Source of the DNA: Saccharomonospora cyanea NA-134
GTDB lineage: Bacteria; Actinomycetota; Actinomycetes; Mycobacteriales; Pseudonocardiaceae
NCBI RefSeq assembly: GCF_000244975.1
Contig: NZ_CM001440.1
Coordinates: 4,634,325-4,698,324 of the forward strand
DNA: 64,000 nucleotides
Reading direction: 5' to 3'
How positions within the stretch are numbered: the stretch's first letter is position 1; each line of letters begins with the position of its first letter. Below the pieces are notes generated by a model. It had not been told where the DNA came from, made no database searches, and was given only the letters and a program-made list of their open reading frames with translations. Made by a program: the position numbers and the translations under genes. Of this stretch, positions 1 to 64,000 are shown one piece after another.

Positions 1-1446
1 GGCGAGCGACTGACGTTCGCCGACGTCTCCGACCGCACCGAGTCGGTCGCGGCCTCGCTACACGCACTCGGCGTGCGCGGAGGCGACCGCGTCGCCGTGA
101 TGCTCGACAACCGGCCCGAGTTCCCCCTGCTGTGGTTGGCGCTGGCCCGGCTCGGTGCGGTGCTCGTGCCGGTCAACACCAACTACCGCGAACTCGACGG
201 CGAGCACGTGCTGGCACACTCCGGTGCGCGCTTCGCCGTCGCGGACGAGCGGTTCGTGGAGCTACTCCGCACCATCGCGCCGAGGACGTCGGTGGAGCGG
301 GTGCTGACGCCTGCCGAGTTGCCCCGAGGCACCGAGGCACCGCCGTACGAGCCCGCGCCCGAGTTGCCCACCAACATCCAGTACACCTCCGGCACCACGG
401 GAGCGCCGAAGGGTTGCGTGCTGCCGCACCGTTACTGGACCACGCTGGCGCACGGCCTCGTGTCGCACTTCCCGAACATCGCCGAGGACGACACCGTCCT
501 CACCGCGCAGCCGTTCCACTACATCGATCCGCAGTGGAATGTCGCGTTGGGACTGGCGTCCGGCGCGACCCTGGTGGTGCTCGACCGGTTCCATCCCTCG
601 ACGTTCTGGCAGAAGGTGCGGGAGCACGGCGTCACGTGGTTCTACTGCCTCGGGCTCATGCCCACGCTGCTGCTGCGTATGCCGCCCTCGGAGGCCGACC
701 GCGACCACCGGGTGCGAGCCGTCAGCGCGTCGGCCATCCCCAAGGACCTGCACGCCGAGCTGGAACGCCGCTGGGGCGTTCCGTGGTTCGAGGCGTTCGG
801 CATGACCGAGACGGGCGGTGACGTCCGCATGTACCCGGCCGACCACGACGACTGCGTCGGCACGGGCTGTCTCGGCAGGCCCGCGCCCGGCCGCGAGGTG
901 ATGATCGCCGACGACCTCGGCCGTCCGCTCCCGCGCGGCGAGGAGGGTGAGCTGCTGGTGCGCGGGGTGGGCCTCATGCACGGCTACCACGACGACCCGG
1001 AGGCCACGGCCAAGGCGTTCCGAGGCGGCTGGTTCCGCACCGGCGACGTGGCCCGGATGGACGAGCAGGGTCGCGTGTTCTACGTCGGCAGGACCAAGGA
1101 CATGATCCGCCGCAGTGGCGAGAACATCGTCGCCGACGAGGTCGAGCGCGCGCTGCAGCTCCACCCGGGTGTCCGGACCGCCGCCGTGCTGGGAGTACCG
1201 GACGAGTTGCGCGGCGAGGAGGTGAAGGCTCTCGTGGTGCTCGCCGACGGCCACGACGTCACGCCCGAGGAGCTCGCCGAGCACTGCGGCACGAAACTCG
1301 CCTACTTCAAGGTGCCGCGCTACTGGGCCTTCGTCGACTCGCTGCCGCTCACCGCGTCGGAGCGCGTGGCCAAGGGGGAGCTCCGCAAGGCAGGCGCCGA
1401 CACACCGGACGGCTCCTACGACCGGGTGGAACAGCGGTGGCGTTAG
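1..1446 (+). CDS. Acyl-CoA synthetase (AMP-forming), 5' end outside window
   Basis: An ANL-superfamily acid-CoA ligase. It would activate a carboxylic acid to its acyl-adenylate and then the CoA thioester in the cytoplasm. The reading frame is open from the first base of the window, so the N-terminus is missing. Visible motifs are the P-loop-like YTSGTTGAPKG (encoded near 382-414), the FGMTETGG motif, GWFRTGDVA, and the hinge GRTKDMIRRSGENI. The C-terminal catalytic lysine is probably the one in VAKGEL. The sequence resembles crotonobetaine/carnitine-CoA ligases (CaiC) more than long-chain FadD, but the substrate cannot be read from sequence. Its last codons overlap the downstream TetR gene, so the two are probably cotranscribed and may serve a common acyl-CoA pathway with the nearby acyl-CoA dehydrogenase. 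Confidence 0.93.
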   Translation, partial: GERLTFADVSDRTESVAASLHALGVRGGDRVAVMLDNRPEFPLLWLALARLGAVLVPVNTNYRELDGEHVLAHSGARFAVADERFVELLRTIAPRTSVERVLTPAELPRGTEAPPYEPAPELPTNIQYTSGTTGAPKGCVLPHRYWTTLAHGLVSHFPNIAEDDTVLTAQPFHYIDPQWNVALGLASGATLVVLDRFHPSTFWQKVREHGVTWFYCLGLMPTLLLRMPPSEADRDHRVRAVSASAIPKDLHAELERRWGVPWFEAFGMTETGGDVRMYPADHDDCVGTGCLGRPAPGREVMIADDLGRPLPRGEEGELLVRGVGLMHGYHDDPEATAKAFRGGWFRTGDVARMDEQGRVFYVGRTKDMIRRSGENIVADEVERALQLHPGVRTAAVLGVPDELRGEEVKALVVLADGHDVTPEELAEHCGTKLAYFKVPRYWAFVDSLPLTASERVAKGELRKAGADTPDGSYDRVEQRWR

Positions 1447-2045
1447 ACACTCGCGAGCGCGTTCGCAGGGCCGCCGTGAAACTGTTCGCGGCCAAGGGCT
1501 TCCACGGCACGGGTATCCGTGACCTCGCCCAGGAGTCCAAGCTGTCGACGGCGAGTCTGTACCACTACATGGGCTCCAAGGAGGAGCTGCTCGCCGACAT
1601 CATGCGGGACTGCCTGCGGACGTTGCTCGACTCCGCCACGGCGGAGGTCACCGGGGTCCCCGACCCGGTCGAGCGCCTTCGAAAACTCGTGAAACTGCAC
1701 GTCAGAGCCCATGCGCGCAAGCCGAGGGAGACGCGCATCGTGGACCACGAGATCCACGTCCTCACCCCCGCCGCGCGGCGGTCGGTGGTGGCGCTGCGGG
1801 ACGCTTACGAGAGCCTCTGGGCCGACGCCGTCGCCGACGGCGTGGCGTGCGGGGCGTTCACCACGGCGCATCCCGGTGTGACCCGGATCGCGTTGCTGGA
1901 GATGTGCAACGGGGTCGCGCGGTGGTACTCGCCACGCGGTTCGCTGCCACTCGACGAGCTCGCCGCGCACTACGCCGACGTGGCGCTGCGGGCCCTCGGA
2001 GCTTGCCCACAGGGCTCGGCTGAGAGACAGTCGAAGGGTGAGTGA
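1437..2045 (+). CDS. TetR/AcrR family transcriptional regulator
   Basis: A 202-residue TetR-type repressor. The N-terminal helix-turn-helix is clear (about residues 24-49, with IRDLAQESKLSTASLYHYMG), and the C-terminal ligand domain is of the usual length. The GTG start lies inside the last codons of the acyl-CoA ligase, a 10-nt overlap that suggests translational coupling. The acyl-CoA ligase and acyl-CoA dehydrogenase neighbours suggest it senses an acyl-CoA intermediate. A TetR-like palindrome upstream of the divergent-side dehydrogenase (3670-3687) is its likely target. Both points are inference. Confidence 0.92.
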   Translation: MALDTRERVRRAAVKLFAAKGFHGTGIRDLAQESKLSTASLYHYMGSKEELLADIMRDCLRTLLDSATAEVTGVPDPVERLRKLVKLHVRAHARKPRETRIVDHEIHVLTPAARRSVVALRDAYESLWADAVADGVACGAFTTAHPGVTRIALLEMCNGVARWYSPRGSLPLDELAAHYADVALRALGACPQGSAERQSKGE

Positions 2046-2364
2046 GGAAACCATCCAGCTGGAACTCAACGATGCCGGTGTCTCCCCGAGGCTTCCCCAG
2101 CCCTCGGACCCGCGCGACCGAATCCAGGACGTGCCCTACCGACCGGTGGAGTTCCGCGACGACGATCTCTCTGCCGCGTTGGAGCGCTGCGCCGGTTGGC
2201 TCCGGCAGGCCCAGCAGTGGCTCGGGGAGCCGGTGGACGTGCTCGCCGTCCACCTCGACTACGACGAACGCGACGGCTACCCCTACTACGACCTGAAGCT
2301 GTTGTGCAACGAGGAGGATCTGGCCGGTGTACCGATCGCCCTCCGGGAACAGGGCGCGAGGTAG
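2038..2364 (+). CDS. Small hypothetical protein (108 aa)
   Basis: I do not recognise this protein. It begins with GTG inside the end of the TetR gene (8-nt overlap) and so belongs to the same operon. It is acidic, with no signal peptide or membrane segment. The second half (ALERCAGWLRQAQQWLGEP to YPYYDLKLLCNEED) has amphipathic helix followed by strand character. The overlap, the actinomycete codon bias and the terminator just downstream support it as a real gene. No function is assigned. Confidence 0.7.
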   Translation: MSEETIQLELNDAGVSPRLPQPSDPRDRIQDVPYRPVEFRDDDLSAALERCAGWLRQAQQWLGEPVDVLAVHLDYDERDGYPYYDLKLLCNEEDLAGVPIALREQGAR

Positions 2365-2410
2365 CCGGACGAAGCACGACGAAAGACCGCGACGCAAGAT
2401 GAGGTGACAA

Positions 2411-2448
2411 GGACGCCGTGGGCGCGGCTCGCCCGCTCCACGGCGTCC
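2411..2448. terminator. Bidirectional hairpin terminator
   Basis: A perfect 11-bp inverted repeat (GGACGCCGTGG / CCACGGCGTCC) with a 16-nt loop. It lies between the convergent 108-aa gene and the acyl-CoA dehydrogenase. There is no U-tract, as is common in high-GC actinomycetes. Confidence 0.75.
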
Positions 2449-2464
2449 CCGCGGCCGCTGCCCG

Positions 2465-3634
2465 TCAGCCCAGAGTGCCGCCCACCTTCACGTGCCCCTT
2501 GAGCAGGTTGCGAGCGATGGTGCGGCGCTGGATCTCGTCGGTGCCCTCGTAGATGCGCAGCAGGCGCAACTCGCGGTACCAGCGCTCCACCGGCAGCTCC
2601 CTGGTGTAGCCCATGCCGCCGTGGATCTGCAGCACGCGGTCCACGATCTCGTTGGCCTTCTGGCCGCCGTACAGCTTCGCGATCGACTGCGCGTGCCGGG
2701 AGTCCAGGCCCGAGTCGACCTGCCACGCGGCGTGGAGCACCAGCCAGCGCAGCGCCTCGATCTCCACGCCCGAGTCCGCGATCATCCACTGGATCGCCTG
2801 CCGGTCGGCGAGGGGAGCGCCGAAGGTCTCGCGCGTGTTGGCGTGTTCGATGGCCATCGACAGCAGTCGTTCGCACGACCCGATGGCACGGGCGGGCAGC
2901 AGGTAGCGACCCCGGCCGATCCACTGCATGGCGAGCGCGAAGCCCTGGCCGACCTCACCGAGGACCTGGCTGTCGGGCACGCGCACGTCCTCGAAGACCA
3001 GCGAGGCGGGGCCCCACTCGCCCATCGTGTCGATGTACTCCGACCGCCATCCCATGTCACGGTCGACGAGGAAACACGTCACACCGCCGTTCGCGCCCTT
3101 CTCGGGGTCGGTGACGGCGAAGACCATGGCGAAGTCGGCCTCGTTGCCACCGGTGATGAAGGTCTTCTCCCCGTTGATCACCCAGTCGGAGCCGTCCCTG
3201 CGCGCGGTGGTGCGGATGGCCTTGGCGTCGGAACCCGCGCCGGGCTCGGTGATGGCGAAGCAGGACCTGCGCGTGCCCTCGATGGTGGGCAGCAGGTAGC
3301 GCTCCTTCTGCTCGTCGTTGGCGTGGAAGAGGATGTTGTCCGCCGAACCGCCGAAGCTGAACGGGACGAACGTGCGGCCGAGTTCGGCCTCCAGCAGCGC
3401 CGTCATGACGGCCGACAGGCCCATGCCGCCGTACTCGGGCGGGGTCTGGACCCCCCAGAACCCGGACTTCTTCGCCTTCTGACGCAGTTCGGTCAGCTCG
3501 TCGGCGGTGAGGCCGGGCTGGTGAGCGCGCTCCCGGCGCAGCACCTCCTGTTCGAGAGGCAGGAGTTCCCGCTGCACGAACGTCCGGACCCAGTCACGGA
3601 TCTGACGCTCCTCGTCACTCAGGCTGAAATCCAT
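2465..3634 (-). CDS. Acyl-CoA dehydrogenase
   Basis: A 389-residue FAD-dependent acyl-CoA dehydrogenase that oxidises an acyl-CoA to the 2-enoyl-CoA. It shows the family signatures CFAITEPGAGSD near the middle and the C-terminal GGMGYTRELPVERWYRELR stretch. The catalytic-base glutamate is in YEGTDEIQ (about E363). The length is normal for the family. The gene stands alone on the minus strand, convergent with the TetR operon. An 18-bp palindrome lies 36 nt upstream of the start and suggests TetR-type control. Confidence 0.95.
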   Translation of the reverse strand: MDFSLSDEERQIRDWVRTFVQRELLPLEQEVLRRERAHQPGLTADELTELRQKAKKSGFWGVQTPPEYGGMGLSAVMTALLEAELGRTFVPFSFGGSADNILFHANDEQKERYLLPTIEGTRRSCFAITEPGAGSDAKAIRTTARRDGSDWVINGEKTFITGGNEADFAMVFAVTDPEKGANGGVTCFLVDRDMGWRSEYIDTMGEWGPASLVFEDVRVPDSQVLGEVGQGFALAMQWIGRGRYLLPARAIGSCERLLSMAIEHANTRETFGAPLADRQAIQWMIADSGVEIEALRWLVLHAAWQVDSGLDSRHAQSIAKLYGGQKANEIVDRVLQIHGGMGYTRELPVERWYRELRLLRIYEGTDEIQRRTIARNLLKGHVKVGGTLG

Positions 3635-3669
3635 CGGCTCAAGCTCCCTAGGACGACACTGTCAAGCTG

Positions 3670-3687
3670 ACTAAGCGATTGCTTAGT
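3670..3687. promoter_or_regulatory. TetR-type operator upstream of acyl-CoA dehydrogenase
   Basis: Perfect palindrome ACTAAGC-GATT-GCTTAGT, an 18-bp site with 7-bp arms, located just upstream of the dehydrogenase start. Its form resembles operators of TetR regulators of fatty-acid and sterol degradation in actinobacteria. The regulator encoded at 1437 is the nearest candidate. Confidence 0.65.
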
Positions 3688-3785
3688 TCGCACGGTAGCG
3701 CAAGGACGACCTTGGCGGCAGCCCCCTCGCCACTTAGATTGGGTCCGACCGGATCGCCCACCGGGTCTTAGGGGGACAGACACAC

Positions 3786-4493
3786 ATGACCGACTGCGCC
3801 GTGTGGTGGTCGGAGCCGATCACCGAGACGCCGACCGCGCTGGCCCTGCTCGACCCGGCCGAGCACCAGCGCTACGGCGCCTACCGGAAGACCGAGGACC
3901 GCCTCCGGTTCCTCACGGGACGGGTGCTCGCCAAGACCGTCGCGGGTCTGCGGCTGGGCCTTCGCCCCGAGGATGTCCACTTCGACGCCACCTGCTCGGA
4001 CTGCGGCAGGCAGCACGGCCCCGTGCGGGTCCCCGGCGCCGCGCTACGGCTGTCCATCTCCCACGCGGGTGAGCGCATCGGCGTGGCCGCCACCTCGGGC
4101 GAACCGGTGGGGCTCGACGTGGAGGCCACGCGGCGCAACGCCGACGACTCCCTGATCTCCTACGCCCTCGCCGAGGCCGAACAGGCGACCCTGCCCTCCG
4201 ACCCGGCGAAACGCGCCCAGGCGTTCTTCGTGTTCTGGACTCGCAAGGAAGCGCTCATGAAGGCCACCGGACGCGGCCTGCGCATCCCGCTGCAGTCGCT
4301 GGTCCTGTCGAGCGCGGAGGAACCCGCCCGCCTGCTCTCCTCGCAGGACGGCTCGCTCTCCCCCGCCACCACCCGTATGGCCGACCTCGACCCCGGCCAG
4401 GGTTACCGCGCGGCCGTGGCGGTCATCACCACGGGCGAGATCGACGTCACCGAGCACTGGTGGCGCCAAGAAGCCGGACTCGACGGACAATAG
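3786..4493 (+). CDS. 4'-phosphopantetheinyl transferase (Sfp type)
   Basis: A 235-residue Sfp/Gsp-type enzyme. It transfers phosphopantetheine from CoA to the serine of carrier proteins of NRPS, PKS or fatty acid synthases. Visible family motifs are LRLSISHAG (about residues 87-95), GLDVE (Mg-binding D111 and E113) and WTRKEALMKATGRGL (W151, E155). The length matches the Sfp class, not the short AcpS class. It lies 39 bp upstream of an isochorismate synthase on the same strand. That pairing recalls siderophore loci, but no synthetase gene is present here. Confidence 0.93.
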   Translation: MTDCAVWWSEPITETPTALALLDPAEHQRYGAYRKTEDRLRFLTGRVLAKTVAGLRLGLRPEDVHFDATCSDCGRQHGPVRVPGAALRLSISHAGERIGVAATSGEPVGLDVEATRRNADDSLISYALAEAEQATLPSDPAKRAQAFFVFWTRKEALMKATGRGLRIPLQSLVLSSAEEPARLLSSQDGSLSPATTRMADLDPGQGYRAAVAVITTGEIDVTEHWWRQEAGLDGQ

Positions 4494-4532
4494 GGGCGAG
4501 GAGCGGGAACGACGACGGAAAGGGGGCCGGGC

Positions 4533-5693
4533 GTGACCGGGCGAAGCCCCCTGGACCTTCTCTCGGATTACCGGCGCGGAGACTTCTTCCTCGCGACCGA
4601 GGAGCGCACGCTTCTCGGCCGGGGCGTCCACACCACGGTGTGCGACGCCGACGAGTTCGCACTCGCCGAGCGCGTGCGGACGGTTTTGCGCGGGGACCGT
4701 GAGGACACCGTCGGCGGTCCCCGGATCGCCGTGGGTGCGTTGCCGTTCCACAGCGACGCCGCCACCCCGGGCCACATCGTCGTTCCGGCGGAGACGCACG
4801 TCACCGGATCCGTCCACCCGGAAGCCGCGTGGTCGCCCCGGCGGAGGATGCGGGCTCCCTCCACGATCCGCCCGGTGCCCGAGCCCGCGCAGCACACGAA
4901 GGCCGTCGCCGCGGCCGTCACGGCACTGGAAGAGCGGAACCTGCGCAAGGTGGTGCTGGCCCGCGCCCTCGACGTCGAGCTCGGCGCCCCCGCGCGGCCG
5001 GAGGACGTGCTGCACAACCTCGTCGTGGACAACGAACGCGGCTACACCTTCGCCGCCGAACTGCCGAACGGCAGGACGCTGCTCGGCGCGAGCCCGGAGC
5101 TGCTGCTGTCCCGACGCGGCGGGACCGTGGTGTCGCACCCACACGCCGGGTCGGCCCCCCGGTCGGCGGACCCCAACACCGACGCGGAACACGCACAGGC
5201 CCTGCTCGTGTCCCGCAAGGACCACTTCGAGCACGCGGTGCTCACCGAAGCCATCGTGGAGACGCTGCGGCCCTACTGCCGGCGGCTGACGGTGCCGTCC
5301 CGCCCCACGCTGGTGTCCACGCCCACCATGTGGCACCTCGGCACCACCATCACGGGGGAGCTGTCGGACCCCGACGTCACCGCCCTGCACCTCGCCGCCG
5401 CCCTGCACCCGACCCCCGCCATCTGTGGCACACCGACATCGTCGGCACGGCAGCTCGTCACCGAACTGGAGGAGTTCGACCGCGGCTACTACGCAGGCAC
5501 GGTCGGCTGGGTGGATGCGGAGGGCGACGGCGAGTGGGCCGTGTCGATCCGTTGTGCCGAGGTGGCGGAGCAGTCGCTACGGCTGTACGCGGGCGGCGGG
5601 ATCGTGCCGGAATCCGATCCGAAAGCGGAACTGGAGGAAACCTCGGCCAAGTTCGCGACGTTGTTGCGCGCGATGGGCCTGTCCCAGGAGTGA
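4533..5693 (+). CDS. dhbC: Isochorismate synthase
   Basis: A 386-residue chorismate-binding enzyme that isomerises chorismate to isochorismate. Its motifs are those of the EntC/DhbC group: the HAGSAPR segment (AGSARR type, not the anthranilate-synthase form), AALHPTPAICGTP, the GYYAGTVGWVD turn, and the C-terminal AGGGIVPESDPKAELEE with Mg-binding acidic residues. The GTG start follows a GAAAGGGGG ribosome site. The product could feed dihydroxybenzoate or salicylate siderophores, or menaquinone. No DHB-AMP ligase, isochorismatase or men gene is visible nearby. The upstream phosphopantetheinyl transferase favours a siderophore role, but I see no iron box in front of the pair. Confidence 0.9.
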   Translation: MTGRSPLDLLSDYRRGDFFLATEERTLLGRGVHTTVCDADEFALAERVRTVLRGDREDTVGGPRIAVGALPFHSDAATPGHIVVPAETHVTGSVHPEAAWSPRRRMRAPSTIRPVPEPAQHTKAVAAAVTALEERNLRKVVLARALDVELGAPARPEDVLHNLVVDNERGYTFAAELPNGRTLLGASPELLLSRRGGTVVSHPHAGSAPRSADPNTDAEHAQALLVSRKDHFEHAVLTEAIVETLRPYCRRLTVPSRPTLVSTPTMWHLGTTITGELSDPDVTALHLAAALHPTPAICGTPTSSARQLVTELEEFDRGYYAGTVGWVDAEGDGEWAVSIRCAEVAEQSLRLYAGGGIVPESDPKAELEETSAKFATLLRAMGLSQE

Positions 5694-5728
5694 CGCCGGC
5701 CAAGCGGCTGGTCGGCGCTCGGTCTTCT

Positions 5729-5750
5729 CGCCTCGCCGTCGAGGCGTCTT
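5729..5750 (+). terminator. Rho-independent-like terminator after isochorismate synthase
   Basis: A 7-bp stem CGCCTCG / CGAGGCG around a CCGT tetraloop, followed by TCTTTC. It lies 35 nt after the stop codon. A second weak inverted repeat (GCGCTG...CAGCGC, about 5756-5782) sits next to the stop of the convergent mIHF gene and may serve that strand. Confidence 0.6.
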
Positions 5751-5781
5751 TCACGCGCTGAGGGCCGTCACGCCCCAGCGC

Positions 5782-6093
5782 TCACTTCAGAGCGTTGATG
5801 AGGGCTTCCCGCTGGCGGTCACCCAGGCCCGCGGCCCTGCGGTCGGGGTCGATGCCCGCCTGCTCCATCAGAGCCGTGACCTTCACCTGGCCGAGCCCCG
5901 GCACGGCCTTCAGCAGTTGCACCACCTTCGTCTTGCCGACGGTCTTGTCGTCCTTGGCCCGGTTGAGCACCGTCTCGATGCTCTCCTTGCCCGACTTGAT
6001 GTTGGCCAGCAGCTCGGACCGCGCCTTCCTGGCTTCGGCGGCCTTGGCGAGCGCCTCGGCCCGCTGCTCCGGGGTCAAGGTGGGAAGTGGCAA
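5782..6093 (-). CDS. mihF: Integration host factor, actinobacterial type (mIHF)
   Basis: A 103-residue nucleoid-associated protein of the mIHF/sIHF family. It has the charged N-terminal helix (LTPEQRAEALAKAAEARKAR) and the S13-like helix-two-turns-helix DNA-binding core (VPGLGQVKVTALMEQAGI). It ends with the family hallmark RRAAGLGDRQREAL. It is unrelated to E. coli IhfA/B. The best start is a TTG preceded by GAAAGGA at 8-nt spacing. No ATG or GTG fits the family's N-terminus. In the actinobacteria I know, mihF lies in pyrF-mihF-gmk-rpoZ. Here it sits alone between isochorismate synthase and an acyl-CoA synthetase, so it may be a second copy. Confidence 0.93.
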   Translation of the reverse strand: MPLPTLTPEQRAEALAKAAEARKARSELLANIKSGKESIETVLNRAKDDKTVGKTKVVQLLKAVPGLGQVKVTALMEQAGIDPDRRAAGLGDRQREALINALK

Positions 6094-6389
6094 CGTAGTG
6101 ATCCTTTCGTGCTTTGTCGAACACCGCGTGCACGCGGCGGCGGACCGACAGCGACGCCGTCGCGTGAAGCCGCGACGAGGCCGTCCAGGTCCTGGATCTC
6201 AGTAAACGCCAAGTACGACGTGGACGCGAAACCGACACGCGAGGTTTCCCCGACCGGGCCACGCCCTGATCACGACGGGTGTCGAAACCACAACGGTGAG
6301 CACAGTTGGGCGCTGCGCACAAGCCCCGAACGTGCGGTGCGCACTACAGTCGCCTCAACCCGGATCCTCGACCTACAGCGGGAGCCTCA
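6094..6389. promoter_or_regulatory. Divergent promoter region of mihF and acyl-CoA synthetase
   Basis: A 296-bp non-coding stretch between divergent genes. It is less GC-rich than the genes, especially around 6200-6300, and must hold both promoters. I cannot place -10/-35 boxes with confidence. A repeated TGCGCAC motif (near 6313 and 6336) is visible but weak. Confidence 0.4.
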
Positions 6390-8012
6390 ATGTTGAGCAC
6401 GATGCAGGACGACCAGCTGTCGTTGGCCCAGCTACTGCGGCACGGCGCGCGCATGCACGGCGGCACCGAGGTGGCCACCTGGACCGGCACCGGTTCGAGG
6501 AGGACGACGTTCGACCAGGCTGCCAGGCGTGCGGCCCAGCTCGCCCACGCGCTGCGTGAGCTCGGTGTCACGGGGGACCAGCGCGTCGGCACGTTCATGT
6601 GGAACAACGCCGAACACCTGGAGTGCTACCTGGCCGTGCCCGCGATGGGCGCCGTGCTGCACACCCTCAACATCCGGCTGTTTCCCGAGCAACTGACCTA
6701 CGTGGCGAACCATGCGGAGGACCACGTCGTCGTGGTGGACGGCTCGCTGCTGCCGCTGTTCGCCAAGCAACTGCCCGAGATGAGGACCGTCAGGCACGTG
6801 ATCGTGGCGAACGGGGACGCCGCCGCGCTCGAGGCTCCGGCGGGCGTCACCGTGCACTCCTACGAGGAGCTGCTGGCAGGCAGGCCGGAGACCTTCGACT
6901 GGCCCGAGATCGACGAACGCTCCGCCGCCGCCATGTGCTACACCTCCGGCACCACGGGAGAACCCAAGGGCGTCGTCTACTCCCACCGCTCGATCTGGCT
7001 GCACTCCATGCAGAGCTGCATGACCGACACGATGCGGCTGACCGACGCGGACAAGGCGCTCGTCATCGTGCCGATGTTCCACGTGCTGTCGTGGGGCATG
7101 CCGTACGCGGCGTTCATGACCGGGACGTCGATGGTGCTGCCCGACCGGTTCCTGCAGCCGGGTCCGATCGCGGAGATCCTCGCCGCGGAGAAGCCGACGT
7201 TCGCCGGGGCCGTGCCCACGATCTGGCAGGGCCTGCTGCAGCACCTCGACGCCAACCCGCAGGACATCTCGCACCTGCGTGAGGTCGTGGTGGGAGGTTC
7301 GGCCGCGCCGCCCGCCATGATGCACGCGTTCGAGGAGCGCTACAACGTGTCCGTGGTGCACGCGTGGGGCATGACCGAGACCTCCCCGCTGGGCAGCGTG
7401 GCAAGGCCGCCGTCGTCGGCGAAGGGCGAGGAGGCCTGGCGTTACCGCTACACGCAGGGTCGCTTCCCCGCGGCCGTCAAGGCTCGGCTCGTGGACGACG
7501 ACGGCAACGAGGTGCCGTGGGACGGCGAGAGCGTCGGCGAACTCGAGGTGAAGGGGCCGTGGATCGCGGGCTCCTACTACAAGGCCGACGATTCCGACAA
7601 GTTCCACGACGGGTGGCTGCGCACCGGTGACGTCGGCAAGATCACCCCGGACGGTTACCTGACGCTCACGGACCGGGCCAAGGACGTCATCAAGTCCGGA
7701 GGCGAGTGGATCTCGTCCGTGGACCTGGAGAACGCGGTGATGGCGCACCCGGCGGTGGCCGAGGCCGCGGTGATCGGCGTGCCGGACGAGAAGTGGGACG
7801 AGCGGCCGCTCGTCGCGGTGGTCGTGAGGGAAGGCGAGCAGGTGACGGCGGAGGAGCTCAGGGAGTTCCTCGCGGACAAGGTCGCCAAGTGGCAACTCCC
7901 CGAGAACTGGACGTTCGTGGCCGAGGTACCGAAGACCAGCGTCGGCAAGTTCGACAAGAAGCGGCTCCGGGCCGCCCATGCCGAGGGGAAGCTGGACGTC
8001 GCGCACTTCTAG
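6390..8012 (+). CDS. Long-chain acyl-CoA synthetase (FadD type)
   Basis: A 540-residue AMP-forming fatty acid-CoA ligase. It contains YTSGTTGEPKGVVYSHRS, the HAWGMTETSPLG motif, GWLRTGDVG, and LTDRAKDVIKSGGEWISS followed by VPKTSVGKFDKKRLR with the catalytic lysine. This is the complete domain order of medium/long-chain ligases. The ATG chosen has GGGAG 6 nt upstream. A 28-codon upstream extension is open but has no ribosome site and no family similarity. It is monocistronic, with a strong hairpin after the stop. Confidence 0.95.
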   Translation: MLSTMQDDQLSLAQLLRHGARMHGGTEVATWTGTGSRRTTFDQAARRAAQLAHALRELGVTGDQRVGTFMWNNAEHLECYLAVPAMGAVLHTLNIRLFPEQLTYVANHAEDHVVVVDGSLLPLFAKQLPEMRTVRHVIVANGDAAALEAPAGVTVHSYEELLAGRPETFDWPEIDERSAAAMCYTSGTTGEPKGVVYSHRSIWLHSMQSCMTDTMRLTDADKALVIVPMFHVLSWGMPYAAFMTGTSMVLPDRFLQPGPIAEILAAEKPTFAGAVPTIWQGLLQHLDANPQDISHLREVVVGGSAAPPAMMHAFEERYNVSVVHAWGMTETSPLGSVARPPSSAKGEEAWRYRYTQGRFPAAVKARLVDDDGNEVPWDGESVGELEVKGPWIAGSYYKADDSDKFHDGWLRTGDVGKITPDGYLTLTDRAKDVIKSGGEWISSVDLENAVMAHPAVAEAAVIGVPDEKWDERPLVAVVVREGEQVTAEELREFLADKVAKWQLPENWTFVAEVPKTSVGKFDKKRLRAAHAEGKLDVAHF

Positions 8013-8031
8013 GTGCCTTTCGACACCATCC

Positions 8032-8077
8032 CGACGACGGCCACCCTCGCGACCGCCGCGTGAGGTGGCCGTCGTCG
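8032..8077. terminator. Hairpin terminator after acyl-CoA synthetase
   Basis: A perfect 14-bp stem (CGACGACGGCCACC / GGTGGCCGTCGTCG) with an 18-nt loop, 20 nt downstream of the stop codon. Confidence 0.8.
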
Positions 8078-8153
8078 TTCGGACCGCCCGAAACCGTCGG
8101 ACCGACGAGAGATGATCAACTCGTCAGGCACGAGGGAAAGGAGCGGTCCGACG

Positions 8154-9044
8154 ATGACGAACGACCTGGGGGGCCCGAAGGGCACCTCGCGCCGGTGGAG
8201 CCAGCTCGGGGCCGTGCTGGCGGCCACGGCCGTGATCACCGGCGCGGGCGCGACGACCGCGGCCGCGCAGACCGACGGTGTCGCACCGATGATCATCGAC
8301 GGTGATCCCGCGGACCAGCAGTACTCGTTCATGGTGTCGTTGCAGTACGAGCGGGGCGACGACCCCAACGGCCACCGCTGCGGTGGAACGCTGGTGGACG
8401 AGGAATGGGTGCTGACGGCCGCGCACTGCGTCACCACCGAGGGCGAGGGCGACGACGCGTTCACGGTGATGGACCCGGACCTGTTCCACGTACGGGTGGG
8501 TTCGACGGACCGGTTGGCCGGCGGCAGCGTCGCCACCGTGGAGGACATCGTGGTCCATCCCGGTTGGGTCTGGCTCAGCGACCGCAACGACGGCCACGAC
8601 GTGGCCATGCTGAAGCTGTCCGAACCCGTCGAGGCGCGCACCGCGCACCTGGCATGGTTCGAACCGGCCGCCGGGACTCCCGTCCGCGCGCTCGGTTGGG
8701 GTTACACGGCGGGCGAGGACATCGGCGACCCCACCACGCTGCCGGTGGACCTGCGGCAGCTCGACACCACCGTCCTGCCACCCGAATCGAAGGAGTGCCG
8801 GGTCGACGCCGAGGGTGACGACTCGTGGGGCATCCGGGACGGTGACATCTGCACCGACAACCCCGGCGACCACCGCGCGCTGTGCGGGGGCGACTCCGGT
8901 TCTCCGGTGCTGCTGAACCACCACGGCCGTTGGTTCGTCGTCGGCGTGGTGAGCCGGGGCATCGGCAGCGGGTGCGGCAGCACGCCGGACGTCTCCACCG
9001 GCACCTACTCCCACTACTGGTGGGTGCACGGCGTGATCCGCTGA
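8154..9044 (+). CDS. Secreted trypsin-like serine protease (S1 family)
   Basis: A 296-residue exported endopeptidase. Residues 1-39 form a signal peptide: a basic segment with SRRW, a hydrophobic core and an AAA-Q cleavage region. The twin arginine leaves a Tat route possible. The S1 catalytic triad is complete: H91 in LTAAHCV, D149 in HDVAMLKL and S248 in GGDSGSPV. D247-S248 sits between conserved glycines, and several cysteines could form disulphides. The ATG chosen follows AAAGGAG. An upstream in-frame ATG 14 codons earlier has no ribosome site. No propeptide is obvious beyond a short stretch before IIDGD. Confidence 0.93.
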   Translation: MTNDLGGPKGTSRRWSQLGAVLAATAVITGAGATTAAAQTDGVAPMIIDGDPADQQYSFMVSLQYERGDDPNGHRCGGTLVDEEWVLTAAHCVTTEGEGDDAFTVMDPDLFHVRVGSTDRLAGGSVATVEDIVVHPGWVWLSDRNDGHDVAMLKLSEPVEARTAHLAWFEPAAGTPVRALGWGYTAGEDIGDPTTLPVDLRQLDTTVLPPESKECRVDAEGDDSWGIRDGDICTDNPGDHRALCGGDSGSPVLLNHHGRWFVVGVVSRGIGSGCGSTPDVSTGTYSHYWWVHGVIR

Positions 9045-9071
9045 AACTGGACGCCCACCGCTCGGTGCGGC

Positions 9072-9512
9072 ATGGTTACGCGGATGGACACAGCACCAGC
9101 CACCGGCCTCGACGGTGAGGGCACGGCCCTGTTCCACCGCACCATGCCGTTCACCGAGCGGTTGGGTGTCGAAGTACTGCGGCACTCCCGCGAACTCGTC
9201 GTGGCCCGGCTCGCACACGACGAGAGCCTCTGCACGCTGGGTGGTGCGCTCCACGGCGGTGTGCTGATGTCGCTGGCCGACTCGGCCGCCGCCGTGTGCG
9301 CGTTCCTCAACCTGCCCGAAGGCGCGCAGGGCACCACCACCATCGAGTCGAAGACGAACTTCCTCCGCGCCGTGCGCATCGGACACGCCACCGCCTCGGC
9401 GAAACCCCTGCACGCCGGTGGGCGGGTGATCGTGGTGGAGACCGAGGTCCACGACGACGAGGGCCGCCTGGTCGCCAAGGTCACCCAGAGCCAGGCGGTG
9501 CTGCGGTCCTGA
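9072..9512 (+). CDS. PaaI-type thioesterase (hotdog fold)
   Basis: A 146-residue single-hotdog acyl-CoA thioesterase. The active-site region is LGGALHGGVLMSLADSAAA, with the conserved HGG and the catalytic acid D in the helix. The C-terminal strand region is TTTIESKTNFLRAVRIG. Such enzymes hydrolyse aryl- or acyl-CoA esters and rescue CoA. The start is uncertain between two ATGs four codons apart. The gene is followed within a few bases by the C39-like gene and may be cotranscribed with it. Confidence 0.88.
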   Translation: MVTRMDTAPATGLDGEGTALFHRTMPFTERLGVEVLRHSRELVVARLAHDESLCTLGGALHGGVLMSLADSAAAVCAFLNLPEGAQGTTTIESKTNFLRAVRIGHATASAKPLHAGGRVIVVETEVHDDEGRLVAKVTQSQAVLRS

Positions 9513-9549
9513 ACCGGTGAGGGACGCGGGCGATGGTCCGCCCGGCCGT

Positions 9550-10713
9550 ATGGTGAGTGCCGTGGACATCGACTACCACGAGTGGAGCGGCGAGGCGGCT
9601 TTCCGGGACGGTGAGTCGTCGGGCATCGAGGTGGGCACCGGGTTGCGCATCGGTTCCGCCGCCGGGGTTCAGGACGGTGGCGAGTACGCGTGGTGGACCT
9701 CCCCGGAACACGAACTGCCCTTCGCCGCCGACGATGTCGTCGTCTCGTGGAACGCGACCGCGCCCCCGGGGACGTGGCTGACCGTCGAGGCACAGGCGCG
9801 CACCGAGTCGGGACGGCACACCCCGTGGTACTCGCTGGGCCGCTGGTCGTTCGACGAAACCGACGTGCGGCGCACTTCGGTGGCCGGGCAGCACGACGAG
9901 TCGGCCCGTGTGGAGGTCGACCGGCTCGTGGCCGCCGACGGCGTGCGGCTGCGGAGCCACCGGGTCAGGGTGACGCTGTGTCGAGCGGCGGGAACCGACG
10001 CCACCCCGACGCTGACCGCGGTCGGTGCCGTGGCGTCGGCCGTGGACGACCGCACCGAGGTTCCCACGTCCCCGCCCGGACCGGGCGTCGGCATCGAGCT
10101 TCCCGTGCCGCGCTACGCCCAGTACGTCCACAGAGGCCACTTCCCGGAGTACGGCGGTGGCGGCGACGGATGGTGCAGTCCGGCGTCCACGGAGATGGTG
10201 GTCGAGTACTGGGGCGCGGGCCCGACGGAGGCGGAACTCGCGTGGATCCCGCGCGGGCACCCCGACCGCAGCGTGGTGCACGCCGCGCGGCACACCTTCG
10301 ACCACGCCTACGGCGGCACGGGCAACTGGCCGTTCAACGTGGCCTACGCGTCGCAGTACGGGCTGCGCGGGCGGGTGACGCGGCTGGCGTCACTGCACGA
10401 CGTCGAACACCACATCGCCCACGGCGTGCCCGTGATCGCCTCCGTCTCCTTCACCGCCGGTGAGCTCACCGGGGCCGACTACACCACGGAGGGACACCTC
10501 CTGGTGGTGGTCGGCTTCACCGGCACCGGCGACGTCATCGCCCACGACCCGGCCGCCGAGTCCGCTGACGCGGTGCGGCGCGTGTACCCCCGCGGGGAGT
10601 TCGAGACCGTCTGGCAACGCAGCCGACGCCACAACGTCGACGGCGACCTCGTCGACACCCCCGCGGGCGTGGTGTACCTCATCGCACCGGCCGGGAAGGT
10701 GTTGCCCGCCTAG
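9550..10713 (+). CDS. C39-like cysteine peptidase family protein
   Basis: A 387-residue protein with a C-terminal papain-like C39_2 domain. The candidate active-site residues are C209 in GDGWCSPASTEM, H316 in EGHLLVVVGF and D333 in IAHDPAA. The N-terminal half (about 1-170) looks like a beta-sandwich rich in Trp and Thr. I see no signal peptide or membrane segment, so it is either cytoplasmic or exported by an unknown route. The start is ambiguous: a GTG at 9517 overlaps the thioesterase end, and a GTG at 9562 has GGTGAG close upstream. The stop codon overlaps that of the convergent gene. Confidence 0.8.
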   Translation: MVSAVDIDYHEWSGEAAFRDGESSGIEVGTGLRIGSAAGVQDGGEYAWWTSPEHELPFAADDVVVSWNATAPPGTWLTVEAQARTESGRHTPWYSLGRWSFDETDVRRTSVAGQHDESARVEVDRLVAADGVRLRSHRVRVTLCRAAGTDATPTLTAVGAVASAVDDRTEVPTSPPGPGVGIELPVPRYAQYVHRGHFPEYGGGGDGWCSPASTEMVVEYWGAGPTEAELAWIPRGHPDRSVVHAARHTFDHAYGGTGNWPFNVAYASQYGLRGRVTRLASLHDVEHHIAHGVPVIASVSFTAGELTGADYTTEGHLLVVVGFTGTGDVIAHDPAAESADAVRRVYPRGEFETVWQRSRRHNVDGDLVDTPAGVVYLIAPAGKVLPA

Positions 10714-12638
10714 TTCGTCTGTTTCGTCGGGAGGTGTCTTCCGAGGTAGCCTACGTACACGAGTCCGTCGCGCGCCGTGTTGTCGTGATAGTGCAACCGG
10801 GGACTGATGATGCCGAATTGGGCGAGTTTGAAGTGCGCTCCCATGAAGATCCTCCCTTGGCTGTCGACTTCAGGCGGGACCGGAAACGTCCGTGCCTGTC
10901 GGAACCGCCGATTGGTCTGCACGTCCGTACTTTCGTCCGGCGCAAACCGATTCACCGAGAACCCTCGACAGCCGTCGGGCAAGTTCGTCAGGTAACCAAA
11001 CACACCTGTATTGCACCGTCCTGCGGATTTGGCCGCCGCGTAGTCCTCCAAAGCCAACAGCGCACTCCACGCTTTTCGGGGCCAGTTGCCAAACTCGTCC
11101 AACGGATCAAGATCGAGTGCTTGCTGTTTGTCGCCGGTGAAACGCACGTACCGCAGCTCTGACATCCGTTCGAAAAGATCTTCGAACGACTCTGGCGGAT
11201 GTTCAACGGGAGTGTCTGGCAGGGAGTACGCCACATCGTGCCGACCTTGTGCGGCAAGCACTCTGCGCAAGTACCGAACGGTGTTGCGCTCCTCGAGCAG
11301 CTCGTCCTGTACCACAGCGTGTTCGAACTGTTCGTTTTCCAGTCGGGACAACAGGTCGCTGCGCTCCTGTTCTGCCCGTTCGAGCCGCTCACGCAAGTCC
11401 TCGAACTGTTGCTTCACCCGATACTGGTGAGTGACTGCTTCCCGTCCTGCCTTGGCCAAACGCCCAATTTCCGTCAGCACGGTGAGATCAAGCTCGTTCC
11501 TTCCGAACTCACGGGCGAGCGCGACCGCAGCGGCGTGGACCTCGATCGGCATTTCCGCTTGGCCAGTGACAGACTGCGGACGCTCTTCCCGGTGCAGGGG
11601 AAGAGGGCTTTGCGACCTCAGGGGAAGCGCAGTGGCACCAGGCTCAGACGGCCTCGGCTTAGGTGGTGCTGTCCAATTTCTGGACTGCGCCGTACTGCCC
11701 ACAACGACGTCGTCCATTAACCGATCGAGCAGTGTATTCGCCCGCCGGACCGGGGCCGGTAGTGGCGCGTCGATTACCGCGTCTCGTGCTCGCCGCCCCA
11801 ACATTCGTGCCAGATGTCTGAAGTCTGTGTCCAGCAGCCGCTGAGTGGAAAGCACACGGTGACGTCGACCATCGAGCGCGTCGGTGTCGTCTGCACCCGG
11901 ACGGAATGTGCGCACTGTACCGGGGGCCACAGCGTGGCTCGCTCCCATACGCTCGCCGAACTCCTTCGCGGCCTCCCATTCCAGTACGTAGGCGCTGGCC
12001 AGTCCCACAGTCTGGCGGAGAATCTTGTCGACAGTGCTCGTCCAGTAGGGCAACGGTTCCTGGTCGTCGGCCGCCAGGAACGTCAAACCTCGTCTATCCG
12101 GGTCACGCACAACCGCGCACAACTCCGGCACCCCTTCGAATCCCACACGACGTGGCGCGGGTCCGAGCAATCCTGTTCCGTCGCGGGCCTCAGAAAAGAC
12201 CTCCAGGAGGTACCTCACCAGCCTTGGAATACCTACTGCACCGCGGAACTGGGATGGTGCCTCAACGTCCACCCATACCCAGGGCACTGGGTTGCGGCGT
12301 TGCTGAATCACCGTGAGTACGGTGACCCACTGCCCACTATCCTTGGTTTCGACCAGCCTTGCCCGGACCGCGCGGGAACCGTCACGAGGCTGGTGGTCGA
12401 GCAATGCCGCCTCGGCTCCTTCATCAACCGCTGCACTCCCGTTCCACACGAGCGCGTCAGGGTCGTAATCTTTTTCACGGAGCCAGTCATGGAAGAGTTT
12501 CAGGGAGTCATCGAAGACGTCGTCGTGGTCTGGGACACGGAAGAGGCTGCGGTAACCGAGCATGAGACCTTCCTCGACACGCACATCGTCGTCGCTGACA
12601 TGTCGTGTCGACACCAGAACCGTTACAGTGGGTTCCAA
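10710..12638 (-). CDS. Unknown 642-aa protein, low-GC (acquired) gene
   Basis: I do not recognise a named family. Residues 1-310 look like a compact alpha/beta region, with motifs such as WVWVDVEAPSQ, LRQTVGLASAYVL and HAVAPGTVRTFRPGADD. Residues 311-365 are a proline-rich linker. About 405-465 is a charged coiled coil. The last 160 residues form a separate domain ending in ARTFPVPPEV, GRIFMGAHFKL, SPRLHYHDN and VYVGYLGRHLP. There is no signal peptide or membrane segment. GC content is visibly lower (about 57-60%) than in the flanking genes, which indicates recent transfer. The gene is alone, convergent with the C39-like gene (stop codons overlapping), with paired palindromes just upstream of the start. 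Confidence 0.8.
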   Translation of the reverse strand: MEPTVTVLVSTRHVSDDDVRVEEGLMLGYRSLFRVPDHDDVFDDSLKLFHDWLREKDYDPDALVWNGSAAVDEGAEAALLDHQPRDGSRAVRARLVETKDSGQWVTVLTVIQQRRNPVPWVWVDVEAPSQFRGAVGIPRLVRYLLEVFSEARDGTGLLGPAPRRVGFEGVPELCAVVRDPDRRGLTFLAADDQEPLPYWTSTVDKILRQTVGLASAYVLEWEAAKEFGERMGASHAVAPGTVRTFRPGADDTDALDGRRHRVLSTQRLLDTDFRHLARMLGRRARDAVIDAPLPAPVRRANTLLDRLMDDVVVGSTAQSRNWTAPPKPRPSEPGATALPLRSQSPLPLHREERPQSVTGQAEMPIEVHAAAVALAREFGRNELDLTVLTEIGRLAKAGREAVTHQYRVKQQFEDLRERLERAEQERSDLLSRLENEQFEHAVVQDELLEERNTVRYLRRVLAAQGRHDVAYSLPDTPVEHPPESFEDLFERMSELRYVRFTGDKQQALDLDPLDEFGNWPRKAWSALLALEDYAAAKSAGRCNTGVFGYLTNLPDGCRGFSVNRFAPDESTDVQTNRRFRQARTFPVPPEVDSQGRIFMGAHFKLAQFGIISPRLHYHDNTARDGLVYVGYLGRHLPTKQTN

Positions 12639-12652
12639 GCCCGGAACAGCTT

Positions 12653-12682
12653 GTGATCACATGGTGTCCCTGATGTGATCAC
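12653..12682. promoter_or_regulatory. Paired GTGATCAC palindromes upstream of the 642-aa gene
   Basis: Two copies of the 8-bp palindrome GTGATCAC, as arms GTGATCACAT and ATGTGATCAC around a 10-nt spacer, so the whole is a perfect 10-bp inverted repeat. The copies are 22 bp apart, two helical turns. The site lies 15 nt upstream of the low-GC gene's start and ends exactly at the stop codon of the upstream FAD oxidase gene. It could be an operator or an attenuating hairpin. Confidence 0.55.
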
Positions 12683-14296
12683 TCAGAGGCCGAGTTTTCC
12701 CGGGTTGAGGACTCCCTTCGGGTCGGCGGCTTGTTTGGCCGCCGCCAGCACCGACACGCCCACGTCGCCGATCTCGGCACGCAGGTAGGGCGCGTGGTCC
12801 ACACCGACGGCGTGGTGGTGGGTGATGGTGCCGCGACCTCGTTCGCTGATCGCCTCACTCGCCGCCCGCTTGGCGCGTTCCCACTGGCCGAACGGGTCGT
12901 GCGGGTCGCGTGCGGCGAGCACGGTGAAGTACAGCGAGGCACCGGTCTCGTAGGCGTGCGAGATGTGGCACATCACCACCGGACGGTCGAGTGCGCCGTG
13001 CAGGGCCACGCGCACCTCGTCGTAGAGCTCCCGCAGCCGGGACCAGTGCGTGGCCGTCTCCAACGTCTCCACGCACACCCCGAGGTCGAGTAGCGCGTCG
13101 CGTTGGCGGGGGCCTGAGAAACGGCCGTGCCGCCACGCCTCTCCCGGCGCGCGCCCGAGCGGGACGGCGCCCGCCGCCTTCAGCAGCCTCAGCGCCCGCG
13201 CCCGCTGCGGGGCGGGCCCGTGCCAGCCGAGAATCAGCAGGCACGGCTCGTGGACCCGGCGCGCGGCGAGATAGCGGCGCAGAGCCTTCGTCGCGAACCC
13301 GCCCTTGAGCGCGAGCGTCACCTCCGTCTCGTCGACATCGGACACCCGCGTGACGTCTGCCAGCAGACCGTTCTGTGCCAGCGCGCGCACGACCTCGGTC
13401 GCGTGCTGCCAGCCCCGGAGGACGAACCCCTCGTAGCGTTCCCGCTCCGGCGACGGCCGCACGCGCACGGTCACCTCGGTGATGACGCCGAGCGTGCCCT
13501 CGCTGCCGACGGCCAGCGCGCGCAGGTTCGGCCCGGCCGCCGAGGCAGGCGCCACGCCGAGTCGCCACGGCCCTGACGGCGTCGCCAGTCGCACGCCCTG
13601 CACCATGTCCTCGAACCGGCCGTATCCCGACGACGCCTGCCCTGCCGAACGCGTCGCGGCGAACCCGCCCAGTGTGGCGCGCTCGAACGACTGCGGCACG
13701 TGGCCCAGCGTGAGGCCGTGCGCGGCGAGCAGGCGCTGCGCGTCGGGGCCCCTGACCCCGGCCTGGAACACGGCCAGCCGAGAGGTGCGGTCGACGGAGA
13801 CGAGCCGGTCGAGCCGTTCGAGGTCCAGCGCGATGACGGCGGCCTTGTCGCCCCGCAACGCGGCGACCCCGCCCACGACGGACGTGCCACCGCCGAACGG
13901 CACCACTCCGACGTCGTGGGCCACGCACGCGTCCACCACCCGCTGCACCTCGTCCGGGTCGCCGGGCACCACCACGGCGTCCGGCACGGCGAGCCCGCCC
14001 GGGTAGCGGCGGCGCAGGAGGTCGAGGTAGGACATCCCACCCGCGCGGCCGAGTCGCTCGCTCTCTCCGTCCAGCACGTGCCCGGCACCGACCGCATCGA
14101 CGAGAGCGGCGCGGGCCGCGGCGGGCAGCCGGGAAGGCGGCACGACGAAGGCCGAGGCGGGTGCGGCGGGCGCGGCGGGCGAAAGAGGTCCGATGCGGCG
14201 GGTGAGCCAGCGCACCGCATGAGGTGGTAACGCGGCGGCTCCGCCCGCTTCCGGAGTCCAGGCGGAGCGGAGTCGATGGTCGGCGGTGTCGTTCAC
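12683..14296 (-). CDS. FAD-binding oxidase, alkyl-DHAP synthase-like
   Basis: A 537-residue flavoprotein of the VAO/PCMH superfamily. The FAD-binding PP-loop is VVPFGGGTSVVGG, with PDAVVVPGDPDEVQRVV before it and GSEGTLGVITEVTVRV after it. The C-terminus has the TITHHHAVGVDHAPYL histidine cluster seen in alkyldihydroxyacetonephosphate synthases, and ends with the usual DPKGVLNPGKL. It is therefore closer to AGPS than to glycolate or lactate oxidases. The divergent neighbour is glpD, which works on glycerol 3-phosphate/DHAP. That supports a role in glycerol-lipid chemistry, though the substrate is not proven. The GTG start has no ribosome site, so the mRNA may be leaderless. Confidence 0.88.
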   Translation of the reverse strand: MNDTADHRLRSAWTPEAGGAAALPPHAVRWLTRRIGPLSPAAPAAPASAFVVPPSRLPAAARAALVDAVGAGHVLDGESERLGRAGGMSYLDLLRRRYPGGLAVPDAVVVPGDPDEVQRVVDACVAHDVGVVPFGGGTSVVGGVAALRGDKAAVIALDLERLDRLVSVDRTSRLAVFQAGVRGPDAQRLLAAHGLTLGHVPQSFERATLGGFAATRSAGQASSGYGRFEDMVQGVRLATPSGPWRLGVAPASAAGPNLRALAVGSEGTLGVITEVTVRVRPSPERERYEGFVLRGWQHATEVVRALAQNGLLADVTRVSDVDETEVTLALKGGFATKALRRYLAARRVHEPCLLILGWHGPAPQRARALRLLKAAGAVPLGRAPGEAWRHGRFSGPRQRDALLDLGVCVETLETATHWSRLRELYDEVRVALHGALDRPVVMCHISHAYETGASLYFTVLAARDPHDPFGQWERAKRAASEAISERGRGTITHHHAVGVDHAPYLRAEIGDVGVSVLAAAKQAADPKGVLNPGKLGL

Positions 14297-14303
14297 GGCT
14301 AGA

Positions 14304-14332
14304 GTGTGACATATGAAGCCAGAACGTCACAC
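14304..14332. promoter_or_regulatory. Operator spanning the start of the TetR gene
   Basis: A perfect 7-bp inverted repeat GTGTGAC / GTCACAC with a 15-nt spacer. It lies between the divergent FAD oxidase and tetR-glpD genes and covers the first possible ATG of tetR. The placement fits autoregulation and joint control of both directions. Confidence 0.55.
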
Positions 14333-14951
14333 CTCCGTGCGAACAGGGGCGGGTGCCGTGGTGGCCGAACGCGCCACCGGCTCCCGGGTACCCGACGACG
14401 CGCTCCTCGACGCCGCACGGACGTGTGTGCTGGCGGGCGGTGTCCGCCGCACCACGCTCACCGACATCGCCCGCGTCGCGGGGGTGAGCCGCATGACCCT
14501 GTACCGGCGGTACCCGGACGTGCGCAGCGTCCTCGCGGCACTCATGACGCGCGAGTTCGGCGCCCTGCTTCACCGGGTCAACGCCGCCATCGACGCCTCG
14601 CAACCCGCCCGAGCACGGCTCACGGACCTCGGTGTGGCGGCCGTGCGCGCACTCGGCGCCGATCCCCTGCTGCGCACCGTGCTCGACCGCGACGCCGAAC
14701 TGCTGCTGCCCTACGTCACCGAGAGGCTGGGCAGCACACAACGGCTCGCGGAGCAGGTGGTGGCCGGGCTCGTCGCCGAGGGCCACGCCGACGGGTCCGT
14801 CCGGCGTGGCGAGCCGGGCGCGCAGGTACGGGCCCTGCTGCTGACCGTGCAGTCGTTCGTGCTCTCGTGGCGCCCTGCCACACACGACGTACCGGACGAG
14901 GCCCTGCTGTCCGAACTACGACACCTTCTCGACGAAAGCCTGAGGCCATGA
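14313..14951 (+). CDS. TetR family regulator of the glpD/AGPS-like pair
   Basis: A repressor of up to 212 residues. The helix-turn-helix is LTDIARVAGVSRMTLYRRYPDV (about residues 50-71). The ATG at 14313 lies inside the operator and has no ribosome site. A GTG at 14358, with AGGGGCGGG a few bases upstream, would give a 197-residue protein that still keeps the whole DNA-binding domain. I regard that as at least equally likely. The stop overlaps the glpD start (ATGA). Confidence 0.88.
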   Translation: MKPERHTSVRTGAGAVVAERATGSRVPDDALLDAARTCVLAGGVRRTTLTDIARVAGVSRMTLYRRYPDVRSVLAALMTREFGALLHRVNAAIDASQPARARLTDLGVAAVRALGADPLLRTVLDRDAELLLPYVTERLGSTQRLAEQVVAGLVAEGHADGSVRRGEPGAQVRALLLTVQSFVLSWRPATHDVPDEALLSELRHLLDESLRP

Positions 14952-16507
14952 CGGGAACGAACGTGATCCACGCTTCCTTGACCGCTCGGCGACGCGCGCG
15001 GGAACTCGATGCGCTCGCGTCAGGAGAGCGGGTCGACCTGATCGTGGTGGGCGGCGGTGTGACCGGCGCGGGGGTCGCGCTCGACGCGGTCTCGCGCGGA
15101 CTCTCGGTGGCACTGGTGGAGGCCCGCGACCTCGCGTTCGGCACCTCCCGGTTCTCCAGCAAGCTCGTCCACGGCGGACTCCGGTACCTCGCGCACGGCC
15201 ACGTCGGTCTGGCCAGGCAGAGCGCGGTCGAGCGCGACATCCTCATGCGCCGCACCGCTCCCCACCTCACGCGACCGCTGGCCCAACTCTTCCCCCGCTA
15301 CGCCGACACTCCGCCACGCGAGTACGCGCTCACCGCCGCCGGGCTCACGGCGGGTGACGCACTGCGCCGACTCGCCCGCACCCCTTCGTCACTGCTTCCC
15401 CGGCCCCGCACGGTGCCTGCCGCTCAGGCGCTCACACTCGTGCCCGCGCTGCGCGAGACCGGGCTCCGCGGCGGTCTGCTCGCCTTCGACGGAGCCCTCA
15501 CCGACGACGCACGGCTGGTGGTGGCACTCGCCAGGACGGCCGCGGGGCTCGGCGCCCGGGTCCTCACGCGGGTGCGAGCACTGGAGCTGTCGGCCGAGCG
15601 CGTGCGCGCCCGCGACGAGCTGACCGGCGAGACCGTCGAACTGCGGGCCCGCCAGGTGGTCAACGCCGCCGGGGTGTGGTCGGGCGAGCTGGTGCCGAGT
15701 GTGCGGCTGCGTCCTTCCCGTGGTTCGCACCTCGTGTTGGACGCCCGGGCCACCGAACTCGGCGACACGGCGCTCATGGTACCGGTGCCCGGGGAGTCGA
15801 ACCGGTTCGTCTTCCTGCTCCCCCAGCCGGGCGGAAAGGTCTATCTCGGACTGACCGACGAGCCCCTCGACGGCGAGGCCACCGACGTCACCGACGTTCC
15901 GGACTCGGACGTGGACTTCCTGCTCGACGTGGCGTCGCGGGTGCTCGCCCGCCCTCTCACGCACGACGACGTGCGCGGCTCCTACGCGGGGTTGCGCCCC
16001 CTCCTCGACACTCCCGGCGGCCGGACCGCCGACCTGTCCCGGGAGCACGCCGTGCTCACCGACCCGTCCACGGGAGTCGTCACGGTCGTGGGTGGCAAAC
16101 TCACCACCTATCGGGTGATGGCCCACGACGCCGTCGACGTCGCCGTCTCCCGTGCGGGCCTGCCAGCGGCCGAGTCACGCACGGCGCGCCTGCCCCTCGT
16201 GGGAGCGGCGAGCCGCACCGCGCTGACCACAGTGGACGCACCTCGCCGCCTGGTCGGCAAGTACGGCATCGAGGCGCCCCGGGTGACCGCACTCGGCGAC
16301 GTCGATCCGGACCTGGCGCGTCCGCTGTTCCCCGGCTGCGCCACCACTGCGGCCGAGGTCGTGTGGGCCGTGCGCCACGAGGGAGCGCTCGACGCCGACG
16401 ACGTGCTCCACCGCCGCACCCGGCTCGGGTTGGTGCCCGAGGAGGCGGAAGCAGCCCGACCCGCCGTGTCCGAGCTGGTCGAACGGTCGTTGCGGGGACT
16501 CGCCTGA
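14948..16507 (+). CDS. glpD: Glycerol-3-phosphate dehydrogenase/oxidase
   Basis: A 519-residue FAD-dependent GlpD that oxidises sn-glycerol 3-phosphate to DHAP and passes electrons to the quinone pool at the membrane face. The Rossmann dinucleotide motif VVGGGVTGAGVALDAVSRG lies at about residues 33-51. FGTSRFSSKLVHGGLRYL and the C-terminal GGKLTTYRVMAHDAVD are GlpD hallmarks. The start overlaps the TetR stop as ATGA. A long upstream open frame is only read-through of the regulator's region and is not part of the protein. Confidence 0.95.
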   Translation: MTGTNVIHASLTARRRARELDALASGERVDLIVVGGGVTGAGVALDAVSRGLSVALVEARDLAFGTSRFSSKLVHGGLRYLAHGHVGLARQSAVERDILMRRTAPHLTRPLAQLFPRYADTPPREYALTAAGLTAGDALRRLARTPSSLLPRPRTVPAAQALTLVPALRETGLRGGLLAFDGALTDDARLVVALARTAAGLGARVLTRVRALELSAERVRARDELTGETVELRARQVVNAAGVWSGELVPSVRLRPSRGSHLVLDARATELGDTALMVPVPGESNRFVFLLPQPGGKVYLGLTDEPLDGEATDVTDVPDSDVDFLLDVASRVLARPLTHDDVRGSYAGLRPLLDTPGGRTADLSREHAVLTDPSTGVVTVVGGKLTTYRVMAHDAVDVAVSRAGLPAAESRTARLPLVGAASRTALTTVDAPRRLVGKYGIEAPRVTALGDVDPDLARPLFPGCATTAAEVVWAVRHEGALDADDVLHRRTRLGLVPEEAEAARPAVSELVERSLRGLA

Positions 16508-16546
16508 CGTATGCTCTCCCCGTCGCGACAGCGAGAAGGGGGTGTT

Positions 16547-17695
16547 GTGCCCGAGGGCGTCCTGGTCACCCGGCGCGCGGCGACGACCGTGCGCACCGTC
16601 GTGGCGCGCGAGCTGCGCACCCACCTGCGTAACGGGTACTTCGTCGTCAGCACGGTGCTCGTCCTCGCCGTGCTGGTGGGATACCTGCTGTTGCACGCGT
16701 CGGTGTTCACGCGGTTGGCGAGCACCACCGTGGGTTTGGTCGGGCAGGCCACCGCCATCGCGGAACCGTTGCGGCAGGCGGCGGACGACACGGGCGAGGA
16801 CCTCGCCGTCGTTCCGTACCACGACGCCGCACAGGCGCGCGCCGACGTGGTGCGCGGTGAGCTCGACGTCCTGGTCTCGGGCAGCGCGGCGAACCTCCGT
16901 GCCCTCTCCGGGTCCGAACTGGACGATTCGGTTCGAGCCCTGCTCACCGGAGTCGCCCAGGACGAGGTGCTGGACGCCAAGCTCGTGGAGGCCGGGCTCG
17001 ATCCCGTCGACGTGCACACCGACGTGGCGGCGGCCCGCGTCACCGTGCAGACCGCGGAACCGCCTGCCGTGGCGCGCGACGAGCGTCTCGGCACGGCTCT
17101 GGTCGTCGTGCTCCTGCTCGTGCTCGGCATCGCCGGGAGCTCGGGCGTGGTGGCACGCAGCCTCACCGAGGACGGCACTCGCATCCCTGACGCCTCGGCC
17201 TCGGAGTGTCCCCGGCGCATCGTGCTCGGCAAGGTCGTCGGCGTCGGCCTCGTCGGCGGGGTCCAAGTGCTGGTCCTCGGGGCCGCGACTCTCGCGGTCA
17301 CCGCCGCCACAGGAGCACTGTCCACCGTGGCACCCGCGACGAGTGCGCTGCTGTGGGGGCTGGTGTGGTTCGTACTCGGCTACGCGCTGTACTGGCCGGT
17401 GTTCGTGGCGGCCGCGGCCACGAGCGGCCCGGTGCGGTCGGTCGTGCTGCCCACCACCGCCGTGGTGGTGACCGGTCTCGGGGCCGTCATGCTCGCGCTC
17501 CCGGACCCCGAGAGCACGACCGCGCTCACCGTGTCGTTCGTTCCGCCGCTGTCACCGTTCGTGGTGCCGAGTCACCTCACGACCGGTACCGCCGGAGCGT
17601 TCGAAGTGGTGACGGCGCTGCTGCTGACCGTGGCGGCGACCATCGTCCTGACCTGGCTGGCCCGCGCTCATGTCCGAACGCCCGCCAAAGCCTGA
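16547..17695 (+). CDS. ABC-2 type transporter permease (NatB-like), no ATPase beside it
   Basis: A 382-residue membrane protein. One transmembrane helix near the N-terminus is followed by a large extracytoplasmic domain of about 140 residues, then five or six helices in the C-terminal half. This is the layout of NatB/YhaP-type ABC-2 permeases. The GTG start has GAAGGGGGTG directly upstream. A longer frame from an ATG 12 codons earlier is possible. No NBD-encoding gene is adjacent on either side. The ATPase must be encoded elsewhere, or the protein works without one. Confidence 0.85.
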   Translation: MPEGVLVTRRAATTVRTVVARELRTHLRNGYFVVSTVLVLAVLVGYLLLHASVFTRLASTTVGLVGQATAIAEPLRQAADDTGEDLAVVPYHDAAQARADVVRGELDVLVSGSAANLRALSGSELDDSVRALLTGVAQDEVLDAKLVEAGLDPVDVHTDVAAARVTVQTAEPPAVARDERLGTALVVVLLLVLGIAGSSGVVARSLTEDGTRIPDASASECPRRIVLGKVVGVGLVGGVQVLVLGAATLAVTAATGALSTVAPATSALLWGLVWFVLGYALYWPVFVAAAATSGPVRSVVLPTTAVVVTGLGAVMLALPDPESTTALTVSFVPPLSPFVVPSHLTTGTAGAFEVVTALLLTVAATIVLTWLARAHVRTPAKA

Positions 17696-17709
17696 CCACG
17701 GTGTCGGAG

Positions 17710-18969
17710 TTACCGGTGGGCCGCCGGGACCGGAGTGAAGCGCACGGGCAGCGACGTCAGGTTGCGGTTCCACAGTGACGGGGTGAACGTCAGTTTCTCC
17801 ACCGGCACCGTCACGGAGATGTCGTCCAATGAGTACAGTGCGGTCTCCACCGCGAGGCGCGTGATCAGCCGCGCCGCACGCTGTGCCGGGCAGGCATGGG
17901 AGCCCGCGCTGAACGACAGGTACGCACGGTTGCCGACTTCCAGCCACGGGTCGTTGGTACGCACCCGGAAATCGGCGTTGCCCGCCGCGAAGCTGAGGAT
18001 CACCGCGTCGCCGCGCCGGATCGACTTCCCGGCGAGTTCACAGTCGACCGCCGCGTACCGGCCCATCAGGTTCGCCACGGGCGGGTCACGCCACAGCACC
18101 TCGTCGAGAGCCTCGTCGATGCCGAGCCTTCCCCCACGCAGCCGTGCGGTGAACCGGTGATCGGTGAGCATCAGCTGCAACGCCATCGCGATCCAGATGC
18201 CCGTGACCTCGTACCCCATACCGATGACCATCATCATCGCGTGGAGCACCTCGTCGTCTCCGCGGAACGATGGATGCCGCACGAACAGCGAGGTCAGGTC
18301 GTCCTGCGGCTGGGCCCGCCGCTGCTGCACCAGGTCCACCAACATCCGCTGCATGGAGTCGTCCGCGAAGTACGACTCGATGCCGGCCAGCAGCGTGGCC
18401 CTGAGCTTCTCGCGGTCCTCGGACGACACCCCGAGCAGCGACAGCATCACCAGCATGGGGATGGCCGCGGAGTACTCCGTGACGAGGTCCGCCTCCCCGC
18501 GCATGGAGAACTCGTCGATGAGCCCCATACAGACCTGCTCGACGGTCCTGCGCAGCCGGTGCTCGTCGAGGTTGTCGAAACCCTCCTCGACGGGTGCGCG
18601 CAGCCTCCGGTGTTTCTCGCCGTCGGCGTACACGGCGTTCTCCAACGGCGACAGCAGCGCCGCCAGCGGCGCGTCCGGCGGGATCACGCCGCTGGTGTAC
18701 TCGCGCCAGGCGCGCGGATCGTGGGAGAACAGCCGTTCGTTGCGGGCCACCTGGCAGATCTCGGCATGCCCCATGACGAGCCAGCCGTTGACGCGCGGCA
18801 TGAGTTCCACCGGGGCGACCTGGCCCCACCGTGCCCGCAACTCGCTGTAGACGGCCTGCGGGTTCTGCGAGTTGACGATCTGCGACAGGGGCGTCAGGCC
18901 GGTCATCTCGGCCAGCGGCTGCGGCCGGAACGGCTGGGGCGTCTGACGCGACTGAGGCGACACCGTCAT
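17710..18969 (-). CDS. Cytochrome P450 of the conservon (CvnE-like)
   Basis: A 419-residue P450. The heme-binding loop is FSAGSHACPAQRAARL with the ligand cysteine. The I-helix region MMMVIGMGYEVTG lacks the classical (A/G)GxDT: EVT stands where ET/DT is usual. The ExxR-like helix reads DEVLWRDPP, and I do not see a clean ExxR. Its ATG overlaps the stop of the upstream GTPase gene, making it the last gene of the conservon operon. In Streptomyces several conservons carry a P450 in this position. The deviating I-helix and ExxR raise doubt about ordinary monooxygenase activity. Confidence 0.9.
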   Translation of the reverse strand: MTVSPQSRQTPQPFRPQPLAEMTGLTPLSQIVNSQNPQAVYSELRARWGQVAPVELMPRVNGWLVMGHAEICQVARNERLFSHDPRAWREYTSGVIPPDAPLAALLSPLENAVYADGEKHRRLRAPVEEGFDNLDEHRLRRTVEQVCMGLIDEFSMRGEADLVTEYSAAIPMLVMLSLLGVSSEDREKLRATLLAGIESYFADDSMQRMLVDLVQQRRAQPQDDLTSLFVRHPSFRGDDEVLHAMMMVIGMGYEVTGIWIAMALQLMLTDHRFTARLRGGRLGIDEALDEVLWRDPPVANLMGRYAAVDCELAGKSIRRGDAVILSFAAGNADFRVRTNDPWLEVGNRAYLSFSAGSHACPAQRAARLITRLAVETALYSLDDISVTVPVEKLTFTPSLWNRNLTSLPVRFTPVPAAHR

Positions 18970-19565
18970 GCCACCTCCGAATTCCTGCGCACCGCGATGG
19001 CGTACTCGACGAGTTTGATCAGGGACTGCACCGACGACTGCCGGTCGCGCGCGTCGCAGTACACGATGGGTGTCTCCGGCAGCAGGTCGAGGGCTTCGCG
19101 GAGCTTTTCCGGGTCGTACTCCGGCGAGCCGGGGAACTGGTTGACCGCCACCGCGAACGGTACGCGGGTGTGCAGTTCCAACTGGTCGAACACCTCGAAG
19201 CTGTCCTGCAGCCTTCGGGAGTCGACCATGACGAGAGCGCCCACCGCGCCGTCCGCCAACCCCTCCCACAGGTTCCAGAACCGCTTCTGTCCCGGCGTCC
19301 CGAAGAGGTACAGCACGATCTCCGGGTTCAGGGTGATACGGCCGAAGTCCATGGCCACCGTGGTGCTGCTCTTGTCGTCGAGTCCGGCGAGGGAATCGAC
19401 GCCGACGCTCGCGGTGGTCATGGTCTCCTCGGTGCGCAGCGGCGGGATCTCGCTGACCGAGCCGATCAGGGTCGTCTTGCCCACGCCGAACGCGCCGACG
19501 ACCAGGATCTTGACCGACTGGACGACGGTCGACGGCACATAACGCTCAGAGCTTTCGGAGCCCAT
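18966..19565 (-). CDS. cvnD: Conservon GTPase (CvnD)
   Basis: A 199-residue small Ras/MglA-like GTP-binding protein. The P-loop is GAFGVGKTT (about residues 24-32), switch II is LFGTPGQKRFW, and the NQF segment stands where NKxD is expected. It is thought to be the output switch of conservon signalling at the membrane. The start lies 20 nt inside the end of the upstream DUF742 gene, and the stop overlaps the P450 start, so the operon is tightly coupled. Confidence 0.94.
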   Translation of the reverse strand: MGSESSERYVPSTVVQSVKILVVGAFGVGKTTLIGSVSEIPPLRTEETMTTASVGVDSLAGLDDKSSTTVAMDFGRITLNPEIVLYLFGTPGQKRFWNLWEGLADGAVGALVMVDSRRLQDSFEVFDQLELHTRVPFAVAVNQFPGSPEYDPEKLREALDLLPETPIVYCDARDRQSSVQSLIKLVEYAIAVRRNSEVA

Positions 19566-19902
19566 TCAGCACTTTCTCCAGCAGATCGATTTCCGGTATG
19601 ACGAGTCGCTGCGGGCTGGAGCGCACCACGAGATGCCCGGTGTCGATCAGGTCCGACGCGAGCACCACGACCACGCTCACCGGCAGGCGCAGGTGCGCCG
19701 CCGCCTCGGCGACCGAGAGCACACCTCGGCACATGTCCACCAACAACCGCTTCTCCCGGCTCGTCGACACCGGGAGCTGCGACTCGGGATTGGCCACCAA
19801 CAGGGTCTCCGGCCGCAGCGTGTTCCGCGTGGGATGGGCGCGACCACCCGTGATGACGTACGGCCGTACCGGTCGGTCCTGGTACTCCTCGGAGCGGTCC
19901 AT
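19546..19902 (-). CDS. cvnC: Conservon DUF742 protein (CvnC)
   Basis: A 118-residue DUF742 protein. It opens with the conserved VRPYVITGGRAHPT and contains a winged-helix-like core (LSVAEAAAHLRLPVSVVVVLASDLIDTGHLVV), which suggests DNA- or protein-binding. It sits between the roadblock gene (2-nt gap) and the GTPase gene. Confidence 0.94.
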   Translation of the reverse strand: MDRSEEYQDRPVRPYVITGGRAHPTRNTLRPETLLVANPESQLPVSTSREKRLLVDMCRGVLSVAEAAAHLRLPVSVVVVLASDLIDTGHLVVRSSPQRLVIPEIDLLEKVLNGLRKL

Positions 19903-19904
19903 GG

Positions 19905-20303
19905 TCAGCGCGTGCGGGTGGGAGTGCTGAGGGTTCGCTCACCGATCTGGAGTACCTGCAGTTGCATCTGCTGCGCGATGAGGCCCGGATCGATGACCGG
20001 GTCGGTGACCACTGCGAGCCGTGAGCCGTCGCCCGCACCGCGCACGAACAAAAACCCGCCCTCGAACTCCACCATCACCTGCTTGGGGTCTCCCCCGGTA
20101 CCGAACTCGTCGCCGACTCCCCTGCCAAGCGAGGTCAGGCCCGCGCACGCGGCGGCGAGTTTGTCGGCGACGTCGGTGGCGGTCTGGTCGGTCTTCACCT
20201 TCAGCAGGCCGTCGGAGGTCAGCACGATCGCGTGCCGCACACCGCGCACGCTCCTGATCTGCTCCAGCATCCAACTGTTGTCACCGGCGTGGGCAACCAT
20301 CAC
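19905..20303 (-). CDS. cvnB: Conservon roadblock/LC7 protein (CvnB)
   Basis: A 132-residue roadblock/LC7-domain protein. It has the typical start NSWMLEQIRSVRGVRHAIVLTSDGLL and the GGFLFVRGAGDGSRLAVV strand pair. Such proteins act as GAP-like partners of the CvnD GTPase. The ATG overlaps the end of the sensor gene by 4 nt. Confidence 0.94.
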   Translation of the reverse strand: MMVAHAGDNSWMLEQIRSVRGVRHAIVLTSDGLLKVKTDQTATDVADKLAAACAGLTSLGRGVGDEFGTGGDPKQVMVEFEGGFLFVRGAGDGSRLAVVTDPVIDPGLIAQQMQLQVLQIGERTLSTPTRTR

Positions 20304-21859
20304 TCCTCCGAAGTGTCACGAGGTTCGTAAGGCGGGTTCGGAGTGGCGGCGATCCGATTGGTCGCGGCGCTGTCCGAGCTGAGGAAGGCACTCATCCACT
20401 GTCCCGCCTCCTCCGCGGCCCGCCTGGGATCGGCGGGCACGGCCGGGATGACGGGCAGGTTCATGGTGATCTCGTTGCTGTTCTCGGCGTCGGCATCGCC
20501 TCGGCGGGACTTCCGTCGCGGCAGCACGGGCAACCCGTCGTCCACGGAGACGGGCGTCTCGGTGGACTGCTCCCGCCGGGCCGGGGCCGGGTCGGGCAAC
20601 GGCAACTGTTGGGACTGCGGCGACGACTGGGCGGGTGTCGGCTCCGGCACCTCGACGGGCCTGAGGTTGTCCGCCGTGCTGTGCTGGCGGGAGAGCGCGA
20701 GCTGCCCGCTGATCGAGGCGTGCCCCGGAGCCAGTGGCTCGGTCAGCTCGGAAGGCACCATGATGATGGCGCGCACACCGCCGTAGACGGACTCGCCGAG
20801 GTCCACGCGGAACCCGTAACGCCGTACGTAGGTGCCCACGGACGGCAGGCCGGTCTGCGGGACCTCGCCGAGTGTGAAGAGGTCGACGAGCTTCTCCCCC
20901 GACGCGATGGCGCGGGCCTGTTCGAGCCTCCGATCGTCCATGCCCACACCGCAGTCGTCGATCTCGATCACCGCACCGCGCTGCACGTGCCGCAGTGTGA
21001 CCAGTACGTTCGTGGTGGGCGGTGAGGACTGCGCCGCGTTGGCCAGCAACTCGGCGACGATGTGGATGAGCGGCTCCACCACTCGGGCTGTGACGGCGAT
21101 GGCAGGATCGCCGGACGCCTCCACACGCTGGTAGGCGGTGATGCGGCCGGCTGCGCCGCGCACCACGTCCGACAGCGGGAGCGCCTCGTTCCACTGCTGC
21201 CCCGGGCGTTCCCCGCAGAGCGCGGCGAGCGACTGCGCGTACCGCGCCTGCTGGGCGGCGGCGTGGTCGATACGCATGCTGGTCTCCAGCACGTCCGGGT
21301 CGTTGGGGTGCCGGTTGACCATCCGACCGGCTTCCTCCTGCATCCGGTGCGCGGAGACCTGGACCTTGCGGGCCAGCGACACGACGGCGGAGTGCACGGC
21401 GCTGCGCTGCGCGGCGTAGAGGTCGCGGGCTTTCACGACGAGCGCCCTCATGCGCTCGAACTGCTCCCCGGCCTCGGGCGAGGGGGGGTTGTCCGGGAGA
21501 GGGGGCAGCAGCGAGTCCTTGGTGAGCGCTTCCATGTAGCACATGAAGACGTCGTGCACCTCGCGCTGCGCGGCGTACTCCCGCGCGAGTGCCGCGTGCT
21601 CTCTCGTCAGTGCCGCGTGCTCTCTCGCCAGTGCCGCGTGGGAAGCGGCGGCGGCACCGGCGGCGCGGGCGGTCAACGCGGCGTAGGTGACCAGGGCGAC
21701 CAGCGCGACCACGCCCGGTGCCAGCCACCACAGTTGCCCGGTGTCACCGACGGCCAGAACGATCGAGGCGACGACCACGTAACCGGCGGCGAGCGCGCCG
21801 CACACCCACACGAGTGGGCTCGGTTTACGCGGTGGAGTCGGTGAGGTTTCCATGATCAT
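20300..21859 (-). CDS. cvnA: Conservon sensor, histidine-kinase-like ATPase (CvnA)
   Basis: A 519-residue membrane sensor. Two transmembrane helices lie at about residues 16-37 and 43-63. They are followed by a coiled coil with near-identical heptads (AALAREH, AALTREH), a DHp-like helical region, and a HATPase_c domain (ELLANAAQSSPP N-box, DDCGVGM G1-box). The C-terminal 130 residues are a proline-rich tail. As in other conservon sensors I see no clear phosphoacceptor histidine. It is the first gene of cvnA-B-C-D-P450. Two in-frame ATGs lie two codons apart, so the start is slightly uncertain. Confidence 0.92.
   Translation of the reverse strand: MIMETSPTPPRKPSPLVWVCGALAAGYVVVASIVLAVGDTGQLWWLAPGVVALVALVTYAALTARAAGAAAASHAALAREHAALTREHAALAREYAAQREVHDVFMCYMEALTKDSLLPPLPDNPPSPEAGEQFERMRALVVKARDLYAAQRSAVHSAVVSLARKVQVSAHRMQEEAGRMVNRHPNDPDVLETSMRIDHAAAQQARYAQSLAALCGERPGQQWNEALPLSDVVRGAAGRITAYQRVEASGDPAIAVTARVVEPLIHIVAELLANAAQSSPPTTNVLVTLRHVQRGAVIEIDDCGVGMDDRRLEQARAIASGEKLVDLFTLGEVPQTGLPSVGTYVRRYGFRVDLGESVYGGVRAIIMVPSELTEPLAPGHASISGQLALSRQHSTADNLRPVEVPEPTPAQSSPQSQQLPLPDPAPARREQSTETPVSVDDGLPVLPRRKSRRGDADAENSNEITMNLPVIPAVPADPRRAAEEAGQWMSAFLSSDSAATNRIAATPNPPYEPRDTSEE
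21589..21640. repeat. 21-bp tandem repeat inside cvnA (coiled-coil heptads)
   Basis: Two nearly identical 21-bp units beginning GTGCCGCGTGCTCTCTCG, differing at one base, plus a partial third (GTGCCGCGTG). Each unit encodes one heptad of the coiled coil behind the second membrane helix. Gain or loss of a unit would keep the frame and change the linker length. Confidence 0.8.
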
Positions 21860-22129
21860 CCAGAGATCGGTCGGGCTGGTCGGAACGTGTCAGCACACCG
21901 TTTCACGGTCGCGCCGGAAAGAACCGCGAACTCCAGTGCACCTCCATGCGGCCCCGAGACGGACGGCGGCACGAACGGCCTACCCTACTGCTCCGCTCAG
22001 CGTAGTCGATCTCCGCGGCCACCGTACAGACCCGCGACGATCACACCGCGTGTCGCGCGTTTCGAAATCTTCAAGGCTGTCGAGAATGGACATCGCGGCC
22101 CAACGCCGAAAACGAAACCGGGGGCAGGC

Positions 22130-22828
22130 GTGGAAATCCGGATCCAGGAACCGTGGCCGACGACGACATCGGAGGCCGTGGAGATGCAGTTGCGACTGCG
22201 GCGCCAGGTGCGCGCGACGGACGAGACGACCCACCCCGTACGCACCGTCGCGGGGGTGGACGTGGCCTACGACCGGGACTCGCCGCGTCTCGCCGCGGCG
22301 GTGACCGTGCTCGATCACGACACGCTGGAGGAGATCGAAACCTCCAGTGTGGTGACCACGACGGACTTTCCGTACGAGCCGGGACTGTTCGCGTTCCGGG
22401 AGCTTCCCGCGCTGGTGGAGGCGCTGCGGAGCCTGCGGACCACACCGGATCTGCTGGTGTGCGACGGGCACGGCCTCGCCCACCCACGCCGGTTCGGTCT
22501 CGCCTGCCACCTCGGGGTGCTCACCGGCGTACCGACGTTCGGGGTGGCGAAGACGGTGTTCGTGGGTGAGTTCGTTCCGCCCGCGTCCAGCCGGGGGTCG
22601 ACCTCACCGCTCACCGTCGACGGTGAGGTCGTCGGAGCCGCGGTGCGAACGCGCGACGGGGTCAAGCCGGTGTTCGTCTCGGTAGGACACCGCATCAGTC
22701 TCGACACGGCAAGTGCGCACACTCTCACCCTCAGTAGGAACTACCGGCTTCCGGAGACCACCCGTCGCGCCGACCGACTCTCGCGTGAGGTGCTGGCAGG
22801 CCGGGTCAGCCCCAGCGCTGGAGGGTGA
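22130..22828 (+). CDS. nfi: Endonuclease V (deoxyinosine 3' endonuclease)
   Basis: A 232-residue repair nuclease that cuts one base 3' of deoxyinosine. Catalytic residues are recognisable: D44 in VAGVDVAYD, E in FAFRELPAL, D in VCDGHGLAHPRRFGLACHLG, and K in FGVAKTVFVG. The GTG chosen fits the usual length of the family. An upstream extension of about 80 codons is open but rich in Arg and Pro and looks non-coding. The 270 bp before it carry the divergent promoters of this gene and cvnA. The 3' end overlaps the convergent ZIP gene by 23 nt. Confidence 0.93.
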   Translation: MEIRIQEPWPTTTSEAVEMQLRLRRQVRATDETTHPVRTVAGVDVAYDRDSPRLAAAVTVLDHDTLEEIETSSVVTTTDFPYEPGLFAFRELPALVEALRSLRTTPDLLVCDGHGLAHPRRFGLACHLGVLTGVPTFGVAKTVFVGEFVPPASSRGSTSPLTVDGEVVGAAVRTRDGVKPVFVSVGHRISLDTASAHTLTLSRNYRLPETTRRADRLSREVLAGRVSPSAGG

Positions 22829-23558
22829 ACGAGGCGAGGAACCCCACGGTGGTGATCAGTCCGGTGAGGACGTGCGTCCGCTGGAACGCCTCCGGGATCA
22901 TCGTGTCGGCCACCATGGCGAGAATGCCTCCCGCGGCCACCGCCGTGATCACCGCGATCGTGGCGGGGGAGGCGCCGTCGAGGAGCAGGCACCCCAGCAG
23001 CGCGGCCGTGCCGCAGGCCAGCGCGATTCCGGCCCACACGCCGAAGACGTAACCCGCACCGCGCCCCGCCCGTTTCATGCCCGCGGAACTCGACAACCCC
23101 TCGGGCACGTTGGAGACGAACACCGCGGCGAGAACGGGGACTCCCACCCCTCCACCACCCAGGACCGACAGGCCGAGAACCACCGACTCGGGTATGCCGT
23201 CGAGCAACGCGCCGATCGCGATGGCCGCGCCGCTGCCCTTGGCCTCGTCCTCGGACGGCTGCGCGGGGCCCGACCGCTTCCGGTGCCGGGCGCCACGCCG
23301 GGACAGCAGTTCGTTCGCCGCCACGTAGGCGCACGCGCCCAGCACGAAACCCAGGGACGTGGCGAGCAGCCCGCCGGTGCGTTCGGCCTCGTCCACCAGC
23401 TCGAAGGCCAGCGCCGAGACCAGCACGCCCGCACCGAACGCCATCACCCCGGCCACGACGGCAGGCGGCACGGGAAGCCACCACCCCGCCGCCGCGCCGA
23501 ACAGCAGCGCCGACCCGGCGAGCAAACCCCACAACCCGGCCTCCAGCCACACCGCCAT
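22806..23558 (-). CDS. ZIP family metal transporter
   Basis: A 250-residue membrane protein with seven to eight helices. The ZIP metal-site motifs are present: IGALLDGIPESVVLG in helix IV and FVSNVPEGLSSSAGM in helix V. A hydrophilic loop after helix III (RRGARHRKRSGPAQPSEDE) is typical. It probably imports zinc or a similar divalent metal. The ATG chosen has GGGAGGGAGAGG upstream. A 21-codon longer frame exists but lacks support. Confidence 0.9.
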   Translation of the reverse strand: MAVWLEAGLWGLLAGSALLFGAAAGWWLPVPPAVVAGVMAFGAGVLVSALAFELVDEAERTGGLLATSLGFVLGACAYVAANELLSRRGARHRKRSGPAQPSEDEAKGSGAAIAIGALLDGIPESVVLGLSVLGGGGVGVPVLAAVFVSNVPEGLSSSAGMKRAGRGAGYVFGVWAGIALACGTAALLGCLLLDGASPATIAVITAVAAGGILAMVADTMIPEAFQRTHVLTGLITTVGFLASFTLQRWG

Positions 23559-23639
23559 CGCGCCTCTCCCTCCCGCTGCCGGACCCCGAGGGAGTACCCG
23601 GACATCGTGTCCGCAGCCCACGACACAACCCGAACACGA

Positions 23640-23677
23640 CGAAGGCCACCGCCCCTCGCGGGATGCGGTGGCCTTCG
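23640..23677 (-). terminator. gltA terminator
   Basis: A perfect 13-bp stem (CGAAGGCCACCGC / GCGGTGGCCTTCG) with a 12-nt loop, 22 nt after the gltA stop on the minus strand. Confidence 0.8.
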
Positions 23678-23699
23678 GTCGCGTCCGTCGCCGAAACGC

Positions 23700-25013
<1,314 letters not shown>

Positions 25014-25178
25014 GCACATGCCTCTCACGGTCACACGGGCCGGCTGCGACCGCAGGTCATGCGGGTCACGTTCTTCGCACACCGCCCCGCTGGGGTATGA
25101 ATGCCCTCTAACGCTAGTCCAGAAGAGGCGGGTTACGCAGCCGTGGCGTTACCCACAGCTAACGTAGTGCGACCAGGT

Positions 25179-26108
25179 TCACACGCACCGCTGCAGTTCG
25201 TCCTCGGTCGGTGGTTCCGCACCACTGCGCGAGACCGTGACCGCCGCCGCACGCGACGCGTACGACAGCAGCTCGCGGCACTCCTCCTCGGACAGCGCGG
25301 AGACGTCTTTCACCTGGTTACGCACCAGCCACGCCAGAAGAGCGCCCTGCACCGTGTCACCCGCACCGATCGTGTCCACCACCTCCACAGTGACACCGGG
25401 CACGGTGACCTCCGCTCCCGACGACGTGAGAAGTACCACGCCTTCAGCGCCTTTGGTCAGGACCACCGCGCTCGGTCCCGCGTCGAGCCACGACCGCGCG
25501 GCGGCGAGCGCGTCGGCGACGTCGGTGACCCCGGCGAGCCAGCAGGCGTCGTCCAGCGACACCTTGAGCAGGTGCACCGAGGGCAGCCACGACGCGAAGC
25601 GCGCACGGTAGGCGTCGGGGTCGGCGATCATGTCGGCGCGGATGTTCGGATCGAGAGCCGTCAGCACACCGCGCTCGTGTTCCCGGCGCAGCACCGCCTC
25701 GTACACCTGTGCTCCGGGTGCGAGCACCATGCCCAACGTGCCCACCGACAGCGCGGAGGTGTTCTCGGGCAGCGGGCCCGGATCGGCGACGAGGCGATCG
25801 GCGGTGCCGTCGGTGTAGAAGCTGTAGCGGGCACTGGAGTCCTCGTCGAGCGTGACCACCGCGAGGGTGGTGGGCTCGGCTCCGCGCTGCACCAGCGAGG
25901 TGTCCACACCGGACGCTTCGAGCCTGCGGACGAGCGCGTCGCCGAAGGCGTCGGTCGACACGCGGGACAGAAACGCCGTGGGCACGCCGAGACGCGCCGC
26001 CGCGAGCGCCACGTTGTAGGGGCCGCCCCCGAGCCGAGGGGCCAACAGCTCCCCTTCCGGCCCTGCCGGAACGAGGTCGACGAGCGCTTCACCACCGGAC
26101 ACGATCAC
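25179..26108 (-). CDS. PfkB family sugar kinase (fructokinase-like)
   Basis: A 309-residue ribokinase-fold kinase. The N-terminal GGGPYNVALAAARLG is the PfkB signature 1. The C-terminal DTIGAGDTVQGALLAWL is signature 2 and includes the catalytic Asp and the anion hole. The sequence looks like fructokinases, but it could phosphorylate another ketose. It is separated from the sugar-catabolic cluster by a fold-back repeat and might supply a kinase for it (inference). Confidence 0.93.
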   Translation of the reverse strand: MIVSGGEALVDLVPAGPEGELLAPRLGGGPYNVALAAARLGVPTAFLSRVSTDAFGDALVRRLEASGVDTSLVQRGAEPTTLAVVTLDEDSSARYSFYTDGTADRLVADPGPLPENTSALSVGTLGMVLAPGAQVYEAVLRREHERGVLTALDPNIRADMIADPDAYRARFASWLPSVHLLKVSLDDACWLAGVTDVADALAAARSWLDAGPSAVVLTKGAEGVVLLTSSGAEVTVPGVTVEVVDTIGAGDTVQGALLAWLVRNQVKDVSALSEEECRELLSYASRAAAVTVSRSGAEPPTEDELQRCV

Positions 26109-26118
26109 AGTGCAGATG

Positions 26119-26286
26119 CTAGTGCCCCGTCAAGGAACGTTGGTGTGGTTATCGGTGGATCCGGGCGGAGGAGCCGCAAGGCGGAGGAGGGAGTCATAGC
26201 GGAAGCTATGGCGGCTGACGACAACGCGGCGGATCACCGCCTGGACCGCCGAGAACCGCGGTGAATGTTTCTTGACGGGGCACTAG
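26119..26286. mobile_element. 168-bp fold-back element (MITE-like)
   Basis: The ends are an inverted repeat beginning CTAGTGCCCCGTCAAG. Of the first 23 bases of each end, 21 are Watson-Crick and 2 are G-T pairs. Pairing resumes inside (about 26147-26170 with 26235-26257). The exact centre is a hairpin CATAGC-GGAA-GCTATG, so the whole element is one imperfect palindrome. The ends are bounded by CTAG, which could be the target duplication or part of the terminal repeat. There is no open frame for a transposase. Such elements are usually mobilised in trans by a related transposase, often of the IS5 type when the target is a CTAG-like tetranucleotide. That is inference. Confidence 0.75.
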
Positions 26287-26321
26287 TGCCCCGCGTCGAC
26301 GGCTCCCAGCGGAAGAGGCGC

Positions 26322-26990
26322 TCAGCCGTCCAGGGACTCGGCGATGCGGTCGGCCGTCTGCCGCATGTGCTCCATCACGACCTGGCGGGCCTTGCCCGCG
26401 TCACCCGCCTCGATGGCGTCGACGATGGGACTGTGCCGCTGCCAGTCCATGTTGCGGATCGCGAGTTCCGGCCCCGACCGCACGATGGTGGCCCGGGTGA
26501 GGCCGCAGATGTGCTGCCATGAGCGCACCAGGGTCTCGTTGCCGGTCAGCTCGCACAACTTGAGGTGGAACGCCAGGTCCACCTCGACGAGGCTGGAGAG
26601 GATGAGATCCGTGGAGCGCAGTTTGTCGACGGCGTCCCGCAGCTCGCGCACGATCCCGCTCCGGTCCGGCACCGCGCAGAGCGTCTCGGCGGCCAGCGCT
26701 TCGAGTGCGGCCCTGACCGCGAAGATGTCGTGCACCTCGGCCCGGCTGAGCGCGCGGACGAGGAGTCTGCCCCGTTCGTCGGCGACCACGAGACCTTCCT
26801 GCACGAGGTGCCGCAGCGCCTCGCGGAGCGTGCCCCGCGAGACCGAGAGCGCCTCGCTCAACTCCGTCTCGATCAGGCGCCGTCCCGGTGCGAGTTCGCC
26901 CGCGAAGATGGCCTGACGCAGTTTGTGCAGACTCTGCTCACGCAGTGTCTGCCTGTCGACACCCGCCAGTGTCGGGAGGTCAAGGGGCAC
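26322..26990 (-). CDS. GntR family (FCD domain) transcriptional regulator
   Basis: A 222-residue GntR/FadR-subfamily repressor. The N-terminal winged helix shows GELAPGRRLIETELSEALSVSRGTLREALRHLVQEGLV, and the all-helical FCD ligand domain follows (DIFAVRAALEALAAE, VDLAFHLKLCELTGN). The GTG start has GGGGAGG upstream. It is divergent from the isomerase gene of the catabolic cluster. A palindrome (27072-27091) lies between them and recurs before the transketolase genes, so it is the probable regulator of the whole set. Confidence 0.92.
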   Translation of the reverse strand: MPLDLPTLAGVDRQTLREQSLHKLRQAIFAGELAPGRRLIETELSEALSVSRGTLREALRHLVQEGLVVADERGRLLVRALSRAEVHDIFAVRAALEALAAETLCAVPDRSGIVRELRDAVDKLRSTDLILSSLVEVDLAFHLKLCELTGNETLVRSWQHICGLTRATIVRSGPELAIRNMDWQRHSPIVDAIEAGDAGKARQVVMEHMRQTADRIAESLDG

Positions 26991-27071
26991 GGGTCTACGC
27001 CTCCCCGAGTTCGTCCGTGCTTCGTCGTGGTGAACGGAAAGTCTAGTGCACCACACGACCGACGAGTAACC

Positions 27072-27091
27072 GTTGACTGTTGACAGTCGAC
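27072..27091. promoter_or_regulatory. GntR operator, site 1
   Basis: GTTGACTGTTGACAGTCGAC has the core GACTGT-TG-ACAGTC, a near-perfect 14-bp palindrome. It lies between the divergent gntR and isomerase genes. The same core is present at 32141-32154 at the other end of the cluster. Confidence 0.75.
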
Positions 27092-27144
27092 CCGCACGGT
27101 CGTTTAACTGTCCGCTGCACCAACGCGAGACAGGAGAGCCAACG

Positions 27145-27969
27145 ATGACCCGACTGGGGTGTTCAACCATCTCATTCCGTCACAGACCGTTGTCGGAGGC
27201 GTTGGCTGCGATCCGCCGTCTGGAACTTCCCGGCGTCGACGTCGGCGGCCTGCCGGGAGTGTGCGACCACATCCCCACCCCGCTTCCCGAGGACATCGAG
27301 GCCGTCGACGACATCGTGCGCGTGCTCGAAAGCTCCGGCCTCGCCGTCTGGGCCCTCAACGTCGATCCCGGCCCGCTCAACGATCCGGCACTGGACGAGG
27401 CCCGGCTGCGGGCCCGCGGCACGGCGCTGGCGACGCTGGCCTCCCGCCTCGGCGCGGCGCTCATCGTGCCCTGTGGGGCGCAGCGGCGCGAGCCCTTCGT
27501 GACCGAGGACGCCGACCTCTCCCTGCTCGCCGACCGGCTCACCACGCTGGGCGGGATCGCCGCCGAGCACGACGTGCGTCTGCTCGTCGAAGGACTCCAC
27601 CACTTCCGCTTCTGCCACACCACGGCACGGGCGACCGCCCTCCTCGACCGCGTGCCCGCCCACGCCGCCGGGTTCGTGCTCGACGTCAGTCATGTCGTCG
27701 CGGGCGGGTTCGACGAGGTCGCCTTCGCTCGCGCCGCCGCCGACCGCACCGAGCACGTGCACCTGCGCGACGCCGTCGACGGCGACATCAACCTCAGCCT
27801 CGGACGCGGCCGCGCCGACTTCGCGGGCGTCGTGGGAGCACTCACCGCCCACGGCTACACCGGCCACTACGTGCTCGAACTCGAGACCCACGACGTCGCC
27901 GAGGACGAACGCGAACAGCGCGCCGCCGAGGCGCGAGACCTCGTCACCCCACTGCTCCCGCGCGCCTGA
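27145..27969 (+). CDS. Sugar phosphate isomerase/epimerase (TIM barrel, AP-endonuclease 2 family)
   Basis: A 274-residue xylose-isomerase-like TIM barrel. Its metal-binding residues are spread along the barrel: E in LLVEGLHH, D in FVLDVSHVV, H in EHVHLRDA, and E in VLELETHD. It would interconvert an aldose and ketose or epimerise a sugar or sugar acid. The ATG has AGGAGAG upstream. It is the first gene of a run of three plus-strand genes (isomerase, SDR, GntP permease) behind a GntR operator. Confidence 0.88.
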   Translation: MTRLGCSTISFRHRPLSEALAAIRRLELPGVDVGGLPGVCDHIPTPLPEDIEAVDDIVRVLESSGLAVWALNVDPGPLNDPALDEARLRARGTALATLASRLGAALIVPCGAQRREPFVTEDADLSLLADRLTTLGGIAAEHDVRLLVEGLHHFRFCHTTARATALLDRVPAHAAGFVLDVSHVVAGGFDEVAFARAAADRTEHVHLRDAVDGDINLSLGRGRADFAGVVGALTAHGYTGHYVLELETHDVAEDEREQRAAEARDLVTPLLPRA

Positions 27970-28002
27970 GGAGCGCGGCCGTCCAACCCCCGAGGAGGAA
28001 CC

Positions 28003-28764
28003 ATGGCCCCGACCCGTACCGCTCTCGTCACCGGAGCGGGCTCCGAACGCGGCATCGGCCGCGAGACGACCCGTCATCTCGCCGCGGCCGGCTTCGCCGT
28101 CGCCGTGCTCGACATCGACGGCGAAGCGGCCGAGCGCACGGCCGCGCTGGTCACCGAGGAACACGGCGTGCCCGCGCTGGGCGTCGCCGCCGACGTCACC
28201 GACGCGTCCTCTGTAGACGCGGCCGTGCGGGCCGTCGAGGAGTCGTCGCTCCCGCCGGTCGCCGCGCTCGTGAACAACGCGGGCATCACGCGGCCCACGC
28301 GCTTCCTCGACATCGACGAGGCCGAGTGGGACCTGGTGTTCAGGGTGAACGTCACCGGCACCTACCTCGTCACCAAGCGCGTGCTGCCCGGAATGCTCGA
28401 CCGCGGCTACGGACGCATCGTGAACCTCTCGTCGGTCAGCGCCGAGCGCGGCGGCGGGGTGTTCGGCGGCAGTCACTACTCGGCCGCCAAGGCCGCCGTG
28501 CTGGGACTCACGCGTGCCCTCGCCCGCGAGGTCGGTCCGCAGGGCGTCGTGGTGAACGCGGTCGCACCGGGGCTCATCGACACCGACATCACCGGCGGCG
28601 CGCTCACCGGAGACCGCAAGGAGAAGCTCGTCGCCGACATCCCGGTCGGCCGCAACGGCCGCACCGACGACGTCGCCGCGCTGGTGACCTTCCTGTGCGG
28701 TGAGGCGGTCGGCTACGTCACCGGCGCCACGTTCGACGTCAACGGCGGCTCGCACATCGCCTGA
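28003..28764 (+). CDS. Short-chain dehydrogenase/reductase
   Basis: A 253-residue classical SDR. It has the TGAGSERGIGRET dinucleotide site, NNAGIT, catalytic S in NLSSVSAERGG, and Y/K in SHYSAAKAA. The C-terminal DDVAALVTFLCGEAVGYVTGATFDVNGG resembles gluconate/keto-acid dehydrogenases. It probably oxidises a hydroxyl of the sugar (acid) imported by the neighbouring GntP permease. It has a strong GAGGAGGAA ribosome site. Confidence 0.92.
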   Translation: MAPTRTALVTGAGSERGIGRETTRHLAAAGFAVAVLDIDGEAAERTAALVTEEHGVPALGVAADVTDASSVDAAVRAVEESSLPPVAALVNNAGITRPTRFLDIDEAEWDLVFRVNVTGTYLVTKRVLPGMLDRGYGRIVNLSSVSAERGGGVFGGSHYSAAKAAVLGLTRALAREVGPQGVVVNAVAPGLIDTDITGGALTGDRKEKLVADIPVGRNGRTDDVAALVTFLCGEAVGYVTGATFDVNGGSHIA

Positions 28765-28822
28765 GCGAACTCCCCGTCCTCCGACCCCCCGTCCTCCCCG
28801 CCCCTCAACGACGAGGAAACTC

Positions 28823-30160
28823 ATGTCCCCCTCTCTGGTTCTGCTGCACACCGGAATCACCGTGGTCGGCATCGTCGCCCTGGTCGTGGGTGCCCGCATC
28901 AACCCGGTGATCGTGCTGATCCTGGGTGCCCTCTACCTGGGTCTGGCCACGGGACTCGGCTTCACCGAGACCACGAAGGCCGTGGCCGAGGGTTTCGGCG
29001 CGCTCATGGCCGAGGTCGGCCTCATCATCGGCTTCGGTGTGCTGCTCGGTTCGCTGCTGGCGGCCACGGGAACGCTGCAACGGATCGTGGAGCTGTTCCT
29101 CAAGGCGTTCGGCAAGGGCAAGTCGCCGTACGCGTTCGGCCTGTCGTCCGGATTGGTGTTCCCGGCGATCTACTTCGACGTCGCCCTCGTGATGCTCAGC
29201 CCGATCGCCCGGTCCGTGGCGCGGCGGACCGGCACGAACGTGGCCGCGGTCGGCGGCGCGCTCGCCATCGGGCTCGAGGTCGGCCTGCTCATGGTGCTGC
29301 CGGGCGCGGCGGCACTGGCGGTGGCGGGCTCACTCGGTGTGTCCCTCGGCTCGATGCTGTTGTGGGGCGTCCCCGTCGCGATCCTCGCCATCGTCCTGGG
29401 CGTCCTGCTGCACGTCCGGTTCGTGTGCCGCACCTGGAAGCCCGAAAGCGACGAGGACGACGGCGACAAGGGCGTCGAGTCGCTCGACATCGAGGCGACC
29501 GAAACGCCACGGCGCCAGGCCCCGCTGGCGGTACTGATCCTGCCGGTGCTGGTGCCGCTGCTGTTGATCGTCGCCGGCACCGTGACGGAGATGACCGACT
29601 CGGAGATCGGCTGGGTCTCGTTCCTCGCCGACCCCGTGGTCGCGCTGCTGATCGGTCTCGCGATCGGATGTGTCATCACGATGTGGATGCACTCCCGGGA
29701 GGCCGTCGAGCGGGCACTGAACAAGGGCGCCGCCACCAGCGGCACCATCCTGCTGTTCACGGGTGTCGCCGGCTCGCTCGGCGAGGTCATCAGCCGCACC
29801 GGCGTCGGTGACATCGTCGCGGGCCTGTTCGAGGGCGACTCGGCCTCACCACTGCTGCTGGCCTGGCTCGTCGCGGCCCTGCTGCGGCTGGCCCAGGGGT
29901 CCGGCTCGGTCGCCGCGATCACGGCGGCCACGCTGCTCGCACCGGTCATGGGCGACCTGTCGGTGGCGCCCGTGCTGGTGGCCCTGGCCGCCGCGGCGGG
30001 CGCGAGCTTCGGCGGGCACGTCAGCGACAACACCTTCTGGATGTTCAAGGCGCTGCTCGGCCTGTCCACGAAGGGCGCCTTCAAGGTCTACACGATGGCG
30101 CAGTCGATCATGTCGATCGTCGCGCTGGGGCTCGTGGTGGGCGCGAGCCTCATCGCCTGA
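28823..30160 (+). CDS. GntP family sugar-acid permease
   Basis: A 445-residue membrane protein with about 12 helices, of the gluconate:H+ symporter family. Family features are the GFGVLLGSLLAATGTLQRI loop, GLVFPAIYFDVALVMLSPIA, LRLAQGSGSVAAITAA and ASFGGHVSDNTFWMFK. A charged cytoplasmic loop (KPESDEDDGDKG) splits the protein in two. The substrate class is gluconate, idonate or related sugar acids. It is the last gene before a strong bidirectional terminator. Confidence 0.93.
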   Translation: MSPSLVLLHTGITVVGIVALVVGARINPVIVLILGALYLGLATGLGFTETTKAVAEGFGALMAEVGLIIGFGVLLGSLLAATGTLQRIVELFLKAFGKGKSPYAFGLSSGLVFPAIYFDVALVMLSPIARSVARRTGTNVAAVGGALAIGLEVGLLMVLPGAAALAVAGSLGVSLGSMLLWGVPVAILAIVLGVLLHVRFVCRTWKPESDEDDGDKGVESLDIEATETPRRQAPLAVLILPVLVPLLLIVAGTVTEMTDSEIGWVSFLADPVVALLIGLAIGCVITMWMHSREAVERALNKGAATSGTILLFTGVAGSLGEVISRTGVGDIVAGLFEGDSASPLLLAWLVAALLRLAQGSGSVAAITAATLLAPVMGDLSVAPVLVALAAAAGASFGGHVSDNTFWMFKALLGLSTKGAFKVYTMAQSIMSIVALGLVVGASLIA

Positions 30161-30171
30161 CCCGCAGGTGA

Positions 30172-30208
30172 GGAAAGGGGACCCGGGTGCGCACCGGGTC
30201 CCCTTTCC
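30172..30208. terminator. Strong bidirectional terminator
   Basis: A perfect 15-bp stem (GGAAAGGGGACCCGG / CCGGGTCCCCTTTCC) with a 7-nt loop. It lies between the convergent gntP and transketolase genes. Confidence 0.85.
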
Positions 30209-30220
30209 CATGCCGTTTCG

Positions 30221-31204
30221 TCAGGACAGTTCCTTGAGCACCCGCTCCACCACGCGGTCGGTGGACAGCCCGTACCTGTCGTGCAGCGTGGGCAGGGCCC
30301 CGGCGGCGAGGAACTCGTCGGGAAGGCCGATGCGCACGAGCCCGCGCGTGGCGTTGGCGGTGACGAGAGCGCTCGCCACCGACTCGCCGAGCCCGCCGAC
30401 GATGCTGTGGTTCTCCAGCGTCACCAGCAGCCGGTCGGTGTCGGCCACCCGCAGCACCGTCTCGGTGTCCAGCGGTTTGACGGTGGGGCAGTGCACCACG
30501 GAGACGTCCACGTTGTGCTTCGCGAGCTCGTCGGCCGCACGCAGCGCCCGCATGGTCATGAGTCCGCTGGAGATCATGACGACGTCGCGGCCGGTGCGCA
30601 GTTCGGCGGCCCTGCCGAGCTCGAACCGGTAGTCGTACTCGTCGAGCACCGTGGGCACCTTGCCTCGCAGCAGGCGCAGGTACGTCGGGCCGGGCGTGGC
30701 CGCGAGCGCGGGCACGGCCTGCTCGATGTCCACGGAGTCACACGGGTCCACGATGGTCAGACCGGGCATGCCACGCAGGATGGCGATGTCCTCGGTCGCC
30801 TGGTGACTCGGCCCGTACCCGGTCGTGAGCCCCGGCAACCCGCCGACCACGTTGACGTTCAGGTGCGGCTCGGCGATGTCCAGCGCGAAGAAGTCGTACG
30901 CACGGCGGGTGGCGAACACGGAGTACGTGGACGCGAACGGCACCAGACCGACCTCGGCCATCCCGGCCGCGGCACCCAGCAGCAACTGCTCGGCCATGCC
31001 CATCTGGAAGAACCGGTCCGGGTACGCGTTCGCGAACACATGCATGTCGGTGTACTTCGCGAGGTCCGCCGACAGTCCCACCACCTCCGGGCGCTGCTCG
31101 GCGAGCGCGCACAGCGCGTGGCCGAACGGGGCCTGTGCGGTCCGCTGCCCGTCCTCGACGATCGAGGCGATCATCGCCGAGGTGGTCAGTCGCTTGGTCG
31201 CCAT
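30221..31204 (-). CDS. Transketolase, C-terminal subunit
   Basis: A 327-residue subunit corresponding to the pyrimidine-binding and C-terminal domains of transketolase. It has GHALCALAEQRPEVVGLSADL, the MGMAEQLLLGAAAGMAE segment (conserved glutamate for TPP) and the final ENHSIVGGLGESVAS. The ATG overlaps the stop of the N-terminal subunit gene, giving stoichiometric coupling. Split transketolases are often specialised for unusual ketoses (for example apulose 4-phosphate, or sulfo-sugars) and not for the pentose phosphate pathway. Confidence 0.93.
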   Translation of the reverse strand: MATKRLTTSAMIASIVEDGQRTAQAPFGHALCALAEQRPEVVGLSADLAKYTDMHVFANAYPDRFFQMGMAEQLLLGAAAGMAEVGLVPFASTYSVFATRRAYDFFALDIAEPHLNVNVVGGLPGLTTGYGPSHQATEDIAILRGMPGLTIVDPCDSVDIEQAVPALAATPGPTYLRLLRGKVPTVLDEYDYRFELGRAAELRTGRDVVMISSGLMTMRALRAADELAKHNVDVSVVHCPTVKPLDTETVLRVADTDRLLVTLENHSIVGGLGESVASALVTANATRGLVRIGLPDEFLAAGALPTLHDRYGLSTDRVVERVLKELS

Positions 31205-32100
31205 CACCGGTTCCTCCCGTCGAGCTGGTCGCGGGCGATCTGCCACTCGTGCTCGTCCACCCGCATGAAGTGCGCCCTTTCCCGCTGTTCGAGCATCGGC
31301 ACACCCTTGCCGACCACCGTGTCGCACAGCAGTGCCTTCGGCGTGTCCGGCGGACCGCCGTGCAGGGCGTCGAACGCGCGCAGGAGCGCGGGCACGTCGT
31401 TGCCGTCCACCCGCACCACGTGCCAGCCGAAGGCCCGCCACTTGTCCTCGACGGGTTCCGCGGACAGCACGGTGGGCGTCGGGCCGTCGGCCTGGAGGCC
31501 GTTGATGTCGACGAGCGCCACGAGGTTGCCCAGCTTGTGGAACGAGGCGCTCATGGCGGCCTCCCACGTCGAGCCCTCCTCCAGCTCACCGTCGGAGAGC
31601 AGGTTGTAGACGAGGGCCGGGTTGCCGGTGTGGCGCAGCCCGAGGGCCATGCCGACGGCGATGGGAAGGCCGTGCCCGAGCGAGCCGCCCGAGATCTCCA
31701 TGCCAGGTGTGTAGGAGGCCATGCCGGACATCGGCAGCCTGCTCTCGTCGGCGCCGTAGTCGGCGAGCTCGGCGACCTCGACGATGCCCGCCTCGGCCAG
31801 CGCCGCGTACAGCGCGATGGCGTAGTGTCCGATCGAGAGCAGGAAGCGGTCGCGGCCCTCCCAATCCGGGTCCTCGGGCCGGTACCGGAGCTGGTCACGG
31901 TAGGCGGCGGCCAGCACGTCCATGACGCCGAGCGCCTGCCCGATGTAACCCTGGCCCTGCGCCTCGCCCATGTTCAGGGCGTGGTGACGCATCCGGTGTG
32001 CCGCGGCGGTCACCGTCGACACCCGCTCGTCGAACGGGACCGTGGTCCGCGGCGCGGTCGTCTTCTCTGGCGCTTCTGGCGTCGCGCCGGTTGGTGCCAT
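31204..32100 (-). CDS. Transketolase, N-terminal subunit
   Basis: A 298-residue TPP-binding half. It has GSLGHGLPIAVGMALGLR and the cofactor motif LLSDGELEEGSTWEAAMSASFHKLGNLVALVDINGLQ. The ATG chosen has AGGGAGGA upstream. A frame 20 codons longer reaches into the operator and is rejected. With its partner it would transfer a two-carbon unit from a ketose (phosphate). The promoter carries the second GntR operator. Confidence 0.93.
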   Translation of the reverse strand: MAPTGATPEAPEKTTAPRTTVPFDERVSTVTAAAHRMRHHALNMGEAQGQGYIGQALGVMDVLAAAYRDQLRYRPEDPDWEGRDRFLLSIGHYAIALYAALAEAGIVEVAELADYGADESRLPMSGMASYTPGMEISGGSLGHGLPIAVGMALGLRHTGNPALVYNLLSDGELEEGSTWEAAMSASFHKLGNLVALVDINGLQADGPTPTVLSAEPVEDKWRAFGWHVVRVDGNDVPALLRAFDALHGGPPDTPKALLCDTVVGKGVPMLEQRERAHFMRVDEHEWQIARDQLDGRNR

Positions 32101-32137
32101 GAATCCGTCCTCCCTGACGTAGGTGCCGACCATTTTT

Positions 32138-32161
32138 GTTGACTGTCGACAGTCGGTCAAC
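32138..32161. promoter_or_regulatory. GntR operator, site 2
   Basis: A perfect 14-bp palindrome GACTGTCGACAGTC (32141-32154), framed by GTTGAC and GTCAAC. It lies 41 nt upstream of the transketolase start. The core matches the site between gntR and the isomerase gene, so both operons should answer to the same repressor. Confidence 0.8.
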
Positions 32162-32200
32162 GGGCTAGGGCTGTGGCTCTTGAGACGTCCGGTCGAGCGA

Positions 32201-32797
32201 CTAGCCAGACAGGTCCGCGCGCAGCCCGTTCAACAACAGCTCCGCCAGTGCCTCGAACGCCTCGGCGTCGGTGGTGCGAGCTCGCGATCCCACCACGCCG
32301 GACTGGATGGACTCCACGAGGATGCCCGCCATCTCAGCGATCGCATCGGCGTGAGCGTCACGGAAGACCCCCTGCTCAACACCGTCGGTGATGAACTGGC
32401 GAATCCGCCGCGCGGCGGCCTCGGAGTTGAACGCGTACACCGCGCGGGCGGGCGCGAAGGCCTCGACGTCGGCCAGGAACGCGGCCGACGCGCGGTCGAG
32501 CTCCGCCGACACCCCGGCCAGGTAGGTGCGCACCGCGGCGGCGGCGTCGTCGATGCCCGCCACCCGCGCCTCGATCCGCTCCGCCGCCCCCTTGAAGAAG
32601 TGCGCCACGACCTTGGTGGCGAGCTGCTCCTTGCTCGGCGCGAGCGCGTACAGCGTGGTCTTGGAGCAGCGCAGTTTCGCCGCCAGATCGTCGAGGGTGA
32701 AGGCCACGAAGCCCTCGGCGAGGAACAGCCCCTCCAGCTCGGCGAGCAGCATCCGCTGCCGCCGAGTCCGGGGCCCGGTCGAACGCATGGTCGCCAT
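32201..32797 (-). CDS. TetR family transcriptional regulator
   Basis: A 198-residue TetR regulator. The DNA-binding segment is FTLDDLAAKLRCSKTTLYALAPSKEQL, with a normal-length ligand domain. Two ATGs three codons apart are possible starts. It is divergent from an acyl-CoA dehydrogenase, with an 8-bp-arm inverted repeat between them, the standard layout for local repression. A longer frame upstream is the antisense of the dehydrogenase. Confidence 0.92.
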   Translation of the reverse strand: MATMRSTGPRTRRQRMLLAELEGLFLAEGFVAFTLDDLAAKLRCSKTTLYALAPSKEQLATKVVAHFFKGAAERIEARVAGIDDAAAAVRTYLAGVSAELDRASAAFLADVEAFAPARAVYAFNSEAAARRIRQFITDGVEQGVFRDAHADAIAEMAGILVESIQSGVVGSRARTTDAEAFEALAELLLNGLRADLSG

Positions 32798-32805
32798 CGT
32801 ACGTT

Positions 32806-32835
32806 GTAGTACTCTGACCCGGACTTCAGTACTAC
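32806..32835. promoter_or_regulatory. TetR operator between divergent tetR and acyl-CoA dehydrogenase
   Basis: A perfect inverted repeat GTAGTACT / AGTACTAC with a 14-nt spacer, followed by a further GTAC half-site at 32841. It begins 8 nt upstream of the tetR start and ends 22 nt before the dehydrogenase start. Confidence 0.75.
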
Positions 32836-32857
32836 TCGCAGTACGCTTCCGGAGGCA

Positions 32858-34054
32858 ATGATGCCCGCGATGCCCGCGATGCCCGCGATGCCCGCAGCGC
32901 CCACAAGGCCCACCGTGCAACGCCTGCTCCCCGACACCGAGTCCGAGGACCTGCTCGCCCTCGCCCGCGAGATCGCCCGCGACGAGTTGGCGCCGCTGGC
33001 GGCCGAGTACGAGGAGAAGGAGACCTTCCCCCGCGAGCAGTTCCGCATCCTGGGCCGGGCCGGTCTGCTGGGACTTCCGTACTCGGAACGCTGGGGCGGC
33101 GGCGAGGTGCCGTACGAGGTGTATCTCCAGGTACTCGAAGAGATCGCCAGGGCGTGGATGTCGGTGGGCGTCGGCCTGTCCGTGCACACGATGTCGTGCT
33201 ACGCGCTCGCCGAGTACGGCACCGACGAGCAACGCGACCGCTGGCTGCCCGCGATGCTGGAGGGCGAACTGCTGGGCGCGTACGCGCTGTCGGAACCCCA
33301 CGCCGGCTCCGACGCCGCCGCACTGACGACGCGGGCTCGACGTGACGGTGACTGCTACGTGGTCAACGGGGTGAAGGCGTGGACCACCCACGGCGGCCAC
33401 GCCGACTACTACACGACGATGGTGCGCACGTCGGACGACGGAGGCCGGGGTATCAGTTGCCTGCTCGTGGACGGTGCCACGCCCGGACTGTCCGCCGCGC
33501 CGCCCGAGCGGAAGATGGGCCTCACCGGGTCCGCCACGACCCAGATGATCTTCGAGGACGCCCGCGTGGACGCCGACCGGCTCATCGGCTCCGAGGGGCA
33601 GGGGTTGAAGATCGCGCTGTCGTCACTGGCCTCGGGCAGGCTCGGCATCGCGGCCTGCTCGGTCGGGCTGGCCCAGGCCGCTCTCGACGAGGCCGTCGCC
33701 TACGCGAAGCAGCGCACGCAGTTCGGCAAGCCGATCATCGACTTCCAGGGATTGGAGTTCCTGCTCGCCGACATGGCCGCCACCGTCGAATCCGCACGGG
33801 CGACGTATCTCGACGCCGCCCGGCGCCGTGACCGGGGGTGGGCGTTCACCCGGCAGTCGTCGGTGGCGAAACTCGTCGCCACCGACGCCGCCATGAAGGT
33901 GACCACCGACGCCGTCCAGGTTCTCGGCGGCGCCGGGTACACGCGTGACTTCCCGGTGGAGCGCTACCTGCGCGAGGCGAAGGTGCCCCAGATCTTCGAG
34001 GGCACCAACCAGATCCAGCGCATGGTCATCGCGCGGGAACTGCGCAAATCATGA
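32858..34054 (+). CDS. Acyl-CoA dehydrogenase
   Basis: A 398-residue acyl-CoA dehydrogenase. It has [17 protein letters not shown], the [20 protein letters not shown] signature, and the catalytic glutamate in IFEGTNQIQ (about E381). The N-terminus begins with an unusual run of Met-Pro-Ala triplets encoded by 9-bp repeats, each containing an in-frame ATG. The true start could be any of five ATGs, and the first has GGAGG at good spacing. The stop codon lies inside a 26-bp tandem duplication. Confidence 0.94.
32861..32896. repeat. 9-bp tandem repeat at the start of the acyl-CoA dehydrogenase
   Basis: Four copies of ATGCCCGCG (the last ending in A), directly after the first ATG. The unit length is a multiple of three, so copy-number changes keep the frame. 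They would change the number of candidate start codons and their distance from the ribosome site. Confidence 0.9.
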
Positions 34055-34080
34055 CCGCGCGGGAACTGCGCAGGGCGTGA
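34029..34080. repeat. 26-bp tandem duplication at the 3' end of the dehydrogenase gene
   Basis: Two adjacent 26-bp units share the 17-bp stretch CGCGCGGGAACTGCGCA and both end in TGA. The first contains the functional stop (after RKS). The second would read RELRRA-stop in another frame. The downstream copy probably shows the ancestral or duplicated C-terminus. Confidence 0.8.
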
Positions 34081-34084
34081 GGAC

Positions 34085-35296
34085 TCACTCGCGATAGCGG
34101 CGGTCGGCGACGACTCCCTCGCCGGCCGCCTCGTCGTAGTGGTACACCTCGCGGCCTCGGACGAACACGCGCAGGGCGCGGTTCATCACGTCGAGCGGGT
34201 CACCCGACCAGATCGCCACATCGGCGTCCAGACCGGGCTTGAGAGCACCCACCCGGTCGTCGAGCCCCAGGATCCGAGCCGGGTTGACCGTCAGTGCCCG
34301 CAGCGCCGTCTCCGGGTCCAGCCCGTCCTTGACCGCGAGCGCGGCCTGGTAGACGAGGAAGTTGATCGGGACGACCGGGTGGTCGGTGGTGATCGCGATC
34401 TGCACGCCCGCACGCGCGAGGATGCCGGCCGACCGCAGGGTGCGGTGACGCAGTTCGACCTTGCTCCGGCTGGTGAACAGCGGCCCGAGGATCACCGGGA
34501 CGTTCCGCTCGGCGAGGAAGTCGGCGATGAGGTGCCCCTCGGTGCCGTGGTTGACCACCAGCTTGTAGCCGAACTCCTCCGCGATCCGCACGGCCGTGAC
34601 GATGTCGTCGGCGCGGTGCGTGTGCTGGTCCCAGTACAGCTCACCGTCGAGGACGCGGGTCAGCGTCTCCAGGGTCAGGTCCGTCTCGAACGGCTTCCCC
34701 TCGGCACGGGCGGCCTCGCGCTGGGCCGCGTAGTTGCGTGCCTTGGTGAACGCCTCCCGCAGCACCGCCGCGACACCGAGCCGTGTCGACGGCGTCTTGT
34801 CCTTCTCGCCGTAGACCCGCTTGGGGTTCTCCCCGAGCGCGCTCTTGACGCTGACGTGCTCGGCGAAGAGCATGTCGAGCACCGTGCGGCCCCACGTCTT
34901 CACGCCGACCGTCTGACCACCGATCGGGTTGCCGGAACCGGGCTTGATCACGACGCTTGTGACGCCGCCGGACAGTGCGTCGTCGAAGCCGACCTCGTAC
35001 GGGTCGATGCCGTCGACGGCGCGGAAGCGCGCGCCGTTCGGGTCGGTCATCTCGTTGGTGTCGTTGCCCGACCAGCCCTCACCCTCCTCGTGCACGCCGA
35101 GGTGCGCGTGGGCGTCGATGAAGCCGGGCAGCACCCAGGAGCCGGACGCGTCGACGATGTCCGCACCCTCGGGCACGTCGACCTCCGACTGGGCGCCCAC
35201 CGCGAGGATCCTGCCGTTCTCCATGAGCACCGTGCCGCCGTCGATCGGTTGCCCGTCGACGGGGACCACGTAGCCGCCAATGATCGCAGTCGTCAT
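34085..35296 (-). CDS. Amidohydrolase family protein
   Basis: A 403-residue metal-dependent hydrolase of the imidazolonepropionase/dihydroorotase-like group. Metal ligands are visible in LPGFIDAHAHLGVH and YWDQHTHRADD, NHGTEGH supplies another His, and AITTDHPVV the catalytic Asp. The N- and C-terminal strands form the usual composite domain (TAIIGGYVVPVDG; KPGLDADVAIWSGDP). The substrate is unknown. It has no ribosome site. A 17-bp palindrome sits immediately upstream, so the transcript may be leaderless and tightly controlled. Confidence 0.88.
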   Translation of the reverse strand: MTTAIIGGYVVPVDGQPIDGGTVLMENGRILAVGAQSEVDVPEGADIVDASGSWVLPGFIDAHAHLGVHEEGEGWSGNDTNEMTDPNGARFRAVDGIDPYEVGFDDALSGGVTSVVIKPGSGNPIGGQTVGVKTWGRTVLDMLFAEHVSVKSALGENPKRVYGEKDKTPSTRLGVAAVLREAFTKARNYAAQREAARAEGKPFETDLTLETLTRVLDGELYWDQHTHRADDIVTAVRIAEEFGYKLVVNHGTEGHLIADFLAERNVPVILGPLFTSRSKVELRHRTLRSAGILARAGVQIAITTDHPVVPINFLVYQAALAVKDGLDPETALRALTVNPARILGLDDRVGALKPGLDADVAIWSGDPLDVMNRALRVFVRGREVYHYDEAAGEGVVADRRYRE

Positions 35297-35298
35297 AG

Positions 35299-35315
35299 TT
35301 CGTTACGCTAACGAA
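35299..35315. promoter_or_regulatory. 17-bp palindrome at the amidohydrolase start
   Basis: TTCGTTACGCTAACGAA has perfect 7-bp arms with a CGC centre. It lies 2 nt upstream of the amidohydrolase ATG and overlaps the stop codon of the upstream epimerase gene. The form suits a TetR/MarR-type operator. The bound regulator is unknown. Confidence 0.6.
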
Positions 35316-36219
35316 TGTCGACGAGGATGCCCCAGGAGCCTCGCCAGGACGCGCCGGGCTCCAACTCGATGAGGTCGGTGCCCGAGTTCAACGCGTCGGC
35401 GGGGCACGTCATCGGTTCGACGGCGATCGCCCTGCCCCTTCCCGGATAGTCCGAGGGCGTGAACACCTGCACCCATCCGAAATCGGGGTCGGTCCACAGG
35501 TCGAGTGTCGTGTCGTGGTGGGTGAGCAGGTGGTGGTGCCTCCCGTCGTCGTACGGTGTCAGCCCGCCGAACGCCGTGTCGAGGTCGAGGCCGCCCACGA
35601 TGCGGCCGCCCCTCAGGTCGTAGTCGGTGCCGTCGACGTCGATCTCCTCACCGAAGGGCAGCTGCTCGTCGGCGACGTAGGGGCGCACGCGCGAGGCCGC
35701 GAGCGTCAGCGTCAACTCGTCGGTGGGCACGTCTCCGATCCGCAGGTACGGGTGCGTGCCGACGCCGAAGCCGACGGGCCTGTCGCCCTCGTTGCGCACC
35801 TCGTGCGTGACGGTGAGCCCGCGCGGTGCCAGGTCGTAGGTGATCTCCGCGCGCAGCGGCACCGGCCAGCCGGGCTCGGCACCGATCTCCACGGCGAGCC
35901 GGATGAACCACTCGCCGTGCTCCAGCAGTTCCCACTCCCTGCGGCGCACGAGGCCGTGGATGGCGTTGCCGCGAGCCTCCTCGGTGACTTCGAGCTCCTG
36001 CGGCTCGCCGTCGTAGGTCCACCGCGCACCCTTCGTGCGGTTCGGCCACGGCAGCAGCACCTGTCCCGCCGCCTTCGGGGGCGTCATGTCGGCGTCGAAC
36101 GTCTCCAGGTAGGGCACCTTGTTGACCTCGAACGCCCGTAGCCCGGCCCCGATCTCGGTGACCACGGCGCGAGCGCCTCCCCTGGTCAGCTCGAACTGTT
36201 CCCCCGTCGGATTCGCCAT
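35308..36219 (-). CDS. Aldose 1-epimerase family protein
   Basis: A 303-residue galactose-mutarotase-fold protein. It has GNAIHGLVRRREWELLEHG (catalytic His region), VGFGVGTHPYLRI (second His) and the final AVEPMTCPADALN with the catalytic glutamate. It interconverts anomers of free sugars. An ATG at MANPTGEQFEL gives the family's normal length. Upstream in-frame ATGs fall in the divergent promoter region. Divergent from a TetR gene. Confidence 0.92.
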   Translation of the reverse strand: MANPTGEQFELTRGGARAVVTEIGAGLRAFEVNKVPYLETFDADMTPPKAAGQVLLPWPNRTKGARWTYDGEPQELEVTEEARGNAIHGLVRRREWELLEHGEWFIRLAVEIGAEPGWPVPLRAEITYDLAPRGLTVTHEVRNEGDRPVGFGVGTHPYLRIGDVPTDELTLTLAASRVRPYVADEQLPFGEEIDVDGTDYDLRGGRIVGGLDLDTAFGGLTPYDDGRHHHLLTHHDTTLDLWTDPDFGWVQVFTPSDYPGRGRAIAVEPMTCPADALNSGTDLIELEPGASWRGSWGILVDIR

Positions 36220-36247
36220 GCCGGAGACGATACCGACCGACGAAATA

Positions 36248-36268
36248 TCTAGACCAGTCGTCATAGTA
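36248..36268. promoter_or_regulatory. LmrA/YxaF-type operator candidate
   Basis: CTAGACCAGTCGTCATAG lies between the divergent epimerase and tetR genes. It contains the TAGACCAGTC core that, as I recall it, characterises binding sites of LmrA/YxaF-type TetR regulators. The adjacent regulator has a YxaF-like C-terminal domain. Confidence 0.5.
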
Positions 36269-36286
36269 AGCGTTAGGGTGTCGATC

Positions 36287-36862
36287 ATGCCGAGACAGAC
36301 GGACACCCGGCAGCGGATGCTGCGCACCGCCGCCGACCTGCTGCGTACGCAGGGCTACCACGCCACCGGACTGAACCAGGTGCTCACCGAGAGCGCCGCA
36401 CCCAAGGGATCGCTCTACTTCCACTTCCCCGGAGGCAAGGAGCAGCTCGCGGGCGAGGCCCTCGCCCTGGCGGGCCAGGAACTCGCCACCACGATCGCGA
36501 CCCTGCTGGCCGAGGCCGACGACCCCGCGGCGGGGCTGGACGCCGTCGTGGACCACCTCGCCGAGATGCTCGAAACGTCGGACTTCCGACGCGGCTGTCC
36601 CATGTCGACGACAGCGCTCGACGCGGCGGCGGACAGCGAGCCGATCCGGCAGGCCTGCGCGGGCGGCTTCGACTCCTGGCAGCGAGTGCTCGCCGACCAC
36701 CTCACCTCCCACGGCGTCGACCCCGGCAGGGCCGACGAGCTGGCGACCACGATGCTCGCCGCCGTCGAGGGAGCACTACTGCTGTCGAAGACCCGCCGGG
36801 ACGTCACCCCGCTGCGCGTCGTCGGGCGGCAACTGCGAGCGCTGGCTGAAGGAGCGAACTGA
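36287..36862 (+). CDS. TetR family regulator (LmrA/YxaF-like)
   Basis: A 191-residue TetR regulator. The HTH is GYHATGLNQVLTESAAPKGSLYFHFPGGKEQL. The FHFPGGKEQL motif and the C-terminal region (RGCPMSTTALDAAADSEPIRQAC) are typical of the LmrA/YxaF subgroup, which often controls flavonoid or drug responses. The start follows AGGGTG. The stop overlaps the metallohydrolase start (TGATG), so both are one operon. Confidence 0.92.
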   Translation: MPRQTDTRQRMLRTAADLLRTQGYHATGLNQVLTESAAPKGSLYFHFPGGKEQLAGEALALAGQELATTIATLLAEADDPAAGLDAVVDHLAEMLETSDFRRGCPMSTTALDAAADSEPIRQACAGGFDSWQRVLADHLTSHGVDPGRADELATTMLAAVEGALLLSKTRRDVTPLRVVGRQLRALAEGAN

Positions 36863-37689
36863 TGCGGGTGCACCATCTCGACTGCGGCACGATGCGTCCT
36901 CTCGGCGGCGGCCTCGTCGACGGTCGGCCGGGACTGCTCCGGCGCGCCGAGCTCGTGTGCCACTGCCTGCTCGTCGAGACCGACTCCGAACTCGTGCTCG
37001 TGGAGACGGGCGTTGGCCTGCGCGCCGCCACTCATCCGGAGGAGTGGCTCGGTCGTGACTTCGTGCGACTCACGCGTCCCGTGCTCGACCCGGAGATCAG
37101 CGCCGTGCGACAGGTCGAGCGGCTGGGTTACTCGCCGTCGGACGTGCGACACGTGGTGCTGACCCACCTCGACCTCGACCACGCGGGCGGGCTCGTCGAC
37201 TTCCCGCAGGCGACGGTGCACGTGTACGAGGCCGAGCTACGCGCGATGCGCGAACGGGAGTGTCTGCGCGGCCGCCTGCGGTACCGCACGGCGCAGTTCG
37301 CCCACGGCCCTGCGTTCGAGTCGTACTCGGCGGCGGGGGAGGTGTGGTTCGGCTTCGAGGCCGTGCGGGAGCTCAAGGGCCTGCCGCCCGAGATCCTGCT
37401 CGTGCCCCTCGCGGGCCACACGCGCGGGCACACGGGCGTCGCGATCGACACGGGCACGCGGTGGTTGTTCCACGTCGGCGACGCGTACTTCCACCACCAC
37501 ACGCTCGACCCGGCCGGGCCGCGCGTGCCGTGGGGCATCGGGATGTTCGAGCGGCGGATGCAGACCGACGCCGCAAGCCGTGTGCGCAACCAGCGGCGGC
37601 TGGTCGAGCTGGTTCGGGAGCACGGCGACACGGTGTCGGTGTTCAACGCCCATGACGCCACCGACTTCGCCCGAATGGAGCGCCCCTGA
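36862..37689 (+). CDS. Metallo-beta-lactamase fold hydrolase (lactonase-like)
   Basis: A 275-residue cytoplasmic MBL-fold enzyme. It has the di-zinc motif THLDLDHAGG, with further ligands in LAGHTRGHTG and HVGDAYFHHH. This HxDxDH form and the length resemble N-acyl-homoserine-lactone lactonases and related ester or lactone hydrolases. The natural substrate is unknown. It is translationally coupled to the upstream TetR gene, which suggests induction by its own substrate. The downstream intergenic region holds a repeat array. Confidence 0.88.
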   Translation: MRVHHLDCGTMRPLGGGLVDGRPGLLRRAELVCHCLLVETDSELVLVETGVGLRAATHPEEWLGRDFVRLTRPVLDPEISAVRQVERLGYSPSDVRHVVLTHLDLDHAGGLVDFPQATVHVYEAELRAMRERECLRGRLRYRTAQFAHGPAFESYSAAGEVWFGFEAVRELKGLPPEILLVPLAGHTRGHTGVAIDTGTRWLFHVGDAYFHHHTLDPAGPRVPWGIGMFERRMQTDAASRVRNQRRLVELVREHGDTVSVFNAHDATDFARMERP

Positions 37690-37710
37690 ACGGCGAACAA
37701 GCGTTCACAG

Positions 37711-37800
37711 CCTGCGGACACGAGACGGTGTGTGCCGTGTCCGCAGGTTACGCACGCGTGTCCGCACTTCCTGTACGCGTGTTCGCACCTGGTGTACGTC
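37711..37800. repeat. Array A: hairpin plus 21-bp tandem repeats
   Basis: A 12-bp perfect inverted repeat (CCTGCGGACACG / CGTGTCCGCAGG, 13-nt loop) leads into three units that start at 37738, 37759 and 37780 (exact 21-bp period). The unit is TGTCCGCA-N6-GNACGCR. The array fills the space between the convergent metallohydrolase and MFS genes and reaches the MFS stop codon. The hairpin can act as a terminator. The same unit occurs at 48567 and 53693-53763. Confidence 0.85.
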
Positions 37801-39106
37801 AGGGTTCGGGTGCGGGCTCCGTCGGGGCTCGGTACCGCCAGAACGCGGGCAGCAGCACCACCGCCACCACCACGCCCACGATCACGAGCGCACCGCCGCC
37901 CGATGTCGCCACGGTGGTTCCCGCCGCGGCGGCGGCCCACCCGTGCGTCAGGTCGGCCAGTCGTGGTCCACCCGCGACGACCACGGTGAACGCACCCTGC
38001 ATGCGCCCCCGCATCTCGTCGGTGGTCGCCGTCTGGAGGATCGCCTGCCGGAAGATCGCGCTGACCATGTCGGCCGCGCCGCCGATCGCGAGGAACACCA
38101 CGGCGAGCCAGAGCGACTGCGCCAGGCCGAAACCGACCATGGCGACGCCCCACACACCGATGGCCACGGTGACGGCCACACCGTGTCTGCCGATGCGATG
38201 CGCCCAGCCGGACATCAGCCCCAGCGCCATCGCGCCGAGCGGGATCCCCGCGTACAGCCAGCCGAGCGCCGTCCCGCCGCCGGGCGGGTCACCGAACGCG
38301 CGCTCGGCGAGTTCGGGGAACAGTGCCCTCGGCATGCCCGCGACCATCGCGACGATGTCCACGACGAACGACGCGAGCAGCACTTTCTGGGTGGCCATGT
38401 AGCGAAAGCCCATGACGACGTCGCGCAGTCCCGCCCTGCGGGTCCTGCCGGACAGCGGTGGCAGTGCCGGCAGCCGCCACACCGCCCACAGCACGGCCAC
38501 CAACGCCACCGTGTCGACCAGGTACAGCGTCGACAGCCCGACGACCGGCAACAGCGCTCCGGCCAGCATCGGACCGAACACCGCGCCGAACGTCGCCATC
38601 GTGCCGGTCAGCGCGGCCGCGGACGACAACAGGTGCTCGGGCACCACTCGCGCCACCACGGCCTGCCGCGTCGGCATGTTGACCGCGAAGAAAGCCTGGT
38701 TGAGGCTGAGCAGCGCGAGCACGACCCACACCGAGTCGAGACCCGCGAACGCCTGCGCCCACAGCAGCAGCGCGGTGACGGCGATGCCGACGTTGGTCAC
38801 GAGCAGCAGCACGCGGCGGTCGACGGTGTCGGCGATGGCTCCGCCCCACAGCCCGAACACCAGCAGCGGCACGAGCCCGAACAACCCGGTGAGGCCGACG
38901 TACGCCGACGAGCCGGTGATGTCGTAGATCTGCTTGGGCACGGCGACGGCCGTGAGCTGGCTGCCGAGCGCGGTGACGATCGAGCTGATCCACAACCGCC
39001 GGAACGCGGGAATGCGCAACGGCCTCCGGTCGGCGACGACCGCGCCGAGAACCCTGCGAAGGCGTCCTCTGGGCGTGGGAGGCGCGGGGGAGGTCTGCTC
39101 GGTCAC
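37799..39106 (-). CDS. MFS transporter
   Basis: A 435-residue major facilitator protein of the MFS_3/EntS-like type with 10-12 helices. It has a GSQLTAVAVPKQIYDITGS first loop and ADTVDRRVLLL (the cytoplasmic loop 2-3 motif). It probably exports a small molecule. The gene is single and convergent with the metallohydrolase. Confidence 0.9.
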   Translation of the reverse strand: MTEQTSPAPPTPRGRLRRVLGAVVADRRPLRIPAFRRLWISSIVTALGSQLTAVAVPKQIYDITGSSAYVGLTGLFGLVPLLVFGLWGGAIADTVDRRVLLLVTNVGIAVTALLLWAQAFAGLDSVWVVLALLSLNQAFFAVNMPTRQAVVARVVPEHLLSSAAALTGTMATFGAVFGPMLAGALLPVVGLSTLYLVDTVALVAVLWAVWRLPALPPLSGRTRRAGLRDVVMGFRYMATQKVLLASFVVDIVAMVAGMPRALFPELAERAFGDPPGGGTALGWLYAGIPLGAMALGLMSGWAHRIGRHGVAVTVAIGVWGVAMVGFGLAQSLWLAVVFLAIGGAADMVSAIFRQAILQTATTDEMRGRMQGAFTVVVAGGPRLADLTHGWAAAAAGTTVATSGGGALVIVGVVVAVVLLPAFWRYRAPTEPAPEP

Positions 39107-39172
39107 AGCGGAGGAGCTTAGCCGAGCTAACGACCTGCTCCACCCGGTTTGTGACCACCCACGCCCGCGGGC

Positions 39173-39865
39173 TCAGGGAGCGACGCGGCGCACCCGCCAC
39201 CCGTCCTCGGTGCGCACGTACCGCAGCCGGTCGTGCAGCCGGTCCTGCCTGCCCTGCCAGAACTCCACGACCTCGGGCCGGATGCGCCAGCCACCCCAGT
39301 GCGGCGGTACGGGGATCTGCTCGACGTCACGGAAGCGGCGCTCGATGGCCTTCAAGGCGTTGTCGAGATCGTGCCTGCCGTCGACGAACTGCGACTGCGG
39401 CGACGCCCACGCCCCGAGCTGCGAGCCGCGTGGCCGACTGGCCCAGTACTCGGCGGTTTCGGCCGGGTTGACCTTCTCGACCTCTCCCCGGACGTGCACC
39501 TGCCGCTGCAGCGGGTACCAGGGGAAGGTGGCGGACGCGTATCGCGTCACGGTGAGGTCGTGGCTCTTGGCGGACGTGTAGTTGGTGTAGAACACGATGC
39601 CGCGCTCGTCGAGGCCCTTGCACAGCACCGTGCGCGACGACGGGAGGCCGTCGGCGTCCGCCGTGGCGAGCACCATCGCGTTGGGTTCGGCGACGCCGTG
39701 TGCGAGGGCCTCGTCGAGCCAGGACTGGAGTTGTTCGGGCCAGGTGGGCGCGAGATCGGATTCGTTCAGCGAGCCACCGTTGTAGGCGACCCGCATGGCG
39801 GGCAGCCGGACGGCCACGTCGACGCTGTCCCCACTGCTGACAGCGCCGTTTCCGAATTCGGTCAT
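39173..39865 (-). CDS. pdxH: Pyridoxamine 5'-phosphate oxidase
   Basis: A 230-residue FMN enzyme that makes pyridoxal 5'-phosphate. It contains SSRTVLCKGLDERGIVFYTNYTSAKSHDL, ATFPWYPLQRQVHVRGEVEKV, SRPRGSQLGAWASPQS, and the C-terminal ending RPEVVEFWQGRQDRLHDRLRY, all standard PdxH segments. The ATG has GGGAGG upstream. A 5-codon longer frame is possible. Divergent from citA. Confidence 0.96.
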   Translation of the reverse strand: MTEFGNGAVSSGDSVDVAVRLPAMRVAYNGGSLNESDLAPTWPEQLQSWLDEALAHGVAEPNAMVLATADADGLPSSRTVLCKGLDERGIVFYTNYTSAKSHDLTVTRYASATFPWYPLQRQVHVRGEVEKVNPAETAEYWASRPRGSQLGAWASPQSQFVDGRHDLDNALKAIERRFRDVEQIPVPPHWGGWRIRPEVVEFWQGRQDRLHDRLRYVRTEDGWRVRRVAP

Positions 39866-40132
39866 GGCAACCTCCCGCACCTTCTCCCGACCTGTGGCCG
39901 ACGGTAAATGGTCTCACAACCAAGCGAAAGAGCGCGGGAAGTGATGGGGCCCACTCCGCCCCTACGGCCTAATTCTGAATCGTTCTCGGAATCGTGACGG
40001 AAGCCACCGCGATTTTGATTGCTACCAGGGAGTAGTGGGTGCAAAGTCACTTCCGACGCGCGACGAGGCGCGTGATCGTGGCCTCCCGCGCCCATAACGG
40101 CCAACGGCGATTCGCACGAAAGGTCCACTGCC
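39866..40132. promoter_or_regulatory. Divergent promoter region pdxH/citA
   Basis: A 267-bp non-coding region, clearly more AT-rich in 39960-40030 than the flanking genes, which is where both promoters should lie. I cannot assign boxes with certainty. Confidence 0.45.
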
Positions 40133-41296
40133 ATGACATCCCCTTCGAGCGGGCAGACAACAGCAGGTGCGGCGAAGGCCACCGATCCGGACGACGGTTT
40201 CCGTCCCGGCCTGGAAGGCGTCGTCGCGTTCCGTACGGAGATCGCCGAACCCGACCGCGACGGCGGCGCCCTGCGTTATCGCGGTGTGGACATCGAGGAA
40301 CTGGCGGGCAACGTCGGCTTCGGAGATGTCTGGGGACTGCTGGTCGACGGCCATTTCGAAAACGGGCTGGCCCCCGACGAACCGTTTCCGGTTCCCGTCC
40401 GCAGCGGTGACGTACGTGCGGACGTCCAGTCGGCGTTGCCCGCGCTCGCACCACGCTGGGGCCTGGGCCCGCTGCTCGACATTTCCGATTCCGACGCCCG
40501 CGAGCAGGTGGGGCGCGTGTCGGCCACGGCGCTGTCGTTCATCGCGCAGTCCGCGCGCGGTATCGACGTCCCCGCCGTGCCCGAATCGCGCGTCGACGAG
40601 GCCGGTGGGATCACCGAGCGGTTCCTCGTCCGCTGGCGGGGCGAGCCGGACCCGGCGCACGTCAGGGCACTCGACGCGTACTGGGTCTCGGCGGCCGAAC
40701 ACGGCCTCAACGCGTCCACCTTCACGGCTCGGGTGATCGCTTCCACCGGCGCGGACGTCGCCGCGGCGTTCTCCGGCGCCATCGGTGCCATGTCCGGCCC
40801 GCTGCACGGCGGCGCACCCGCCAGGGTGCTGCCGATGATCGAGGAGGTCGAGCGCACGGGCGACGCGCGCGCCGTGGTGAAGAACATCCTCGACCGCGGG
40901 GACCGCCTGATGGGCTTCGGCCACCGCGTGTACCGGGCGGAGGACCCGAGGGCGCGAGTGCTGCGCCGCACCTGCCGGGAACTCGGCGCCAAGCGCTACG
41001 AGGTCGCGGCCGAGCTGGAGCGGGCCGCGCTGGCCGAGCTGCGCGAGCGGCGTCCGGACCGCGCCATCGAGACGAACGTGGAGTTCTGGGCGGCGGTGAT
41101 CCTCGACTTCGCCGAGGTACCGCCCACCATGATGCCCGCCATGTTCACGGCAGCGCGGACGGCGGGCTGGGCGGCGCACATCCTGGAACAGAAGCGCACG
41201 GGCAGGCTGGTGCGGCCCTCGGCGACCTACGTCGGCCCCGGACCCCGGGCCCCGCGCGAGGTCCGCGGCTGGGAGCGCGTCGCGGCGAACGCCTGA
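40133..41296 (+). CDS. citA: Citrate synthase 2 (short type)
   Basis: A 387-residue citrate/methylcitrate-synthase-family enzyme. It has GGALRYRGVDIEELA, SGPLHGGAPARVLPMIEEV and LMGFGHRVYRAEDPRA, with the catalytic His residues and the ETNVEFWAAVILD aspartate replaced by a glutamate-containing segment. It is shorter than GltA and matches the second citrate synthase of mycobacteria (CitA). Whether it prefers acetyl- or propionyl-CoA is not readable. The AAAGG ribosome site is close to the ATG. Confidence 0.92.
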   Translation: MTSPSSGQTTAGAAKATDPDDGFRPGLEGVVAFRTEIAEPDRDGGALRYRGVDIEELAGNVGFGDVWGLLVDGHFENGLAPDEPFPVPVRSGDVRADVQSALPALAPRWGLGPLLDISDSDAREQVGRVSATALSFIAQSARGIDVPAVPESRVDEAGGITERFLVRWRGEPDPAHVRALDAYWVSAAEHGLNASTFTARVIASTGADVAAAFSGAIGAMSGPLHGGAPARVLPMIEEVERTGDARAVVKNILDRGDRLMGFGHRVYRAEDPRARVLRRTCRELGAKRYEVAAELERAALAELRERRPDRAIETNVEFWAAVILDFAEVPPTMMPAMFTAARTAGWAAHILEQKRTGRLVRPSATYVGPGPRAPREVRGWERVAANA

Positions 41297-41302
41297 CGCC
41301 CC

Positions 41303-43018
41303 TCAACGCCGGCGCAAGGCCGCGCGCACGAGCCCCGGTGCCCACCGGGCGAGCAGGCGCGCGGCCTTCGCCTCCACGGTGGGGGTCACCACCGGAAGGT
41401 TCCGTTCCACAGCGCGCAGCACGTCCTTCGCCACGAGTTCCGGCCGGGCGTTGCGGGCGGTGTAGAAACGCTGTGCCCGCTGCCGCCTCCGCTGCTGCTC
41501 GGAATCGCCGGTGCCCGCGAACCGCGTCGAGCCGACGATGTCGGTGGCCACGAACCCGGGGCACACCGCGCTGACACCGATGTCGGACGCCGCGAGTTCG
41601 GCTCGCAGGGACTCGGAGAGCATCAGCACGGCGGCCTTGACCGTGGAGTACGCGGGCAGCATCGGATTCGGCAGGTACGCCGCCATGGACGCGATGTTGA
41701 CGAGGTGGCCGCCCTCTCCCCGCTCCACCATGTGGGGCGCGAACAGGCGGCAGCCGTGCAGCACGCCCCAGAAGTTGACGTCGACGAGCCGCCGCCACTC
41801 CTCCTCGGTCGTGTCCAGCACCGGTCCGGCCATCCCGATACCGGCGTTGTTGACCACGACGTCGGGCACGCCGCAGTCGCGCACCACGCGTTCGGCGAAG
41901 GCGCGCATGGCCTCGCCGTCGGCGACGTCGACGCGGTGGGCCGTCACCGTCACCCCCGCGCCGCGCACCGCGCGGGCCGCCTCCTCGAGCGACTCGGCGT
42001 CGATGTCCGCGAGCACCAGATCGGCGCCCTCCCGCGCGAAGGCCAGTGCGGTGGCGCGACCGATTCCCCTGCCGGCACCCGTGACGACCACCAGCCGGCC
42101 GTCGAACCGGCCGACGCGCAACGTCCCGCGCCGTGCTCGCTTGAGCGCACGGGTCTCGATGTCGCCCTCGACGTGTGCGACGAACTCGGCCACCGCCGAG
42201 GCCACGCGGGCCGGGTCGGCCCGTACGACCCAGTGGCCGCCGGGGATGCGCCGCACCCGGAGGTTCGGCACCCACTCCTCCAGCTCCGTCTGCACCGGCA
42301 CGCCGACGAACGGGTCGGCACGCGGAGCGAGCACCTGCACGGGCACGTCCACCGGGCTCCACCCGCGCCTGCGACGCCGCCCGCCACCGCCGACGTTCGC
42401 GCGATAGAGGTTGAGGCCGGACACGGCGTCGGCCGTCACCGGCGTGGGCTCCGCGGGTTCCCACCTGCGGACAACGGCGGCGACGATCCCGGTGCGCCAG
42501 GCCAGTTCGGGCAGCACGGGCAGTTGGAAGAAGCCGATGTAGGACGACCGGGAAAGCTGCGACAACGCCGCGCCGAGGGTACGCGGACGCCGCAGCCGCG
42601 ACCGCAGCCAGCGGGCGACGTGATCGAGGGAGGGGCCGGAGATCGACGTGAACGACGCGATCCGCCCACCGAGCCACGGTCCCGCGACGGCGTGCCAGGC
42701 CTGGATCGAACCCCAGTCGTGCGCGAGCAGGTGGACCGGCCGACCGGGGGACGTCGCGTCGACGACCTCGCGCAGGTCCTCGGCGAGCCGGTCGAGCCGG
42801 TACGCCTCCCGTGCGCGCGGCCGGTCGGAGGAGCCCGCGCCACGCACGTCGTACGTGACCACCCGCAGGCCGTCCGGCAGGTGGGCGATCACGTCGTCCC
42901 ACAGTGCCGCGTTGTCGGGGTAGCCGTGCACGCACACCAGCGTCGGCGCCTGTTCGGGGCCGCGTACCCGCACCGACAGCCGTACGCCGTCACTGGTCGT
43001 CACCGTCGTCCGCATCAC
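41303..43018 (-). CDS. ephD: EphD-like fusion: alpha/beta hydrolase plus short-chain dehydrogenase
   Basis: A 571-residue two-domain enzyme. Residues 1-285 are an epoxide-hydrolase-type alpha/beta hydrolase (HGYPDN oxyanion region; nucleophile D101 in LAHDWGS; His in PGGHWVV). Residues 305-571 are an SDR (TGAGRGIG at 313-320, S444, Y457, K461). This order is that of mycobacterial EphD, which acts in mycolic-acid modification. The host may not make mycolates, so the substrate here is open. The start is GTG, or the next codon, an ATG preceded by GAGGTG. Confidence 0.9.
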   Translation of the reverse strand: MMRTTVTTSDGVRLSVRVRGPEQAPTLVCVHGYPDNAALWDDVIAHLPDGLRVVTYDVRGAGSSDRPRAREAYRLDRLAEDLREVVDATSPGRPVHLLAHDWGSIQAWHAVAGPWLGGRIASFTSISGPSLDHVARWLRSRLRRPRTLGAALSQLSRSSYIGFFQLPVLPELAWRTGIVAAVVRRWEPAEPTPVTADAVSGLNLYRANVGGGGRRRRRGWSPVDVPVQVLAPRADPFVGVPVQTELEEWVPNLRVRRIPGGHWVVRADPARVASAVAEFVAHVEGDIETRALKRARRGTLRVGRFDGRLVVVTGAGRGIGRATALAFAREGADLVLADIDAESLEEAARAVRGAGVTVTAHRVDVADGEAMRAFAERVVRDCGVPDVVVNNAGIGMAGPVLDTTEEEWRRLVDVNFWGVLHGCRLFAPHMVERGEGGHLVNIASMAAYLPNPMLPAYSTVKAAVLMLSESLRAELAASDIGVSAVCPGFVATDIVGSTRFAGTGDSEQQRRRQRAQRFYTARNARPELVAKDVLRAVERNLPVVTPTVEAKAARLLARWAPGLVRAALRRR

Positions 43019-43053
43019 CTCATGCTAAGGCGCCCCGTGCGCCATTTGATCTA

Positions 43054-43081
43054 TTGACGCAAGACGCACCCGCTGTAACAC
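43054..43081 (+). promoter_or_regulatory. Putative sigma70-like promoter of lactate permease
   Basis: TTGACG and TAACAC hexamers with 16-bp spacing, 88 bp upstream of the permease start, in an AT-richer stretch. No mapped start supports it. Confidence 0.4.
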
Positions 43082-43169
43082 TGTGTGACCCCGGCAACAT
43101 TGCGGAAAACGCATTCCGCTATGTGAAAGGCACACCTGAACCACCAATGAAGGCGGGGCGGGCAGGACG

Positions 43170-44969
43170 ATGGGCATGGACAACCTGGCAGTGCTGAGTC
43201 TGATCGCGTTGAGTCCCATCGCGGTCATCGGCTTCCTCCTCGTCGGCCTACGCTGGCCCGCCAAGTACGCGATGCCGATCGGCTTCGCCGTCGTCGTGGC
43301 CATCGCCGCGTTCGTGTGGGGCGTCGAGCCGGTCACCATCGCGGCGTCGAGCATCGAGGGTCTCATCCTCGCGGCGGGGTTGCTCTACATCGTGTTCGGT
43401 GCGTTGCTGCTGCTCGGCACGCTGTCCGGCAGTGGCGCGCTCGCCACGATCCGCGCGACGTTCACCGACATCAGCGCCGACCGCCGCGTACAGGCAGTGA
43501 TCATCGGCTGGCTGTTCGGCAGTTTCATCGAAGGCGCGTCGGGCTTCGGCACGCCGGCCGCCGTGGTCGCACCACTACTGCTGGCACTCGGCTTTCCCGC
43601 GATGGCGGCCGTGATGGTGGGGCTCGTCATCCAGAGCACTCCGGTGACGTTCGGGGCCGTGGGCACTCCCGTTCTCGTGGGCGTCACCGACGGGCTCTCC
43701 GGCAGCGCGGCCGTCGAGGAACGGGCGGCGGTGTTGGGGCTGCCCATGCCCGACTACATCGCGAGCATCGCACTCGACGCCGCCGTCGTTCACGCACTGA
43801 TCGGTACGCTCGTGCCGCTCTTCCTGGTGTGCCTGCTGACCGGCTTCTTCGGTGCCGGCGACAAGCCGCGGTTGGCGAGGTTCGCCGACGGCCTCGGCGT
43901 GTGGAAGTTCGCGCTCTTCTCGGCACTGGCCATGACGGTGCCCTATGTGACGGTCGCGGCCGTGCTCGGTCCCGAGTTCCCCTCCCTGCTCGGTGGACTC
44001 GTCGGGCTGGGCATCGTGGTCACCGCCGCGCGCCGGGGACTCTTCCTGCCCCGGCAGCCGTGGGACTTCGCTCCCCGCGAGAGCTGGCAACCCGGCTGGA
44101 TGGGCGCGGTGACCCCGGACGCCGACGTCGCGGGCCGCCGGATGCATCCCGTGCGGGCCTGGGCGCCCTACCTGCTCGTGGCCGCGTTGCTGGTGCTCAC
44201 CCGCACCGTCACGCCGCTCACCGACTTCCTCACCGGACTGTCGCTGGACTTCGACTCCATTCTCGGCACCGGGATCGACGAGAGCCTGCAACCGTTCTAC
44301 CTGCCCGGATTCATCTTCATCGTGGCCAGCGTGTCCGCCTACGCGCTGCACCGCATGAACCGCTCGCAGATCACCGCGTCGTGGAAGGTGGCGGGCGGGC
44401 AACTCGCGGGCACGGCCGTGGCCCTGCTGTTCGCGCTACCGCTCGTGCGCGTGTTCATCAACTCCGGCGAGAACTCCACCGGCTACCAGAGCATGCCGCT
44501 CACCCTCGCCGACGGTGCCGCCTCGGCCGTGGGAGACGCCTGGCCCGTGCTGGCGCCCTGGATCGGGGCGCTGGGCGCCTTCGTGGCGGGCAGCAACACA
44601 GTGAGCAACCTGATGTTCTCGCTGTTCCAGTTCTCCACGGCCGAGCAGATCGGGGTGGCACCCGAGAAGATCGTGGCCGGGCAGGCCGTCGGCGGAGCGG
44701 CGGGCAACATGATCACGGTGCACAACGTCGTGGCCGCCTCGGCCACCGTCGGCCTTCTCGGCAGGGAGGGCGAGACGATCCGCAAGACGATCATCCCGAT
44801 GGTCTACTACTGCCTGTTCGCGGGGGCGCTGGCGTTCGTGTTCACGAACGGCCTCGGCCTCAACCTCGGCACGGTGCTGCTGGTCCTGCTGCTGGCCGCC
44901 GTCGGGCTGGTGATCCATCGACTACAGAGCGGGCAGACGGCGCGCGGGGGCGAGCACGCGGCACAATAG
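43170..44969 (+). CDS. lldP: L-lactate permease
   Basis: A 599-residue LctP-family membrane protein with about 13 helices. Family markers are [26 protein letters not shown] and [16 protein letters not shown] in the first half. [17 protein letters not shown] and [19 protein letters not shown] follow near the C-terminus. It imports lactate or glycolate with protons. The GCAGGACG ribosome site precedes the ATG. No lactate dehydrogenase gene is adjacent. The serine hydrolase begins 5 nt later and may be cotranscribed. Confidence 0.94.
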
Positions 44970-44974
44970 CCGCC

Positions 44975-46351
44975 ATGCTGCTGCCCACCACGGAATTCGC
45001 TCTGCTCCGCCGGCTCGCCACCGAACAGGTGTCCGGCCGTGCGCCGTCGCTCGTGGCCGCCGTGGTCCGCGACGGCGAGCTCGTCTGGTCGGCCGCGCGC
45101 GGCGAGGTGGACTCGGCCGCTCCGGACAACCTCACGCTGTACCGGATCGGCTCGATCACCAAGTCGCTCGTCGCCGCCGTCGTCATGCGGCTGCGAGACG
45201 AGGGCAGGCTGCACCTGAACGACCCGCTGGAGGCGCACGTGCCCGGCACGAGTTTCGGCTCGGTGACCGTGGCACAACTGCTCTCCCACGCCAGCGGGCT
45301 CACGTCCGAGTCGCCGGGCGCCTGGTGGGAGCGCACGCCGGGCGGTAGCTGGACCGAGCTGAACGCGAGCCTCGGGCCCGCCGAGGTCAAGCACCGCGCC
45401 GGTCGCCGGTTCCACTACTCCAACGTGGGCTACGGGGTTCTCGGCGAACTGGTGGCCCGGCTTCGGGGCGGTTCGTGGCTCGAAGCGGTCCACGACGAGG
45501 TCCTCCGGCCACTGGAGATGTCCCACACCACCGACCGTCCGAGCGGCAGACACGCGAAGGGTTACGCCGTGCACCCGTTCGCGGACGTCGTCCTGCCCGA
45601 GCCCGAGCACGACGCCGGGGCCATGGCCCCGGCCGGGCAACTGTGGTCGTGCGTCGACGACCTCGCGCGCTGGACCGCCTTCGTGGGTGGCGACACCGGC
45701 GAGGTACTGCACCCCGACACGGTCGCCGAGATGCGCGAGGCCGCCGTGATCGACGACAGCGGCGCCTGGAACTCGGGCTACGGGCTCGGCCTCCAGCTCG
45801 TTCACGCGAACGGCAAACGCCTCGCGGGCCACACCGGGTCGATGCCGGGCTTCCTCGCGTGCACGATGATCGACCCGGCCACCCGCACCGGCGCCGTCGC
45901 GTTCGCCAACACCACCTCGGGTGTCGGCATCCTCTCCCTGACCGCCGACCTCATCGCGATGGCCGACGACCACGAACCGCCCCTGCCCGCCGAGTGGCGC
46001 CCCTCCGCGGTCGAGGAATCACTGCTGGAACTCACCGGCCTGTGGCACTGGGGTCCCTCGCCGTACCACCTCAGGGTGCTGCCGAACGGCTGGCTCGACC
46101 TCTCCCCCGCCACCGGCGCGGGCCGCGCGTCCCGCTTCCGGCCACTCGGAGACGACCGCTGGCTCGGCCTCGACGGCTACTACGCGGGCGAGACACTCGC
46201 CGTGACGAGGGACGCCGAGGGCTGCCCGCACCACCTCGACCTGGCCACGTTCGTCTTCACGCGCACGCCGTACGACGCGAGCGCCCCCGTTCCGGGCGGG
46301 GTCGACGAACGCGGGTGGCAACCGGCAGGAGCGGACGAGTCCGAGGGATGA
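44975..46351 (+). CDS. Serine hydrolase, class C beta-lactamase family
   Basis: A 458-residue penicillin-binding-protein-fold hydrolase. The SxxK motif is S60-ITK63 in YRIGSITKSLVA, the second motif is YSN (HYSNVGYGVLGEL), and HTGSMPGF gives the third. It has a C-terminal lipocalin-like DUF3471-type extension (about 350-458) with repeated Trp/Leu strands. There is no signal peptide, so unlike true beta-lactamases it is probably a cytoplasmic esterase or peptidase. Confidence 0.9.
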   Translation: MLLPTTEFALLRRLATEQVSGRAPSLVAAVVRDGELVWSAARGEVDSAAPDNLTLYRIGSITKSLVAAVVMRLRDEGRLHLNDPLEAHVPGTSFGSVTVAQLLSHASGLTSESPGAWWERTPGGSWTELNASLGPAEVKHRAGRRFHYSNVGYGVLGELVARLRGGSWLEAVHDEVLRPLEMSHTTDRPSGRHAKGYAVHPFADVVLPEPEHDAGAMAPAGQLWSCVDDLARWTAFVGGDTGEVLHPDTVAEMREAAVIDDSGAWNSGYGLGLQLVHANGKRLAGHTGSMPGFLACTMIDPATRTGAVAFANTTSGVGILSLTADLIAMADDHEPPLPAEWRPSAVEESLLELTGLWHWGPSPYHLRVLPNGWLDLSPATGAGRASRFRPLGDDRWLGLDGYYAGETLAVTRDAEGCPHHLDLATFVFTRTPYDASAPVPGGVDERGWQPAGADESEG

Positions 46352-47530
<1,179 letters not shown>

Positions 47531-47706
47531 TCGACACGTTTACCCGAACGGAAAGTGGGTAACGAGGCGCGTCGAAAACCGATATTCGGGCCGTATCGAG
47601 CACGATCGAAAACGGATGTACTCGGGACCCGGCGCGCCTCACCCGTCAAGGCGACGCGCCGTTCTACCGTGGGCACCCACACAGGTGATGTCTTTCGGAG
47701 GCGGGG

Positions 47707-48561
47707 ATGCGAACGCTACGAGTGGTCGGGTTGCACGAGGACGGCAAGTCCATCGTGTGCGAAGACCCTGAGCGCCGCGAACGGTTCCTCCTGCCTGCGG
47801 ACGAACGGCTGCGTGCGGCAGCGCGTGGGGACACCGCCCGGCTCGGTCAGCTCGAGATCGAGCAGGAGAACACCCTGCGCCCGCGCGAGATCCAGGCCCG
47901 TATCCGGGCCGGGGAGTCCGTCGAGGAGGTCGCGTCGGCAGCGGGCATGTCGCGGGCCCGGGTCGAGCGGTTCGCCTACCCGGTGCTGGCCGAGCGCGCC
48001 CGCACGGCGGAACTCGCGCAGAACGCACATCCGGCCCGGGAGGACGGCCCCGACGTGCGCACACTCGGCGAGATCGTCGCACACTCGTTCGCCCTGCGCG
48101 GGCAGGACTACACGCAGGCCGAGTGGGACGCGTGGCGCTCGGACGAGGGTAAGTGGATCGTCGGTCTCACGTGGACGGCCGGCCGGTCGGACAACCGCGC
48201 GCGCTGGGCCTTCTCCCCAGGCGCCCACGGCGGCACCGTCACGGCCCTGGACGAGCTGGCCGAGGCTCTGCTCGACCCCGACTCGTACCGCCTGCCCAGG
48301 GCGGTCGGCCAGCGCGGCACGGACTCCACCGTCGCAGGCCTGCCCGCTCGCGAGGGGGCCACGGTGATCGAGGCTCCGATCCCCGTGCCGGTCGAGTCCG
48401 ATCCGGACGAGGACACCTCGGCGCCGTTGCCCGCCAAGCAGGCGAGCAACGGGTTCGTGCCCGAGCAACCCACGTCGGCGCACGGCAACCCCAAGAAGAA
48501 CCATCCCACCGTCCCCGCGTGGGAGGACGTCCTTCTGGGAGTGCGCAGCCAACGAGGCTGA
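47707..48561 (+). CDS. sepH: Septation protein SepH (DUF3071)
   Basis: A 284-residue cytoplasmic division protein that helps FtsZ assembly in actinobacteria. The N-terminal DUF3071 domain with a helix-turn-helix (TLRPREIQARIRAGESVEEVASAAGMSRARVERFAYPV, about 56-93) is unmistakable. The C-terminal third is a disordered acidic/proline linker ending in VPAWEDVLLGVRSQR. It has a GGAGGCGGGG ribosome site. The 176 bp upstream are AT-richer and probably carry its promoter. Confidence 0.95.
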   Translation: MRTLRVVGLHEDGKSIVCEDPERRERFLLPADERLRAAARGDTARLGQLEIEQENTLRPREIQARIRAGESVEEVASAAGMSRARVERFAYPVLAERARTAELAQNAHPAREDGPDVRTLGEIVAHSFALRGQDYTQAEWDAWRSDEGKWIVGLTWTAGRSDNRARWAFSPGAHGGTVTALDELAEALLDPDSYRLPRAVGQRGTDSTVAGLPAREGATVIEAPIPVPVESDPDEDTSAPLPAKQASNGFVPEQPTSAHGNPKKNHPTVPAWEDVLLGVRSQRG

Positions 48562-48564
48562 CAC

Positions 48565-48600
48565 CGTGTCCGCACTTCCCGTACGCAACCTGCGGACACG
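48565..48600. repeat. Array B: single 21-bp unit with inverted copy
   Basis: One unit TGTCCGCA-CTTCCC-GTACGCA, immediately followed by the inverse TGCGGACACG. The 10-bp arms CGTGTCCGCA / TGCGGACACG form a hairpin with a 16-nt loop. It starts 4 nt after the sepH stop and is followed by a second, larger hairpin. Confidence 0.8.
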
Positions 48601-48606
48601 ACGGAA

Positions 48607-48643
48607 GAGCGGGCCCTCACCTTCGGTAGGTGCGGGCCCGCTC
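48607..48643. terminator. Bidirectional terminator sepH / glycan module
   Basis: Stem GAGCGGGCCC plus CACCT paired with AGGTG plus GGGCCCGCTC, with one T/C mismatch and a TCGGT loop. It lies between the convergent sepH and epimerase genes. Confidence 0.85.
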
Positions 48644-48654
48644 TCCGGTAGGGC

Positions 48655-49830
<1,176 letters not shown>

Positions 49831-49957
49831 TTACTTACGGTGCACCCGATCTCAATCTCCGTCAGGTGCACTTCTTCCACCTATCAGCTTTACCGTGTAC
49901 CACTAGGGCACACAGATCAACCCGCACGGAGGATACGGGCGTTCCGGAGCCACCTGA

Positions 49958-50479
49958 ATGGTGGGTATGCACAATGGAGGGGTGAGCACCGCTACGACGG
50001 CCGCCGAAGAACCTCCCACGGCGGAGGCAGGCCGCCCTCGCCTGCTGGTCCGGTTGTTCCGGGCCGCGACGAGTTCCGCACTCGCCACCGGCATCAGTCA
50101 GGTCACCCTCATCGGTCTGCTCTGGTGGGGGGCCGCACCCGCACTGGCCAGCGCCGTGGCGTTCGTCGCGGGTGCGATTCCCAACTTCTTCCTCGCCCGG
50201 CGCTGGGCGTGGGGCCGTAAGGGCACGCCGCCGGTGAAGGGCGAACTCGTGCCGTACCTCGTGGTGATCGGCCTGGCGGGGCTCGCCTCGGTGGGCCTGA
50301 CCACGCTCGCCGGGTGGTTCACCGAACCTCTCGAGTTGTCCGGTCTCCTTCGCATCGTGGTGCTCGACGCGGTGTTCCTCGGCAGTTACGCGATCGTCTT
50401 CTTCATGAAGTTCGCACTGCTCGACCGGCTCGTTTTCCGCCACGCAACACGTATTCGCGTAGCCAAGTCCCCGTCATGA
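49958..50479 (+). CDS. GtrA family membrane protein
   Basis: A 173-residue protein with four membrane helices. The GtrA domain is recognisable (FRAATSSALATGISQVTLIGLL; VAFVAGAIPNFFLARRWAW). GtrA-type proteins help flip polyprenyl-linked sugars or work beside GT2 enzymes in cell-surface glycosylation. The ATG has GGAG upstream, and shorter starts are possible. The 3' end overlaps the convergent glycosyltransferase gene by 77 nt. Confidence 0.9.
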   Translation: MVGMHNGGVSTATTAAEEPPTAEAGRPRLLVRLFRAATSSALATGISQVTLIGLLWWGAAPALASAVAFVAGAIPNFFLARRWAWGRKGTPPVKGELVPYLVVIGLAGLASVGLTTLAGWFTEPLELSGLLRIVVLDAVFLGSYAIVFFMKFALLDRLVFRHATRIRVAKSPS

Positions 50480-52652
50480 CGCGCGCGTAGTTGGCACCGT
50501 AGGAGACGCTGCGGCCCTTCTTGCTGGCGCCGTTGTTGCGCAGCCGCATGGTCATCGGCACCTCCAGCACCCGCGCACCCCGTGCCATGACGCCGAGCAG
50601 CAGCTCCGACGACTGGTACTGCGGTTCGCGCAGGGTCACCGACGTGGCGAGTTCGGCCTTCATCGCGCGGAAGCCGAACGAGGTGTCGGTGATCTTGCGC
50701 AGGGTCAGCAGCGACGCGAGCCACGAGAACACGCGCACGCCGAGCCAGCGGATGGCGCTGTCGTGCTGGTAACTGCCGAGCCTGCGCGAACCGGTGACGA
50801 AGTCGGCCGTGTCGTCCAGAAGCGGCTTCACGAGCATCGGCATCTCGTTGTTGTCGTACTGCCCGTCGGCGTCGGTGGTGACGATGTAGCGGGCTCCGCA
50901 CTCGGTGGCGAGGTGGTAGCCGAGCCGCAGAGCCGCGCCCTGCCCCCGGTTCCGCTTGGCCACGCACACATACGCACCGGCCTCGTGCGCCACCTCGGCG
51001 GTGTCGTCGGTGGCACCGTCGACCACGACCAGCGTGGACACCGGAAGATCACCGCAGTGCGTGGGCATCTCCCTCAGAACCGCTCCGATGCCCTTGGCCT
51101 CGTTGTAGGCGGCGATCACCACGACCAGCGGTGTCAGCGGGCTGTTGCCGTAGCGCTGCCGGAAGTCGGCCACCGCCTCGGCGTCGACGTCGTCGGGGTA
51201 GTCGTCCATCTTGGGCCTCCGTCCTGTCGCCGCGCCGACCGATTCCGCCCGCGCCCCCAGGATCGCGGCGAGTCCCAGCGCCCCTCCGAGGGGAAGGAGC
51301 ACCAGCGCGGGGAGTTGGTACCGCCAGGAGAACTCGAACGACGCGGCTCCCAGCAGGATGATCAAACCACTGCCCGTGGCGAGGAACGCGGCCGACCTCA
51401 GCCCCGAGCGACGGGCGCGGCCGACACCGGCCGCACCGAACAGTCCGAGCAGCGCGAACACGGCGAGCAGCGGCCCCCACGTGTAGCCGCCGCCGAGCTG
51501 GTAACCGCGCAGGAACGACGCGAGGTCGGTGTTCGCCCTCGGCAGCACCCCGTCGTAGGCGTACGTCGTCGCGTTGTAGGCCTCGAGCGTGGAGTCGCCG
51601 ATGTTGTAGTACGGGTACGTGAGCTGGAAGTGCCAGCGCTCCACCGGCACGTCGTTGTGGTGCGTGCGCTTGATCGGGTCGAAGTTCTTCGCGAAGTCCC
51701 TCAGGATCGACCCGACGAAGTCGACCGGCTGGTTCAGCACCACTTCCTTGGCGAACTGGTTGGCCAGCTCCTCCTTGGTCCGCTCGTCGGGCAGTCCCCC
51801 CGGCGGCCAGTTCGGGTTCCCGTACACGAAGTGCGTGTAGTAGTCGATCCCCTGCCGCTCGGCCACCGGTTCGTCGGGGCAGAACAGTTGCAGCCCGGCG
51901 TCGTCGGGGGGCAGTTCGGAACAGTCCGCGATGCTGGCCGTGCGCCCGTAGAGCACGTTGCCGGTGGCCCCGGTCAGTCCCCAGTAACCTGCCTGTGAGT
52001 AGAAGTAGGCCGAGTACGGCAACAGCACCGCCACGACGCCGAGCGCACCGGCCGCGCCCCGGACGCCGATTCGCCTCCACCCCGCCTTGCTGCGCCAGGC
52101 CCCACCGGCCAGCACGAGGTAGACCGCCATCGGCACCACGAGCGTGAACCCGATGGTCCGCGTGACGACAGCGAACCCGATGAGGACCCCCGCGAGACCG
52201 GCCCGCCACCAGGTCGGCTCACCACGGCCGAGCAGCGCCCACAACGCGCCGACCACGAGTGCCTGGAACCAGACCTCCGACATGACGAGCGCTTCGATCT
52301 GGAGCTGGTAGGCGTCCAGCAGCACCGGCGCCGCCACGAGCGCGCCGATCCACCGCCGCGACGTGTACCGCAGCGTCAGCGCGTACAGCGACACGGCGAG
52401 CAACACGCCCACCACGTGCTGTACCGCCTGGACGAACGCCAGCCCACCGAAGGCGAACAGCACCTTCAGCACCACCGTGTAACCCAACGGGTTCAGGTCG
52501 GTGGGCCGCAGCGCGTCGAGGTTGTCCAGGTACCGGAAGCTGTCGATGTAGAGCAGCGCGGGCTCGTACGCCAGCCACACCAGCACACGGAGTGTGACAC
52601 CACCGGCGAGCAGGACGAACAGCAACCAGTGGCGGCGGAGGAAGCCGATCAC
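50403..52652 (-). CDS. Fusion of GT-C membrane glycosyltransferase and GT2 (DPM1-like) glycosyltransferase
   Basis: A 749-residue protein. Residues 1-475 are a multi-helix GT-C/ArnT-like transferase with a large external loop (CSELPPDDAGLQLFCPDE region) and YIDSFRYLDNLD near the first helix. Residues 482-749 are a cytosolic GT2 domain: VVIAAYNEAKGIGAVLREM, VVVDGATDDT, RNRGQGAALRLGY, TTDADGQYD and SFGFRAMK. The GTG start abuts the stop of the upstream epimerase gene. A strong internal ribosome site (GGAGG, 6 nt before ATG at 51209) could also give the GT2 domain alone. Confidence 0.9.
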   Translation of the reverse strand: MIGFLRRHWLLFVLLAGGVTLRVLVWLAYEPALLYIDSFRYLDNLDALRPTDLNPLGYTVVLKVLFAFGGLAFVQAVQHVVGVLLAVSLYALTLRYTSRRWIGALVAAPVLLDAYQLQIEALVMSEVWFQALVVGALWALLGRGEPTWWRAGLAGVLIGFAVVTRTIGFTLVVPMAVYLVLAGGAWRSKAGWRRIGVRGAAGALGVVAVLLPYSAYFYSQAGYWGLTGATGNVLYGRTASIADCSELPPDDAGLQLFCPDEPVAERQGIDYYTHFVYGNPNWPPGGLPDERTKEELANQFAKEVVLNQPVDFVGSILRDFAKNFDPIKRTHHNDVPVERWHFQLTYPYYNIGDSTLEAYNATTYAYDGVLPRANTDLASFLRGYQLGGGYTWGPLLAVFALLGLFGAAGVGRARRSGLRSAAFLATGSGLIILLGAASFEFSWRYQLPALVLLPLGGALGLAAILGARAESVGAATGRRPKMDDYPDDVDAEAVADFRQRYGNSPLTPLVVVIAAYNEAKGIGAVLREMPTHCGDLPVSTLVVVDGATDDTAEVAHEAGAYVCVAKRNRGQGAALRLGYHLATECGARYIVTTDADGQYDNNEMPMLVKPLLDDTADFVTGSRRLGSYQHDSAIRWLGVRVFSWLASLLTLRKITDTSFGFRAMKAELATSVTLREPQYQSSELLLGVMARGARVLEVPMTMRLRNNGASKKGRSVSYGANYARVMTGTWLREYVLRGGKRAGRAVRTS

Positions 52653-53597
52653 TCAGAACACTTTCTGCCTGTCGTGGTCGAGGAAGTACTGCCAGGTGGC
52701 GGCCAGGCCGTCCCGCAGGCTGTACGCCGGGCGGTATCCGATGGTCTCCGCACTGCGGGAGACGTCCACGACCACCGCGGGCATCTCACCACCCGGCGCG
52801 GGCACGTGCTCCACGGGGATCGGACACCCGGTGACCTCCCTGACCGTGTCGATCAGTTCCAGCACCGACACCGACCGGCCCGCTCCGATGATCGCCCTGC
52901 CGGCGTGCTCCCTGTCCCAGGCGAGTTCGATGCCGCGCACGACGTCGTCGAGGAACACCAGGTCGCGTCGCTGTTCGCCGGTTCCGTAGACCTTCACCCC
53001 GCCGTCCGACAGGGCGGCTCGCATGAGCCGCGGCACGAAACTGTCCTTGTGGCTCATACCGGGGCCGTAGACGTTCGTGAACCGCAGCGCGCACGTGGCC
53101 ATACCGTAGGTGCCCGCGTAACCGGACAGCAGCATCTCGCAGGCCGCCTTGGTGGCCCCGTAAGGGGTGAGCGGCTGCAACGGCATGTCCTCGGTGATGG
53201 TTCTCGTGCCGACGTCGCCGACCACCGCGTTGGTCGAGGCCAGGACGAACCGCCGCACACCGTGCATCCGCGCCAGTTCCAGCAGCTCGTGGGTGATGCC
53301 GACGTTCTCCGCGTACGTCTTCGCGGGCATCTCCTTCGAGCGCAGCACCGAGGTGACGGCCGCGAGGTGGATGATGCCGTCGATGCCGGGCACCACGGCG
53401 CGCTCCCGAACCTCCGGGTCGGCCAGGTCGCCCTGCACCGCGACGACTCCCTCGTCGTGCGGCGTCACGAGTTCCCGGTCCACGATCGTCACCCGTGCGC
53501 CGCGACGCCGGAAGGCGGCGACGACCGCGCGTCCGATGAAGCCGCAACCGCCCGTGACCACGACATGGGGCGAGTCTGTATTCGTGGCGGAAGACAT
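52653..53597 (-). CDS. NAD-dependent sugar epimerase/dehydratase
   Basis: A 314-residue extended SDR of the UDP-glucose 4-epimerase family. It has VVTGGCGFIGRAVVAAFRRRG, the IIHLAAVTSV strand, a catalytic Y-x3-K in PYGATKAACEML, and RFTNVYGPG. It probably supplies the nucleotide sugar for the downstream fusion glycosyltransferase, to which it is directly coupled (stop and start adjacent). Confidence 0.92.
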   Translation of the reverse strand: MSSATNTDSPHVVVTGGCGFIGRAVVAAFRRRGARVTIVDRELVTPHDEGVVAVQGDLADPEVRERAVVPGIDGIIHLAAVTSVLRSKEMPAKTYAENVGITHELLELARMHGVRRFVLASTNAVVGDVGTRTITEDMPLQPLTPYGATKAACEMLLSGYAGTYGMATCALRFTNVYGPGMSHKDSFVPRLMRAALSDGGVKVYGTGEQRRDLVFLDDVVRGIELAWDREHAGRAIIGAGRSVSVLELIDTVREVTGCPIPVEHVPAPGGEMPAVVVDVSRSAETIGYRPAYSLRDGLAATWQYFLDHDRQKVF

Positions 53598-53690
53598 GGG
53601 GTCAAACTACCCGGTGCTCCGATCGGTCCAACCCGTACCCGCGACCTGGTCACGCCGACGAACGGTTGTCGCAGTTCGAGCACCCGACAT

Positions 53691-53800
53691 CGTGTCCGCA
53701 GCTGGTGTACGCATGTCCGCAGGCTGCGCACGCGTGTCCGCAGTCCGTGAACGCCTGTCCGCAACAAGGGCGCGAACCCGGATGCCGAGCTGCGGACACG
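53691..53800. repeat. Array C: four 21-bp units closed by an inverted copy
   Basis: Units TGTCCGCA-N6-GNACGCR start at 53693, 53714, 53735 and 53756 (exact 21-bp period, the last one degenerate). The first 13 bases, CGTGTCCGCAGCT, pair perfectly with AGCTGCGGACACG at 53788-53800, so the array can fold into one long hairpin. It lies between the glycan module and the DUF2537 gene. Read as protein, the units would give Cys-Pro heptads, but no coding signal supports that. Confidence 0.85.
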
Positions 53801-53833
53801 CGTGCGGGAAGTGCGGGCACGGCGTCGGGCGGC

Positions 53834-54505
53834 TCAGGTGAAGGCGATCAGCAGGACCCCGATCCAGGACAGCGCCGTGCCGACGACGGCGCCGAGCACG
53901 ATCCACCGCACCACGGGCACGCGTCGCCCCAGCCACAGCGACGGCGCGAGCCCTCCCGTCACCACGGCCGCGGCGACGACGGCGACCCACCCGGTCGTCT
54001 CCGACGCGAGCGTGGAGGCCAGGGCGAGCATCGCCACGACGACGCACACGGCGACGAACCCCGCGACGGTCAGCCCGGTGGCCCACAGCGTCGGGTCCAC
54101 CACCGTGCCGCCCCGCTCGCGTTCCGGGGCGGCAGGCACCGGGTGCGCGCCGGAACGCGGCGGGGAGACGAGTGTCGTCTCGTCGGTCATGGGATCGCGG
54201 TAACGCACAGGCTCGTCGAGCGCCGCCGCCACCCGGCTCACGAGCTGCCTGCCCCGCCTGGACACGACCTCCCGGCCCGCGCCGCCACCGGTGCGCCGGA
54301 CGGCCGCGCACACGCGGGCCCACTCGTCGAGGGCCTCGGCGAGATCGGCACCGACCACGTCGTCGAGACCGGCGACCTCACCACCCCCTCCGCCTTCGGC
54401 GACCACGGTCGCCTCACTCGTCCCGTCCGCCTCACCCTGTCCACTCCGTACGATGCCGACGATGACGGCGTGGCCGTCACGTACCAGCAGTTCGGCCTCA
54501 TTCAC
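53834..54505 (-). CDS. DUF2537 membrane protein
   Basis: A 223-residue protein. An N-terminal soluble domain (RDGHAVIVGIVR, SRRGRQLVSRVAAALDEPVRYRDP) is followed by a linker and three to four transmembrane helices in the C-terminal 90 residues. This is the DUF2537 architecture of the mycobacterial protein encoded next to sepH (Rv0882 in my memory). The function is unknown. Confidence 0.85.
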   Translation of the reverse strand: MNEAELLVRDGHAVIVGIVRSGQGEADGTSEATVVAEGGGGGEVAGLDDVVGADLAEALDEWARVCAAVRRTGGGAGREVVSRRGRQLVSRVAAALDEPVRYRDPMTDETTLVSPPRSGAHPVPAAPERERGGTVVDPTLWATGLTVAGFVAVCVVVAMLALASTLASETTGWVAVVAAAVVTGGLAPSLWLGRRVPVVRWIVLGAVVGTALSWIGVLLIAFT

Positions 54506-54534
54506 ACCTGCTCACCCGCGTCTCTTCTCGCACC

Positions 54535-55338
54535 TCACCTCGTCAGCTCGTAGAAAGCAACAGCGGCCGCCGTGGCGACGTTGAGCGAGTCCACGCCGGA
54601 CGCCATCGGGATGCGCACGGCGCTGTCGGCGGCGTCGAGAGCCTCCTGTGACAGGCCGTGTCCCTCCGAGCCGAGCAGCAGCGCGATCCGATCGAACCCG
54701 GACCGGCGCACATCACGCAAAGCTATCGCGTCGGAACGTGGAGTGAGCGCGGCGACGTGGAAACCACGCCGCCGCAGTTCTTCGACCGCGTCCGGCCATG
54801 CCGGCACGGAGGTGAACGGCACACGCAGCACGTGCCCCATCGAGACGCGGACGCTCCGCCGGTACAGCGGGTCGGCGCAGCCCGCGCCGAGCAGCACGCC
54901 GTCGACGCCGAGCGCGGCGGCGTTGCGGAACATCGCACCCAGGTTCTCGTGGTCGTTCACGCCCTCCAGCACGGCGAGCACCCTCGCGCCGTCGACCACG
55001 TCGGCGAGCGACGGTGTGGGCGCGCGGTCGGCGACGGCCAGCACGCCCCGGTTGAGGTGGAACCCGACGACGTCGGACATGGTCCGCGCCGAGGTGGCAT
55101 AGGCGGGCACGTCGAAGTCCGCGAGGTCGGCACGGAGTTCGTCGAGTTTGCGAGGCACTCCGAGCACGGCACGCAGTGGGTAGGCCGAACTCAGCAACCG
55201 CCGCACCACCACGACGCCCTCCGCGATCACCAGGCCACGTCCTCCCGGCCGATCGGGTCTGCGGTCGGCGGTCGTGAGGTCGCGGAAGTCGTCCAGTCGG
55301 GGGTCCGCCGCGTCGGCTATCTCGGTCAGCTTGGCCAC
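54535..55338 (-). CDS. TrmH/SpoU family RNA 2'-O-methyltransferase
   Basis: A 267-residue SPOUT methyltransferase. The N-terminal substrate-binding domain is L30e-like. The knotted SAM-binding domain has LEGVNDHENLGAMFRNAAALGVDGVLLG, LLLGSEGHGLS, and IPMASGVDSLNVATAAAVAFYE. It methylates ribose in rRNA or tRNA. Its place beside DUF2537 follows mycobacterial gene order. Confidence 0.94.
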   Translation of the reverse strand: MAKLTEIADAADPRLDDFRDLTTADRRPDRPGGRGLVIAEGVVVVRRLLSSAYPLRAVLGVPRKLDELRADLADFDVPAYATSARTMSDVVGFHLNRGVLAVADRAPTPSLADVVDGARVLAVLEGVNDHENLGAMFRNAAALGVDGVLLGAGCADPLYRRSVRVSMGHVLRVPFTSVPAWPDAVEELRRRGFHVAALTPRSDAIALRDVRRSGFDRIALLLGSEGHGLSQEALDAADSAVRIPMASGVDSLNVATAAAVAFYELTR

Positions 55339-55563
55339 GCCGGGAGTGTCGCACTCCTCCTTCCCCCCAGGAGTCGGTGCTCCGAATGCTGGGTAGCCCG
55401 GTCGTACGAACGGGCCTTTGCGTGCGCTGAGTCATGTCGAGGTGACGGAGTGCACCGGTTTGGCCGCTAGTGGCGGCTTCTCGGGTGTGCCAACGTTGCC
55501 GCCTGGCAAAGGAACGCCAAGGCGTTCGGGTGAGCCGAGGCCGAGCAGGAGAAGGAACATCCC
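55339..55563 (+). promoter_or_regulatory. Structured leader of the glutamate-cysteine-ligase-like gene
   Basis: A 225-bp non-coding region. Its last 90 bases contain several small stems: GCCGC-TAGT-GGCGGC, TTGCC-GCCT-GGCAA and AACGCC-AA-GGCGTT. I could not match this to a known riboswitch class. Confidence 0.35.
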
Positions 55564-57060
55564 ATGGGTAAGGACGTGTCACCGGACGCCTTCACCCCGA
55601 GGGACCGGGGGCGCTACCGCCGCAAGGTGCAACGCTGCCTGGACACCCTGGCGCGAATGCTCTCCGACGGCAGCTTCACGTTCCCGCGCAAACACATCGG
55701 ACTCGAGGTCGAGCTGAACCTCGTGGACGAGGACATGCGGCCGTCGATGTCCAACACGGCGGTGCTGAACGCGCTGGACGACGACTCCTTCACCACGGAG
55801 CTCTCGCAACACAACATCGAGCTCAACGTGCCTCCGTGCCCGCTGGACGGCACCTCCGCGCTGCGGCTGGAGTCGGTGCTGGACAGCTACCTCGACAGGG
55901 CGCACCGGAAGGCGGGGGAGGCGGGCGCGCTCGTCGCGATGATCGGGGTGCTGCCGACGCTGAAGTCGGAGCACTTCGACCAGAAGTGGCTGACCAACAG
56001 CGCGCGCTACTCGCTGCTCAACGACGAGATCCTCGCCTCTCGGGGGGAGCAGCCCCTGCTGTCGCTGGAAGGCGTGGGGCTGCCCGACCGGGCGCCGGAG
56101 CGGCTTCGCTCGTTCGCGCAGTCGATCCTGCCGGAGGCGGCGTGCACGTCGGTGCAGCTGCACCTGCAGGTGGCGCCGGAGGAGTTCGCCGCACACTGGA
56201 ACGCCGCCCAGTGCCTCGCGGGTGTTCAGGTGGCCCTCGGCGCGAACTCGCCCTTCCTGCTCGGCAAGGCGCTGTGGCACGAGACGCGCATCCCGCTGTT
56301 CCTGCAGGCCACCGACACCCGGCCCGAGGAGCTGAAGAACCAGGGCGTGCGGCCGAGGGTCTGGTTCGGCGAGCGCTGGATCACGTCGATCTTCGACCTG
56401 TTCGAGGAGAACGTCCGGTACTTCCCCGGCCTGCTGCCCGAGACCGACGACGAGGACCCGATGGAGGCCCTGGAGTCGGGCGAGGTCCCGAAGCTCACCG
56501 AACTGCGGCTCCACAACGGCACGGTGTGGCGGTGGAACCGCCCGGTGTACGACGTGGTGGACGGCAAACCACACCTGCGTGTGGAGAACCGCGTGCTGCC
56601 CGCGGGCCCGACCGTGCTGGACGTGATGGCCAACGCCGCCTTCTTCTACGGCGCGCAGCGGGCGCTCGCCGAGCAGGAACGGCCAGTGTGGACACAGATG
56701 TCGTTCCAGGCCGCCGAGGAGAACCTCTACGCGGGCGCCCGCAACGGTTTCGACGCGCACCTCTACTGGCCGGGAATCGGCTGGATCCCGCCGGACGAGC
56801 TCGCGCTGCGGGTGCTGTTGCCCCTGGCCAGGGAGGGGCTACGGAACTCGGACGTGTCCGACGCCGTCGCCGACCGCTACCTCGGCGTGATCGAGCAGCG
56901 GTGCCTGCGCCAGCGCACCGGCAGCGTCTGGCAGCGCGACACCGTGGTGCGGGCGGAGGAACGTGGCATGGACCGCGAGGCCGCGCTCGCCACCATGCTC
57001 TCCCGCTACCTGGAGCTGTCCCGCTCCGGTGAGCCCGTGCACTCGTGGCCGGTGGACTGA
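55564..57060 (+). CDS. Glutamate-cysteine ligase-like carboxylate-amine ligase (GCS2 family)
   Basis: A 498-residue ATP-grasp-like GCS2 enzyme. It has KHIGLEVELNLVDEDMRPS (metal/ATP site) and SQHNIELNVPPCPLDG, with TSVQLHLQVAPEEFAAHWNAAQ, LRLHNGTVWRWNRPVYDV and PHLRVENRVLPAGPTVLD further on. GCS2 proteins join glutamate to an amine such as cysteine. Mycothiol producers do not need glutathione, so the true product may be another gamma-glutamyl compound. The ribosome site AGGAGAAGGAA precedes the ATG. Confidence 0.9.
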   Translation: MGKDVSPDAFTPRDRGRYRRKVQRCLDTLARMLSDGSFTFPRKHIGLEVELNLVDEDMRPSMSNTAVLNALDDDSFTTELSQHNIELNVPPCPLDGTSALRLESVLDSYLDRAHRKAGEAGALVAMIGVLPTLKSEHFDQKWLTNSARYSLLNDEILASRGEQPLLSLEGVGLPDRAPERLRSFAQSILPEAACTSVQLHLQVAPEEFAAHWNAAQCLAGVQVALGANSPFLLGKALWHETRIPLFLQATDTRPEELKNQGVRPRVWFGERWITSIFDLFEENVRYFPGLLPETDDEDPMEALESGEVPKLTELRLHNGTVWRWNRPVYDVVDGKPHLRVENRVLPAGPTVLDVMANAAFFYGAQRALAEQERPVWTQMSFQAAEENLYAGARNGFDAHLYWPGIGWIPPDELALRVLLPLAREGLRNSDVSDAVADRYLGVIEQRCLRQRTGSVWQRDTVVRAEERGMDREAALATMLSRYLELSRSGEPVHSWPVD

Positions 57061-57097
57061 CGGCGCGGTTCGCGCGTGTGTTCGTGCTAACACCTGC

Positions 57098-57131
57098 TTG
57101 ACCTCCACCTAGCTCCACTTTGCAAGGTCAA
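57098..57131. promoter_or_regulatory. Inverted repeat in the sodA promoter region
   Basis: TTGACCT / AGGTCAA arms with a 20-nt spacer, about 95-125 bp upstream of sodA. Just downstream (57147-57156) GGTTAGCCTG resembles half of an iron box. These may link sodA to a redox or iron regulator. The evidence is weak. Confidence 0.4.
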
Positions 57132-57223
57132 CTTCGTCACGCCCCGGTTAGCCTGCCCACCCAGTGGCTACTAGGTTGGGCAGCGACGTAAAGGCTTGGT
57201 TCGCGAGATACAAAGGAGGGCTC

Positions 57224-57847
57224 ATGCCCACGTACGAGCTTCCCGACCTCGACTACGACTACGGTGCCCTCGAGCCGCACATCTCCGGCGAGATCAACGA
57301 GCTGCACCACAGCAAGCACCACCAGACCTACGTCAACGGCGCCAACCAGACACTGGAGAAGCTGGCCGCCGCACGGGAAGCGAACGACTTCTCCTCGATC
57401 GTCGGTCTTGAGACGACCCTGGCCTTCAACCTCGCCGGCCACGCGAACCACGTCGTGTGGTGGAAGATCCTGTCGCCGAACGGCGGCGACAAGCCGACCG
57501 GCGAGCTGGCCGCCGCCATCGACGAGGCGTTCGGCTCGTTCGACAAGTTCAAGGCGCAGTTCACCGCGGTCTGCACCACGATCCAGGGCAACGGCTGGGG
57601 CGCGCTGTCGTGGGACCCGATCGGCAAGACGCTGATCACTCAGCAGCTGCGCGACCACCACAACAACCTCATCCTGCCGACCACCCCGATCCTGCTGGTG
57701 GACGTGTGGGAGCACGCGTTCTACCTGCAGTACAAGAACGTGAAGCCCGACTACGTCAACGCCCTGTGGAACGTGTTCGACTGGGCCGAGATCGGTAGGC
57801 GCTTCGAGGACGCCAAGGCCGGGCGCAACGGCCTGCTGCTGGGCTGA
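57224..57847 (+). CDS. sodA: Superoxide dismutase (Fe/Mn type)
   Basis: A 207-residue cytoplasmic superoxide dismutase. Metal ligands are H28 in [12 protein letters not shown], a second His in [16 protein letters not shown], and D/H in [21 protein letters not shown]. The [12 protein letters not shown] region is present. It has a perfect AAAGGAGGG ribosome site 4 nt before the ATG. A 20-codon upstream extension is non-coding leader. Confidence 0.96.
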
Positions 57848-57883
57848 CCGGCACCGGCCACCTCGGCCACATCACCGACACGA

Positions 57884-57916
57884 ACGAGGCCCCGCACGAG
57901 TTGTGCGGGGCCTCGT
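57884..57916. terminator. sodA terminator
   Basis: A perfect 14-bp stem (ACGAGGCCCCGCAC / GTGCGGGGCCTCGT) with a GAGTT loop, 37 nt after the sodA stop. Confidence 0.88.
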
Positions 57917-57962
57917 CTCGTTTCCCGAACTGACTGCCACTCCCACCACGAAGCGACACAAC

Positions 57963-57981
57963 TGAGGTTAGCCTAACCTCA
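57963..57981. promoter_or_regulatory. Perfect iron box (IdeR/DmdR/DtxR type) between convergent genes
   Basis: TGAGGTTAGCCTAACCTCA is a perfect 19-bp palindrome matching the IdeR/DtxR consensus core GGTTAG-C-CTAACC. It overlaps the last codons and stop of the minus-strand MFS gene and is 47 nt past the sodA terminator. No gene starts next to it on either strand, which is unusual for an operator of this quality. Confidence 0.75.
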
Positions 57982-59311
57982 TGCGATGGACAAGGGTTTG
58001 CGCCGAGTCGTTCCCCTGGCGTGCCCGGTAGGCGAAGTACCCACACACCAACGCCGCCACGAGGGCGACACCCCCGCCGACGTAGAAGGGCGAACGCCCG
58101 CCGAACACCTCGGCCAGCCAACCCGTCATGGGGCCCCCGAGCGGGTTGCCACCCATCAGCACCAGGACGTACAACCCCATCACGCGCCCCCGCATCTGCG
58201 GGCTCACCGTCGTCTGCACCAGCGCGTTCGCCGTGTTGAGGAACGTGATCGTGGCGAAGCCCAACGGCACGAGAGCCAGCCCGAACGTCAGGTAGGTCGG
58301 CATGAACGCCCCGACGAACTCGATCGCGCCGAGCGCGGCGGCCGAGGTCAGGAGCACCTTCAGACTCGGCCTTCCCCTGCTGCCCCGCCGAGCGGCGGCG
58401 AGCGCCCCGGTGAAGGTGCCCACGGCCAGCAGGGTGGACAGCATGCCGTAGCCGTCGGCCTCGGTACCGAAGACGTTGGCCGAGACGATCGCCAGTGACG
58501 TGAAGAACGTGATGCCGAACGTGCTCACGAAGAACACGAGCACCATCACGGTCATCAGGTCGGGCCTGCCCCGCACGTACCGCAGCCCCTCCCGGAGCTG
58601 CCCCTTCGCGCGAGCGACGGCGGGCGCCCGGAACAACTCCGCCGGGTTCATCAGCGCGAGTCCCGCGATGACGGCGACGGTGCTCACGGCGTTGGCGACG
58701 AACAGCCAACCCGTGCCCACCAACACGATCACGAAGCCGGCGATGGCGGGCCCCACGATGCGGGCCAGGTTGAAGATCGACGAGTTCAGCGCGACCGCGT
58801 TGGCCGCCTGGTCTCGGCCCACCATCTCGGACACGAACGCCTGCCGCGTCGGCACCTCCAGCGCCGACAGCGTTCCGAGCACGAAGGCCAGGGCGTAGAC
58901 CTGCCAGAGCTGCGCCGCGCCACCCAGCACGAGAGCCCCGAGCGCGAGCGCCTGCAGTGCGACGCCGGTCTGGATGGCCATGAGCAGCCTGCGCTTGTCG
59001 ACCCGGTCGGCGAGCACCCCCGCCCAGAGCGACAGCAGCAACGTCGGCACGAACTGCAACGCCACGGCGACGCCGAGCGCCACGGGGTTGTAGCCGCTGA
59101 GTTCGAACACCAGCCAGTCCTGGGCGATGCGCTGCATCCAGGTGCCGACGTTGGAGATGATCTGGCCGCCGAAGAAGAGGCGGTAGTTGCGGACCTTCAG
59201 GGACGCGAACGTGCCCCGCTTCCGGTCGGTGGCGGGGCGCGGTGGTGCGGGCGAATCGGGGATAGCGGGCTTCTTCCGGGATGTGATCGCTTCGCTACCC
59301 GTGATACTCAC
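57968..59311 (-). CDS. MFS transporter (EntS-like)
   Basis: A 447-residue major facilitator, about 12 helices. It has LFFGGQIISNVGTWMQRIAQDWLV and ADRVDKRRLLMAIQTG at the loop 2-3 motif, then VPTRQAFVSEMVGRDQAANAVALNS. It resembles enterobactin-exporter-like and multidrug MFS proteins. It is preceded on the same strand by a MarR gene (43-nt gap), so a MarR-MFS efflux operon is likely. Mycobacteria have a similar MFS gene near the sepH block (Rv0876c in my memory). The iron box lies at its 3' end. Confidence 0.92.
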   Translation of the reverse strand: MSITGSEAITSRKKPAIPDSPAPPRPATDRKRGTFASLKVRNYRLFFGGQIISNVGTWMQRIAQDWLVFELSGYNPVALGVAVALQFVPTLLLSLWAGVLADRVDKRRLLMAIQTGVALQALALGALVLGGAAQLWQVYALAFVLGTLSALEVPTRQAFVSEMVGRDQAANAVALNSSIFNLARIVGPAIAGFVIVLVGTGWLFVANAVSTVAVIAGLALMNPAELFRAPAVARAKGQLREGLRYVRGRPDLMTVMVLVFFVSTFGITFFTSLAIVSANVFGTEADGYGMLSTLLAVGTFTGALAAARRGSRGRPSLKVLLTSAAALGAIEFVGAFMPTYLTFGLALVPLGFATITFLNTANALVQTTVSPQMRGRVMGLYVLVLMGGNPLGGPMTGWLAEVFGGRSPFYVGGGVALVAALVCGYFAYRARQGNDSAQTLVHRMRLG

Positions 59312-59354
59312 GCGGTGAGGTCGCCTCCTGTCAGGAGCATGGCCGTCGCGGCGG

Positions 59355-59789
59355 TCAGCCGTGTTCTGCCATGCGCTCGATGATTTCCGCTGCTTCGGAG
59401 AGCACGTGGCGCTCCTCGTCGCTCAGCTCGGCCAGCCGCGTGTCCAGCCAGGCCTCCCTGCGGGAGATCAACGCGAGCACGTAGTCGTGGCCCGCCTGGG
59501 TCAGGGTGACGATCGCCTGCCTGCCGTCGGTGGGGTGCGGGCTGCGCTCGACGTAGGACATCTCCTCGAGAGCGGAGATGACCCGGGTCATCGAGGGCGG
59601 CTGCACGCCTTCCCTGGCGGCCAGCTGGCCTGGCGTGATCGGCCCGCATTTGTGCAGGGTCGACAAAGCCGAGATCTGGGTGAGCGACAGGTCGGTACTG
59701 GCTCGCTGTGCCCGCAACCTGCGGTTCAGCCGAACGACCGCAAGTCTCAGGCGACTCGCCAGTGATCGTTCGTCAGCAGTTTCCGACAT
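59355..59789 (-). CDS. MarR family transcriptional regulator
   Basis: A 144-residue winged-helix regulator. It has SLTQISALSTLHKCGPITPGQLAAREGVQPPSMTRVISALEEMSYVER and the wing SPHPTDGRQAIVTLT. The ATG at MSETADERS is chosen. A GTG six codons upstream is also possible, and neither has a strong ribosome site. It probably controls the downstream MFS gene. It corresponds to the MarR gene beside TrmH in mycobacteria (Rv0880). Confidence 0.92.
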   Translation of the reverse strand: MSETADERSLASRLRLAVVRLNRRLRAQRASTDLSLTQISALSTLHKCGPITPGQLAAREGVQPPSMTRVISALEEMSYVERSPHPTDGRQAIVTLTQAGHDYVLALISRREAWLDTRLAELSDEERHVLSEAAEIIERMAEHG

Positions 59790-59896
59790 ATCTTTAGCAT
59801 ACCTCACGATTGGCCTTCCCTACCCTTCCCACGGTGAGACGGCCGTCATGATCGCAGGCCGGAGGCAGCGCGCCCCCGCGTGCACCGGGCGGTCCG

Positions 59897-60157
59897 CTAC
59901 CGCGTGCCGCGGGAGGCGTCCGCGAGTTCGAGGGCGAGGTCCACCGCCGCACGCCGAGCGGCGCGACAGAGCTGGGAACCCGTGCTGATGCGTTTCACTC
60001 CGAGGGCGGCCAGTTCCGCCACCGGGTGCCCGCCCAGATACCAGAGCACGTTCAGCGGGACACCGATCCCGTCGACGGTCCCGCACGCGACGGCGACCGC
60101 GTAGCGCCGGTCGCTCAGCAGCCAGGCCACCGCCCCCGGCTCGTTCACGATGTGCAT
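59897..60157 (-). pseudogene. Remnant of an isocitrate lyase/PEP mutase family protein (C-terminal part)
   Basis: Only about 86 residues remain. The segment VPLNVLWYLGGHPVAELAALGVKRISTGS followed by AARRAAVDLALEL is the typical C-terminal end of phosphonomutase/PrpB-like proteins. The TIM-barrel catalytic part (G-D and E-x-D motifs) is absent upstream, where the divergent regulator remnant begins. The gene is therefore truncated. Confidence 0.7.
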
Positions 60158-60222
60158 GCCGGGGACGCTAGGCGCGGAACGGTTCGGTGCCCACCGAAAC
60201 GTCGCGGCGGCAGGATCGGGGA

Positions 60223-60939
60223 ATGGGATCCCACACCGACCTGGCAGCGATGGCGTCGCTGCTGGCCGACCGTACGCGCGCCCGGTTCTGCACGACGCTG
60301 CTCGACGGTCGGGCGTGGACGGTCGGGGAACCCGCCGACGACGCCGGGGTCTCCCCGGCCACGGCGAGCGAGCACCTGACACGGTTGGTGGAGGGCGGTC
60401 TGCTCGTCGAACGCAGGTAGGGGCGGCACCGCTACGTACAACTCGCCGGGCCCCACGTGGCCGACCTGATCGAGAGCCTCGTCGCTCACGCCGAGCTCGC
60501 GGCGACTCCCCGTCGCCCACCGCGAGGTCTCCGCGCCGTCACCGCGTCCGCCGCTCTCGCGCGGGGCCGCACGTGCTACGACCACCTCGCGGGCACACTC
60601 GGCGTCACCCTGACCGACGCCATGGCCGCGCGCGGACCGGTCGAGGTGTCCCTCGGCTGCTCGCTCACCGAGGAGGGCACCACCTGGTTCGCCGATGTAC
60701 TGGGTGTCCCGTCCTCCGACCTGCACCGCACCGGCAGGCCGGTCGCCTAGCCCTGCCTGGACTGGACCGAACGCCGCACACATCTCGCGGGCGCCGCGGG
60801 GGCGCACCTCTGCCGGTCGCTGATCGCCCGCCGTTGGGTGAGGCGCATCGGCACGGGACGTGCCGTGCGCCTCACCCCGGACGGCCGCGAAGCTCTGCGC
60901 GAGCTGCTCGACGTCGATCTCGGCGCCGCCGCGACGTGA
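60223..60939 (+). pseudogene. ArsR-type regulator interrupted by two in-frame TAG codons
   Basis: A 239-codon frame starting at an ATG with AGGATCGGGGA upstream. The N-terminal winged helix (MASLLADRTRARFCTTLLDGRAWTVGEPADDAGVSPATASEHLTRLVEGGLLV region) and the C-terminal domain (CLDWTERRTHLAGAAGAHLC) are well preserved. TAG codons at 60418 and 60748 interrupt them. Homologs read QGRHRY at the first stop, so CAG to TAG is the likely change. It is divergent from the truncated lyase-family gene, so the pair is a decayed regulator/enzyme unit. Confidence 0.8.
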
Positions 60940-60943
60940 CCGA

Positions 60944-62410
60944 TCAGCCGAGCGCCTGCCGGATCGGCTCGATGGCGAAGTACACGACGAACGCCGCGGA
61001 CGTGACCCACATGAGCGGGTGCACCTGGCGAGCCTTGCCCGTGACGGTCTGGATGAGCACGTAGCTGATGAAGCCCGCGCCGATGCCGTTGGAGATGGAG
61101 TAGGTGAACGGCATGATCACGATGGTCAGGAACGCGGGCAGCGCCACCGCGAAGTCCTTGAAGTCGATCTCGGTGATCTGCCTCACCATCATCGCGCCGA
61201 CCACGACCAGAGCGGCTGCCGCCGCCTCGATCGGCACCGCCTGGTACAGCGGCGTGAAGAACATGGCGGCGATGAACAGCAGGCCGGTGACGACGTTCGC
61301 GAGGCCGGTGCGCGCACCCTCCCCGATACCCGAGGCCGACTCGACGAACACCGTGTTGGAGCTGGCCGACGCCGCCCCACCGGCGATGGCGCTCGCGGAG
61401 TCGATGAACAGCCCCTTGCCCACGTTGGGCAGCTGTCCCTTCTTGTCCACCAGACGCGCCTCGTGACCGAGCCCGGTCATCGTGCCGATCGTGTCGAAGA
61501 AGTCGGTCAGCACGAGCGTGAACACCAGCAGCGCCGCGGTGATCGCCGGCACCTGCACCCACGCGTCGAAGTTGAACGCGCCCACCAGTGACAGGTCCGG
61601 CAGGTCGAAGATCTCGTCGGGCAGAGCCGGGTAGCCGAGGTTCCAGCCCTTCGGATTGACGCCCTGGGACGGGCCCACGCTCACGACGGCCTCGATGACG
61701 ATGGACAGCACCGTGCCCGCGAGGACGCCGATCAGGATCGCGCCCTTGACGCCCCTGGCGACGAGCACGCCCATGAGGATGAGCGTCACCACGAAGACGA
61801 AGGTGGGCCACGACGCGATCGAGCCGTCGATGCCGAGCTGCACCGGCACCGTGGTACCCGCCGCGTCGGGCATACGGCGCACGAACCCCGCGTCCACGAG
61901 ACCGACGAGGGCGATGAACAGGCCGATGCCCACCGCGATGCTCGCCTTGAGGTGTTGCGGTACGGCGTTGAACACCATGGTGCGCACCCCGGTGACCACC
62001 AGGAGCATGACCACGATGCCGTTGACGACCACGAGTCCCATGGCCGCGGGCCACGTCATCTGCGGGGCGATGGACACCGCCACCAGGGTGTTGATGCCGA
62101 GCCCCGCCGCGATCGCGAAGGGATAGTTCGCGACGACCCCCATGAGGATGGTCATCACGCCCGCGACGAGCGCCGTCACCGCGGTGACCTGGTCGACCGG
62201 CAGGATCGCCCCGGTCATGTCCTTGGCGGCGCCGGGGTCGTCGGGCGAGTAGCTGCCGAGGATGAGCGGATTCAGGACGATGATGTAACCCATCGTCACG
62301 AACGTGACCAGACCACCGCGGACCTCGCGGCCGACGGTGGATCCTCGCTCGCTGATCCGGAAGAACCGGTCGAGCCCCGACCGCCGTTCCTGCGCGGTCA
62401 CATCTGACAT
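60944..62410 (-). CDS. NCS2 purine permease (AzgA/PbuG-like)
   Basis: A 488-residue membrane protein with about 13 helices. It has GREVRGGLVTFVTMGYIIVLNP, FAIAAGLGINTLVAV, LTDFFDTIGTMTGLG and ASASSNTVFVESASGIGEGARTG, markers of AzgA-like adenine/guanine/hypoxanthine transporters. The ATG has AGGTGACG upstream. Divergent from the DUF2530 gene with only 45 bp between starts. Confidence 0.94.
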   Translation of the reverse strand: MSDVTAQERRSGLDRFFRISERGSTVGREVRGGLVTFVTMGYIIVLNPLILGSYSPDDPGAAKDMTGAILPVDQVTAVTALVAGVMTILMGVVANYPFAIAAGLGINTLVAVSIAPQMTWPAAMGLVVVNGIVVMLLVVTGVRTMVFNAVPQHLKASIAVGIGLFIALVGLVDAGFVRRMPDAAGTTVPVQLGIDGSIASWPTFVFVVTLILMGVLVARGVKGAILIGVLAGTVLSIVIEAVVSVGPSQGVNPKGWNLGYPALPDEIFDLPDLSLVGAFNFDAWVQVPAITAALLVFTLVLTDFFDTIGTMTGLGHEARLVDKKGQLPNVGKGLFIDSASAIAGGAASASSNTVFVESASGIGEGARTGLANVVTGLLFIAAMFFTPLYQAVPIEAAAAALVVVGAMMVRQITEIDFKDFAVALPAFLTIVIMPFTYSISNGIGAGFISYVLIQTVTGKARQVHPLMWVTSAAFVVYFAIEPIRQALG

Positions 62411-62455
62411 CGTCACCTGCCTTGCATCGTCAACGGCAGCGGTAGCCTGTCCCAC

Positions 62456-62728
62456 GTGGACGAACCGAACAACCCACCGGAGACCGCAGGACAGCTTCGT
62501 CCTACGCCTGAACTGCCGACATCAGTGGTCAGCCTCTGGATTCCCGTGACCGTCGGCACCGTCCTCTGGCTGGTCGCCTTCGTGGTGCTTCTGGTCGCCG
62601 GTGTCCACGGCGTGTGGCTGTGGACGACCCTGGCGGGCGGCGGGCTCGGCCTGGTGGGCATGGGAATCATGGTGTGGCAGCGCGCCGCGTCCCGCAGAGG
62701 GTCGCGTTTTGCCCAACGAAACCTTTAG
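62456..62728 (+). CDS. DUF2530 small membrane protein
   Basis: A 90-residue protein with two transmembrane helices (about 24-46 and 50-72) and a basic C-terminus (RRGSRFAQR). It matches DUF2530, found next to MarR/TrmH genes in mycobacteria (Rv0879c in my memory). GTG start. The function is unknown. Confidence 0.85.
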   Translation: MDEPNNPPETAGQLRPTPELPTSVVSLWIPVTVGTVLWLVAFVVLLVAGVHGVWLWTTLAGGGLGLVGMGIMVWQRAASRRGSRFAQRNL

Positions 62729-62764
62729 CACAGTCACCGCTCGTACTTTCACATGGACCACACG

Positions 62765-64000
62765 TCACCCGAGCACCGCGCGGGGGTCGGGATCGTCGAG
62801 GAGCCGCTCCACCGAAATCCGCTCGGACCACCGGTCCGCGGCCCACGCGAAGGCGCGCGCCAGCCCCTCCGGTGAGTCCGCGGCATGCAGGGAACCCAGG
62901 TCGTCGAGCCACCACGGCACCGGGGTCCCCGCGACGGTCAACTCCTCGTGAATCAGCACGCCACCGGCGGGAACGCCGATTCCCGTCAGGTCGGCCACCT
63001 CCACGATCGCGGGCAGCTCCGACCACGCCGCGAAGCTCGGCTCGGCGTCCTTCCCGTCGACGGTGGCGGTGGTCTCCTCGCTCGCGAGAGGCAGGTCGAG
63101 AACGTCGGCGAGCGCCGGCGCGTCGGCGAAGTCGGCGGCCGCGACGAGCCGCTCCGCGGGCCACACGGCGACAAGCCACGGTGCGTCGAGCACCACGGCG
63201 TCGGCAGGATCACACACCGTGCCCGCGAGCGTGCGCACCCGCTCCGGCGGTTCCACGTCCTCCGGCGAGACCTCCGCCAGGATGCTGTGGGCGCGCAGCG
63301 CGAGTCCGACGGGCACCGTCCGCGCCGGTTCGCCGAGCCGCGCGCACAGCAGCTCGGCGTCCTCGGCGGCGTGGTCGGCGTCCAGGGCGAGTTCGGTGCG
63401 GACTCCCGTCGACGCGAGCAGGTCCTCGGTCAGCCCCACGTCGGGCACGGGGTCGAACAGACCGGAAAGCTCGGTGGCCGACGGCAGCCGCCACTGCCTC
63501 GGAGCTCGGCCGTCCAGCAGCGCGTTCACCGACAGCCAGTCGCGCAGGCGCCGATCCGGCGCCGTCAACGCACGCCAGGTGTCCGGCTGTGACGCGAGCA
63601 GCCGCACGGCGGCGGGCCACGCGTCGTCGGCCACGAGATCCAAATCGGGCACGGGTGGGGCGTCGGGGTCGACATCGCCGACATCACCGACATCGCTCTG
63701 GCCGTCGAGCACGGTGAACGTGTCGCGCACACCACAGGCAAGGAGCGTCTCGCGGTCCCAGCGGCGCGCCACGTCGGCGGCGAGCACGTCCAGCGGCGCG
63801 TCGTCGCCGACGGCGTCGGGGTGCAGCACTTCGAGGAGCCTGGCGTCCGGCAACAGCAGCTCGTCGGCCCGCCGCCTGCCCGTCTCCGTCGGCAGCGCGA
63901 GCGCTCCGAGGCCGGGCGCTTCACCGGTCACCGACACCCACCCGAGCACCGCGTCGACCAGCGGCTCCACGTCGAGCCCGGCCAGCGCGTCCTCGACGCT
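62765..64000 (-). CDS. C-terminal part of a large protein, possibly sacsin/Hsp90-like ATPase family; 5' end outside window
   Basis: At least 412 residues, open to the window edge. No catalytic motif is visible in this part. It is acidic and Leu/Ala/Asp-rich, with DVGDVGDVDPDAPP as a low-complexity linker and a WWLDDLGSLHAADSPEGLARAFAWAADRW segment near the end. That last segment resembles the C-terminus of actinobacterial proteins with a sacsin-type N-terminal ATPase domain. The ATPase domain itself would lie outside the window, so the assignment is tentative. Confidence 0.6.
   Translation of the reverse strand, partial: SVEDALAGLDVEPLVDAVLGWVSVTGEAPGLGALALPTETGRRRADELLLPDARLLEVLHPDAVGDDAPLDVLAADVARRWDRETLLACGVRDTFTVLDGQSDVGDVGDVDPDAPPVPDLDLVADDAWPAAVRLLASQPDTWRALTAPDRRLRDWLSVNALLDGRAPRQWRLPSATELSGLFDPVPDVGLTEDLLASTGVRTELALDADHAAEDAELLCARLGEPARTVPVGLALRAHSILAEVSPEDVEPPERVRTLAGTVCDPADAVVLDAPWLVAVWPAERLVAAADFADAPALADVLDLPLASEETTATVDGKDAEPSFAAWSELPAIVEVADLTGIGVPAGGVLIHEELTVAGTPVPWWLDDLGSLHAADSPEGLARAFAWAADRWSERISVERLLDDPDPRAVLG

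Follow-up and report, generated by a model that had tools for sequence, protein, structure and literature searches.

The DNA uptake sequences of Neisseria and Haemophilus have a short core, differ between lineages as dialects, and lie as inverted pairs behind genes. In eukaryotes, the Sal-box/TTF-I terminators of the rDNA are sites for a protein roadblock, arranged as a short oriented tandem behind transcribed regions. The ending of transcripts in high-GC actinobacteria is, to our knowledge, incompletely understood. Among dispersed bacterial repeats, REP sequences carry the end tags GTAG and CGTC, which do not define the repeat described here (PMC3733652, in the portion drawn on). The TAACTGA direct repeats of a Guaymas Beggiatoaceae genome lie in their majority just upstream of start codons (PMC4679880, likewise in the portion drawn on).

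The window analyzed here is a 64,000-nucleotide stretch of the Saccharomonospora cyanea NA-134 genome, in which sepH and a DUF2537 gene flank a glycan module and are each followed by copies of a 21-bp repeat. Among the papers listed, our literature search, including one with the core letters, found no description of a 21-bp gene-end repeat family, and the consulted part of the S. cyanea NA-134 genome paper uses the word "repeats" once only, in "CRISPR repeats 0" (PMC3910552). The two border repeats are members of a genome-wide set of 3'-end arrays, and we tentatively propose, at a probability somewhat short of even, that these arrays are DNA sites for a putative protein acting at the ends of transcription units.

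The 21-bp repeat and its arrays in the window

The array at the sepH 3' end (48567-48598) begins 5 nt after the stop codon and consists of a forward core, TGTCCGCA, at 48567-48574 and an inverted core, TGCGGACA, at 48591-48598. The array at the DUF2537 3' end (53693-53819) lies 14 nt behind the stop codon of that gene and contains four exact forward cores, starting at 53693, 53714, 53735, and 53756 in 21-bp steps, together with inverted cores at 53791-53798 (exact) and 53812-53819 (one mismatch). A further array occupies a convergent gap at 37713-37798, where one inverted core precedes three forward ones, of which the last carries one mismatch, and a single plus-strand unit (23608-23628; core 23608-23615) is found in the same-strand gap between two minus-strand genes. 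With up to two mismatches allowed, the window contains 11 pattern matches; 100 shuffles averaged 3.75 and never reached that number.

A separate GC-rich hairpin (48606-48644) stands between sepH and the epimerase gene. Because this hairpin adjoins the sepH array, the array is not the sole possible terminator at that site. A hairpin of different sequence, read by eye, is present in the same gap in several relatives. In a search of 46000-55500 for known structured RNA families, the only match was Pxr, across the sepH-epimerase gap, with 28.7 bits against a cut-off of 80.

The unit is 21 bp long and comprises TGTCCGCA, six variable bases, a G, and a lineage-specific tail. Units stand head to tail, with same-strand neighbors spaced by exactly 21 bp in 55 of 59 cases in G000, the genome of the window, and a mirror-image set often follows, in many cases at a fixed helical phase. 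The distance between adjacent forward and reverse heptamers is 17 mod 21 at 27 of 57 junctions in the genus and at 15 of 18 in the sister genera, and such junctions share a dyad center, TGTYCGC, 10 bases, GCGRACA; no array of the window is in this register. The mirrored variable positions do not covary (pairing 0.481 against 0.516 when shuffled, and 0.550 against 0.548), which counts against a long hairpin formed by the mirrored units. In the Saccharomonospora set, the mirrored tails pair in excess, as matched by 1 of 300 shuffles, an excess confounded by mixed-tail lineages, and the mirrored centers pair less than when shuffled.

Three dialects were recognized: TGTCCGCA with the tail ACGCG, TGTCCGCA with the tail TAGCCG (G005 and G009, with G002 similar among the units listed), and TGTCCGC with G or C as the usual next base (G020 and G031). 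G003 is mixed, with both A and G. In the ACGCG-tail species, the unit adjacent to the stop codon is mostly NNNTRNG (69/117) and the second unit is most often NNNCNNG (43/91); the NNNTRNG-first order was not seen in G031 and G020 (unit one, 12 and 14 of 26). Cores with one mismatch are mostly C4T and A8G, and these two variants also account for 13 of 20 in the inverted units of same-strand arrays. This occurrence fits degenerate recognition by a protein and not transcript pairing, so RNA wobble is not supported as their source.

Distribution, placement, and inheritance

When at most one mismatch is allowed, the pattern occurs 245 times in G000 (5,408,301 bp, one contig) and its reversed control 4 times. 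Two exact copies of TGTCCGCA at a 21-bp distance were counted 30 to 324 times in 8 of the 12 genus genomes and never in the other 4, and outside the genus 7 of the 378 family genomes searched have 1 to 3 such pairs each. Searching with the looser heptamer TGTCCGC gave 114 to 342 pairs in the same eight genus genomes and 0 to 6 in the remaining four. Among 120 genomes drawn from the family, including 5 of the genus, heptamer pairs were also numerous in G020 (155), G031 (129), G092 (44), and G062 (32). In G131, 10 of 11 pairs belong to a 7-bp simple repeat, and the remaining genomes of the draw had at most 4 pairs, with a reversed control of at most 1 per strand. Twenty-four genomes from other families of the order had 0 to 18 pattern matches, near the control. 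Chance origin is excluded by the shuffle, reversed-pattern, and genome-survey controls, and the repeat family is found in three genera or more (g1, g10, and g21). Its spread is patchy, covering 8 of 12 genus genomes and genera g10, g21, and g50.

A scan of a genome collection for three units returned at least 120 stretches. Of the 80 listed, 61 belong to Saccharomonospora or a single Actinomycetes MAG, and the remaining 19 are contigs of unrelated bacteria in which the sequence between cores looks different and is mostly near-identical within a contig. Two-unit matches occurred in 70 stretches of viral contigs (69 with one, 1 with two), a raw count without a control. Within G000, which has at least 100 exact matches, the 100 listed form 75 clusters; counted from dnaA in six ori-ter bins, these number 11, 19, 23, 8, 7, and 7, denser in the first half of the ori-ter distance.

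The repeats are concentrated between genes, and especially behind stop codons. Across 860 kb of G000, 154 of 169 exact cores were intergenic and 15 were in genes. A core was present in 31 of 110 convergent, 32 of 311 same-strand, and 3 of 134 divergent gaps; the tiles were chosen around listed repeats, so the absolute gap rates are inflated, and gene calls came from our own codon-usage caller, which missed gtrA in the window. When eight genomes were pooled, 60 of 65 same-strand arrays had their start no more than 35 nt from the stop codon of the upstream gene, at a median of 11. Uniform placement would give 28.7 of 65 and reached at most 42 in 2000 placements; the pooled counts include orthologous sites and are not independent events. 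The first core of these 60 stop-proximal arrays was in sense orientation in 50. Antisense first cores in 10 of the 60 are exceptions to the orientation rule. In 61 convergent gaps, cores within 35 nt of the left stop were forward in 35 cases and reverse in 10, and those within 35 nt of the right stop were reverse in 38 and forward in 13.

Same-strand gene pairs that carry an array look like transcription-unit boundaries, judging from their spacing. Their gap, with the array removed, has a median of 87.5 against 36 in other pairs, and gaps of at most 30 bp occur in 9 of 64 against 415 of 878. In the sister genera, where units were defined by heptamer pairs, units were found in 6 of 29 convergent, 3 of 85 same-strand, and 0 of 35 divergent gaps of G020, and in 3 of 30, 5 of 63, and 2 of 37 of the respective gaps of G031, in which 8 of 50 units lay inside called genes. 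The first unit was sense in 8 of 8 same-strand gaps. On these small numbers, the sister genera show the same placement at 3' ends, although their core dialect is a different one.

To follow individual sites, we compared orthologous gaps in three anchor regions, which were chosen for arrays in G000 and in which a single heptamer counted as presence; an earlier cross-species comparison was more biased, because arrays had guided the choice of tiles in the other species too. Counts of gaps with arrays in both, in G000 only, in the other only, and in neither were 4/1/1/15 for G010, 5/1/1/49 for G001, 5/3/1/51 for G003, 2/2/1/18 for G004, 1/4/1/36 for G005, 2/4/0/37 for G009, and 0/1/0/2 for G007. 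The TAGCCG-dialect species share the G000 sites in these regions only in part (1 of 5 in G005 and 2 of 6 in G009). Within the ACGCG clade most array sites are inherited, whereas the other clade has mostly different ones. In orthologous array gaps, 86-96% of aligned bases were kept in the core, 67-75% in the six variable positions, and 78-84% outside units, figures biased by the picking of units by their core. Arrays with forward units only also persist across species.

The glycan module and the readings of the repeats

Between sepH (DUF3071; 47707-48561, plus strand) and the DUF2537 gene (53834-54505, minus strand), which is followed by a gene for a SpoU/TrmH-type RNA methylase (54535-55338, minus), lie four genes. 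They encode an NAD-dependent epimerase/dehydratase family enzyme (48655-49809, minus), a GtrA/DPMS transmembrane protein (49958-50479, plus), a large protein with a C-terminal GT2 domain (50403-52652, minus), and a second NAD-dependent epimerase (52653-53597, minus). Pfam assigned Epimerase and a GT2 domain to the module enzymes. The first-pass annotation had described a four-gene glycan module that separates sepH from DUF2537 and has repeats at both edges, and both genes and repeats are indeed in place. When the sepH region was compared in 19 relatives, the GT protein and second epimerase were found between sepH and DUF2537 in 12, and the module occupies the same site even in genera with zero or near-zero repeat. 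In module-bearing G075, the counterpart of the first epimerase is only distantly homologous (43%) and lies in the opposite orientation. An addition of the module to an older sepH-DUF2537 block is plausible because in 6 of the 19 relatives the first marker gene to follow sepH is DUF2537, with gaps of 0.4 to 3.3 kb; one further relative, G032, has no DUF2537 in its sepH-region stretch. The module would then be an old addition, inherited separately from the repeats.

The same annotation had suggested that the module was inserted through recombination between the two border repeats, and G000 and G001 do have repeats at both borders. These are the only two of 13 module-bearing loci, the window's included, with both borders arrayed; G003 and G005 have one arrayed border, a single isolated heptamer is seen in G092 and in G075, and the remaining 7 loci, which include those of G009 and G031, have no border repeat. 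The TGTCCGC heptamer is absent from both module borders in G009, despite 324 exact tandem pairs genome-wide, and in G031, from a repeat-rich sister genus. Bare-bordered modules in these genomes and in genera with few or no repeats indicate that module and repeat are inherited independently, and repeats also stand behind many unrelated genes without any module. Insertion at the repeats is thus very improbable, and a repeat-bounded mobile module was rejected, as repeats and module do not come and go together. Most module-bearing relatives have unrelated gap sequence at these borders, which counts against the idea of a module border. The suggestion of an element that marks gene-block borders came close, except that the border is a gene 3' end and the arrays lie behind the sepH and DUF2537 stops. 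Likewise, "hairpin repeat" captures the common inverted copies, but the unit is a 21-bp direct repeat and inverted copies are not universal. The counter-case of repeats spread over convergent regions holds in part, as they occur in 31 of the 110 convergent gaps read and not in all.

Two other readings concern the repeat itself. The arrays could belong to a REP/BIME-like selfish family that was once dispersed by a transposase, since lost or not recognised, and that persists behind stop codons as the least harmful place, with dialects reflecting family turnover. Hundreds of dispersed copies, inverted pairs, scarcity near promoters, and the patchy distribution agree with this, and a run of identical units near 418.6 kb in G003 shows local tandem growth. 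Nevertheless, the single unit does not form a stable stem-loop of the palindromic REP/REPIN kind. In none of seven species does its mean folding energy fall more than about 1.3 sd below that of column-shuffled units. The proximity to stop codons is also tighter than uniform placement. A Y1, IS200-type transposase (PF01797) was found in 4 of 12 genus genomes, G003, G004, G007, and G009, including three repeat-rich ones (G003, G004, and G009), but not in 5 of the 8 repeat-rich ones (G000, G001, G002, G005, and G010). The five Y1 loci (about 3 kb each) contain no tandem units, and L059 has a lone forward and a lone reverse heptamer. No present link to IS200/RAYT mobilisation is seen in either the PF01797 distribution or these loci, although REP superfamilies of the CGTC type exist without a dedicated transposase (PMC3733652, in the portion drawn on). 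Overall, we regard the selfish origin as rather unlikely. Even if it were correct, the arrays would be an extragenic repeat with lineage dialects for which no linked transposase was found. An RNA-level element, in which array transcripts form hairpins that terminate transcription or shield the 3' ends of mRNAs, would suit the placement after stops, the sense orientation, and the frequent inverted pairs. Each of the 31 convergent gaps with an array has a 48-nt fold of at most -15 kcal/mol, which is left in 9 of 31 after array masking, against 58 of 79 array-free gaps, a result confounded by the short length remaining. In addition, the CGCA/TGYG pairing class occurs within 35% of 211 G000 units, against 18% in column shuffles (0.35 and 0.18). 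Array gaps are, however, only modestly below shuffled ones (mean -26.2 against -22.8), and array-free gaps more so (-29.0 against -22.7). Short-loop hairpins were present in 7 of 27 convergent gaps with arrays and 16 of 42 without, a difference that is not significant and does not support hairpin-or-array exclusivity. Forward-only arrays kept across species, mirrored variable bases without covariation, and the lead of C4T/A8G in inverted same-strand units, where sense-transcript wobble would not allow them, make this reading a doubtful one.

Our preferred reading remains that of DNA sites for a protein at gene ends. In its favor are the 21-bp spacing, the position and orientation behind stop codons, the phase lock, the lack of covariation, the C4T and A8G variants, and the better-kept core. 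Against it stand the antisense first cores, the absence of the phase lock from the window's arrays, the hairpin beside the sepH array, the non-significant difference in short-loop hairpins between convergent gaps with and without arrays, the units in genes and divergent gaps of G031, and the partial sharing of sites with the TAGCCG-dialect species. Each unit would be a double-stranded site of a putative sequence-specific protein, and a period of 21 bp, two helical turns, would line up the bound proteins along the same face of the double helix. An array bound in this way behind a gene could act as a directional roadblock or insulator, which may reduce read-through and collisions between convergent transcripts, and the lineage dialects may have arisen by co-evolution of site and binder. 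Phased, oriented sites behind stop codons would thus be a candidate for a protein-based end-of-gene signal. The fuller version, in which the genus and a few relatives possess a dedicated DNA-binding factor whose helix-phased arrays serve as a genome-wide, orientation-dependent system of roadblock termination or insulation, with site and binder dialects drifting together, is a possibility that we consider unlikely in this complete form.

Comparison with known systems

The repeat resembles REP/BIME/REPIN elements with RAYTs in being short, extragenic, and present in hundreds of copies that frequently form inverted pairs and lie at gene 3' ends, and it shares with REP/REPINs the defining high copy number and extragenic location. 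It is unlike them as a phased 21-bp direct repeat, whereas REP is a stem-loop, and a RAYT-type Y1 transposase was not detected in 5 of 8 repeat-rich genus genomes. TGTCCGCA is one position off the last eight bases of the DnaA box TTGTCCACA; the 3.1-kb stretch around dnaA in G000 has five copies of TTGTCCACA and none of TGTCCGCA, and DnaA boxes were rejected as an identity for the repeat. The TAACTGA system of Beggiatoaceae likewise comprises numerous intergenic groups of a short direct repeat and has a putative binder, as far as the portion of PMC4679880 drawn on describes it, but the arrays studied here lie behind stop codons and have a longer, phased period.

DNA uptake sequences are similar in their short core, lineage dialects, and inverted pairs behind genes. 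They differ from the present repeat, in which cores are rare in genes (15/169) and stand in tandem at 21 bp. In comparison with Sal-box/TTF-I, the arrays are bacterial, occupy hundreds of loci, and have only a putative binder; the likeness, which we use as a working analogy, lies in short oriented tandem sites positioned after transcribed regions.

Probable local copying and growth of the arrays

In the S. cyanea genome (G000), an identical array-bearing stretch is common to three gaps at 655-663 kb (L072:9828-10022, 13293-13561, and 16835-16911), which probably arose by local duplication. In another repeat-rich genome of the genus, the unbroken succession of identical repeat units at G003:C1:418557-418710 is evidence of recent local tandem growth. 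Among the matches listed, repeat units are few opposite dnaA, at 2.0-3.0 Mb of G000:C1 (5 of 100).

The module and its neighboring gaps

Within the glycan module of the window, gtrA lies in convergent orientation to the GT gene, and the two share 77 bp (50403-50479). The gap preceding DUF2537 in several genera seems to hold a small additional reading frame, spotted by eye in the nucleotide sequence (L044, L045, L047, L049-L054, and L056), and this putative frame occurs both with and without the module. Downstream of sepH, other genera of the family carry a different hairpin with a long stem (L044, L045, L050, L052, and L054), for example, AAGGCCACCTT...AAGGTGGCCTT. These hairpins are alike between some genera and may constitute another repeated 3'-end hairpin family.

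The TAGCCG dialect and REP elements

Units of the TAGCCG dialect, a tail variant of the repeat, contain GTAG in three genomes of the genus (G009, G005, and G002), the same four letters that PMC3733652 gives as the tag of one REP superfamily. Because the PF01797 profile detected no Y1 transposase, the RAYT type linked with REP elements, in G005 and G002, the match to the REP tag is probably a coincidence.
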